Positions 1-38,357 of a stretch of DNA of 38,357 nt are shown one piece after another. The notes beneath the pieces are model-generated. The model was not told where the DNA came from and made no database searches. It saw only the letters and a list, made by a program, of their open reading frames with translations. The position numbers and the translations under genes are program-made. The DNA is from a virus: the IMG/VR virus record IMGVR_UViG_3300017613_000911, positions 1 through 38,357 of that record; one strand, given 5' to 3'. Position 1 is the first letter of the stretch, and the number at the start of each line of letters is the position of its first letter.

Positions 1-2587
1 TATCTACCATACAGACACTGTATTTGTACAGATAGCCCTTGATCCTGACCATGGAGCGCCTTTTTCGGCGTTATTGGATACTTTGGTTATAGACATGCCG
101 ACTACAGCGGTAACTATCCAGAATGATGGGTATATCAGTGGTTGGCTTGCACAACAGTGGGCTTATAATCTCGTAGACACTTTAGGCACTATCGCGCTTG
201 TGGGCGAGGAACATGATACGGGGATTTTTGGTTGGCGGTTCTTGGAGGATGGCAGGGCTGACACCACTAGCGACGGGTCATATCCCACTTCGTATGCGGT
301 AGACAGTTTGCGGGTAAACAACGCTGATTTTGTGCCTGTAGTCTACTTCTATGGGTTCGGGACCTACAACCATAATAAAGGATATCCCCAGGGCACATAT
401 GCTTTCGAGATAGAGGACAAGCTCAACGTGCCGGGCGGCGCGGGCGATATAGACGGGTTTTTGATCCATGATGCCGTAACGGACACGGTCCCGTTCTATC
501 ATACTGGGATCTCGAATTGTCTGCTGTATAATCTCTGCGGATTTGAGTATGGCGATTCGACCAATGCTCCCACGGTTCTGGGTGAAGAGGGCTACACGTG
601 GTTTTTCCGGGAATGGGCACGTGTTTTGGCTGGATTGTATAACCACTCGACGAACTATAGTGATGAGCTTTGGTGGCATCTTGATGCTTATAGTCATGAT
701 TCGATACGTCGAGGTGGGGATGCAGGTGGAGATACAGCGTTCAGCATGGACCGGGACGATGTTGCGTTCGAAGACGATGATAACTGGTTTGCTTCCGGGT
801 TATCAGAGTTAGAGGTTTACCAGGCCGCTCAAGACTCTTTTGTGGATGTCATGCACCAGTTGATGCCGCTGACGCGGGTCATGGTGCATGGCACGTGGAG
901 CGAGATAGCGGCCAATCAACGGAAGAACGCTGGCCAGACCACCACTAACATGATCAGACGCTCTAGCGAGAGCCGGATAACGCCGTGGGGACCGTGGGCG
1001 AGTATTGATTCTACTTGGCATGGAGGTTGGAAAAATCCTGGGATGACAGCGTTCCTCGACTATGCCTTCGGCGCTGACGCCTTTGATTATCTGGTCCCGT
1101 GGCTACAGATACACAACCTGTATGAGCGTGACACCGGCTACGATGAACGTACAGGCCGTGATATGGAGCCCTGGGCGATGCTCTCTAATACAATGGGCCC
1201 CTGGTCTTCCCTCGACCCGGCAACTCGGTGTCCTACAGCGGTTTCGCCCGCCGCCCCGGCCCTGGGAGCGCCTACAGGCCCGGCGGTAAGAGACTCCGTA
1301 TACAGCTATTCCCGACCTTTCGATAACGGGACGGTTTATTTCAGGCATGGCGGCGACCGGGCTTATCACCAGTTAGGCGGTCCTCATAAGTGGGCTAGTT
1401 TGGTGGTTGTAGGCGGGGACACTGTCAGAAACACATTCTGGGACTCTATTGCCAGGCCCGCCACTGCTGACAGTATCTTGTTCACCGCGATGCACCAGGA
1501 CTATGGTGACGGTCCTGGTGGTACTATAGACCCGGACGCAACTTTTTACGACGGGATTGACAACTACGCTCTCTGGGTTTTGTCGAACTATAATCAGGCA
1601 ACTTTATGGCTAGACCGGGACTATGTCAGATGTCTCGACTCTACGGGTTCTCGGCCTACTGCGTATATTGATGTTGAGATGGAAGCGTCTGCTCCCTCTG
1701 GCGCAGATCAGAGTCGGATCGGCATAGTCCATTTCGGCGCTGGTGATATGATCAAGGATAAGTACGTTGACTTCGCTCGCCTGGGTTTGACTGTTGTAGC
1801 CGAAGATATTCTGGCAAATACAGATACCATTTTCATCGCGCCGATGATCGCGGATGATTTTACAGAGTGGCATGACTCCAACAACATGAACTCATCCTGG
1901 CAGGATTCTACGGGAGACGAGGGGCCGGGTACTCCCGAAGCCTGGCCTATAGACTGGACGTCGGGCGCCCTGACGAAGGCCGATATAGGTGACCCGTGGG
2001 TGCGAGCGTTCACCGAAACAACGCTAACTGCGGGCCAGAGGGTTACCGTAGACGTTACAAGCCTCTACCGCGCAGGCTCAGAGGCAAATACTTGGGGTGG
2101 CCTGGCTTTCTTCGGGCAAGGAGATACGCCGGGTGTGATAGTACAGTTCTGGAACGCTTATTACTGGGGTCCAAGCGCAGCGCCTTATCTGATCATGGCG
2201 CTTGATGAGCTGGGCCTTGAGATGAACGTTGCGGTAGACGATTCTACCCCGGTTGAATTGGGCGAAGTTACCTTTACGTTAACGCTTACGAACAACAGGT
2301 ACATTTCTGACACAAATGTAGAGGTGACAGACGTTATCCCGTCTGGTTTGACATATAGCGCGGATACGCCGAGTCAGGGCAGCTACGTTGACGCTACGGG
2401 TGTCTGGACGGTTGGGACAGTCACTGCCGGGAGTTCGGTTACCCTGGAGATTGTGGCCGATGTAGATGCCGGTGAGGCGGGCAATCCGCTGGCGTACACC
2501 GCGTCTGTCACGGGCGGAGACGAGGCAGACAATGACCCGGGCGACGATGATATCTCCCTGACGGTGACTCCGATAGCCGCTGAGTAG
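1..2587 (+). CDS. Large virion/secreted protein with C-terminal DUF11-like domain, 5' end missing
   Basis: The frame is open from base 2 with no start in view, so this is the last ~861 residues of a longer protein. It is rich in Asp, Tyr, Trp, Gly and Thr, typical of extracellular beta-rich proteins. The last ~115 residues (from about base 2220) look like a DUF11-type beta-sandwich: VTFTLTLTNN, VEVTDVIPSGLTY and WTVGTVTAGSSVTLEI follow the usual order of that family, which is mostly known from bacterial surface proteins. A stretch in the middle (DGFLIHDAVTDTVPF) is faintly like putative glycoside-hydrolase-like folds, but I cannot confirm catalytic residues. A terminator follows directly, so it is the last gene of its transcript. 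Likely a tail/appendage or surface-binding protein; function is inferred only. Confidence 0.75.
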   Translation, partial: IYHTDTVFVQIALDPDHGAPFSALLDTLVIDMPTTAVTIQNDGYISGWLAQQWAYNLVDTLGTIALVGEEHDTGIFGWRFLEDGRADTTSDGSYPTSYAVDSLRVNNADFVPVVYFYGFGTYNHNKGYPQGTYAFEIEDKLNVPGGAGDIDGFLIHDAVTDTVPFYHTGISNCLLYNLCGFEYGDSTNAPTVLGEEGYTWFFREWARVLAGLYNHSTNYSDELWWHLDAYSHDSIRRGGDAGGDTAFSMDRDDVAFEDDDNWFASGLSELEVYQAAQDSFVDVMHQLMPLTRVMVHGTWSEIAANQRKNAGQTTTNMIRRSSESRITPWGPWASIDSTWHGGWKNPGMTAFLDYAFGADAFDYLVPWLQIHNLYERDTGYDERTGRDMEPWAMLSNTMGPWSSLDPATRCPTAVSPAAPALGAPTGPAVRDSVYSYSRPFDNGTVYFRHGGDRAYHQLGGPHKWASLVVVGGDTVRNTFWDSIARPATADSILFTAMHQDYGDGPGGTIDPDATFYDGIDNYALWVLSNYNQATLWLDRDYVRCLDSTGSRPTAYIDVEMEASAPSGADQSRIGIVHFGAGDMIKDKYVDFARLGLTVVAEDILANTDTIFIAPMIADDFTEWHDSNNMNSSWQDSTGDEGPGTPEAWPIDWTSGALTKADIGDPWVRAFTETTLTAGQRVTVDVTSLYRAGSEANTWGGLAFFGQGDTPGVIVQFWNAYYWGPSAAPYLIMALDELGLEMNVAVDDSTPVELGEVTFTLTLTNNRYISDTNVEVTDVIPSGLTYSADTPSQGSYVDATGVWTVGTVTAGSSVTLEIVADVDAGEAGNPLAYTASVTGGDEADNDPGDDDISLTVTPIAAE

Positions 2588-2627
2588 CCGCCGCCCCTAG
2601 CTGTTCATGCTCCTGCGGCGGGTTTTT
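2588..2627 (+). terminator. Rho-independent terminator after the DUF11 protein
   Basis: CCGCCGC (2588-2594) pairs with GCGGCGG (2615-2621) around a 20-nt loop and is followed by G and five T (2623-2627). It begins immediately after the TAG stop. It separates the leftmost late gene from the cupin/lysis/terminase transcript. The next 94 bases up to 2721 hold no recognisable gene; a weak -10-like GATAAT at 2663 lacks a convincing -35. Confidence 0.7.
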
Positions 2628-2721
2628 GGTCACTGTATGGGCATAGTGGAGGGGCAGATCAGGATAATCGGATGTATATCGAGATCTTTTTACATGACTA
2701 GAGAGGGGGGGTGGAGGAGAA

Positions 2722-3105
2722 GTGTTAGCTGCCGATCGAATACAGAGTCTACTTGATTTGGCAGAGACATTGCCGTCAGTACCAGTGGGAATGCCTGCAA
2801 AGAAGGCATATGCCGGCGGTACCTTGGCATATGAGCTACGGGTAGCGGTAGATTCGGCTGTTTGTCTAGGGGACATACCGGCGGGAGTGGTTTTGCCCGA
2901 GCATTCGCATGAGGTTTTAGAACACAACATTATTGTTAAAGGCAAAGGTTGGGTAACTGTAAACGGGGATAAACGGGAGGTTAAGCGTGGGGATTGTGTG
3001 ACGTTTCAGCCTGGCGAGATCCATCAGTGGGGAGCGGTAGAGGACACCTTGACGATAAGCATAACCATTCCTCCTGACAAGGGTTATCCAGGTGTCGGAC
3101 CGTAA
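2722..3105 (+). CDS. Cupin-domain protein
   Basis: Small single-domain cupin (127 aa). Cupin motif 1 is visible as LPEHSHEVLEHNIIVKGKG, with His61, His63 and Glu64/Glu67 as candidate metal ligands, and motif 2 as GDCVTFQPGEIHQW, with His101. The metal site therefore looks intact, so it could bind a divalent metal and either a small molecule or act as an enzyme; the substrate cannot be told from sequence. The GTG start follows GGAGGAG closely (spacing is short, so the ATG at 2791 is an alternative). The holin-like gene starts 14 bases before this one ends, implying translational coupling with lysis genes. Cupins are not standard members of phage lysis cassettes. Confidence 0.8.
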   Translation: MLAADRIQSLLDLAETLPSVPVGMPAKKAYAGGTLAYELRVAVDSAVCLGDIPAGVVLPEHSHEVLEHNIIVKGKGWVTVNGDKREVKRGDCVTFQPGEIHQWGAVEDTLTISITIPPDKGYPGVGP

Positions 3106-3391
3106 ACTTGAAAACGGCGGCTGGAACCAATGGGCTGAGGATACATCTAGGGCGTTAGCTGATATATCGGCTTCACTGACAGAGCTTGATGAGAAACGGG
3201 AGAAGCATGGTATAAGACTATCGCTTCTGGAGACTAGAGGCATTCCTGGTGAAAACCGGGTGTGCGTGATTCATAGAGAAGCTATGGTACGTCTGCAGAA
3301 TGATCTGAAGTTAGTGAAAGTGTTGACAGCGGTAGTAACTGGGATAGGCACATTAGTGATACTGGCTCTCAAGTTTGGCGGTGGACAATGA
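3092..3391 (+). CDS. Holin-like membrane protein (XhlA-like architecture)
   Basis: A 99-aa protein with a charged, helical N-terminal two thirds (LADISASLTELDEKREK looks coiled-coil) and one hydrophobic segment near the C-terminus (LTAVVTGIGTLVILALKF, about residues 77-94), ending in a short polar tail. This matches the layout of XhlA/holin-associated proteins, and the next gene, overlapping by 4 bases, is an endolysin. Inferred job: membrane permeabilisation or holin partner during lysis. GTG start, lying within the end of the cupin gene. Call rests on architecture and neighbour, not on a family-specific motif. Confidence 0.6.
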   Translation: MSDRKLENGGWNQWAEDTSRALADISASLTELDEKREKHGIRLSLLETRGIPGENRVCVIHREAMVRLQNDLKLVKVLTAVVTGIGTLVILALKFGGGQ

Positions 3392-3813
3392 GTGTAGCCG
3401 AACAGATCAAGAAGGACGAAGGGTTCAGTGCTTTCGCCTACAAGTGTCCTGCAGGTAAATGGACTATAGGTTACGGGCGGAACATAGATGAGGATGGTGG
3501 ACACGGGTTACGTGAATCTGAAGCTGGTTACATGCTAGCCAACGATGTTCTGGCGTGTACTCGCGACCTGGTCAAGCTGTTTGGGGTAAAGCCCTGGGCA
3601 AAGTGTAATCAGGTACGGCAAGACGCGCTGGTGAATATGCGATATCAACTAGGCCCTTATGGGTTTCGAGGCTTCAAGCGCATGATCAAGGCGATAATGG
3701 AGCGAAACTGGACTAATGCAGGGTACGAGGCTTTGGCTAGTAAATGGGCTATACAGTCGGGTGATAGAGCGAATCGGATAGCTGCCGAGTTGGAGAGCGG
3801 AGTGGTGGCCTAG
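3388..3813 (+). CDS. Endolysin, GH24 (T4-type) lysozyme
   Basis: A 141-aa muramidase that would cleave the glycan strands of peptidoglycan at the end of infection. The N-terminus matches T4 lysozyme: E11 in KKDEGFS, position 20 in YKCPAGKW, and T26 in TIGYGRN, i.e. the Glu-8aa-Asp/Cys-5aa-Thr triad with Cys in place of Asp20. No signal peptide or SAR segment is present, so export should depend on a holin, consistent with the holin-like gene just upstream (ATGA-type overlap). Later features (LVNMRYQLGPYGFRGFKRM) also fit the family. Size is slightly below T4 lysozyme (164 aa). Confidence 0.9.
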   Translation: MSVAEQIKKDEGFSAFAYKCPAGKWTIGYGRNIDEDGGHGLRESEAGYMLANDVLACTRDLVKLFGVKPWAKCNQVRQDALVNMRYQLGPYGFRGFKRMIKAIMERNWTNAGYEALASKWAIQSGDRANRIAAELESGVVA

Positions 3814-5567
3814 TGGGTTTATCGCAGACAGAAATGGCTGAACTCAGGAACATGCATCGCTCTATAGCGAAGTGGGGTACTCCTGAGCTTAACTATGCTG
3901 ATAGTGGTCTGTGGACGTTTTTAGATGGTGTCTGGACCAAGGATGAGCACGACCACAGATCGCCTATCAAAAAGATCCCTTGGAGGCATAAGGAGCATCT
4001 AGGCGTTCTCTTTTATCACTTTTTGTGTTGCCCTATCCTGGCTATCCCGAAAAGCCGGCAGGTAATGGTATCCTGGGCTATGGCAGCGTTTGCTGCTTGG
4101 TATGTCAGGACCGCCGCAGCTCGGTTGATCGTTTGGCAGTCGAAAAAGGATAAGGACGCCCATAAGATGGTCTCGATGGGGCGCGATACCCCGACAGCAG
4201 GCCGTATAGACTTTATAGAGCAGCATCTCCCTAGATGGTTACGTGATCCTAATATCATGCAGGGTCCGGGGAATCGGACTGGGATGCTGCTTTATAATCC
4301 ACGGTCCCATGACGAATCTGGGATGAAGATACACTGGCACGGCGGGATCATAGAGGCAGTTCCGCAAGGAGCTGGCCAGGTACGGTCTAAAACGCCTGGG
4401 TTGTATATCTCTGATGAGGCTGCATTTCAAGAGGAGTTTGATGAGGCGGTTATAGCTTTGTTGCCGGCTGTCCATGGTGGTGGGCGGTTCATAGCTGTTT
4501 CTTCGATAGAAGGCGGGAGTCATTTTAACAATATGGTCCTTGAAGGGATGGATCATCAGACACATGAAGTGACGGCAGGAACGCCTTGGAATACTGTGGG
4601 CAAGATGCCTGAAGACAAGCATTTGCCGCATGGTATGCGTTACAGGGAAACCCCCAGTGGGTTGTCAGTCCTTGAGATTCACTACACAGCCGACGCTGCT
4701 AAAGATCCGGCCCGTAAAGGCGCGCAGTGGTTGGTGGATTATAGCAAGGGGTACATTGGTGGGATGGAATCCACCGGCTGGCAGACCGAGATGGAGATCA
4801 ACTACGCGGCGAAAGGTGGTGATCCCTGCTTCCCTTTCCTGACATCCCCAGCCTCACCCGCGAGGTCAGCCATTTACAGGAAGGGACCCCTCGAAGAAAC
4901 CGTTATCAAGAAAATGAAACTAATTGCCGGGTATGACTATGGGACGACTAACCCCTCATCGTTCACCGTATGGGGGTTTGATGAAGCGGGCACGCCGTGG
5001 GCGGTATGGGAACTCTATGAGCCGTGTCGGAACTTAAAGTTACATGTGGCCAAGATCAAGGCGTGCCCCTTCTATGATTACCTGGATTATATAGTGGCTG
5101 ACCCCTCGATAGGGGCCAGTACACAGCATGCTCGTGATGCTAGTGGCCTGAAGACTATTAGGGAACTGTTCAAGGAACAGGGTATAAACATGCGTCTCGG
5201 CCGGCGTGGACAAGATGTCACTTTGGTGATGCGTTGGCTGTCCACGTATTGGGCTGACTCAGAAAACCCATTGATGTTTATCACTCACAAGTGCCCGAAC
5301 CTGTGGTCTGAGATCATAGGGCTCAGGTGGGATAAACACCGGTCGAGCGCGGTAACGGCTTATAAGAACAACCCTGAACGGATCATGCAGAAGAACAATC
5401 ACGCTATAGACGCTTCAGCTCTGGTGTTCGACAGTAAGCCTGGTCTGCCTAACTTCAACTTCCGGCGTGATAACACGTTTACCTTGGATATGGCGGTAGC
5501 TGAAGCTGAGCAGCGTGATAAACTGTTGCATCAAAACAGGGAGTATGTACGTGCCTCGAACTACTAA
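3813..5567 (+). CDS. terL: Terminase large subunit (TerL)
   Basis: 584-aa DNA-packaging motor with ATPase and nuclease halves. A variant Walker A is at residues 80-88 (KSRQVMVSW, lacking the classical GK as in some other podovirus/siphovirus terminases). Walker B is at 196-203 (GLYISDEA, catalytic Glu202). The RNase H-like nuclease has Asp375 (GYDYGTTNP), Asp430 (IVADPS) and Asp533 (NHAIDAS), in the right order and spacing. It would cut concatemers and pump DNA into the prohead through the portal encoded just downstream. GTG start overlaps the lysozyme stop by one base. No recognisable small terminase lies upstream, where it is usually found. Confidence 0.93.
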   Translation: MGLSQTEMAELRNMHRSIAKWGTPELNYADSGLWTFLDGVWTKDEHDHRSPIKKIPWRHKEHLGVLFYHFLCCPILAIPKSRQVMVSWAMAAFAAWYVRTAAARLIVWQSKKDKDAHKMVSMGRDTPTAGRIDFIEQHLPRWLRDPNIMQGPGNRTGMLLYNPRSHDESGMKIHWHGGIIEAVPQGAGQVRSKTPGLYISDEAAFQEEFDEAVIALLPAVHGGGRFIAVSSIEGGSHFNNMVLEGMDHQTHEVTAGTPWNTVGKMPEDKHLPHGMRYRETPSGLSVLEIHYTADAAKDPARKGAQWLVDYSKGYIGGMESTGWQTEMEINYAAKGGDPCFPFLTSPASPARSAIYRKGPLEETVIKKMKLIAGYDYGTTNPSSFTVWGFDEAGTPWAVWELYEPCRNLKLHVAKIKACPFYDYLDYIVADPSIGASTQHARDASGLKTIRELFKEQGINMRLGRRGQDVTLVMRWLSTYWADSENPLMFITHKCPNLWSEIIGLRWDKHRSSAVTAYKNNPERIMQKNNHAIDASALVFDSKPGLPNFNFRRDNTFTLDMAVAEAEQRDKLLHQNREYVRASNY

Positions 5568-5832
5568 AGCCAAGCCCAAGGCCAAGACCAGGAAAAAGAC
5601 ACCGAGAGCTGCAGCCAAGGTGACGTTTTTGCCTGATAGGGTGACAGATGCACAGTTAGGGTTTGCAGTAGCGGCCCATTTCGCTCCGAAGCTGATTAAA
5701 ATGATGTGCGTTTCATGTGAGACTATAGTGGAGTTCCGAGGCCATGTGATTCCTGAAGTTCTGTGTGCACATTGTGTCTTGCCCATGGTACGTCATTATG
5801 TGGGCGATTCTGATAGTGAGGATAAGAAGTGA
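5551..5832 (+). CDS. Basic zinc-ribbon protein
   Basis: 93 aa when started at GTG 5551, which has AGGGAG seven bases upstream; an earlier in-frame GTG at 5515 lacks such a site. The N-terminus is strongly basic (TTKAKPKAKTRKKTPRAAAK), suggesting nucleic-acid or acidic-surface contact. The C-terminal half has two Cys pairs, CVSC and CAHC, 18 residues apart, forming a probable zinc ribbon, and the tail is acidic (DSDSEDKK). It overlaps terL by 17 bases and the portal start by 4 bases, so it is translated with the packaging genes. A head-assembly or packaging accessory role is plausible but not shown. Confidence 0.65.
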   Translation: MPRTTKAKPKAKTRKKTPRAAAKVTFLPDRVTDAQLGFAVAAHFAPKLIKMMCVSCETIVEFRGHVIPEVLCAHCVLPMVRHYVGDSDSEDKK

Positions 5833-7721
5833 TAGGCGAAGCTGTAAAGAAGCCAGAAGCCTCGGCCAGTGATAAGGTCAAACTTTGGATGCACCGGCTA
5901 GATAACGGTATCCGCAGGCGTGCAGAAGAAGAAGAAGTTTGGCAGCGGAACGAGGATTTTGTCGGCGGGAAGCACTGGGAGGGCCATGCTGGTGATGGTG
6001 ATGACGTTTCGGTTAACAAGCTGAACTCATGGGTACAGGCTCGTATGGCGTCTTTAGCGTTCAAGAAACCGGCTGTCCGGGTGACTCCTCAAACACCCGA
6101 GGGTTGGTCTCCCGTCCCCCTTCCATATACTGACCCTCAGACCGGGCAGCCGGGGATGAAACCAGTAGCTAAGCATACGATCGTAGAAAATACGATCAAT
6201 ACCATCACACATCATCCTGAATTTGGGTTTGATGCCACTATCAGGCGGTTTATCAAGGCTGGGCTACAGGCTTATGGTGCCCTGAAAGTGGGGTATAACG
6301 CTACAACGAACCCTGACACCGATTCGGTGAAAGAGCCGCCAGAGGATTTCGTTACAGGCGAGCCAGATTACAGTGCCTACGAAATGCAGGCAGAGACATC
6401 TGAGCCATTACGAGATGCTAACGGGTATCTGGTTCCCTTGGATGGCGGGATTATATCAGAGCAGTTCTTTGTAGATTTTGTGCCGTATCGGCGTATGATT
6501 ATCGACCCTGATGGTGGGAACGATCTCGACTCACATGGTTGGATAGCTTGTGAACTTCTCATGAAGCTCAAAGATGTGAAAGAAGACCCGAGGTTCAAGA
6601 ACACTAAGGATCTGACAGGTACCGGGACCAGCCGTGAAGAGGCTATGCACGAGATAGAGGAGTTACCGGCGTTCCGATCGGCTAACACCACTGATCCTTA
6701 TATCCGTGACCGCAGTGAGATGGTGCGGCTGTTTGAGATCTGGGATTGGGTAGAAGAGGAAATGCTCATTCTGGCTGATGGGCATGCTGAAGAGCTTTAT
6801 CGCGGCGACATCCCTCGTGGGGTCTATGATCATCCCTACATACTGCTACGCTTTGATGAGCGCATAGATAAGGACGAGCAGTTCTATCCTCATGCGCCCG
6901 CGACAGACATTGTGCCTCTGGTAGATGAGAACAACAAGTACCGTAAGCAGTGCATGATCAGGACACGTAAAAGCACGCGAAAGTCGATTGTCAGAGCTGG
7001 GGTATTCAAGCCTAGTGAGATGGCCAAGCTCACATCTCCAGATGATTCTACTTATTCAGAGGCCGATACAGATGGGCCTTTACAGGATACTGTTGCTGTG
7101 GTACCGCAGGCACCGGCTGTAGGTGAAATGGCTGCTTATGGGCAGATTATAGCTCGGGATATAGATGAAGTTGCAGGAGAGCCTGGAGAGGCACGTGGCG
7201 TAGCTTCTAGTAAGACCGCTACTCAGGCTAATGTGATGGATTCGTATCGGATGTCACGAGTAGACTTTCAGCGCAATATTCTAGCTCAGGCGTTACGGTT
7301 GATGTACAAGAAGCTGTTGGATTCTATGCAGGAGAACCTGACTCAAGAGGTAGCGGTGACCATCAATGGTCCTGATGGGATGGCATTCCAGACTTACGTA
7401 GATCGGGGCATGATCTTAGGTGATTATGATCTGGATGTAGATGTGGTAGAGATGGCACCCAAGAACCGTGACTTGGAACGGTCTCAGTTTATGAACTTGA
7501 TGACCACGGTAGGTCAAGCACCGTTTTTGGTAGCAGATCCGGTAGTGGGCGAAGCTATCTTTGATATGTTTGGTATCAAGGACAAGCGGATCACCGATGC
7601 TCTGGCCAAGATGGCTCAGATGCAGATGCAAGGTCCGCCTGAACAGCCTGAGACTCCGGGTACTGGGGCGCCTCAAGATCCCGCACAGATGATCTCACAG
7701 TCTGCTGGAGGAATGCAATGA
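5829..7721 (+). CDS. Portal protein
   Basis: 630-aa protein in the standard position between terminase and scaffold/capsid genes. Its sequence has portal-like traits: an N-terminal charged helix, a segment like NKLNSWVQARMASLAFKKP typical of portal N-termini, a central helix/beta mix and a Gln/Met/Pro-rich C-terminal tail (MQMQGPPEQPE). The dodecameric portal forms the DNA channel and docks TerL and the adaptors (two adaptor-like genes occur at 12.1-13.4 kb). GTG start in a GTGA overlap with the zinc-ribbon gene stop. Identification rests on length, position and general similarity. Confidence 0.85.
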   Translation: MIGEAVKKPEASASDKVKLWMHRLDNGIRRRAEEEEVWQRNEDFVGGKHWEGHAGDGDDVSVNKLNSWVQARMASLAFKKPAVRVTPQTPEGWSPVPLPYTDPQTGQPGMKPVAKHTIVENTINTITHHPEFGFDATIRRFIKAGLQAYGALKVGYNATTNPDTDSVKEPPEDFVTGEPDYSAYEMQAETSEPLRDANGYLVPLDGGIISEQFFVDFVPYRRMIIDPDGGNDLDSHGWIACELLMKLKDVKEDPRFKNTKDLTGTGTSREEAMHEIEELPAFRSANTTDPYIRDRSEMVRLFEIWDWVEEEMLILADGHAEELYRGDIPRGVYDHPYILLRFDERIDKDEQFYPHAPATDIVPLVDENNKYRKQCMIRTRKSTRKSIVRAGVFKPSEMAKLTSPDDSTYSEADTDGPLQDTVAVVPQAPAVGEMAAYGQIIARDIDEVAGEPGEARGVASSKTATQANVMDSYRMSRVDFQRNILAQALRLMYKKLLDSMQENLTQEVAVTINGPDGMAFQTYVDRGMILGDYDLDVDVVEMAPKNRDLERSQFMNLMTTVGQAPFLVADPVVGEAIFDMFGIKDKRITDALAKMAQMQMQGPPEQPETPGTGAPQDPAQMISQSAGGMQ

Positions 7722-7746
7722 TTTATCATGCGGACGGGATGGCGCA

Positions 7747-8211
7747 GTGATCTACACCTACAAGTGCCCAGCATGCAGGACCATCCGAGAAGAGATACAA
7801 GGTGTGAATGATCATCATTCGTTGAAATGCCCTGTTTGTGGTATAGACATGGATAGGGACTGGCAAGCTGATCTTCCCTCGATTCAGGGGGATACATGTG
7901 CCGGCGGCTGCAATTACATGGGATACGATGAGACGTTAGGTGTAGAGTTACGTGGACGTACACACCGTAATCAGGTGATGAAAGAAAAGGGATTCAGGGA
8001 ATACACTCCTGATCCAAAGATGAAGGCTTATAGAGATGAGATCGGGTATGTGCAAAAACATGCTCAGCATAGTGATAGGAAGGCCCGTAGGGCCGTGCAA
8101 CAGTTAGGGAAAGAAGCTGGACGTTCGCGCCGACAAGCCATTCTTGACAAGTCTACTGGTGAAATAACCAAGACAGTTGAGAAAGTCCTCGCCGCTAAGA
8201 TGTCCGAATAG
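7747..8211 (+). CDS. FmdB-like zinc-ribbon protein
   Basis: 154 aa. The N-terminus (MIYTYKCPACRTIREE, then LKCPVCGIDMDRDW) carries two CxxC pairs in the arrangement of FmdB-type putative regulatory zinc ribbons, often found in phage structural operons. The rest is basic and helical (KARRAVQQLGKEAGRSRRQ). Function is unknown; position between portal and scaffold suggests a morphogenesis or late accessory role. GTG start with a weak ribosome site; no better start is available in frame. The 25 bases before it hold no gene. Confidence 0.65.
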   Translation: MIYTYKCPACRTIREEIQGVNDHHSLKCPVCGIDMDRDWQADLPSIQGDTCAGGCNYMGYDETLGVELRGRTHRNQVMKEKGFREYTPDPKMKAYRDEIGYVQKHAQHSDRKARRAVQQLGKEAGRSRRQAILDKSTGEITKTVEKVLAAKMSE

Positions 8212-8223
8212 GAGTGATGAGTT

Positions 8224-9207
8224 ATGGCTAATCTACCTGCCAGTGAAGAGAAGGTTGATGTGTTTTCCACGGCTAGTGCTGAGGAAACATCAGCCGCACC
8301 GTTTGAAATGACTGAAGAAGATCATTGGGTAGTGCCGGATGAGCCAGAAATCGAAGAGTTAATCGATCCTGCCGCGCTTGATTCTGATGAAGACGCCGAG
8401 CAGGGCGAGGAGCCCGAGGGCGAACCTGAACCGGAACCAGAAACTGAGGAAGCTGTTGAACCCAGCCATCCCGAAGTTGATGTAACCGATCCCAGCACTT
8501 TGCCTGAAGAGCTTCGTGGTCTTTGGAAAAAGACCGATACCGACATGAAGCGAGGGTTTCATGGGCAGATGCAGAAGTTTGCCGAGTCTCGGAAAGCGGC
8601 CGACGCTGAAAGGCAAGCCGCTGAAACCGAACGGTTACTCTATCAGCAGAAGCTCGAAGCACTTACTCATGGTACGGCATCCCAAGATGATGGCCCCCCG
8701 GTTCCAACCGCAGATATGGCGGCAGAGGAACAGGCAAGGCTTTGGGATCAGCGCCTTCAGTGGCATGCACAACAGCAGGCCGAGAAGTATAATGCCCAGC
8801 TCATGCCGCATCTACAGCAGCAAGCTCAACAGATGCAGGTACTTGATGCTGAACGGGATTATGTCGCTCTCCGTTCATGGGAAGGGTACACCCCTGAAGT
8901 TGAACAGAGGATGGCGATGATAGCTTCTGAAAGCCCGTTGTACGAACAAGCGTTACTCGACCCTCAGTATCGCTCAGACGCCATGAAACAGCTCTTTATC
9001 GCAGCCAAGGCCGTAGAAGGGTCTCAACAGGCTGTAACCAAGAGTGTGGCGCGTAAGGCTGGAGCCAAGAAAGCGAGTGTGTCGCGTGGACGCATGCGGG
9101 GATCATCCGCAGTGGCTACGCCTGGTAAGCGATACGGGGAATCATTAGATGATGTTGCTCGTAAGGTATGCGAAGATTTTGGTATACCGTACGAGGAAGC
9201 AGAATAA
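8224..9207 (+). CDS. Capsid scaffolding protein
   Basis: 327 aa, directly upstream of the major capsid gene. Residues ~20-85 are very acidic with Glu/Pro/Asp runs (EGEPEPEPETEEAVEPSHPE), the middle is Ala/Glu/Gln-rich coiled-coil (AESRKAADAERQAAETERLL), and the C-terminus turns basic (SVARKAGAKKASVSRGRMRG) before a short final helix. This acidic-helical-basic layout is characteristic of phage scaffolds, whose basic C-terminus contacts the coat protein. It would guide prohead assembly and then leave or be degraded; no protease domain is visible. ATG with GGAG a few bases upstream. Confidence 0.82.
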   Translation: MANLPASEEKVDVFSTASAEETSAAPFEMTEEDHWVVPDEPEIEELIDPAALDSDEDAEQGEEPEGEPEPEPETEEAVEPSHPEVDVTDPSTLPEELRGLWKKTDTDMKRGFHGQMQKFAESRKAADAERQAAETERLLYQQKLEALTHGTASQDDGPPVPTADMAAEEQARLWDQRLQWHAQQQAEKYNAQLMPHLQQQAQQMQVLDAERDYVALRSWEGYTPEVEQRMAMIASESPLYEQALLDPQYRSDAMKQLFIAAKAVEGSQQAVTKSVARKAGAKKASVSRGRMRGSSAVATPGKRYGESLDDVARKVCEDFGIPYEEAE

Positions 9208-9226
9208 AAAAGGCAGGTGAAATAAA

Positions 9227-10285
9227 ATGGCAGGTGTGACCAATGCTAACGCTAGGTCTACGACTATCGATGCTGTCATGGCAACTACCATCGACCAGTT
9301 CTATAAGTCTGGTAAGATGCATGATAATATCTTTAAGTCGAACCCGACTTTCGCAGCTTTGCGTAAGGGTGACCGTATCAAGTACGGTAACGGTGGGTAC
9401 CAGATCAACGTTGGTGTGATGCATGGTAAGAACAGTACGGTTGGTTCTTACGCCGGGTATGAGCCCGGAGACGTGACCGCTCAGGATGGAATGACTCAAG
9501 CCATTTATAAGTGGGCACAGTATATGGTGGCTACTTCGATTGATGGTATGAGTGAATTTCAGAACGGTGGTATGGGCAACCTTGTGAAGCTCATTACCGA
9601 GAAAACCAAACAGTCTATGTCATCCTTATCCGAGGATTTGAATGAGGATGTATGGGACGTGGCCAATCTTAGTGGCAGTACCACCGGTAACAGCGGTAAG
9701 AATATCGTATCGTTGCCGATGATCTGTTGCGTCAATGACGATGACTACCCTGGTGGTATTGATCCATCTAGTTATTCGTGGTGGGACCCTCAGCGGACTG
9801 ACGGTTCTGCAGCTACTTGGGCAGCTATGCTTCGTGAATTTCACACGTTGTATTACAACTGTACCAAGGGTGGCGGCGGATCTCCTGATCTTCTGGTCTC
9901 CGACTTGACTACGTTCAAGCATTACGAGAACGCCATGGAAGATAAGCGGATGTACATCAAGGCTGCTGATGGTGATGCCACGGCTGGTTTTGAGGGTATC
10001 CATTACCGGAGCGCCAAGTACTTCTGGGACGAGCATGTTCCTGACATGAAGACAAGTGTGAACTGGGATAGTGGATCGTTCGCTGCTGGCAGTTGTTTCT
10101 TCTTGAACACCAAGTTTCTCAAGTTGATGCTGGGTACTGGTAAGGATTTCAAGCCTTTAGGCTGGCGTGCGCCTGTAAACCAGGATGCTCGTACGAACCT
10201 GACTATCGTGTACTTGCAGCTCATTACCAGTAATCGGCGTAAGCAGGGTGTGCTGCATGATATCAGCACCTCGCTAGCGTCTTAA
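9227..10285 (+). CDS. Major capsid protein
   Basis: 352 aa, directly after the scaffold, with a strong ribosome site (AGGTGA) and ATG. Segments like HDNIFKSNPTFAALRKGDRI and GGYQINVGVMHGKN followed by an aromatic YKWAQY region match the N-terminal part of HK97-fold coat proteins from phages with a separate scaffold gene. No N-terminal delta domain or fused protease is present. It forms the icosahedral shell; the small proteins that follow are candidates to decorate it. Confidence 0.87.
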   Translation: MAGVTNANARSTTIDAVMATTIDQFYKSGKMHDNIFKSNPTFAALRKGDRIKYGNGGYQINVGVMHGKNSTVGSYAGYEPGDVTAQDGMTQAIYKWAQYMVATSIDGMSEFQNGGMGNLVKLITEKTKQSMSSLSEDLNEDVWDVANLSGSTTGNSGKNIVSLPMICCVNDDDYPGGIDPSSYSWWDPQRTDGSAATWAAMLREFHTLYYNCTKGGGGSPDLLVSDLTTFKHYENAMEDKRMYIKAADGDATAGFEGIHYRSAKYFWDEHVPDMKTSVNWDSGSFAAGSCFFLNTKFLKLMLGTGKDFKPLGWRAPVNQDARTNLTIVYLQLITSNRRKQGVLHDISTSLAS

Positions 10286-10299
10286 GGAAGGTGAGATAA

Positions 10300-10731
10300 A
10301 TGGCACATGAACCTACAATCAATGCGGAGACTCTAGGTGCTCCGTATAAGAAGTTCGCAACGTTCAAGGCAACAGATGCGATTGCTCTTGGTGAGCTTGC
10401 TGTCTGGGACTATTCCGAGATTGATGGTATCTCGGTCAAACAGTCCACCGGGATTGATCTCCCGGTGGTTGGCATCGCTCTCAAGGCTGTTGCGGCAGGC
10501 GAGTACGCTCTTTTCCAGACCAAGGGATTGAACTTGTACGTGGTTAACTCTGCAACGAATACTACCGTTGGCGGTGCTTTGACTGCATCCGCAACTCCTG
10601 GTGCCGCGCTGGATACCGCGATTGCCGCGTGTGATGGCGATATCGCGCTCACTTGTTTCGGGATCTCCTGTGTGGTTGAGGCGGATCTTGCCATTACTGG
10701 TGGGGTATACCTCGACTGCTGGGGTAGTTAG
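10300..10731 (+). CDS. Small head protein, decoration-like (first of three)
   Basis: 143 aa, Ala/Gly/Thr/Val-rich and predicted all-beta (FATFKATDAIALGELAVWDY, VVGIALKAVAAGEYALFQTKG). This pattern resembles DUF2190-type or other head decoration proteins that follow the coat gene in many phages. Ribosome site AAGGTGAG precedes the ATG. It is followed by a zinc-ribbon microprotein and two more proteins of similar size and composition, so it may belong to a set of capsid decoration or head-completion proteins. Identification is by position and fold impression. Confidence 0.55.
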   Translation: MAHEPTINAETLGAPYKKFATFKATDAIALGELAVWDYSEIDGISVKQSTGIDLPVVGIALKAVAAGEYALFQTKGLNLYVVNSATNTTVGGALTASATPGAALDTAIAACDGDIALTCFGISCVVEADLAITGGVYLDCWGS

Positions 10732-10743
10732 TCAGGTGATGTA

Positions 10744-10902
10744 ATGGGCTTGCCAGAATATTTCAGGTGTACAGAGTGCTTGCGTGTTCTGAGTGCTAAA
10801 CGTGTTCTGGTAGATCGTTTCTGCGTGTGTGGGCATAATCGGTTTTTCGAGACGTGCCCCACACGCTGGGAGAAGTTCAAGTGCAAGCTGTTAAAACGTT
10901 AA
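10744..10902 (+). CDS. Zinc-ribbon microprotein A
   Basis: A 52-residue protein with Cys in FRCTECLRVL and FCVCGHNRFF (CxxC and CxC), then TRWEKFKCKLLKR at the C-terminus. It is clearly related to the 55-residue microprotein at 11,898-12,065: both have an [FM]RC-T-x-C start, a CxCG knuckle and a [HR]WEK-[FV]-KC-x-L-[LM]-[KR]-R end. It sits between two decoration-like genes, and a ribosome site (GTCAGGTGAT) precedes the ATG. Probably binds one zinc and something in the head or host; function unknown. The matching partner and tight packing support it being real despite its size. Confidence 0.7.
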   Translation: MGLPEYFRCTECLRVLSAKRVLVDRFCVCGHNRFFETCPTRWEKFKCKLLKR

Positions 10903-10915
10903 ACAGGAGATGGTC

Positions 10916-11386
10916 ATGTCTATAATGGGAGCGATTGGGAGTCCTGATAACAGAGCGTATCAGGAAATCATGGTCGTCAAGTGCGGTGATGTGTCCATCG
11001 GTGCCGGTCAGGTATTGCGCTGGGCCACTAGCAGTGATACTACGACCATGGGAGCTACATGGACTGTGTGGACTGATGAGTACACGACCAGTCCAGATGG
11101 AGCTACAGTGATGATGTGTGACGGGCTGAAGATCCCTTGCGGAATAGCTCTCGAAGGGGCTGGTCCAGGTGAAGTCCTCAAGATGCTCATATACGGGTAC
11201 TGTACGTCAGTTACCTGTGTAGGTACAGTAGAAGAGAACGAGGCTTTACACACACAAGCAGAGGCTGTAGGTGCTGTAACAGGCACACCCCCGGATGCTT
11301 TGACCGGGGAAGAGTATGTCTTTGGAGTAGCTTTGGAAGACTCAGTTGCAGGCGTTATTGGCGCGGCCTGGGTCAATTTCAAGTAG
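10916..11386 (+). CDS. Small head protein, decoration-like (second of three)
   Basis: 156 aa from ATG 10916, chosen because AGGAGA lies five bases upstream; the in-frame ATG at 10910 overlaps that site. Beta-rich and Gly/Ala/Thr/Val-rich, with GIALEGAGPGEVLKMLIYGY and YVFGVALEDSVAGVIGAAWV, a pattern shared with the neighbours at 10,300 and 11,396 (GVAVEDPID). This suggests three diverged versions of one fold. Likely a capsid decoration or head-associated protein; no catalytic motif seen. Confidence 0.55.
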   Translation: MSIMGAIGSPDNRAYQEIMVVKCGDVSIGAGQVLRWATSSDTTTMGATWTVWTDEYTTSPDGATVMMCDGLKIPCGIALEGAGPGEVLKMLIYGYCTSVTCVGTVEENEALHTQAEAVGAVTGTPPDALTGEEYVFGVALEDSVAGVIGAAWVNFK

Positions 11387-11395
11387 GAGAGATAA

Positions 11396-11890
11396 ATGCC
11401 TAAGTATACCATAGGTGGTGGGATCAACGATCCTAACACAGCTCCGATTACAGGCGGAGCACAGCCTAAGTTCCGGTTTGTCCATTATGAGTCTGGTGCC
11501 GTCAAGGGCCAAACACAGCAGTGGTCTGTTACTGCTGGGCTCTTGGGAGTTGCGGTGGAAGATCCGATAGACGCTTCACCTCGTGTGGCTGGGGTGTGTG
11601 CTGTAACAACTGCGGCTGGTGCCTGGGGGTGGATACAGACCGGCGGGTATTGTGACTACGTTTTAACTGATACGAACGTTGATGCCCCAAATACTGATGA
11701 CTTGACTGATGACCAGTATCTTATCGCACAGGCAAGTGGGTCAGTGACAGTTGGTCAGAGTATTGAGGAGTTGCTGGCGCAAATGGAGTCGGCCACTTCT
11801 ACGGCTGCAGCATCAAGTGTTCTTGGTTTTAATCTGAAGGCAGATGCCGCCGCTATTGGGGCCTGCATCTTGTGTCCTAGCTATCAGTAG
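11396..11890 (+). CDS. Small head protein, decoration-like (third of three)
   Basis: 164 aa, strong AGGAGA ribosome site, ATG start. Contains LLGVAVEDPIDASPRVAGVC and WGWIQTGGYCDYV followed by an Ala/Ser-rich helix (LLAQMESATSTAAASSV). The middle matches the GVALED region of the preceding protein in style and position. Probably a head surface or decoration protein. Followed within 8 bases by the second zinc-ribbon microprotein. Confidence 0.52.
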   Translation: MPKYTIGGGINDPNTAPITGGAQPKFRFVHYESGAVKGQTQQWSVTAGLLGVAVEDPIDASPRVAGVCAVTTAAGAWGWIQTGGYCDYVLTDTNVDAPNTDDLTDDQYLIAQASGSVTVGQSIEELLAQMESATSTAAASSVLGFNLKADAAAIGACILCPSYQ

Positions 11891-11897
11891 GAGTGTT

Positions 11898-12065
11898 ATG
11901 CCCCGAGTAGGGATTACACAGTACATGCGGTGTACCATGTGTGGGCGTGTGATACATCAGGAAACTGCACAGAAGCATCATGGATGCCAGTGCGGGTGGT
12001 CTGAGTTTATCAACGTACAGCCTACACACTGGGAGAAGGTCAAATGCTGGCTCATGAGGCGATAG
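11898..12065 (+). CDS. Zinc-ribbon microprotein B
   Basis: 55 aa from ATG 11898, which has TAGGAG four bases upstream; longer in-frame versions would run into the previous gene. It has MRCTMCGRVIH, then HHGCQCGWSEF and the C-terminal THWEKVKCWLMRR. It is a paralogue of the microprotein at 10,744-10,902. Two Cys pairs form a probable zinc knuckle and the C-terminal helix is basic and amphipathic. It is adjacent to the adaptor-like gene, one base apart. Function unknown. Confidence 0.72.
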   Translation: MPRVGITQYMRCTMCGRVIHQETAQKHHGCQCGWSEFINVQPTHWEKVKCWLMRR

Positions 12066-12066
12066 C

Positions 12067-12744
12067 ATGATAAACGTGTACGAAAATGCTCGTGATAGAG
12101 TCAAGCTACGCTTAGGCGATTTGTCTGCTCGGTGGAGTGACGACGACATTAACGACGTTACCCATTGGGCAGACTGTGCCATACGTGAGGCTACTGAGTT
12201 TGATATCGAGACTCAATCCATCGACTTGACCGATGGTGAAAACTACTATGATCTCGATGATAGCGTGGTAGCCGTATTACGTGTCCAGTGTGCTATAGAC
12301 GGTACCAACATAGATCATACGCTGGTACCTAAGATGATTCATGAGATAGATGCTATTCAATCTAATTGGCAGACAACTACGGGGTCATATCCTAGCTGTT
12401 ATTCACTGATCAGTACCCCAGGGATGGACGATAGCGTATCGCAGATACTGATATGGCCTACTGTGGCTACAGCTACTGCAGAAGCTTTGAAGGTGGACTA
12501 CGTGTACGCTTGCCCGGTGGATACTGGGGATGAATGGGAGCACGCTGATACAGGGGCACATGCCCCACGAGATGTGATAGAGAACCTGCATGTACCGTAT
12601 ACGTTAGCTGTTTTGTACGGGACTATAGATCCCGCACAGGCGGCAACGTATCTCAGGGAGTACGACACGAACTTACGTAAGCTACGCGGCCGGCTACTCA
12701 GGCGTTACACGTATGGCCTGGACACGAAGCGAGGGGCGTATTAG
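12067..12744 (+). CDS. Head-tail adaptor-like protein 1
   Basis: 225 aa. Helical N-terminus (YENARDRVKLRLGDLSARWSDDDINDVTHWADCAIREAT) followed by beta-rich segments and a C-terminal arginine-rich helix (LRKLRGRLLRRYTYG). This organisation is that of phage adaptor/connector proteins that bind the portal ring (gp6/DUF6682-like). It is immediately followed by a gene of similar size and organisation. Last base of the stop is shared with the next GTG start. Family assignment is tentative. Confidence 0.55.
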   Translation: MINVYENARDRVKLRLGDLSARWSDDDINDVTHWADCAIREATEFDIETQSIDLTDGENYYDLDDSVVAVLRVQCAIDGTNIDHTLVPKMIHEIDAIQSNWQTTTGSYPSCYSLISTPGMDDSVSQILIWPTVATATAEALKVDYVYACPVDTGDEWEHADTGAHAPRDVIENLHVPYTLAVLYGTIDPAQAATYLREYDTNLRKLRGRLLRRYTYGLDTKRGAY

Positions 12745-13448
12745 TGAAAACCTGGGGTGATGTGAGAACGCAGTTTCATCGGCTTATAAGTGATCAGGCC
12801 GCGAGCATCTTTACTAACGCCAATGCAGAGAGCTATGCGAACATCGCATTAAATCACATGGCTGGTGAGTCTCGGCATATAGACAGGCTAGAGACAGGTA
12901 GCACCACGGCAGACCAGGCGACCTACTCTACAGTTGGGTTTACAACTGAGGTCTATCGGATTTGGCGCGTAACTCATGATGATGACCCGTTGATGTCAGT
13001 AACTACGGATAGGTTGGATGCTACAGACCACAGTTGGCGCAGCCATGGAAGTGGCACGCCTCTCTACTATCTGTTGGATCAGACAGAGACGGCTGTATAT
13101 CTGTTCCCTATACCGGGGACGTCCAGTCTTGATCTGGAGTTCTTTGTAGAGAGTGCGCCGGCGCCAATGGATAATGACAATACCACCAATAACGTGGAAT
13201 TGCCTGTATGGGCTATACCGGGCCTGCTGTTCTGGATGCTCAGCTACGCTTTTGATGCTGATACTCCGTTACGTAACTTAGATTCAGCGGCTTTTTATAG
13301 GCATATGGCGCAGCGGGTTACCAAGGCATTACAGGTTCGTAGTTGTAACAGGCTACCAAAAGAGTGGAGCAAGGCTGCTGCCGGTCAGGCTACGGTACCG
13401 CCTCAATTTGACAGGCTACCAGGCGATGGGATAAGTGCACCAGCATGA
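12744..13448 (+). CDS. Head-tail adaptor-like protein 2
   Basis: 234 aa with the same layout as its upstream neighbour: an N-terminal helix pair (VRTQFHRLISDQAASIFTNA, SYANIALNHMAGESRHID), a beta-rich middle with an IWRVTHDDDPL strand and a VYLFPIPGTSSLDLEFFVES hairpin, and a C-terminal helical region. The order (adaptor, adaptor, nozzle-like protein) suits a short-tailed connector. GTG start overlaps the previous TAG. It overlaps the next gene by 4 bases. Confidence 0.52.
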   Translation: MKTWGDVRTQFHRLISDQAASIFTNANAESYANIALNHMAGESRHIDRLETGSTTADQATYSTVGFTTEVYRIWRVTHDDDPLMSVTTDRLDATDHSWRSHGSGTPLYYLLDQTETAVYLFPIPGTSSLDLEFFVESAPAPMDNDNTTNNVELPVWAIPGLLFWMLSYAFDADTPLRNLDSAAFYRHMAQRVTKALQVRSCNRLPKEWSKAAAGQATVPPQFDRLPGDGISAPA

Positions 13449-15523
13449 GAAAGATATTTGGATCTCGTGGCTTTACTAGCATGAACCGCCATCATAGTCG
13501 GCATGGTATGCCCGACAACGAGGTATACGAGGCTGATTTGGTTAGCCATGGCATAGATAAGGATGTTACGGGTACTAGTCGCAATGACCTGGGATTTGGT
13601 GTATTGCGGTCAGCTAATTTGGAGACCGAAGAGTACAGTGTAGATGCTGCTACTTTAGGTATCGGGTTACACCATGACGGTACTAATCTGGAGTGTATCT
13701 TTAAATATGACGAAGGAGCTACAGAACCTATTTATTTGCTATGGGATAACTCGCCATATGAGCGGGTTACTCTTGTAGCTGATACGGAGTCTGAGAATAC
13801 TTTATTTGTCGCGTCGGTTGGTAAAAAGGCGTTGCTGTTTGATGGAACAACTAACCGGGTTTATGAGAAGGAATCTGACGGTGACAGAATAGTTCGGAGT
13901 CAAGGTCCGCTAGTAGGCGAAGGCGATGCCGATGGTGCCAACTACCAAGAAGGCTGGAATCTTACATCCTTTGATGATGCCAACGATAAAACTATCGGGG
14001 CAGTTTCGGCTGCCGCGCCCGCTGCTGTAGGTGTAACTGCTCATGGATACACTACAGGGGATCGTATTCTTATCACCGGGCTGTCTGATATGACAGAGCT
14101 GAACAACAAGGTATTTACGATAACAAGATCGACCGACGATGCTTTTACACTTGATGAGACTGATACTTCTCATCATTCTGGGGCCGATGTTAGCGGAGGC
14201 ACCTCGTATAAGAACTCATGTGGTGTTACGGGTACCTATCAATACCGAGTGACACATGTGGTTATACTTGAAGATGGTACAGAAATAGAGTCTAGTGCGG
14301 CGTTGATGACTGATGGCAACAGAAGTGGTACGGAGATCTTCTGTACTCCGGCTGCGGTTACGGACCGTATAGCTATAGCTTATCCCCGGATACGTGCCAC
14401 TGAAGATCGTGATGCCTATACCAATGAGTATGGTGATTGGTCGTTCCGTATCCGTATCTACCGGACTAAATCTAACGGAGCCGAGTTCTATTTACACACT
14501 GAGATTACCTCAAGCGTAACTGCTAGCACATGTGGGGAGTTTTTTGATACGTTATCGGATGATGAGTTAGGCGCTGTTCTATTGTGGGATTATAACAGCC
14601 ATGGATCACCGCCTGCTTCTACTATGGGGTGTGTAGCTGGGCAGCGATGTTTTGTAAACGACACGTCTAATCCGAGGCGGGTATACTTCAGCCAGTATGA
14701 GAGTGTGGACTACTTCGACCCGTATGACTATGAAGAGTTTCCCGAAGATGTGGAAGCTCTGGTCTCTTGGGGTAAATCGGTGGCGGTATTTGGCAAGAGG
14801 ACGTTGCACCTCTACAGCAACACAGATGGTATAGGCCAGAAAGAGCGGCTGGACGTAGCGGTAGGGGTGAATGGTCCAAAAGCGGCTATCACCACACCGT
14901 TTGGCATGATGTGGGCTAACCCTGATGGGGTATGGCTGTATACTGGTGGGCCTACTGCGCGGCGCATATCCGAGAAGCTAGGTGCCATGGATTTTGGTAC
15001 TTGGTCAAGTAACTGGCAGATAGCCTACGACGGTAACAAGTTTGTTATTCTCGGGTTAGCGGCTGGATACTTGATTCTGTACATGGTGGGCGGCGAGCCG
15101 TATTGGCTAACATCTGCTGACACGTTGCTTGATATCTCAGGTTCTATGGCTGCGCGCCAGATATGGGCGGATGCCACGATGGCGGCTGCTTATGGGATAC
15201 ACTCTCTGGAAACTAACAGTACGTTTACCAATGTGGCCCAGATTACCACCAAGGACTATGGTGACGGGATACATCCCCTGCTGCCGAAGTATGTTATTCT
15301 GGAGCTTGGCGCAATAACTGGAGGGTCTATCACTAATCTAGATATAGTGACCGAGAACGGTACAGTGAACCTTTCTCATCCTGTGGCTACGGCAGACGCC
15401 GTTATTCGTGAGCCCGTGCCCGATGGTACTTGGGGCCGGAACGTGCGGGTAGTTATAAAGGGTCGATTCTGCCTCAAGGGGTTGTGGATAGTGTGTGAAG
15501 TAGGCAGGCAGGCGTATTCATGA
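13445..15523 (+). CDS. Tail nozzle/stabilisation-type protein
   Basis: 692 aa. Starts with basic residues and then a beta-propeller-like series of strands. Residues near 210-235 (VTAHGYTTGDRILITGLSDM, then NNKVFTITRSTDDAFTLDET) match the FCCH-like insert seen repeatedly in phage tail proteins. The C-terminal half has FGMMWANPDGVWLYTGG and CVAGQRCFVNDTSNPRRVYF, typical of podovirus tail-tubular B/stabilisation proteins that read out as repeated propeller blades. It probably forms the tube end through which DNA exits and holds the fibres. ATGA overlaps on both sides. Confidence 0.65.
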   Translation: MRKIFGSRGFTSMNRHHSRHGMPDNEVYEADLVSHGIDKDVTGTSRNDLGFGVLRSANLETEEYSVDAATLGIGLHHDGTNLECIFKYDEGATEPIYLLWDNSPYERVTLVADTESENTLFVASVGKKALLFDGTTNRVYEKESDGDRIVRSQGPLVGEGDADGANYQEGWNLTSFDDANDKTIGAVSAAAPAAVGVTAHGYTTGDRILITGLSDMTELNNKVFTITRSTDDAFTLDETDTSHHSGADVSGGTSYKNSCGVTGTYQYRVTHVVILEDGTEIESSAALMTDGNRSGTEIFCTPAAVTDRIAIAYPRIRATEDRDAYTNEYGDWSFRIRIYRTKSNGAEFYLHTEITSSVTASTCGEFFDTLSDDELGAVLLWDYNSHGSPPASTMGCVAGQRCFVNDTSNPRRVYFSQYESVDYFDPYDYEEFPEDVEALVSWGKSVAVFGKRTLHLYSNTDGIGQKERLDVAVGVNGPKAAITTPFGMMWANPDGVWLYTGGPTARRISEKLGAMDFGTWSSNWQIAYDGNKFVILGLAAGYLILYMVGGEPYWLTSADTLLDISGSMAARQIWADATMAAAYGIHSLETNSTFTNVAQITTKDYGDGIHPLLPKYVILELGAITGGSITNLDIVTENGTVNLSHPVATADAVIREPVPDGTWGRNVRVVIKGRFCLKGLWIVCEVGRQAYS

Positions 15524-16542
15524 TGATAGATGATCCAGCAGTAACGGCCTTGCAAGAGAGTGTCCATCGGCTGGAGTCTAAGTTAGAACGTGTACACCAG
15601 GATTACCGGGCACGACCGTTTGCTCCTACGGACTTTATCCTGTCTAATACACCACCTAGAAACCCTGTTCCTGGTAGCATGTATTGGGATAGTGCTAATG
15701 ACCGGATCAGGGTATTCCATCCTACAGGCTGGGAAGACTACTATGAGTCTGATGGTCATACTCATGATAACGAGGCTGAACTTGACCTGATAACTGATGG
15801 CGACCATGACGTTAGGGAAGATAACCCGCATTCTGTAGATGAGGGTGATGTACTACCCTCTCAAGTCGGCAAGGACGGCAACTGGCTGACCACCGACGCA
15901 GGCTCGGCGAAATGGGACATCCCTGACCACAAGGACCTGACATCAATAGGAACGAATGAACATACGGACATCGACGACCATATAGGCTCGACATCGAACC
16001 CTCACTCGGTGACTAAAGCTCAGGTAGGGCTGACGGATGTCCCCGATCTAGACACCACAGACGCGGTCAACAATGAACATGCTGAGTCGCACTCGGTTGC
16101 TTCTCACAGCGACACTAGTGCGACGGGGTCGGAGCTGAATGAGCTGACCGATGGGTCAACGACGGTGCTCCATGCTCATGCTGGGGGCGGAGGAGGTTCG
16201 GCATTGATCTACATCAAAGCAACGGGACAGGCTGAGGGTGACCTTCACCTTTCAGACGGATCTAACTGGGATACAGACAAGTCTGTAATTAAGGCAGTCA
16301 GGGTTATCACAACCTCAACTGATTGGGAGCTATGGCTACTCCAAAATGATAATGGATACGCAACTGATGACGCTACTATCCCTATGATCCAGCTTATCGG
16401 TGGGGCGAGTGGCGATGTAGACCTGTTTCCAGATCTTAGTTATGAGGATGAGGACGCTAGTGGCGAGGTGCATGTCTACTACCAGTCTGCCAGCGGGAGC
16501 GAGACGGCGGATATCATCATCCAAGGGCACACGTTAGAATGA
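15520..16542 (+). CDS. Tail fibre protein
   Basis: 340 aa. An N-terminal coiled-coil (VTALQESVHRLESKLERVHQ) is followed by a short beta domain (PGSMYWDSANDRIRVFHPTG), then a repeat-rich shaft with NPHSVTKAQVGLTDVPDL, the HNPHxVTKxQVGL motif found in many phage tail fibres, and several His/Ser/Asp-rich short repeats. A Gly-rich hinge (HAGGGGGSAL) precedes a C-terminal beta domain that may carry receptor binding or join the spike encoded next. Base use becomes more GC-rich from about 15,840 on, suggesting module exchange. Confidence 0.75.
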   Translation: MMIDDPAVTALQESVHRLESKLERVHQDYRARPFAPTDFILSNTPPRNPVPGSMYWDSANDRIRVFHPTGWEDYYESDGHTHDNEAELDLITDGDHDVREDNPHSVDEGDVLPSQVGKDGNWLTTDAGSAKWDIPDHKDLTSIGTNEHTDIDDHIGSTSNPHSVTKAQVGLTDVPDLDTTDAVNNEHAESHSVASHSDTSATGSELNELTDGSTTVLHAHAGGGGGSALIYIKATGQAEGDLHLSDGSNWDTDKSVIKAVRVITTSTDWELWLLQNDNGYATDDATIPMIQLIGGASGDVDLFPDLSYEDEDASGEVHVYYQSASGSETADIIIQGHTLE

Positions 16543-17975
16543 CAGCGGCGAAAAACAGTAACCATATCCAGATCAGTGGGACCGGCAACACGCTGGCGTC
16601 CGTAACGTCGGACATTGCGGACACGACCTTTATAGAAAAGACGGGGACAAGCCCGGACGTTTATACCGTCAAGGGTAATGTTGGCAGGCAATTCCGTATC
16701 ATGAACGGCGGCGAGCTAACCATCGGTGATCCGCTGGACTTCACCAACGATGAGACGCTAGCCTTTGATCCGCTGGCAAACTCTAGGACGACGTTCTATT
16801 GCTACGGCAACGGGCAGCTTTATCAGTACGGTGCGACGACGATAGATTTCTCGTCTAATGCGACCTACTACCCGCAGTATGCCTACCTCTACGGCGGTAT
16901 TCACGTTGAGGGTGATGGGACCAATAATCCGGTTTGGAAGAACTTCCGCCGGATGTATCTCCGCAACTACGACGCGAACAACACCTATGACAAAGAGACG
17001 TACTTCTATGAGATGACGATCGGCAGCAACTACAGCGCGAACCAGTACGGGTTTTTCGTAGATTTCTTTAGACGGGTCTACTCAATACACTTCGAGAACG
17101 TGACCTTTGATATCTCCGTGGGGACCAAGAACGTCAACACGCATTTCTTCTATTTTACTGGCGTCTTTCCTAGTCAAAAGATGGTTCTTAAAGGGCTGGA
17201 CTTTGTGGACGCTGGCATCCCTATCCAAAACGTGCGCGGCACGCCGCTCCTGTTTGAGGATTGTACCTTCTCCGAGACATCGGGCTGGAACGCGAGTTTT
17301 ATCTGTAACGCTCATCCGGACACCTGCGCGACGTACTACTCGGACGGCGAGAACGATACCGATACATATGGGCAAGTCTATTCAATGATGGACAACTGCG
17401 ACTTCGAAAATTACGCGAACAAAAACGGGATTCACATCCAATACGGCGCTTGTGTGGTCTTCCGGGATTGTGACTGGCAGGCTACCTCTAACGACTCGAT
17501 CCAGATTACCGGGCCTGCATCGGCTTGGCTCTGGACGGGGAACGTATTCAGTGGCGGCAATGAAACATACGACCTGAACAACGGCGGATATGTCAACCGG
17601 GTGCATGGGCTGGACCTGACCATCGAAGACCCGGACGGCAACGGCATTGATGGTGCGTTCGTTCACATAGAACAGTCAGAGGGTAAAGAGAAGTACCTGT
17701 TCAAGACAGACGCGAGCGGGAAGCTGATCGCTGTCCACGGCCACGAGGTTGCTCTCCTTTGCCACCAGCACCAGTATGGCGATAACGAGTCTACTGCTGT
17801 TGAGTACTGGTCGGACAGCAGCAACGGTACCAGCCACGACGTGGTCATCACGGCGAACGGCTACCACGGCAAGGTGGCCAACTATGTGATGGATCAGGAG
17901 CGCAGCGATACGATAGTTTTGCACTCGGTTCTTGCCGTCAAGGCACTTTCTGGTGGCGAGCGAATAGCAGGCTAA
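16539..17975 (+). CDS. Beta-helix tail spike-like protein
   Basis: 478 aa, rich in Asn, Asp, Gly, Tyr and Phe with repeated short strands (MVLKGLDFVDAGIPIQNVRG, PLLFEDCTFSETSGW, GACVVFRDCDWQATSNDSIQ) like a right-handed parallel beta-helix. Residues ~375-400 (LDLTIEDPDGNGIDGAFVHI, then FKTDASGKL) look like a carboxypeptidase-regulatory-type beta-sandwich. It overlaps the fibre gene by 4 bases. Probably the receptor-binding or glycan-binding part of the tail; depolymerase activity is possible but no catalytic residues can be assigned. Codon choice looks more GC-rich than in the capsid genes, consistent with exchange. Confidence 0.6.
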   Translation: MTAAKNSNHIQISGTGNTLASVTSDIADTTFIEKTGTSPDVYTVKGNVGRQFRIMNGGELTIGDPLDFTNDETLAFDPLANSRTTFYCYGNGQLYQYGATTIDFSSNATYYPQYAYLYGGIHVEGDGTNNPVWKNFRRMYLRNYDANNTYDKETYFYEMTIGSNYSANQYGFFVDFFRRVYSIHFENVTFDISVGTKNVNTHFFYFTGVFPSQKMVLKGLDFVDAGIPIQNVRGTPLLFEDCTFSETSGWNASFICNAHPDTCATYYSDGENDTDTYGQVYSMMDNCDFENYANKNGIHIQYGACVVFRDCDWQATSNDSIQITGPASAWLWTGNVFSGGNETYDLNNGGYVNRVHGLDLTIEDPDGNGIDGAFVHIEQSEGKEKYLFKTDASGKLIAVHGHEVALLCHQHQYGDNESTAVEYWSDSSNGTSHDVVITANGYHGKVANYVMDQERSDTIVLHSVLAVKALSGGERIAG

Positions 17976-17991
17976 CAGAGGGGTTGGCTGC

Positions 17992-19194
17992 ATGCCTTAT
18001 GGCCACGATTTAATGTACGGCTCGCCTGCTTCAAATGCGGGTCTTGGAGGAGGAAGCAATATGTCTGGATTACTTGCCCCGGCGCTGATGTTTGCCGGCA
18101 GTGCAGTTGGAAGCATGTTTGGCGGTGGAGGTGGTCAGCAAGGACATCCTACCCGTGGTGCTATCGGTATGGGCGAACAGCCACAAGCCTTACGTGGTAT
18201 GTTGGAAGGGTTCCAGAACGATCCGTACCAGATGTCTGGTGGGCCTATGTGGCATCAGATCACTGGCCAATACATGAACAATCCTGGCGATCAGTTTATG
18301 CAAGGCATGCAAGGCCAGTATGCCACTGATCCGGGCAATCAGTTCTTACAGGGGATGCAGGGTCAGTATGCTGGTGACCAAGGCAATCAGTTCTTGCAAG
18401 GGCTGCAAGGCGGGTATCAGGGTCAAGGCGATTTCATGCGCGGTTTGCAGGGTGGTTACGGGCAAGGCCCTAACACCGGATTCTTGCAGGGCATGCAGAA
18501 CGCCTATCAGAACCAGGGTCCTACGATGGTAGACCAGATGGTAGGTGCACATCAGCGCGGTCAGGGTGAGTTTGGTCTAGGAGCTTCAGCCCGCCAGGGT
18601 CAGGCATCGTTGAACCAGGCGTTAGAGTCACGCGGATTGTCAGGCGGGGGGGGCGCTGCAGCTCAGGGGACTAACGATTTTCTGGCTCAGGCTTCGGCCC
18701 TCGATGCTCAGAACCGGTCTCAGCGCGGGATGCAACTAGCTGGTCTACAGGGTGCTCAAAGCGCACAGCAGAACCAGATGGGTCTGGGATTAGGCGGCTT
18801 ACAGAATCAGGCTAATCAGGCCCAGAACCAGTACGGACTAGGGTTAGGTAGTCTACAGAACCAGTATGGGCAGCTTGGCCAGGGACTTGCCGGCCTACAG
18901 AATCAAGCTACTGGTCAGGCACAGCAATTCGGGTTAGGGTTAGGTAACATGCAGAACCAAGCTACTGGTCAAGCGCAGCAGTTCGGACTAGGGTTAGGCA
19001 ACATGCAGAACCAGTACAATCAGAACCGTTGGAATGCTGGTTTAGGTATGCAAGGTATGCAGCAGCAGATAGGTAACGATTACTACCAGCGTGCTCTCGG
19101 TCTGATACAGGCACAGCCTTGGACAACAAATTACCAGGACAGCTTCGATTGGGCCGGGTACGATCCAAATCAACCTTGGACGCCTAATGTGTGA
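17992..19194 (+). CDS. Gln/Gly-rich repeat protein of the virion block
   Basis: 400 aa. After a small-residue N-terminal region (GLLAPALMFAGSAVGSMFGG) it has two repeat blocks: residues ~100-165 with FLQGMQGQYA-type units, and residues ~260-345 with GLGLGNMQNQ-type units, two of which (18 aa each) are identical in protein. The C-terminus is aromatic and polar (DSFDWAGYDPNQPW). Such Gln/Gly/Leu repeats next to a very large late protein are seen among internal/ejection proteins of short-tailed phages, so a DNA-delivery role is inferred. No enzyme domain seen. GAGGGG lies eight bases before the ATG. Confidence 0.6.
   Translation: MPYGHDLMYGSPASNAGLGGGSNMSGLLAPALMFAGSAVGSMFGGGGGQQGHPTRGAIGMGEQPQALRGMLEGFQNDPYQMSGGPMWHQITGQYMNNPGDQFMQGMQGQYATDPGNQFLQGMQGQYAGDQGNQFLQGLQGGYQGQGDFMRGLQGGYGQGPNTGFLQGMQNAYQNQGPTMVDQMVGAHQRGQGEFGLGASARQGQASLNQALESRGLSGGGGAAAQGTNDFLAQASALDAQNRSQRGMQLAGLQGAQSAQQNQMGLGLGGLQNQANQAQNQYGLGLGSLQNQYGQLGQGLAGLQNQATGQAQQFGLGLGNMQNQATGQAQQFGLGLGNMQNQYNQNRWNAGLGMQGMQQQIGNDYYQRALGLIQAQPWTTNYQDSFDWAGYDPNQPWTPNV
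18907..19014 (+). repeat. 54-nt tandem repeat, two copies, same protein sequence
   Basis: Bases 18,907-18,960 and 18,961-19,014 encode the same 18 residues (ATGQAQQFGLGLGNMQNQ). I count seven base differences between copies and all seven are synonymous. Confidence 0.9.
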
Positions 19195-19227
19195 TAACCC
19201 ATTCTAACGGGTAGAAAGGTGATTGAG

Positions 19228-19896
19228 ATGAATTTTGGAATGAATAACATGCAACAGGCGCAGCAGGGTAATCCTTACTACGGGCAAGTAGGCGCTGGTG
19301 CATATGGTATGTTCCCTGGCATGGGGAATGGTCCTATGGGGCCATATATGGGTTTGCCATCACCTGGTATGCCTGGTGGGATGTATGGTGGCGGCATGAA
19401 TTACGGCGGGATGAGGTCGCCTAACGCTATGTATGGTGGTTATGGTGGTGGCGGGTATGGTGGTATGCCATCTCCCCGGCCTGTACAGCAGCCACCTCAA
19501 ATGTCTAACTGGAATATCCCTGGAAGTGTTCAGGCATTTGGGAGTGGGCAATCCCCATCTAGGCAGAGCTTGCAACAGAACAGTATGCAGTTCTTAGGGG
19601 GTGGTCCTGGTGGGCAGACAGGCGGGATGTATGGACAGCAGCGTCCTCAATACCAACCGTATACCCCGTATCAGCAGCAAGGTGGTGGCATGTTTGGACC
19701 ACAAGCTGGCGGCATGTTCGGACAGCAATTAGGGCAGCAGAAAGGGCCGCGAGGTGGTGCTATGCAAAAGCCTGCTGGCTCATCTGCTTTAGATCAGGCT
19801 GCCTTTGCTGCTCAGACGTACACTCGCGAAGGAAAAAGGAAGAAGCGGGGGGAAGCCCTGTCGAACCTGTACAACATGGGCCAAATGCGAGGATAA
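19228..19896 (+). CDS. Gly/Met/Tyr/Gln/Pro-rich low-complexity protein
   Basis: 222 aa from ATG 19228, chosen because GAAAGGTG sits six bases upstream (an in-frame GTG at 19,219 overlaps that site). Composition is extreme: Gly, Met, Tyr, Gln and Pro dominate (MYGGGMNYGGMRSPNAMYGG, QQGGGMFGPQAGGMFGQQLG), with a basic C-terminal helix (YTREGKRKKRGEALSNLYNM). Almost certainly disordered. It lies between the Gln-rich repeat protein and a 345-aa helical protein in the late operon, so it is probably virion-associated or an assembly factor. No family recognised. Confidence 0.6.
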   Translation: MNFGMNNMQQAQQGNPYYGQVGAGAYGMFPGMGNGPMGPYMGLPSPGMPGGMYGGGMNYGGMRSPNAMYGGYGGGGYGGMPSPRPVQQPPQMSNWNIPGSVQAFGSGQSPSRQSLQQNSMQFLGGGPGGQTGGMYGQQRPQYQPYTPYQQQGGGMFGPQAGGMFGQQLGQQKGPRGGAMQKPAGSSALDQAAFAAQTYTREGKRKKRGEALSNLYNMGQMRG

Positions 19897-19898
19897 CC

Positions 19899-20936
19899 AT
19901 GAATACCTTTCAGAGAATGTTGGGTGGTTTAGGTCGAGCTGCTAGCCAGTACGGTAGGTACATGGTAGAGGATGACTTTTCCAAGAAGCGGCAAGATCGT
20001 GCCCATAAGTTTCAGATGGATATCATGGGTGAGGCACAACGGAATCGGTACGCCTTGGAAGAGAAGATGCAAGGCAATCGGCTTGGGTTGGCTGAGCGTC
20101 GAGACGAATTAGAGAATGTATTTCAGGGTGGTGAAGAAGCCATCCCATTCTGGCAGACCATGATGGAGACCAATGCGCCTCTTGGAGAAATGGGCCTGTC
20201 TTTGGATTGGATGGAAGACATTCTCAGGCAAGAACAGCTCAATCAGCAGCCGGCTATTGATGATCCTCAAGCTCGCGGCTACTTGTCTATGATGATGGGT
20301 ATCCCTGATGAGGTGATTCCCCGGACAGCAGATCAGAAGCCTATAGATGTAAGTCGGGTTCCGCCTGTACGTGAGGTCGATATGGTTAGGCTGCTTGAGC
20401 ATGCCCCTAACGCTGCCATGAGAATAGCAGAGCTAAGGGCTAGGCGGGTTCAAGGCCCCAAGGCTCCTACTGCTTCTGATATATACCGTGAGAAGGCTTT
20501 ACGTTCTAAAGAGGTAGACAGAGCTACTGGTGGTTGGAAGGTTAAGATAAATTCGGCTGGTGAACGCGAACGTGTTTGGGATGAGGGTAACGTTCTTACA
20601 CCACAGGAATTTGATTGGGTACAAACGGCCGGGTTGATGCAGGAGTTTAAGGTTCTTTTGGATGATGCGCTGACCAAGAATCCGAGGCTTTCATTGAAGG
20701 GACAGAGTGAGATCGCGCAGAAGTTAGTGGCAAGTCTCAAGGCTGCTATGCCTGGGATGAATAACCCCGCAGGCAGTGTTTGGGGTAGTGGTAATCCACC
20801 GCCTATGTTTGGTGCCCCAGTGAATGAGTCTCTTCCGGCCGAGGGGCCTGTCGAGGATTTTACTCCAGAAGATCTTAGTTCCTTTACCCCAGAAGAAGCT
20901 CAGGCATTTCTCAGGTACTTGGATGAACTGAAATAG
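19899..20936 (+). CDS. Helical late protein, possible internal virion protein
   Basis: 345 aa, mostly charged and helical (FSKKRQDRAHKFQMDIMGEA, RYALEEKMQGNRLGLAERRD). The C-terminus is Pro/Gly-rich and then acidic (FTPEDLSSFTPEEAQAFLRY). No known domain is recognised. It sits between the low-complexity proteins and the 1438-aa protein; in short-tailed phages this place is usual for internal core/ejection proteins. ATG start two bases after the preceding stop; ends one base before the next GTG. Confidence 0.55.
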   Translation: MNTFQRMLGGLGRAASQYGRYMVEDDFSKKRQDRAHKFQMDIMGEAQRNRYALEEKMQGNRLGLAERRDELENVFQGGEEAIPFWQTMMETNAPLGEMGLSLDWMEDILRQEQLNQQPAIDDPQARGYLSMMMGIPDEVIPRTADQKPIDVSRVPPVREVDMVRLLEHAPNAAMRIAELRARRVQGPKAPTASDIYREKALRSKEVDRATGGWKVKINSAGERERVWDEGNVLTPQEFDWVQTAGLMQEFKVLLDDALTKNPRLSLKGQSEIAQKLVASLKAAMPGMNNPAGSVWGSGNPPPMFGAPVNESLPAEGPVEDFTPEDLSSFTPEEAQAFLRYLDELK

Positions 20937-23900
20937 GTGGATATGAGCGGCATGAGAGAAGCCTTTAATTTCATTGGTGAAGACGGCATAAGTGGTGTGC
21001 CCGGTAATCTCTGGGAAATGCTCACCGCTGCCAGTGATACCCCTGATAAGACTATCAAGCTCACATCAATGATAGAAAGCGCAATTGAGGGCGGTATGAG
21101 CCCTGACGATGCTGAAGTTTTTGCTGGTAAAGCATCTACTCTCATGTATCAAATGGGTAAGCCGCTTACTCCAAATGACTTTCGTACCATTAGGTTTGAG
21201 ACTCCTGGTGGCAAGAAGGTTAACTTCATCAATGACATCTATACTGGGCCATTGAGCCGAGGGTTACCCGAGCCTGGTATAGATCAAGACCCCTTGGGTC
21301 ACGCCATTGATGTGGCAGGTAGTACACTCTATGGAGCGCCTATAGAGTTGGGAATGAAGATCGCTGGTATTGAGCCAGAAGAGAATCACGCTACAGGCCC
21401 TACTCCATTATCATACCGTGGTACAGGCAGTATGGCTGGCTTGGCTAATGATGTTGGCCAAGTTTTAGGTGGTGTTGCAGGGTTATCTACAGGTGCTTCG
21501 AAGATAGCTGGTGGTGCGGGTGCTTTATTCCGCATGGGCGACAAGCTCAGGCGTACCAGGGACATCGGTGGTTTTGGTGCCATCATGGGTTTGCAGCCTG
21601 CCGAGGACCTTGAAGAGCGTGGCATTAACATTCTCAAGGGTTTGGGTATAGGCGTTGGGTTGAATGCGTTGCCCATGGGTCTGATAAAGCTAGCTGAGAT
21701 GAAGTTTGGTGGGTCTGGTGCTTTGGCCATGCAGACTTGGTTACAGACCCCTGCAGGTCGTATAGCCATGGGTACCGGGACCTTTGGTCTCCTGGCCAAG
21801 TTTGAGGGTGCTGACAACTACGAGACAATGGTGAGCATGCTTGCCGGCGGTGCGTTAGGATTGAAACACAGCACAGCCGGGGGGATGCCAAAGGTTGCTC
21901 CTATGCGTGGCGGTAGGGGATCGGCCGTAGTTCCTGAGATGACTCCCACAGCCCGAGCTGATGCGACCCTGTGGCGTGGTGAAGTACCATGGCCTGAGAT
22001 GGTGTCTGGTACCAGCAGGCCGCAGCCAAGTGCTGAGGTCAGTCTTCCTAGACCTATACGGGGCGAGTGGAAGAGTGGCGAACTGCAGGACTCAAGGGTC
22101 CGTACTCCTCAACAGATGCTGACAGAAAACGTAGAGACTATATACCGAGAACCTGCTAAACCTGCTGAACCAGCTCAGCGCGTGATTCCCATAGAGCAGC
22201 CCGTAGAGGCCATGAGAAAGCATCTCGGTACTCGAAGGAGCGCTGCCATGGATGAGGCTGTAAAGGCTCGTCTGACGGGCGATGAGGCCCGGCTGAAGGC
22301 AGCACGTGCTGAGGCTGATATAGCTGATGCAGAGCTAGCTAAATTACCGGCGGAGCAGAGACCGAAGGATGTCTATGATAAGGCCATGGAGGGCATACTG
22401 TGGGCCAATCATGGGCGCAGTACTCAGCAGGTAGTGGATAACCTTGTTCAATCAGGGCCTGCTGGATTGCCGGGGATGACCCCTGAAACGTGGGCTCAGA
22501 TGCAGGGTAAGCCACAGATAGAGTCTATACGGCCGCCTACGGCGCCTACTACCAAGGCCGGACGCCTGGAAGCCATGAGCCAGATCTCTGCCAGGATGAA
22601 GGGTGAATTAGCCGAGAAGCAGGCCGATGAGATAGGTAGGGTTCGCGATGAGATGGACCTCGGCGCGCGGCGTGAACCCAAGGAAGAAAACCTATACGAT
22701 CGGGTATCTCCTGAAGAGGTAGACGCTATAGCAAACCCGTATATCGAAGAGGTGATGCATCAGGCGAGCCGTACAAAGGAAGGGAAGAAGGCGGGGAAGG
22801 ATGTAGCTAGAGACACTTCGTTTGGTATGGCTGGCGGTAACGAACTACAACGGCTCTATGACGGTATGGCTGACCCCGTCAAGAGAGCTATAGATAGGAC
22901 AGTCGAAAGAGTTCATGGACAGAAAGAGAGTATTGCTGCGCTTCGGGCTGGCACGGCCGCTGCAGTTATGCGAAACCCGTCAGCTAAGGCAGCTAACGAG
23001 TACCTTAAAACAGGTGAGATCAGTGATCTTGTCCGTTTGGCTAGCGATGTGGCCACTGGCGCCGGTGCGTTTGAAACCAAGCGGCTGGCTACTATCTATG
23101 CTTTAGAAGCTAAGCTACAGGAACGAGGTATAGAGAAGGCTCCGTCTACGGCTGTAGAGAAGATGCAGTCGTTAGCAGCCAGACAAGCAGGTAAGTTGCC
23201 GACTGAGGAAACCGTCTTGGCAGAAGAGTTAGCTGCTGTCAGGCCGCATTTCAAGGGCGATTACTACATACATAAAGCACAGGTCCAGAATCGGATAGTA
23301 GCTTTACAGGAAATGGGTGGTGGTCTTTTAGGGGCACGCAACGTTCTTGATGCGGAGATCCTGCGTCCTAATGAGATAGTAGAACTGGCTAAGTTCGACT
23401 GGTTAGACAAGACAGGGCCACGTGTGGCTAAGGAAGTTCTTAAGGATAATAACATCAAGTTCGACTCGAAGCAGGATATTGCTGCTACTGAGGTTACAAG
23501 GCTCCTATCATCTAGTGATGCAATTATCCCGCCCAGCATACTCATGGAGCGCCCTGAGATAGCGGCGATATTAGGTGGTATGCCTAATGCCCGAGGTGTG
23601 ATAGAAGCCGCCAAGTCAGCTAGACGGTACTTTGATTCTGCCCTGAAAGCTGCCAACCAAGTCAGAGAAGCATTAGGCTTAGAACCTATCGCGCACAGGG
23701 ACTTGTACGTTACTGACATGCCTTTCCAGTATAGCCGCAATCCCATGCTACATCCCGTGCAGACAGGTAAGGCGGTAGCTCAATCCTACCGTGGGCATAC
23801 TGGTCCAGGCGGAACGAACGCTCCCGGTGAATCTGGTGGGATTGTTATGCAGGCCGTCAACCCTAGTCGGCGCTATAAAAGTGGGGCTGACTTTGAGAAG

Positions 23901-25253
23901 GAAACTAGGCTTTCGCGCATATTAGAAGAGTACACACATCGTACATCTAATGAACTATTCGATAACCTGGCCATGCAGAATAACATAGGGATAGCCAGGG
24001 CGATTCGTGACGGGAGTGATGGCAAGCTGAGCAACATCTCTACTACTATAGAGAACTATACCAATGATGTATACGCCGGTAAGAAATGGGGGCTGGCTGG
24101 CGGCCTTAATCGCCTAGGAGGCGCCCACGGGTCAATCCGGGTGTTACGAGACTTCGCTCTGACTCCGTTACGTAGAGCGTTGAACGATGCTGCATTCACC
24201 TTGAATATCCCTTGGATGATGCGTACTCAGTGGCTATCTACTGGTGGCGCCGCTGCACGAGCAGGCTACTTCAATCTCGCCAGGGCCATTCCGTTAGCCA
24301 GAGATCCCGTGTTCAGGAAGTTCGTGCGTGAGAACGTGTATGGTTACATAAGTAAGCAACGTCGTGGATCGCTTATATCTACCCAAGATGTAGGCGGTGA
24401 GCCTTTACAGGGCATGTCTAACCGAGGTAACACTCCTTATAGGCGTACCGTACGTAATATGCAGAAGCTTACTCAAGTACATGAGAACGAGCTGAACTAC
24501 CTATCAGCCGCTGCAGGATACATGCGCGGTAAACAGCTTGGTCTGTATGGTAAAGACCTGGCTAACTTCATGAGTGATATGATATCTAAGACTCAGTCTG
24601 ATTATGGCAATTACGTCAGGGCTCCACTGTTACGCAGTAACTTGTCACTTCTCTATCCATTCCAGTCGTTCAAGTTCGAGAAGCTAGGTACCTGGACAGA
24701 AACCATGGGTAACCAGGAAGCCATGGGCACCACAGTAAAGAGCAAGGCTGGTATAGCTGGCCGGATGATCTTTTGGGCAGCAGCTACCAACCTGTTGCAA
24801 GAAGCTGCCGGCCATAACCCCAAGGAGACGATAGGGTCTAACGTTCCCATTATGCTAGAGCTTCTAGGCTGGGATCAGACCATGTCGTTCAAGCGCGTAG
24901 ATGAAACGGACGCTGGAGAAAAGTATCCAACTAGTATGGCATGGAGCTGGCCACACCCCGAGGAGCCTGACTATCATTCTAGGGGCGGCGGCTACTCATC
25001 TGAGTTTTTGCCCGAGCGGTTTATAGATGACATACAGGGAGCTGAGGACTGGGAAGACCTGCTTAAGACATTACAAGGTTATAGCCTTCCTTTGGGTGGA
25101 GCTGAGGGCCGCAGAGCGTGGATAGCTACAGAGAGATTAACAAAGGGTGAGATCGGCGTAGATGAATTCTTGCGCTATTTGTTGCTAGGCCCGCAAGCTA
25201 GACCTCAATGGGGAATGGGACCACGTAAGCCAGAGCCCGGAGCCAAAAAGTAA
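20937..25253 (+). CDS. Very large (1438 aa) probable internal/ejection protein
   Basis: 1438 aa. Glycine-rich amphipathic stretches near residues 165-310 (GQVLGGVAGLSTGASKIAGG, TGTFGLLAKFEGADNYETMV) could insert into membranes. A long charged helical middle carries Ala/Glu/Lys-rich segments. The C-terminal third has a block (DMISKTQSDYGNYVRAPLLR, SLLYPFQSFKFEKL) resembling the end of large polyvalent or internal proteins of many phages. No transglycosylase motif was found. Most likely injected or lining the DNA exit path. The GTG start is uncertain; ATG 20,943 is an alternative. Shares one base with the next start. Confidence 0.65.
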   Translation: MDMSGMREAFNFIGEDGISGVPGNLWEMLTAASDTPDKTIKLTSMIESAIEGGMSPDDAEVFAGKASTLMYQMGKPLTPNDFRTIRFETPGGKKVNFINDIYTGPLSRGLPEPGIDQDPLGHAIDVAGSTLYGAPIELGMKIAGIEPEENHATGPTPLSYRGTGSMAGLANDVGQVLGGVAGLSTGASKIAGGAGALFRMGDKLRRTRDIGGFGAIMGLQPAEDLEERGINILKGLGIGVGLNALPMGLIKLAEMKFGGSGALAMQTWLQTPAGRIAMGTGTFGLLAKFEGADNYETMVSMLAGGALGLKHSTAGGMPKVAPMRGGRGSAVVPEMTPTARADATLWRGEVPWPEMVSGTSRPQPSAEVSLPRPIRGEWKSGELQDSRVRTPQQMLTENVETIYREPAKPAEPAQRVIPIEQPVEAMRKHLGTRRSAAMDEAVKARLTGDEARLKAARAEADIADAELAKLPAEQRPKDVYDKAMEGILWANHGRSTQQVVDNLVQSGPAGLPGMTPETWAQMQGKPQIESIRPPTAPTTKAGRLEAMSQISARMKGELAEKQADEIGRVRDEMDLGARREPKEENLYDRVSPEEVDAIANPYIEEVMHQASRTKEGKKAGKDVARDTSFGMAGGNELQRLYDGMADPVKRAIDRTVERVHGQKESIAALRAGTAAAVMRNPSAKAANEYLKTGEISDLVRLASDVATGAGAFETKRLATIYALEAKLQERGIEKAPSTAVEKMQSLAARQAGKLPTEETVLAEELAAVRPHFKGDYYIHKAQVQNRIVALQEMGGGLLGARNVLDAEILRPNEIVELAKFDWLDKTGPRVAKEVLKDNNIKFDSKQDIAATEVTRLLSSSDAIIPPSILMERPEIAAILGGMPNARGVIEAAKSARRYFDSALKAANQVREALGLEPIAHRDLYVTDMPFQYSRNPMLHPVQTGKAVAQSYRGHTGPGGTNAPGESGGIVMQAVNPSRRYKSGADFEKETRLSRILEEYTHRTSNELFDNLAMQNNIGIARAIRDGSDGKLSNISTTIENYTNDVYAGKKWGLAGGLNRLGGAHGSIRVLRDFALTPLRRALNDAAFTLNIPWMMRTQWLSTGGAAARAGYFNLARAIPLARDPVFRKFVRENVYGYISKQRRGSLISTQDVGGEPLQGMSNRGNTPYRRTVRNMQKLTQVHENELNYLSAAAGYMRGKQLGLYGKDLANFMSDMISKTQSDYGNYVRAPLLRSNLSLLYPFQSFKFEKLGTWTETMGNQEAMGTTVKSKAGIAGRMIFWAAATNLLQEAAGHNPKETIGSNVPIMLELLGWDQTMSFKRVDETDAGEKYPTSMAWSWPHPEEPDYHSRGGGYSSEFLPERFIDDIQGAEDWEDLLKTLQGYSLPLGGAEGRRAWIATERLTKGEIGVDEFLRYLLLGPQARPQWGMGPRKPEPGAKK

Positions 25254-25495
25254 TGGAGTGGGTAGAGAAGCTATGGATGCCCATAACAGCGTTGATAGCG
25301 TTGGTGCTAGGCGCTTGGCGTCGGCGCCGAGGTCAGAAGCGTGAGAGGGTGTTACGTGATGCTGTCAAATACGAGCATGACAGGCGGGTGGAAGCGGAAG
25401 GTGAAGCCGAGTTTGAGCGTCATCTTCGTGAGCCTTTTGATAAGCGGAAGCGCCGTATCCTTGAACGCGCAGACGAGCTTGACAACGGAGAGTGA
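25253..25495 (+). CDS. Small membrane protein with basic cytoplasmic-type tail
   Basis: 80 aa. One hydrophobic segment (MPITALIALVLGAW, about residues 9-22) is followed at once by RRRRGQKRERVLRD and a highly charged helical tail. By the positive-inside rule the tail should be cytoplasmic, which argues against a classical i-spanin. It starts on the last base of the 1438-aa gene's stop and its 3' part overlaps the next gene in another frame. Possibly a late membrane or lysis accessory protein; no family recognised. Confidence 0.6.
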   Translation: MEWVEKLWMPITALIALVLGAWRRRRGQKRERVLRDAVKYEHDRRVEAEGEAEFERHLREPFDKRKRRILERADELDNGE

Positions 25496-25721
25496 ATGTG
25501 GTCTGACCAAGGAAGAGGCTCGTAAGGTCTTTGACTTGGTAGACTGGCAGACTAGCCAGATACGGGTACTCTCTCGTAAGCTAGCGTTTACTGATTCACT
25601 ACTAACAGCCAGCGACCAGTCCTCTGATGCCATCTCAGCTAAGACTACGGTGGTCGTAACCGTCATCGCGATAGGGCTCGCCGCTATTAGTGTCTGGATC
25701 GGTGCTAAGGCTGTCGAGTAG
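25377..25721 (+). CDS. Overlapping gene: signal-peptide protein with C-terminal membrane segment
   Basis: 114 aa from ATG 25377 (GTG 25,401 is an alternative; neither has a strong ribosome site). It has a basic start, a hydrophobic signal (LSVIFVSLLISGSAVSLNAQ, with a likely cut after LNA), a short polar region (GLTKEEARKVFDLVDWQTSQ) and a C-terminal membrane helix (VVVTVIAIGLAAISVWIGAK). This resembles a one-piece spanin layout but lacks the lipobox Cys, so that role is doubtful. It overlaps the preceding gene by 119 bases in a different frame, like Rz/Rz1 pairs. The coherent signal and anchor argue that it is translated. Confidence 0.6.
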   Translation: MTGGWKRKVKPSLSVIFVSLLISGSAVSLNAQTSLTTESECGLTKEEARKVFDLVDWQTSQIRVLSRKLAFTDSLLTASDQSSDAISAKTTVVVTVIAIGLAAISVWIGAKAVE

Positions 25722-25805
25722 TTTCTCTACATGATCGAGCCTATCTAGTATATCGTCTAGCTTCTCGTAGATCCGTTCTATCTGTAGTTTAAGTCTGTTA
25801 GTCAT
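25635..25805 (-). CDS. Small coiled-coil protein at the convergence point
   Basis: 56 aa from ATG 25805, with TTGGAG about five bases upstream. The first 33 residues form a clear heptad coiled-coil (LQIERIYEKLDDILDRLDHV), followed by a polar acidic tail. Its 3' end overlaps the + strand membrane gene tail-to-tail by 87 bases. The remnant frame immediately upstream ends inside its first codons, the same start/stop coupling seen throughout this strand. Function unknown; probably oligomeric. Confidence 0.5.
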   Translation of the reverse strand: MTNRLKLQIERIYEKLDDILDRLDHVEKLLDSLSTDPDTNSGEPYRDDGYDHRSLS

Positions 25806-25873
25806 CATCACTCCAATCTTGGTAACCGTCACCGCTACGCCATTTCTCTATCTTCATGAACAGCCACACGCTG
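25798..25873 (-). pseudogene. Remnant 3' end of a small membrane-protein gene
   Basis: Read in the frame of the gene at 26,828-26,953, this segment gives SVWLFMKIE from the repeat and then KWRSGDGYQDWSDDD and a stop that overlaps the next gene's start. It lacks its membrane segment because the sulfotransferase gene lies directly upstream. A 19-codon stub could still be translated from ATG 25857, which overlaps the sulfotransferase stop as ATGA. It looks like the displaced tail of the gene interrupted by the cargo insertion. Confidence 0.6.
25846..25873 (-). repeat. 28-bp direct repeat, copy 1
   Basis: Identical over all 28 bases to 26,849-26,876, 1003 bp away. Sense (- strand) begins CAGCGTGTGG and ends GAAGATAGAG. 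It covers the last codons and stop of the sulfotransferase gene, in a reading frame different from that used in copy 2. Confidence 0.97.
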
Positions 25874-26660
25874 CTCCTTCTGTTTCTATTGCTTTATAGT
25901 TCCATGAACGCATCACTGATGCGGGCTCATCGCGGCTCAGTATACTGTTGATTTTATCTAACTGTTGTTGTGTTAGGCGTGCTATCTGTTGATCGTTCAG
26001 GTTGACAAGTGATGTTGTGTTAGCGATGTTAGGTGTCTCATTGTTTGTTGTTAAGTTTAGGTCCTCCAATTCTGGCAAAATCTTAACTATAAGCTGTTGT
26101 GCAATGTCTGGTGCATCAGTCATTAGTTCATAAGTTACCCAAGTATGGTATGTCCAGTCTCGTTGATCTATCGCATCCATAAGTAATTGCGCACATCGTA
26201 ACCAGTGTTTAGCCGCGTCTATTGGATAAATTGCAGGATTCCTGCGGAGAATACCTTCTATCATGGCATAAGGGTTACGGATACCGAATATCCAATAACT
26301 ACCAGGAAATTCTATTTGCATCATGCGCCAGCGGGCAACGTTAGCGGGCGACTTTTCCACTAACACAGGTGTTACTACACCCCATGCCTTAGCCCATGCT
26401 GACTTAATACGTAACCAGTCATAGCGGGTAGGATCAGTATAAAGACCTTCCTCTTTTGTAAACAGTCGCAAGCTATTGGTGCGTAGTGGGTGCGGCCCTA
26501 GTGTACGTTTGAAATGCCGCAGTTTGCCATGAGCGTTAAAATAGTCTTGGCCTTCCCCACACCTGCCGGGTAACCGTTTGGCCTGCGCGCAGCGTCCTAA
26601 TGCATGGTACAGTAAAGTGGAGCCACAGTTATTCGGGATCGCCAGGAAAAGATGTTTCAT
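25854..26660 (-). CDS. Sulfotransferase-like protein
   Basis: 268 aa, related to PAPS-dependent sulfotransferases that move sulfate to a hydroxyl or amino group. IPNNCGSTLLYHAL (residues 8-21) is a 5'-phosphosulfate loop; VEKSPANVARW (101-111) matches the EK[ST]P motif; FPGSYWIFGIRNPYAMIEG (118-136) is the 3'-phosphate-binding region with Arg128. The acceptor is unknown; host surface glycan, lipid or phage protein are possible. It starts in an ATGA overlap with a 56-aa membrane protein. Its final residues (AACGCS) and stop come from the 28-bp repeat read in a shifted frame, so the gene end is a recombination junction. It looks more AT-rich than its neighbours, consistent with transfer. Confidence 0.78.
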   Translation of the reverse strand: MKHLFLAIPNNCGSTLLYHALGRCAQAKRLPGRCGEGQDYFNAHGKLRHFKRTLGPHPLRTNSLRLFTKEEGLYTDPTRYDWLRIKSAWAKAWGVVTPVLVEKSPANVARWRMMQIEFPGSYWIFGIRNPYAMIEGILRRNPAIYPIDAAKHWLRCAQLLMDAIDQRDWTYHTWVTYELMTDAPDIAQQLIVKILPELEDLNLTTNNETPNIANTTSLVNLNDQQIARLTQQQLDKINSILSRDEPASVMRSWNYKAIETEGAACGCS

Positions 26661-26827
26661 CGTCTCCCGCCTATCTTTTCTGCATCCGGATCTATTGCTT
26701 CAATAGTTACTAGTTTTGCCCAAAGCGCGCCTAACACTACCATTGCCGATAGAATCAAAAATGGTATCAACACAATTAGTCCCACCACTATCAATGCCCA
26801 ATCAAATGCTTCGTTTAACCGTTGCAC
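26657..26827 (-). CDS. 56-aa membrane protein, part of the sulfotransferase cassette
   Basis: GTG start directly after the TAA of the upstream gene, with GGGAG seven bases before it. The protein has one or two closely spaced hydrophobic stretches (LIVVGLIVLIPFLILSAMVV and on to LGALWAKL) and a polar end (IDPDAEKIGGRR). Its TGA overlaps the sulfotransferase ATG, so the two are co-translated. Both lie between the 28-bp repeats. It could anchor or assist the sulfotransferase at the membrane, but that is only inferred from pairing. Confidence 0.65.
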   Translation of the reverse strand: MQRLNEAFDWALIVVGLIVLIPFLILSAMVVLGALWAKLVTIEAIDPDAEKIGGRR

Positions 26828-26953
26828 TTAGTCGCTCCCTTTCCTTTCCTCTATCTTCATGAACAGCCACACGCTGAACGCTATAATGCTGCAGGTCATT
26901 ATACTGAACACTGCCAACCATCCTACTATTGTCCAGCTTATACCCCAGCTCAT
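26828..26953 (-). CDS. 41-aa membrane protein, probably with an altered C-terminus
   Basis: Starts at ATG 26953 with AGAGGGA upstream, in an ATGA overlap with the zinc-ribbon gene before it. A single membrane helix spans WTIVGWLAVFSIMTCSIIAF, then VWLFMKIEERKGSD ends the protein. The 28-bp repeat begins inside this gene; after it the reading differs from the remnant at 25,798. If the repeats recombined, this gene would continue as KWRSGDGYQDWSDDD, giving a 50-aa product. The present C-terminus may therefore be donor sequence. Confidence 0.65.
   Translation of the reverse strand: MSWGISWTIVGWLAVFSIMTCSIIAFSVWLFMKIEERKGSD
26849..26876 (-). repeat. 28-bp direct repeat, copy 2
   Basis: Perfect copy of 25,846-25,873. 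Here it is read in frame as part of the 41-aa membrane protein (SVWLFMKIE). Confidence 0.97.
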
Positions 26954-27123
26954 ATCTTTTCCCTCTTGACGTATTCAATCTCTTTCCTACATATGGGGCA
27001 GGTAACGAATCTGCTTAAAACACCACTATCCCAATAAATCCATGCATTAATCTTACAGGCCGTACACTCTAGGCGCCAGTTATCATCTGTAGCGTCCTGA
27101 GTCCAATGACACTTCTCACTCAT
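26950..27123 (-). CDS. 57-aa zinc-ribbon protein
   Basis: ATG 27123, overlapping the RuvC-like gene's stop by 8 bases. Two CxxC pairs, LECTACKINAW and VTCPICRKEIEY, form a rubredoxin-like or zinc-ribbon knuckle; the ends are charged. It belongs to the chain of small coupled genes between the RuvC-like gene and the sulfotransferase. No further function can be deduced. Confidence 0.68.
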   Translation of the reverse strand: MSEKCHWTQDATDDNWRLECTACKINAWIYWDSGVLSRFVTCPICRKEIEYVKREKI

Positions 27124-27628
27124 CATTCTTTTCCTTGGCTACCAACGCTACACCAAGGGCATCGGCCATAGCTTGCTGTTTAGATTTAAGCTCATCTTCT
27201 ATGTCAAGGCCCCACTGGATAGCAGCCTCTACCATCTCTTCTTTAGTAGCGGTACCCTTGCCGGCTAGAGCTAGTTTAGCCCGTAGCGGGGCCACTGGGA
27301 TCACCTCTATGTTCTCCCTGGTTAGATGCATACGTAGAGCACCGATAACCTCACGCTGCTTGAGAGCGGTCTGCGCCGATCGGCCACGAGCAACGTAGTT
27401 ATTCTCTAGTCCTGCTACTTTGGTTGTTATAGGGATAGCGCCGCAGACGTTATAGACTATCTTGACAAGCCTAAACCCCATAGGCTCCGAGGCTGGTGGT
27501 CCTTTAATGACAAGGCTTTTGGCTGTACCATCTACGTACAATATAGTTACCCCTGTCATCACCAACCCTGGGTCTATCCCTACAATCGTAGAATGCGAAG
27601 CAATCGTAGAATGCAAAGCAATGGTCAT
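27116..27628 (-). CDS. RuvC-like Holliday-junction resolvase
   Basis: 170-aa RNase H-fold nuclease. The first strand with catalytic Asp is IVGIDPGLVMTGV (Asp19), the second acidic site is in VAGLENNYVARG, and the C-terminal acidic residues are in KQQAMADALGVAL; TKEEMVEAA is the typical preceding helix. It would resolve branched DNA before packaging or during recombination. AAGGA lies seven bases before ATG 27628. The N-terminus carries an 18-nt tandem duplication (LHSTIASHSTI), which lengthens the leader before the core strand. It shares 4 bases with the FN3-like gene upstream. Confidence 0.85.
   Translation of the reverse strand: MTIALHSTIASHSTIVGIDPGLVMTGVTILYVDGTAKSLVIKGPPASEPMGFRLVKIVYNVCGAIPITTKVAGLENNYVARGRSAQTALKQREVIGALRMHLTRENIEVIPVAPLRAKLALAGKGTATKEEMVEAAIQWGLDIEDELKSKQQAMADALGVALVAKEKNDE
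27587..27622 (-). repeat. 18-nt tandem repeat at the RuvC-like start
   Basis: Two 18-nt units (27,587-27,604 and 27,605-27,622) differing at one base encode IALHST and IASHST just after the start codon. Confidence 0.85.
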
Positions 27629-28011
27629 GATCGTTTCCTTATTATTTCAACCACTGCCCAAATAGCGGCAAACGTCACCGTTGCTATTATCGCCATGAAC
27701 GCCTCCCAGCCCATACCTACGCCTCCCTCTTCTTGTGGCGGCAGTATCTCAGGTTCTTGCACCCCTGTGGTGGCATGGACGATGTACGGCTCGCTAGGAG
27801 CTGACCAGGGGCCGTATATGGTGTCTTCGACCACACCCCTAACCCGGACCTGGACCACCTGACCAGGCGCTACCCCACCATAGGGCACTGTTGCCAGGTT
27901 GGTATCTGTCTGGATGGTCCAAGCGACTACCCCGTCAACGGCTATCTCAGTGAGGTAGTACTCTGCTGCAGGATCGGACGGTGTCCAGGTATAGGTCAGG
28001 GTGTCAGGCAT
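27625..28011 (-). CDS. Fibronectin-III-like protein with C-terminal membrane anchor
   Basis: 128 aa. Residues 1-85 look like one FN3-type beta-sandwich (DTLTYTWTPSDPAAEYYLTE, VVQVRVRGVVEDTIYGPWSA with the usual terminal PSEPYIV strand). A Pro/Glu/Gly linker (EPEILPPQEEGG) leads to a membrane helix (AFMAIIATVTFAAIWAVVEI) and a short basic tail (IRKRS). No N-terminal signal is seen, so it may be inserted as a tail-anchored protein with the basic end inside. It lies beside two signal-peptide proteins. Role unknown; display at the host surface is possible. Confidence 0.6.
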   Translation of the reverse strand: MPDTLTYTWTPSDPAAEYYLTEIAVDGVVAWTIQTDTNLATVPYGGVAPGQVVQVRVRGVVEDTIYGPWSAPSEPYIVHATTGVQEPEILPPQEEGGVGMGWEAFMAIIATVTFAAIWAVVEIIRKRS

Positions 28012-28014
28012 CTT

Positions 28015-28464
28015 TCACCGCCTTTCCATTTTACTGCCAACATATGGTAGGTTACTGCCAACATAGTCTAGCCAGGGACCAAGTACCTCCACCATCTCCC
28101 GGTAAACCCTTGCGATATCCGGGTGGATATCACGACCATCAAGAACCGCCATTCGGACGATATCGGCAGTCCGCCACCAACTAAACCAGGACAACCCACC
28201 GTGACGGACCCGTGTACACCACCCGTCGAGTAGTTCCAGCCGCCACGGCGCCCCACTGGAATCGCGGTTGGCCATTTCTTCGAGTAACCAGCAGATCCGC
28301 TCCTCAGTTATTCCGCGATCAAAAGGAACCGCAGGCAACGCTTCGATAACCGCTACCGTAGCTTCGCGTCCCAACGGGGGAAACGTGATCACCGACCAGT
28401 CGATCGGGTTGTTAGGGCCGTGAGGGATTGCGGCGAGCAGCACGGCTAGTACGATGGTGCTCAT
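28015..28464 (-). CDS. Secreted protein, unknown, related to the one at 35.4-35.8 kb
   Basis: 149 aa with a short N-terminal signal-like stretch (STIVLAVLLAAIPHG). The mature part is rich in Trp and Arg, with GITEERICWLLEEMANRDSS in the middle; the secreted protein at 35,356-35,763 has GMTSERVVWLLDEVGEVDDS in a comparable place, suggesting distant paralogy. ATGA overlap with the gene upstream. No known domain. Likely periplasmic or extracellular, expressed with the methylase and accessory genes. Confidence 0.55.
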   Translation of the reverse strand: MSTIVLAVLLAAIPHGPNNPIDWSVITFPPLGREATVAVIEALPAVPFDRGITEERICWLLEEMANRDSSGAPWRLELLDGWCTRVRHGGLSWFSWWRTADIVRMAVLDGRDIHPDIARVYREMVEVLGPWLDYVGSNLPYVGSKMERR

Positions 28465-29420
28465 CGGTATAGTCCCTTCGCCCCAGACCAGCTCATACCC
28501 TTGGTTGCTACCGGGAGCGCGATCAAGTCTTGGAAGATGTACCGATAGCAGTGAATCTGAGTCGGATTATCAACCGCGTACTCCTCGAACGGGTCGACCC
28601 CCTCGGCTTCGAGCACGTCGTAGAAATAGCAGCCATGATCGAAATTAGAGACGCACGAGTTCCAACCGACGATCGCGTGAGCGAGAAGTTCACGGGCCTG
28701 TTCTGTGTAGTAGCTCGTGTCCCGGGTCAACTCTGGATATCCTGGCCGGTCGCTCTTGCCGATGACACCGCTCTCCAGTTCACCGAGCATGAAGCTAGCA
28801 GCCCACATAACCTGACCCCAGGTCGGGCCGTAGTCCATATACCAGCCGTCTGCGACAATCTTATCGATCCACCAGTAGGCGAGCGACCAGTCCTCTCCGG
28901 CAATACACTCCCAATAATAGTTATCGGGATATCCGACCGTCAGCCGGTCGATGTACTGTTCACACCCGATTCCGATCGAGAACCCTGCATCAATTGAGTG
29001 AATCCCAGGGACCTCTATCTGGCTCCCCTCGCTTACACAGTGGACCTGGTACTCATAGGACTGACTGCAGGCCGCAATAGCGTCAGCGAGGACAGTCCGT
29101 TCGCTGAATAGAGCGTACTCGCACCAGTGCCGGCCAGGATCGGAGATGTCCTGTTCATTGCAGTTGAGATAGTAGTCCCAATTGCATTCGACCGTGACCC
29201 CTTCGCAGTTGTGGACGTCTCCGGTTGTATCAAAACAATTACCGTTACCGCCTCTAATCCCGTATTCTTGGCGCATACAGCCAGGGCATACGCCATCATG
29301 ACATAGCACCCACTGGATCACTTGTGTCGGCAGGTGATACCGACCAGCAACCATATCCGTTGATAGGATCGCCATGCTGTCCGTCGCAAGGAGTATAATC
29401 ACCGCGATAATCTTAAACAT
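28461..29420 (-). CDS. Secreted cysteine-rich protein
   Basis: 319 aa from ATG 29420, preferred because AAAGGA lies six bases upstream inside the end of the methylase gene (ATG 29,435 is an alternative). A signal peptide (MFKIIAVIILLATDSMA) is followed by a Cys-rich body with about 15 Cys, several in clusters (LCHDGVCPGCMRQ, NCEGVTVECNWDYYLNCNE), and many Trp and Tyr. Disulfides imply function outside the cytoplasm. No known family is recognised. It is unusual for a phage early-strand gene and has a more GC-rich, different composition from neighbours such as the sulfotransferase. Confidence 0.6.
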   Translation of the reverse strand: MFKIIAVIILLATDSMAILSTDMVAGRYHLPTQVIQWVLCHDGVCPGCMRQEYGIRGGNGNCFDTTGDVHNCEGVTVECNWDYYLNCNEQDISDPGRHWCEYALFSERTVLADAIAACSQSYEYQVHCVSEGSQIEVPGIHSIDAGFSIGIGCEQYIDRLTVGYPDNYYWECIAGEDWSLAYWWIDKIVADGWYMDYGPTWGQVMWAASFMLGELESGVIGKSDRPGYPELTRDTSYYTEQARELLAHAIVGWNSCVSNFDHGCYFYDVLEAEGVDPFEEYAVDNPTQIHCYRYIFQDLIALPVATKGMSWSGAKGLYR

Positions 29421-30291
29421 GACACATCCTTTCATGCGCGTACACGATCGCTCGCCCTATTACCTCAACCACTTGCGGAACCACGGCATTGCCTAAGCAT
29501 CTAAGTCGGTCCACCCGTTTGGGAACCCCATTAGCCACTCGACCCACGGCGGGTTCAGGGAGCCATGACGGACAGAGGGGTTCACCGCGCGCCCCAAAAG
29601 ACTGTTCACTGGAACGTTCGCACAATCCCCGGTGTCCTTGTGGTCGCGGGACGTGGGCGTTGGCCAAATCCGATCCGCGACCGCTTCCTCTAAATTTCCT
29701 TTTCCCCTCCCCACTAACCCCGGAGTCACCGCCGTAACCTTGTTCGCCCGGGCGGTTGGCCACAATCCAGACCCGGTCGCGCCGGTGCGGGGCGTCGACG
29801 GCACAAGCTGGAACAACAAACGGTCTTGTGGAGTACCCTTCGCTTTCCAGATCAGAAAGGACGTTGTCGAGCCCCAGTGAGACGTGCCCAGCAACGTTTT
29901 CTCCAAGCACCCAATTGGGCCGAAGTTCTTGGATAACTCTAAACATTTCCGGCCAGAGATGGCGGTCATCTGCCGCGCCTTTTCGCAGCCCGGCCTGGCT
30001 GAATGGTTGGCAAGGATATCCGCCGCAAATAAGGTCGACTGGTTCAAGATTGTGCCGTCCTGTTTCTCTGACATCTCTGTACCTTTTCACGTTTGGCCAG
30101 TGTTTCGCGAGCACCTTGTTGCAGTAATCATCAATCTCGACTTGCCATTTGCAGGCCATGCCCGCGCGTTCAAGTCCAATCTCTATCCCACCTATTCCTG
30201 AAAATAGGCTGCCGAACATCATGTCATCTCGTTTCTGACGCCACAGTTGACTCTCTGCCTGGTCGTGTCGCCCCGGCCGCCTGCCCTTCAT
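29413..30291 (-). CDS. dcm: C5-cytosine DNA methyltransferase
   Basis: 292 aa. Motif I is LFSGIGGIEIGLERAG (residues 29-44), motif IV is GGYPCQPFSQAG (90-101, nucleophile Cys94), motif VI is GENVAGH (130-136), motif VIII is RRDRVWI (170-176), and motifs IX/X end in LRCLGNAVVPQV (263-274). The region 177-250 is the target recognition domain, so the recognition sequence cannot be predicted. It likely protects phage DNA from host restriction. ATG 30291 overlaps the previous stop as ATGA; translation may instead begin at MMFGSLF (30,222 or 30,219). About two thirds of the gene also carries a long +1 frame described separately. Confidence 0.9.
   Translation of the reverse strand: MKGRRPGRHDQAESQLWRQKRDDMMFGSLFSGIGGIEIGLERAGMACKWQVEIDDYCNKVLAKHWPNVKRYRDVRETGRHNLEPVDLICGGYPCQPFSQAGLRKGAADDRHLWPEMFRVIQELRPNWVLGENVAGHVSLGLDNVLSDLESEGYSTRPFVVPACAVDAPHRRDRVWIVANRPGEQGYGGDSGVSGEGKRKFRGSGRGSDLANAHVPRPQGHRGLCERSSEQSFGARGEPLCPSWLPEPAVGRVANGVPKRVDRLRCLGNAVVPQVVEVIGRAIVYAHERMCHV
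29493..30074 (-). CDS. Possible dual-coded protein inside the dcm gene (+1 frame)
   Basis: A 193-codon open frame lies wholly inside dcm, one base downstream in frame. Its translation has KCLELSKNFGPIGCLEKTLL, FLIWKAKGTPQDRLLFQL, LWPTPTSRDHKDTG and LNPPWVEWLMGFPNGWTDL. I recognise LWPTPT...LNPxWVEWLMGFPxGWT as a pattern found in phage proteins annotated near or as cytosine methylases. That may mean real overprinting, a frameshift product, or a shadow conserved because the dcm frame is conserved. No strong ribosome site was seen at ATG 30074. I cannot settle which it is. Confidence 0.35.
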   Translation of the reverse strand: MSEKQDGTILNQSTLFAADILANHSARPGCEKARQMTAISGRKCLELSKNFGPIGCLEKTLLGTSHWGSTTSFLIWKAKGTPQDRLLFQLVPSTPRTGATGSGLWPTARANKVTAVTPGLVGRGKGNLEEAVADRIWPTPTSRDHKDTGDCANVPVNSLLGRAVNPSVRHGSLNPPWVEWLMGFPNGWTDLDA

Positions 30292-31031
30292 AGTAAAACC
30301 TCTTGCGCCATGCGTTTAGCAGCTATCTCACAGTATTTCTCTTCGATCTCTATCCCGATAGCCTTACGTCCGAGATCCTTGGCCGCGCGAAGCGTCGCGC
30401 CGCTGCCCATGAATGGATCAATTACCAACTCCCCTGCTATACTATGTAGCCGGATAAACCATGCCGGCAGAGCAACTGGCTTTTCTGTCGGGTGCTGGTT
30501 TTTGCTTGGGATTATTTTCCCGATGTTGCGGATAATATTCGGTATACTATTCCCGCCGTGCCAGTTGCAAGCCGCGCCTGGTTGTTGCGCTACCAACACA
30601 CATTCCCAGCATCGACGATAATGCCATCCCATTCCTAACCCGCCTTTATCCCATACAATACAGTGCTTGAATGGTATAATTGCGTCGAGCCATAGGGACC
30701 AGCGGGCAAACTGTGGATCTGGCCCGCCGCCGCCGCCGCAGCAGCAGCAGCAGCAGCCAGGACGCAATAACCGCTTAGATTCCTGGAAAAACCATTTTAC
30801 TAGTTCGTTTGCTTCTGGCCCGTCGTTTGCAATCGGTCTCCATTCTGATTCGGGAACCTTTGGTCCGCCTAGCGCGGCCTCCCACTTGGCAATTAAATCG
30901 TTGTTGTTGTTGTTGTGCCCATACGGCGGATCTGCAAAAATCATGTCAGCCGATTTTATCATCGGCAATATCACCCTGCTGTCCCCGTGATAGATCGTGA
31001 CCGCGTCATCCTGGTAGTAGGGATTAGTCAT
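30288..31031 (-). CDS. DNA N-methyltransferase (adenine-N6 or cytosine-N4)
   Basis: 247 aa, with catalytic motif IV DPPYGH (residues 34-39) ahead of the AdoMet-binding motif I DPFMGSGATLRAAKDLGRKA, the beta-class order. PTEKPVAL just before motif I is typical. The DPPY form is commonest in adenine-N6 methylases, but cytosine-N4 cannot be excluded. No partner restriction gene is nearby, so it is an orphan methylase likely used for protection or timing. Unusual: residues 40-44 are five Asn (all AAC), 93-98 are six Cys (all TGC) and 99-103 five Gly; I believe a Cys/Gly run here occurs in related phage methylases. GAGAGGG lies five bases before the ATG. Confidence 0.87.
   Translation of the reverse strand: MTNPYYQDDAVTIYHGDSRVILPMIKSADMIFADPPYGHNNNNNDLIAKWEAALGGPKVPESEWRPIANDGPEANELVKWFFQESKRLLRPGCCCCCCGGGGGPDPQFARWSLWLDAIIPFKHCIVWDKGGLGMGWHYRRCWECVLVAQQPGAACNWHGGNSIPNIIRNIGKIIPSKNQHPTEKPVALPAWFIRLHSIAGELVIDPFMGSGATLRAAKDLGRKAIGIEIEEKYCEIAAKRMAQEVLL
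30723..30755 (-). repeat. Trinucleotide tract (TGC)6 then (GGC)4-GGG in the methylase gene
   Basis: On the coding strand six TGC codons (30,738-30,755) are followed by four GGC and one GGG (30,723-30,737), giving Cys6-Gly5. A second tract of five AAC lies at 30,900-30,914. Uniform codon use makes both prone to in-frame length change. Confidence 0.95.
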
Positions 31032-31115
31032 TCATGCCCTCTCACACGCTCTCTCCTGGCCGCAATTTCCAAAGGTGCCAGGATACCTTTCTTTAGGCGA
31101 TCTGGTCGTGTCGCC

Positions 31116-31379
31116 CTATTTCATGCCGTAGCCGTCGCCGTTGCCGTAGCCGTAGCCGTAGACGTAGCCGTCGCCGTAGCCGTAGACGTTGCCGTCGCCG
31201 TCGCCGTAGCCGTCACCGTAGCCGTCACCGCAGCCGTAGCCGTCGCCGCAGACGTAGCCGCCGCCGTAGCCGTCGCCGTAGCCGTCGTAGCCGTAGCCGT
31301 CGCCGTCGCCGTCGCCGTAGCCGTCGTAGCCGTAGCCGTAGCCGTCGCCGTAGCCGTCGCCAGAGGTTAAACCCTGCAT
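31116..31379 (-). CDS. Gly-Tyr/Gly-Asp repeat protein (uncertain)
   Basis: 87 aa from ATG 31379 (TTG 31,391 also possible), reading the hexanucleotide tract in the local coding direction as GDGYGDGYGYG-type repeats, with a few Val/Cys/Asn exceptions, and ending GYGMK. The start overlaps the DUF6948-like gene's end by 13 bases. No ribosome site is convincing. A flexible Gly/Tyr/Asp protein is possible, but it may be only an open frame through a repeat. Confidence 0.4.
   Translation of the reverse strand: MQGLTSGDGYGDGYGYGYDGYGDGDGDGYGYDGYGDGYGGGYVCGDGYGCGDGYGDGYGDGDGNVYGYGDGYVYGYGYGNGDGYGMK
31125..31361 (+). repeat. Hexanucleotide repeat tract (GCCGTA/GCCGTC type), 237 bp
   Basis: Nearly 40 variants of GCCGTA, GCCGTC, GCCGTT and GCAGAC-like units in tandem, with some 3-nt slips (for example GCCGTCGTAGCC). 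Open on the - strand as Gly-Tyr/Asp and on the + strand as Ala-Val. Confidence 0.95.
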
Positions 31380-31651
31380 ATCGCAGCCCAATGGTTATAA
31401 CTGCAATTTATTAGCATTATTATAGAATTGTCGGGCACCGACACGCGGCCAATAGCGTCTAACTTTGTTTTATCAGTCGGCCCGCCGCCGGCAAGCTCGC
31501 CCAACCCCTTGGTTGTGCCCCAATAACGGATAACGTGTGCGCCGGTAAGCTGATTGTAGCCACCGTCCATGCCCGGATTCCAGCAGCCAACCACACACCA
31601 TCCGCGCTCTAATACTGCTATTACAATCGGCTTTTCTAACTTTTCTGACAT
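31367..31651 (-). CDS. DUF6948-like small phage protein
   Basis: 94 aa. IVIAVLERGWCVVGCW, then GAHVIRYWGTTKGLGELAGG and a final hydrophobic strand (NSIIMLINC) match a small phage family I know as DUF6948, whose hallmark is the RxWGTTKGLGxLA segment. Function unknown. GGAG lies seven bases before ATG 31651. The 63 bases before it carry a GC-rich hairpin. Confidence 0.65.
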   Translation of the reverse strand: MSEKLEKPIVIAVLERGWCVVGCWNPGMDGGYNQLTGAHVIRYWGTTKGLGELAGGGPTDKTKLDAIGRVSVPDNSIIMLINCSYNHWAAICRV

Positions 31652-31682
31652 GATTCACTCCGATCTTTGGTCGCGTGAAGTG

Positions 31683-31711
31683 GGCGGGCTTCGTGGGGGG
31701 CGTTGCCCGCC
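31683..31711 (-). other. GC-rich inverted repeat upstream of the DUF6948-like gene
   Basis: GGCGGGC (31,683-31,689) and GCCCGCC (31,705-31,711) can pair with a 15-nt loop. No T run follows on the - strand, so it is more likely an RNA-stability or translational element than a terminator. It lies between two genes of the same strand. Confidence 0.4.
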
Positions 31712-31714
31712 TGG

Positions 31715-32323
31715 TTAACTCTCTGCCGTGTCGGATTTTGGAGTAGTGGCCACCTCCTTCTTAGGTTCAGGAAAAACAGGAACTTTCAGTTCCGACCAAG
31801 TTTTACCAGCACCTTTGATGACAATACCATCAAGGGCCTGTGGCATGCCGTCTAGCGTACCACACAGGTCAGTGAGCGCAAACCATGCAGATAGTTCTAT
31901 ACGGTTCTTGAGAGGGAAATTAGCCATGTTAGCCGCCCTGCATACAGCAAGGATGCTTCTAAGCCCATGAGCATGAGCCCACTCACGCATAGCTTGTTTC
32001 AACCGTGCACGTTGAATAGGTACCTTGTTCCGGGGATTGTACCCACATGCCGTTATCCGCTCTGCTATGTCTTCCTTCCATGATTCCAGGTGAGCTAATG
32101 GGGACTGGCAACAATCTTCTGCTCGGCGTTCAGTGACAGTAGACATACCACAGATAGGACATTGGTATTTACCGTCTATCCGTCCCTCGTGTCTGGCTCT
32201 CTCTACTGCTTTCGGCCTAGCTTGCTGTAGTGCATCTGCTAGACTCGTTACAGCGGCTGGGTCACGGCCCAGCACATCCCATATACGAGCTAATGGATGG
32301 TTTTCTAAAGTGCTAAAGATCAT
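31715..32323 (-). CDS. Zinc-binding protein, unknown
   Basis: 202 aa from ATG 32323, with AGGA eight bases upstream. Residues ~50-75 contain YQCPICGMSTV and DCCQSPL, a probable zinc site. The rest is helical and basic (PIQRARLKQAMREWAHAHGL, SILAVCRAANMAN) and the C-terminus is Lys/Pro/Ser-rich and likely disordered. Position in the strand carrying ssb and helicase suggests a DNA-related role; I do not recognise the family. Its start overlaps the preceding stop region. Confidence 0.6.
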   Translation of the reverse strand: MIFSTLENHPLARIWDVLGRDPAAVTSLADALQQARPKAVERARHEGRIDGKYQCPICGMSTVTERRAEDCCQSPLAHLESWKEDIAERITACGYNPRNKVPIQRARLKQAMREWAHAHGLRSILAVCRAANMANFPLKNRIELSAWFALTDLCGTLDGMPQALDGIVIKGAGKTWSELKVPVFPEPKKEVATTPKSDTAES

Positions 32324-32543
32324 CACTCACTTCCTCATCTATTCGGTCATCGACTTTTAACCCAAACACCAGTTCCATAATATCTTCGGCAGCGGCGGTT
32401 CTTTCAACAACACCCGTTATTCCATGTCTATCATATAATAGCATAGCTATATTGGCTTCGTAGGTATGTCGTAGCCCGAGATCGCGCTTTAAAGATCGCG
32501 CCATATATCGCCGTGCCAGGGCAAAAAGGTTAATTCTCATCAT
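32313..32543 (-). CDS. Small protein, unknown
   Basis: 76 aa. N-terminal basic helix (FALARRYMARSLKRDLGLRH) and an acidic C-terminus (VDDRIDEEVSDDL). Overlaps the neighbouring genes at both ends by a few bases, as is usual in this operon. No family recognised; regulatory or replication accessory role is only a guess. Confidence 0.55.
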   Translation of the reverse strand: MMRINLFALARRYMARSLKRDLGLRHTYEANIAMLLYDRHGITGVVERTAAAEDIMELVFGLKVDDRIDEEVSDDL

Positions 32544-32836
32544 ATCACCTTCACTATCCGAGGTCTGATCGCTATCATATCACTATCACCTACGATAGCT
32601 ATATCAAACTTCTGTTTATGGTCTGCATCAGCAGGTTGTGCTACTAACGCTCGACCTGCCATACGTAGATGAGACCCAGACATACGAACGATCTCTTCTA
32701 GCTCATCCATCACCATGAGAGCCAGAGCCAACTTATCATAGTCTATCCAATGAATGCTGAGCCCTTCTACTTTATTTGGCTTTTCGGAGTCATCCTTGAT
32801 ATAGCGCAACTGATTCTCCTCATCTATGTATTGCAA
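32540..32836 (-). CDS. Small protein, unknown
   Basis: 98 aa from TTG 32836; GGAGAG lies six bases upstream and no better start exists in frame. Mixed alpha/beta with IHWIDYDKLALALMVMDELE and a C-terminal strand-rich part (FDIAIVGDSDMIAIRPRIVK). ATGA-type overlap with the next gene. No known domain. It is separated from ssb by a structured 96-base gap. Confidence 0.55.
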   Translation of the reverse strand: MQYIDEENQLRYIKDDSEKPNKVEGLSIHWIDYDKLALALMVMDELEEIVRMSGSHLRMAGRALVAQPADADHKQKFDIAIVGDSDMIAIRPRIVKVI

Positions 32837-32862
32837 CTGACTCTCCTTTCCTTAGTTGTGTT

Positions 32863-32919
32863 GGGGGTGGCGGACGGTCGAGCATTCCCAGCCGTCACTA
32901 CCTAGGATATACCACCCCC
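32863..32919 (-). promoter_or_regulatory. Nested stem-loop between ssb and the next gene
   Basis: GGGGGTGG (32,863-32,870) pairs with CCACCCCC (32,912-32,919), and inside it GACGG (32,873-32,877) pairs with CCGTC (32,892-32,896). No T run follows, so termination is less likely than an mRNA-end, attenuation or protein-binding element. It fills the largest gap in the replication block. Confidence 0.5.
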
Positions 32920-32932
32920 ACAAATTCCATGT

Positions 32933-33361
32933 CTAAAATGGCATATCAGATGCCGGGGTCTCATCGTTAAATATCTCGCCCCCCATTCCGGCTAGTTGGG
33001 GCTCTGCCACTACGGCTGCCTTGGGTTCTGCTTTGGCCAATGGTAACACCTTATCAGCTTTCAGGTACCAGGAACTACGCTTCTGCCCTTCCTTGTTGGT
33101 CCAGATGTCCTTTTTCATCTTGCCTACAATCTGTACTTGTACTCCTTTGACTAGATAATCGCGTGCTGTCTTGGCTAACCAGCGCCAAGCCTCAACCGGG
33201 AACCAAGTAACCTCTTCTTTGAACTTCCCATCACTGGTTTGCCATCGCTCATTAACAGCTACATCAAACTTGGCTAGGGGCGTTTCCTTATCACCTACTT
33301 CCATATACTCAGGGTCGGCCGCTAAATTACCCGTTATGGTTGTAAAACTGTGGCTAGGCAT
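32933..33361 (-). CDS. ssb: Single-stranded DNA-binding protein
   Basis: 142 aa. An OB fold of bacterial SSB type: ITGNLAADPEYMEVGDKETP, LAKFDVAVNERWQ, then VTWFPVEAWRWLAKTARDYL and VQIVGKMKKDIW. A Lys/Ala/Pro linker leads to an acidic tip ending DETPASDMPF, equivalent to the DDDIPF tip that recruits partner proteins. It coats single strands during replication and sits beside the helicase gene. ATG with GGAGTAGGAAG upstream. Confidence 0.92.
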   Translation of the reverse strand: MPSHSFTTITGNLAADPEYMEVGDKETPLAKFDVAVNERWQTSDGKFKEEVTWFPVEAWRWLAKTARDYLVKGVQVQIVGKMKKDIWTNKEGQKRSSWYLKADKVLPLAKAEPKAAVVAEPQLAGMGGEIFNDETPASDMPF

Positions 33362-33365
33362 CTTC

Positions 33366-34658
33366 CTACTCCTTGCTAGTAAACTTGGTGTACTTACCTA
33401 CAAACTCTAACAACACCGTTCTAGTTGGGCCTTTACGGCACTTCAAGATGATCAGTTTAGCTTGATCTCTCTTGCCGTCTGTTGTACACAGAGACAAGCC
33501 CAGCACCACGTCAGCGTCGTTTTCAATCTCCCCGCTACTGCGTAGATCACTGAGGACCGGGACCAGATACCCGTTTATGGGGCTTCTCTGTTCGATGCCT
33601 CGGGATAACTGCGACAAGAGCAGGACAGGCACTCCCATCTCCTTAGCGAGTACCTTGAACTCCTTGCTGCACTCCGTCACGCGGCTGTATTCCTCCCTGT
33701 CCACGTGCCGGTCGTGGTGCCGGGCTAGCTGGAGATAATCCACTATCACCAGGTCTACCTTGTTCTTTCTCATGAGTTTACGAAGGGCAGCCCGTATGGA
33801 AAGGGGGGATTGCCTGGCAGAGTCATACAGGAAGAGATTCCTGTCCAACCAGGGGGCACATTCGCCTGAAACTCTGACGATTGTGGTCCAGTCGGCATCG
33901 GGCACTCTACCAGATTTCCAGAGCCGCCCTTCGATTTCACTTTCGCTTGAAATGATCCTTGTAAGGAGTTCCTTACGTGACATTTCCATGGAAAATATGG
34001 CTACTTTACCTCCAGATTTGATGACATTTACAGCCATATTCAAAGCCAGGGATGTTTTGCCCTGTGAGGGTCGAGCCGCTAGTACCCACAGCTCGCCCGG
34101 TTCCATGCCTGTGGTGTCCCTGTCGAGCCGCACGTACCCGGTAGGCAGGCCGACTACCCCATCGCCTCTATTGGCAGCAGCCTCAGCTTCCTTTAGGAGT
34201 GTGCTCAACTCCTCGCTGTTGGACGCCGGCGATTCCCCCTCGTAGCAGTCGATGAGCCTGCCTTGCGCTCTGTCTACAGCGTCCTGGACGTCACTGTGCG
34301 GATCACGGGCTGCAGTATCCAGGTATGCGGCTTCTTTAATCAGGCTTCGTCTGGTCCAGGATGCCCGTACGATGGCCGCGTGATGCTCTGCATTGACCGT
34401 GGTGGCGATGGCTTGAGCTAGCTTGTCGATGTACTCTTCCTCGCCGCCGGCTTCAGTGGATAGGGTGATAGGGTCTATAGGTTCATGGCGGTTCATCAAA
34501 TTAATCATGCATCCATATAGCTGCTGGTGTAGTTCGCTATTGAAATGGTTGTTTTCTACTATATCACACACATCGTAGATGATATCTTGGTTGATGAGGA
34601 CCGAGCCTAGCAGGGCACGTTCAGCGTCTATAGGGTTTAGTACGGCTCCTTCAATCAT
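33366..34658 (-). CDS. dnaB: Replicative DNA helicase (DnaB-like)
   Basis: 430 aa. N-terminal helical domain starting DAERALLGSVLINQ; RecA-like ATPase with Walker A ARPSQGKTS (195-203), IFSMEMSRKEL (221-231), Walker B VDLVIVDYLQL (301-311), and LSQLSRGIEQR (348-358), LRSSGEIENDADVV (372-385). It unwinds DNA at the fork as a hexamer. No loader or primase was identified nearby; the overlapping 124-aa upstream gene is a candidate partner by position only. Start overlaps that gene's end by 8 bases. Confidence 0.93.
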   Translation of the reverse strand: MIEGAVLNPIDAERALLGSVLINQDIIYDVCDIVENNHFNSELHQQLYGCMINLMNRHEPIDPITLSTEAGGEEEYIDKLAQAIATTVNAEHHAAIVRASWTRRSLIKEAAYLDTAARDPHSDVQDAVDRAQGRLIDCYEGESPASNSEELSTLLKEAEAAANRGDGVVGLPTGYVRLDRDTTGMEPGELWVLAARPSQGKTSLALNMAVNVIKSGGKVAIFSMEMSRKELLTRIISSESEIEGRLWKSGRVPDADWTTIVRVSGECAPWLDRNLFLYDSARQSPLSIRAALRKLMRKNKVDLVIVDYLQLARHHDRHVDREEYSRVTECSKEFKVLAKEMGVPVLLLSQLSRGIEQRSPINGYLVPVLSDLRSSGEIENDADVVLGLSLCTTDGKRDQAKLIILKCRKGPTRTVLLEFVGKYTKFTSKE

Positions 34659-35025
34659 CGCCCACTACCTCGATCATGCTAGCTACCTGAGCACTAGCAG
34701 GTTGACGCTTATAGGCCGCGTGCGCCTTCTTTAGCCACGTGTGGCAGTACTTGTGTACCCACTTCTTAGGCCGCTGCTTAGGTGGTGCGCTCCAGGCGTG
34801 AGCCCTGGCTTTTAGTAGCTGATCACCTACTCGCATAGGGCTGAATGACTCGTACCATGACGCCACTATCTTGGGGTCTAACTCTACTTCTTCCCCATTA
34901 GATAGAGGGAACGTGCCTACCCCACGTAACGCGTGCAGCGCTATGATTGTAGAAAGCAAGAGTTCTTCCATCTCCTCTATGGTGAGACCTTCAAGACGTT
35001 CAACCCAGCTCTTATCTGCTAGCAT
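34651..35025 (-). CDS. Unknown protein next to the helicase
   Basis: 124 aa. A helical N-terminus (WVERLEGLTIEEMEELLLST), then a basic C-terminal half (PPKQRPKKWVHKYCHTWLKK, AHAAYKRQP) that could bind DNA. Tightly coupled to dnaB by an 8-base overlap, so a helicase-loading or origin-binding role is possible but not supported by a motif. GGGGTGA precedes ATG 35025. Confidence 0.55.
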   Translation of the reverse strand: MLADKSWVERLEGLTIEEMEELLLSTIIALHALRGVGTFPLSNGEEVELDPKIVASWYESFSPMRVGDQLLKARAHAWSAPPKQRPKKWVHKYCHTWLKKAHAAYKRQPASAQVASMIEVVGDD

Positions 35026-35353
35026 TTTTCACCCCGTTTGCCGTATCCTTGTCGCGCTGAGTCAGCAGCTTTTTACCTGTGGCCTTTTTGTACCAATACC
35101 TGATTCTGTTTTGGGCGAGTTTGGTGGTAGTCTCTGCCGCTTCTAATCTGGTCTGGATCTCGTAAGCTCGTGCCTCGTAATGCCTGATAGTGATCAAGCA
35201 GGCTGCTATTAGTTCAGTGCTAACAGGCTGCGTGTCTCGTGTGTCTTTACTAAGCGCCCGCAATGTGTCCATCAACTCTTCTCGCCTGGTTTCAATACAC
35301 ATGTAGTGATTAGTCTTAGCTGTTGGCTCCGGCCTTTCAGCTTTCTTTTTCAT
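35012..35353 (-). CDS. Coiled-coil protein, unknown
   Basis: 113 aa from ATG 35353, preferred over GTG 35,362 because AGGTGG is six bases upstream. Mostly charged helices (ETRREELMDTLRALSKDT, YEIQTRLEAAETTTKLAQNR), with a basic C-terminus (RYWYKKATGKKLLTQRDK). Overlaps both neighbours slightly. No family recognised. Confidence 0.55.
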   Translation of the reverse strand: MKKKAERPEPTAKTNHYMCIETRREELMDTLRALSKDTRDTQPVSTELIAACLITIRHYEARAYEIQTRLEAAETTTKLAQNRIRYWYKKATGKKLLTQRDKDTANGVKNASR

Positions 35354-35355
35354 GA

Positions 35356-35763
35356 CTACCACCTCTCCGGGGGAAGCTCACCGCACGACCACAGGTACAG
35401 AGACAGGTCATCGGTCATGCGTCGAGCTAGGTTACGAGCCTCTACTTCCAAGTCGTACCCCATCAGGATAGCGTTAAGTTGTTCCTGCGCTAACAGTTCA
35501 AAGGCAGCCCAATCTCGGCTATCATCCACCTCGCCCACCTCATCCAGCAGCCATACCACACGCTCAGAGGTCATGCCATAGGTAGGGATCTCTCGTGCTG
35601 CCTCGATGATCTCATGGGCAATATACTCATCTATTGGCAGCCAAATATGGTCCTGCCAGCATATCTCCTGTGCGTTAGCTATCTGGACCACACACAGGAT
35701 AGCGCCTAGAGCGGCAGCTATCATCACTATGGCGACCCAGGTGTTTGTCTTGCTACGCTTCAT
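35356..35763 (-). CDS. Secreted protein, unknown
   Basis: 135 aa from ATG 35763; AGGAGG lies six bases upstream, whereas longer in-frame versions lack one. A signal peptide (KTNTWVAIVMIAAALGAILC, on to QIANAQ) is followed by an acidic, Trp-rich helical domain. GMTSERVVWLLDEVGEVDDS resembles GITEERICWLLEEMANRDSS in the secreted protein at 28,015-28,464. Its expression beside replication genes suggests an early envelope-directed role such as superinfection exclusion, which is inference. Confidence 0.62.
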   Translation of the reverse strand: MKRSKTNTWVAIVMIAAALGAILCVVQIANAQEICWQDHIWLPIDEYIAHEIIEAAREIPTYGMTSERVVWLLDEVGEVDDSRDWAAFELLAQEQLNAILMGYDLEVEARNLARRMTDDLSLYLWSCGELPPERW

Positions 35764-35959
35764 TAGCGTCCTCCTCTTTAAGATGAACCGTTGAAAATGG
35801 AGGAGTGTAAAGGTTGGGCCAGACCCCTTTCTCAAGACGCGAATAGGCAATTAGTGCGTGAGCTAGTTGCAACTGCTTATTCAGTCTCCGTAGTTCTCGC
35901 CTCTGCCTAGATGATTTCTTCTTCACTCTCTTCAGCTCTGTCCACAAGTCTCGTGACAT
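35753..35959 (-). CDS. Small basic coiled-coil protein
   Basis: 68 aa. A very basic helix (LKRVKKKSSRQRRELRRLNK) leads to a helical and then proline-rich end. AGGGGG lies before ATG 35959, and the gene overlaps the start of the secreted protein by 11 bases. Nucleic-acid binding is plausible from charge. No family recognised. Confidence 0.55.
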   Translation of the reverse strand: MSRDLWTELKRVKKKSSRQRRELRRLNKQLQLAHALIAYSRLEKGVWPNLYTPPFSTVHLKEEDANEA

Positions 35960-35968
35960 GATAACCCC

Positions 35969-36085
35969 CTATCGGCACAGTCCTATGAACCACACGGCTA
36001 TTGCGGTTAACGCGGCGCCGCAAGTGAAACAACCTATGATCAACGCCGCAGCGGCTATCCTGTTAGGTCCGGTAGGATCACCCAT
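35969..36085 (-). CDS. 38-aa membrane protein
   Basis: ATG 36085 with AAGGGG about eight bases upstream, overlapping the HTH gene's stop. One membrane helix (AAAALIIGCFTCGAALTAIA, then VWFIGLCR). The coupling and ribosome site support a real gene; function unknown. It is similar in kind to the tiny membrane proteins at 26.7-26.95 kb. Confidence 0.55.
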   Translation of the reverse strand: MGDPTGPNRIAAAALIIGCFTCGAALTAIAVWFIGLCR

Positions 36086-36311
36086 CTTGCAGCCCCTTTT
36101 TCAACGAGTATTGAGCAATACTTGTAGTGCCTGTCCTTGTAGGCACGCTTTTCATGTATGTCTCAATCTCCATGCCTTCCTTCCGTAGTTCGTTTATCCT
36201 GGCAGCCAAACGCATACATCCGAAAAGATCCTCTGATTCCAGGTGGGTGATGGTTCGGCCCCTGCATAAATACGCCCGTATCTGGTCGCGTTGTGTGGTT
36301 TTACTCATCAT
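36078..36311 (-). CDS. Helix-turn-helix protein (HTH_39-like)
   Basis: 77 aa. RDQIRAYLCRGRTITHLESE, DLFGCMRLAARINELRKEG and IETYMKSVPTRTG follow the small winged-helix family often found in phages, where the LFGCxRLAARIxxLR helix is diagnostic. It probably binds DNA, and may regulate early genes. Start may be the second ATG (36,308). Stop overlaps the following gene. Confidence 0.7.
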   Translation of the reverse strand: MMSKTTQRDQIRAYLCRGRTITHLESEDLFGCMRLAARINELRKEGMEIETYMKSVPTRTGTTSIAQYSLKKGLQDG

Positions 36312-36335
36312 CCATCTCCTTGCAGAGTCTGTCCC

Positions 36336-36563
36336 TTAAAGGAAGTACATGACATCTCGTGGTATCGGTTCTATGACATTTTTATAAGTTCCGGCGCCGC
36401 TATATATCGAGATGTACTTCGAGTGTAGCACGCCGGCCGCTTTAATGGCTGTATCGGCAGCGTCTAGGAGTTCCGACGCCGTAGGAGGGCTGTTGGTTTG
36501 GGTGAGTAGGTTTGCCATGATGTTCCCTGCCATAGTCAGGATGGTTTGGTCGGCGTTTGTCAT
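36336..36563 (-). CDS. Small helical protein, unknown
   Basis: 75 aa from ATG 36563, chosen for GGGGAGAG just upstream; longer in-frame versions would run through the terminator region. Ala/Thr-rich helices (TILTMAGNIMANLLTQTNSP, SELLDAADTAIKAAGVLHSK) and a short beta end. No family recognised. First gene after the terminator. Confidence 0.55.
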   Translation of the reverse strand: MTNADQTILTMAGNIMANLLTQTNSPPTASELLDAADTAIKAAGVLHSKYISIYSGAGTYKNVIEPIPRDVMYFL

Positions 36564-36616
36564 TTCTCTCCCCTTCCTTGGAGGTAGGGCCGGCCCCATA
36601 GGCGCAACGTGCCTGG

Positions 36617-36643
36617 AAAAATCGGGGGAGACACAACCCCGAT
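36617..36643 (-). terminator. Rho-independent terminator within the early strand
   Basis: On the - strand ATCGGGG (36,643-36,637) pairs with CCCCGAT (36,627-36,621), with a 9-nt loop, and is followed by T residues (36,621-36,617). It sits between the genes at 36,669 and 36,563, so transcripts from the 38-kb promoter would partly or fully stop here. No promoter was recognised in the 50 bases after it, which suggests read-through or antitermination. Confidence 0.75.
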
Positions 36644-36668
36644 CGACCGACCCCAAAGGTTAGGTTAC

Positions 36669-36893
36669 CTATAAGATAACGTTGCACTCCTCGTACTCCT
36701 CAATCAACCATTCCATCAATGCGTCGTGCATGGCGTCGAACTCCGGGTATTGCATTAGCTCATTAAATGCCCGCTGTGACATGTCGGTTGGCTTGAGTCT
36801 GAGCCACCGGAGTACTGAGTCTACGTCGCACACGCGGTCCTCTGCGTACTGAATAGCGCGTTCCTGGGGCACTGGCGCTCCGTTGTCAGTCAT
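36669..36893 (-). CDS. Small acidic protein, unknown
   Basis: 74 aa, acidic and helical (DVDSVLRWLRLKPTDMSQRA, DALMEWLIEEYEECNVIL). AGGAGG precedes ATG 36893 and ATGA overlaps the previous stop. Acidic early phage proteins of this size often inhibit host enzymes or mimic DNA, but there is no specific evidence here. Confidence 0.55.
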   Translation of the reverse strand: MTDNGAPVPQERAIQYAEDRVCDVDSVLRWLRLKPTDMSQRAFNELMQYPEFDAMHDALMEWLIEEYEECNVIL

Positions 36894-37111
36894 GACCTTG
36901 TTACCTCCTCCTTAATTTTTTTGGCAAAGATGGTGTTGTGGATTGAATGGTGGTAATCATCTACCGGTTTAGCTGGGATAATGCCCTCGGCTACCATGAT
37001 CCGTAGATCCTCTGGCTTGTCACACAAGGCTATTAGTGTCATCTCTAGTTTGTACCTAGCATCCCATGCCCTACGTCGATCCTCTGCGAACCAAACATCT
37101 TGATCACGCAT
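36890..37111 (-). CDS. Small protein, unknown
   Basis: 73 aa. Charged N-terminal helix (VWFAEDRRRAWDARYKLEMT) and a short basic end (FAKKIKEEVTRS). AAGGAG is seven bases before ATG 37111. Second gene of the early transcript that starts at about 37,967. No family recognised. Confidence 0.57.
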   Translation of the reverse strand: MRDQDVWFAEDRRRAWDARYKLEMTLIALCDKPEDLRIMVAEGIIPAKPVDDYHHSIHNTIFAKKIKEEVTRS

Positions 37112-37139
37112 TGTCTTTCTCCTTAGTTAAGAAAGCACG

Positions 37140-37949
37140 TCATTCTCCGTACAGAACCTTGTACCGCCTGTTCAGCAGCAAGCGGAATGCCTGAACATGC
37201 GACTTGCGTCTCTCATCGCCGCTGTCCATGGTGATCATCACACCCCAACCTTTAGGCTCGCCGTCGTCACGCGCCTTGCGTTCGTCGGGGCTGCTGTCCT
37301 TCGCAGCCATGGCACCGTCGAATTTATCACTCAACGCACGCAACACGTCTAATGATCCGGCGGTTTCAATGAATTCAACCAACTTCGACCACGTTGAATT
37401 AACCGGCGGCAGGTTGTACTTCTTATTGTCGGCTTTCAGGTCAGGAGCCTTGCCTACTAACGAATCTGTTGAAGATTCCGATACCTTTTCGGTGGGTTTC
37501 TTCAACTCATCCTTGGTCCAGTCCTCGCCCTCACTATAGAAGTCCTTAGCATATCCGTGAACAGAAGATAAGAGGCTGTTGAGGCAAGATCTGCCTCGAC
37601 CTCGTTTCTCTGCCATTTCCGGGCAATAGTTGATCCGGCAGTTAAGCCCGTTGGCACCGCTGTAAACCCATTCCCAACCAGGAATAGGGTTACGAGTCTC
37701 TGTGTTCAGTAATCGGCTGCGAATTTGGCACCAATTATCGCCGCACCCCACGGTCTGATAATCCACTATCAGTCCTTCGACACGTAGCATGTGCTTGACT
37801 GCCCAGTCCTTCACGAACCAGTGCCCATGCAACTGGTAAACAGGTTTCTCACCCCCCTGATGCACCAGGTCATATGCCCTGACCAGCAATTCCGCTCGTT
37901 TAGTGGGATTGCCTCGAATGTACTCGTCTTTGTACTGATCGATTTTCAT
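37140..37949 (-). CDS. 269-aa early protein, unknown
   Basis: First gene behind the strong promoter. The N-terminal half is folded and Cys/Trp-containing (YQLHGHWFVKDWAVKHMLRV, TVGCGDNWCQIRSRLLNTET, CPEMAEKRGRGRSCLNSLLS); a polar Lys/Ser/Glu linker (about 145-185) leads to a C-terminal helical and basic end (VQAFRLLLNRRYKVLYGE). The shape (core plus linker) is faintly like single-strand annealing proteins, but I see no family motif and do not claim it. AAAGGGG is eight bases before the ATG. Confidence 0.65.
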   Translation of the reverse strand: MKIDQYKDEYIRGNPTKRAELLVRAYDLVHQGGEKPVYQLHGHWFVKDWAVKHMLRVEGLIVDYQTVGCGDNWCQIRSRLLNTETRNPIPGWEWVYSGANGLNCRINYCPEMAEKRGRGRSCLNSLLSSVHGYAKDFYSEGEDWTKDELKKPTEKVSESSTDSLVGKAPDLKADNKKYNLPPVNSTWSKLVEFIETAGSLDVLRALSDKFDGAMAAKDSSPDERKARDDGEPKGWGVMITMDSGDERRKSHVQAFRLLLNRRYKVLYGE

Positions 37950-37973
37950 GTCGCGTCCCCTTTCGACTTGAGG

Positions 37974-38003
37974 AGTCTACCACAGATCAGTTTACATTGT
38001 CAA
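37974..38003 (-). promoter_or_regulatory. Sigma70-like early promoter
   Basis: On the - strand a perfect -35 TTGACA (38,003-37,998) and -10 TAGACT (37,979-37,974) are 18 bases apart, giving a start near 37,967 and a short leader to ATG 37949. It should be used by host RNA polymerase right after DNA entry and drive the genes to its left. It lies in the 79-base gap between the 269-aa gene and the coiled-coil gene. Confidence 0.72.
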
Positions 38004-38028
38004 CCTAAATCTCCTGGGGAAAGCGCAG

Positions 38029-38238
38029 TCAGTTCGGCGCTGGCTTTCTCGGTTTGCCGAGTTCTTCGGCTATCTTCCGCATTTCAGCTTGGATAGCGTC
38101 AAGGGCTGCTAGTTCGTCGCCGGCCTTCGTTATGAATGATCCCACAGCGTCCAGGTATATAGTGACGATACGTTCCGCCCTCTGTACCCTGTTAGCCAAC
38201 TTCTGCAATCTCTCTGCCGCCTCTTGCTTCTGTTCCAT
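38029..38238 (-). CDS. Coiled-coil protein at the right edge
   Basis: 69 aa from ATG 38238, chosen because GGGAGGG is seven bases upstream. An in-frame TTG at 38,307 would give 92 aa, with GGCGGGG before it, and the frame is open to 38,352. Strongly helical (EQKQEAAERLQKLANRVQRA, ELAALDAIQAEMRKIAEELG) and ends RKPAPN. Same strand as the early genes but upstream of the early promoter. No family recognised. Confidence 0.55.
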   Translation of the reverse strand: MEQKQEAAERLQKLANRVQRAERIVTIYLDAVGSFITKAGDELAALDAIQAEMRKIAEELGKPRKPAPN

Positions 38239-38313
38239 GGTCATTCCCTCCCAAGTTTTGCGAGTGATTTCTGGTTCGCTGTCATATTTCAGCCCTTTCG
38301 ACCCCAAGTTCGT

Positions 38314-38329
38314 GCCCCGCCGGAGGGGC
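38314..38329. other. Short GC hairpin near the right edge
   Basis: GCCCC (38,314-38,318) and GGGGC (38,325-38,329) flank a 6-nt loop. There is no adjacent T run on either strand, so it is not called a terminator. It could affect the start region of the coiled-coil gene if that begins at TTG 38,307. Confidence 0.3.
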
Positions 38330-38357
38330 GATTTACCGCGTTTTGTTTGCTAGTTGA

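Follow-up and report, generated by a model that had tools for sequence, protein, structure and literature searches.

An exact 28-bp direct repeat brackets a sulfotransferase and a small membrane-protein gene in the early operon of an uncultivated phage

In the mycobacteriophages of subcluster I1, the genomes of Island3 and Brujita differ by gene 68, which is present in one of the two phages only (PMC3029335). Genes 67 and 68 share a segment of about 50-60 bp at their 3' ends, which is found as a single copy in the other phage, and the authors of that work left it open whether a deletion or a gain produced the difference (PMC3029335). This is the nearest published case to the locus described here. 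In both, a short repeat at gene 3' ends brackets the cargo, and the other arrangement results when the copies recombine into one. In Island3 and Brujita, however, both alleles were sequenced, whereas here the filled allele is seen and the empty one is reconstructed; moreover, their repeat of about 50-60 bp encodes related C-termini, while the present one is an exact 28 bp by which two genes are ended in different frames. By analogy, the locus appears to be the same kind of event, with a shorter and exact repeat. Another related class is formed by morons, which typically carry their own promoter and terminator (PMC3029335). The genes described here resemble morons as extra genes of differing composition lying between otherwise adjacent genes, but they interrupt the 3' end of a gene and rely on the operon. 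Metagenome papers, in turn, mention phage sulfotransferases as auxiliary genes (PMC8290583, PMC10829341), and the locus adds a diverged sulfotransferase to this little-studied set. It is an ordinary though tidy example of phage mosaicism, the understanding of which it leaves unchanged, as the same type of event has already been described. What it offers is a well-preserved candidate cargo-gain junction from an uncultivated phage clade, in which a duplication, a tail swap, and a borrowed stop codon make the steps of the putative event readable from one sequence.

The window, by which we mean the whole stretch of DNA that was analysed, has a length of 38,357 bp and corresponds to a virus record of IMG/VR, classed as linear and probably a metagenome assembly. 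The structural genes are read rightward as far as about 25.7 kb. From the right end, a leftward operon of replication and early genes approaches them and meets the structural operon near 25.7 kb; the repeat locus lies close to the distal end of this leftward operon. The major capsid protein matches PHROG 9953, a major head protein (E 2e-50), and is 22-28% identical to those of Mx8 and a few other isolated phages. Searches with the terminase and the major capsid protein revealed a related clade at about 35-53% identity, represented by fragments except for one 34.5-kb contig (L159 and L084, one contig). This relative carries a syntenic structural module, with a major capsid protein 50% identical to that of the window, together with a different replication and early module, the early region being unrelated, and its cupin and lysozyme genes are positioned differently. 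Alignment of the terminase against genome contigs gave no relatives. One early-operon gene of the window (27625-28011, minus strand) has a homologue in another contig of the clade (L021:926-1216), just upstream of the terminase and in late-gene orientation, which indicates that this gene moved between modules within the clade.

The initial annotation had drawn attention to two identical 28-bp sequences, and their positions, their spacing, and the reading frames claimed for them are all borne out. The exact direct repeat CTCTATCTTCATGAACAGCCACACGCTG occurs at 25846-25873 (left copy) and 26849-26876 (right copy), with the two copies 1003 bp apart. It is the longest exact direct repeat of the window, the low-complexity array at 31.1-31.4 kb excepted, and it is far beyond chance: in 50 Markov-1 simulations of the window with the same dinucleotide make-up, the longest repeats reached 13-18 bp. 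Its edges are sharp, and homology is confined to the 28 bp; the anchored extension on the tail side is matched by 40% of shuffles, and on the other side it is zero. The right copy is read on the minus strand as SVWLFMKIE within tm41, a single-span membrane protein of 41 aa (26828-26953, minus strand). The left copy is read in two ways, as the last codons and stop of a sulfotransferase in one frame and, in another frame, as the same SVWLFMKIE belonging to the tail of an older gene. The 28-bp length led us to consider dif-like site-specific recombination, which was rejected as the repeat does not resemble what we take to be the dif consensus. A target-site duplication left by transposition was also set aside, since the insert holds no transposase and 28 bp would be unusual for such a duplication.

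The genes around the repeat are all encoded on the minus strand and are tightly packed. In the direction of transcription, the RuvC-like resolvase gene ruvC (27116-27628) is followed by zn58, a 58-aa Cys-containing ORF (26950-27126) lying between ruvC and the membrane-protein gene, and then by tm41. Directly after the stop of tm41 lies the GTG start of tm56 (26657-26827), a small hydrophobic ORF of 56 aa, which overlaps by 4 nt the gene of a 268-aa Sulfotransfer_3-like sulfotransferase, sulf (25854-26660). The next gene of the operon, coil58 (25635-25808), encodes 58 aa, a coiled coil as judged by eye, and begins with ATGATG; its best start is the ATG at 25808 rather than the longer GTG start at 25832. 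Along the series dam, dcm, h324, h149, fn128, ruvC, zn58, tm41, tm56, and sulf, the successive gaps are -4, -23, -4, 3, -4, -11, -4, 0, and -4 nt, whereas sulf and coil58 are separated by +45 nt, the only gap above 3 nt among the ten junctions.

This exceptional gap holds what may be the orphaned 3' end of an old membrane-protein gene. The frame KIEKWRSGDGYQDWSDDD stays open beyond the left copy as far as a stop at 25798-25800, so that the membrane-protein frame does run past the left copy and overlap the start of the next gene, as had been claimed. The part beyond the repeat (25798-25845, minus strand) encodes KWRSGDGYQDWSDDD and a stop. When the flanks are joined through one repeat copy, an open 50-codon membrane-protein gene, MSWGISWTIVGWLAVFSIMTCSIIAFSVWLFMKIEKWRSGDGYQDWSDDD, is obtained, which ends in SVWLFMKIEKWRSGDGYQDWSDDD, and the only large gap in this stretch of the operon vanishes. 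The rejoined gene and coil58 would share 11 nt at the stop of the former and the ATGATG start of the latter, the same ATGATGA arrangement, likewise of 11 nt, in which the ruvC stop overlaps the zn58 start. An open tail of 15 codons is by itself about a coin flip and proves little; it is the matching 11-nt overlap that leads us to regard this tail as probably the genuine 3' end of the old gene. The prediction of the initial annotation that recombination would leave an intact 50-codon gene thus holds in that the rejoined frame is open and its overlap is typical of the operon. In the present arrangement, the tail of 15 residues (KWRSGDGYQDWSDDD) is replaced by one of 6 (ERKGSD and stop), assigned to the side of the putative incoming cassette; the membrane segment is untouched, and the DNA of the new tail carries GGGAG upstream of the tm56 GTG start. 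Profile searches of Pfam, PHROG, and NCBIfam gave no convincing family match for tm41, and the rejoined 50-aa protein had no relative in phages, with matches only at E = 7. Neither the two tails beside the repeat copies nor tm41 and tm56 resemble each other above chance.

The two genes between the repeats also differ in composition. Their GC3 values, 0.35 for tm56 and 0.41 for sulf, are the lowest among the genes tabulated, against 0.64 for tm41. Taken together (324 codons), they have a GC3 of 0.404. No contiguous stretch of that length elsewhere in the leftward operon has so low a value, and genome-wide 98.5% of windows lie above it. Codon preference of the insert is atypical at the 4% level, a modest anomaly given that 4% of backbone windows are as extreme, and the overall GC of tm41, zn58, and coil58 is low as well. 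The composition of the insert gives moderate support to a different origin.

The identification of the 268-aa protein as a sulfotransferase of the Sulfotransfer_3 family (PF13469) is credible from its similarities. On its own, the protein scores 16.6 bits against the family profile (E 0.0095), below the Pfam gathering score of 27, and searches gave no PHROG, no meaningful NCBIfam, and no phage-genome match. It does match an annotated sulfotransferase, WP_011458664, from a plasmid of Rhodoferax ferrireducens T118 (27% identity, 95% coverage, E 2e-19), which itself passes the Pfam cut-off for Sulfotransfer_3 (E 4e-11). The two proteins are similar over their full length, and the segments PNNCGSTLL and KSPANVARW...RNPYA of the phage protein are largely conserved, with PNxCGSTLL and RNPYA in common. 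We take the former to be the N-terminal PAPS-binding loop and the latter to be the second phosphate-binding segment. The BLAST match extends to residue 256 of the 268, the homologue stops about 4 residues later, and the remaining residues enter the left repeat, which holds the last codons and the stop; this places the cassette boundary just past a complete enzyme. A single-sequence AlphaFold2 model was too poor to be used (mean pLDDT 33). From the enzyme family, modification of a surface is a reasonable expectation.

The Rhodoferax gene is flanked by the gene of a phage tail assembly chaperone on one side and an APS-kinase-like gene on the other, which shows that phage-type neighbourhoods for such sulfotransferases exist. 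In the phage studied here, the neighbour is instead a small membrane ORF, and of the window proteins examined none was recognised as an APS kinase. On the Rhodoferax plasmid, which is conjugative, the chaperone, the sulfotransferase homologue, and the APS-kinase-like gene are adjacent (L082:3304-5367), and the trio is possibly a phage-derived sulfation module.

We consider it probable that a two-gene cassette was gained within the 3' end of the small membrane-protein gene; this reading covers two origins of the second repeat copy, which may be a duplicated target or a boundary sequence. The ancestor would have carried a 50-codon gene for a single-span membrane protein that directly overlapped the downstream 58-aa gene. 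The cassette, in which the 56-aa membrane ORF has a ribosome-binding sequence of its own and is coupled in translation to the gene of a PAPS-type sulfotransferase, would have entered inside the 3' end of the 50-codon gene, in an event that duplicated, or brought in, a second copy of the 28 bp, so that direct repeats came to bracket it. The membrane helix would thereby have been kept with only its tail swapped, from 15 residues to 6, and the left repeat would supply the sulfotransferase with its last codons and stop. That the event was a gain, through general or illegitimate recombination, is the most likely reading of the sequence. Consensus scans found no terminator-like site and promoter-like matches that did not exceed those in shuffles, so the cassette is probably expressed with the operon, by read-through of the leftward early transcript. 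With host PAPS as donor, the enzyme would probably sulfate a host-surface glycan or another acceptor. The initial annotation's view of the locus as an inserted two-gene cargo receives indirect support from the flanks that rejoin into an intact gene, the 45-nt gap that vanishes on rejoining, and the atypical GC3 of the insert. Its description of the gain as recent is plausible because the copies are identical despite different coding constraints, with the qualification that 28 bp give little power.

A variant of the gain reading is that the locus is a mosaic junction: a related phage, in which another version of the membrane-protein gene was followed by tm56 and sulf, would have been the partner in homologous recombination, and the repeat would be the shared segment of exchange rather than a duplicated target. 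The products of the two routes are identical, and a duplicated target and a shared recombination segment are therefore indistinguishable. Island3 and Brujita, with their shared 3' ends of about 50-60 bp, provide a precedent (PMC3029335), and the right tail, ERKGSD and stop, bears the ribosome-binding sequence of tm56 as though it had arrived with the cassette. Against this, the tails to the right and left of the repeat are no more alike than chance, so that a homologous donor gene is not visible, and no donor was found in the phage and viral-contig searches; we regard this variant as a tentative, minority option. A gain of the cassette would be dispensed with altogether if tm41, tm56, and sulf were the old order and the 28 bp with the tail had been copied to the left of sulf. 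The presence of two copies only, the lack of an empty allele in the collections searched, and the tm41-tm56 and tm56-sulf junctions, which are as tight as normal operon junctions, are compatible with such a local duplication. It leaves unexplained, however, both the operon-typical 11-nt overlap of the tail stop with the next start and the low GC3 of sulf and tm56 but not of tm41, and we find it unlikely. Misjoining of two strain variants at the shared 28 bp is improbable. It would suit the probable metagenomic source of the record and a repeat length near small assembler k-mers, but a misjoin at a shared 28-mer would require a real genome in which the repeat directly adjoins the cassette at both of its edges, and across the locus the reading frames, the overlaps, and the direction of the operon agree with one another.

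The behaviour of the cassette after a gain must be considered separately. As to the proposal that it is excisable, its mechanistic part is plausible: ordinary homologous recombination between the 28-bp repeats could delete the cassette, which would be a loss and no programmed switch. An empty allele, that is, the 50-codon gene without the sulfotransferase, was sought among relatives and was not seen in the collections searched. None of the prokaryote genome contigs of the collection scanned contains the 28-mer, and its degenerate coding form is absent from the other viral contigs searched; DNA searches of phages for close and for distant matches to the locus had no result, and queries of viral contigs with the sulfotransferase, RuvC, a 1438-aa protein, and DnaB gave no relative covering the locus. 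We think it very improbable that the cassette behaves as a bistable element, with phages that carry it and phages that lack it constantly arising side by side in one population through recombination during infection; if true, a modified host surface (or membrane-protein tail) would be traded against the intact 50-codon gene. A reversible switch, as suggested in the initial annotation, with site-specific recombination between 28-bp sites turning sulfation on and off, is scarcely credible. Precise rejoining would restore an intact gene and the repeat contains an 8-bp palindrome, TTCATGAA, yet the insert holds no recombinase, none was recognised among the window proteins scanned with Pfam and PHROGs, and the 16-bp repeat core (at most 3 mismatches) occurs in the window only at the two known copies, with no other genome carrying the site in the collections searched.

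Several other features of the genome were recorded. In the leftward operon that holds the repeat, another small, recent-looking duplication is present at the 5' end of ruvC, where an 18-bp unit is tandemly repeated (27583-27622) and gives the N-terminus MTIALHSTIASHSTIVG. A degenerate tandem array of the hexamer GCCGTA, with about 40 copies, lies at 31125-31361, just upstream of the dam-like gene. In-frame Gly/Gln-rich tandem repeats are located at 18281-19013 and 19678-19723, within the genes at 17992-19194 and 19219-19896. Finally, the cytosine DNA methyltransferase gene (29413-30291, minus strand; PHROG 363, E 3e-82) contains a nested ORF of 193 aa on the same strand in another frame (29493-30074; PHROG 1008, E 4e-33). 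The nested frame is open within the methyltransferase gene in three distant phages too, where its conservation, at 45-51%, comes close to that of the main frame (51-64%), which suggests that the two constitute a conserved dual-coding overlap.
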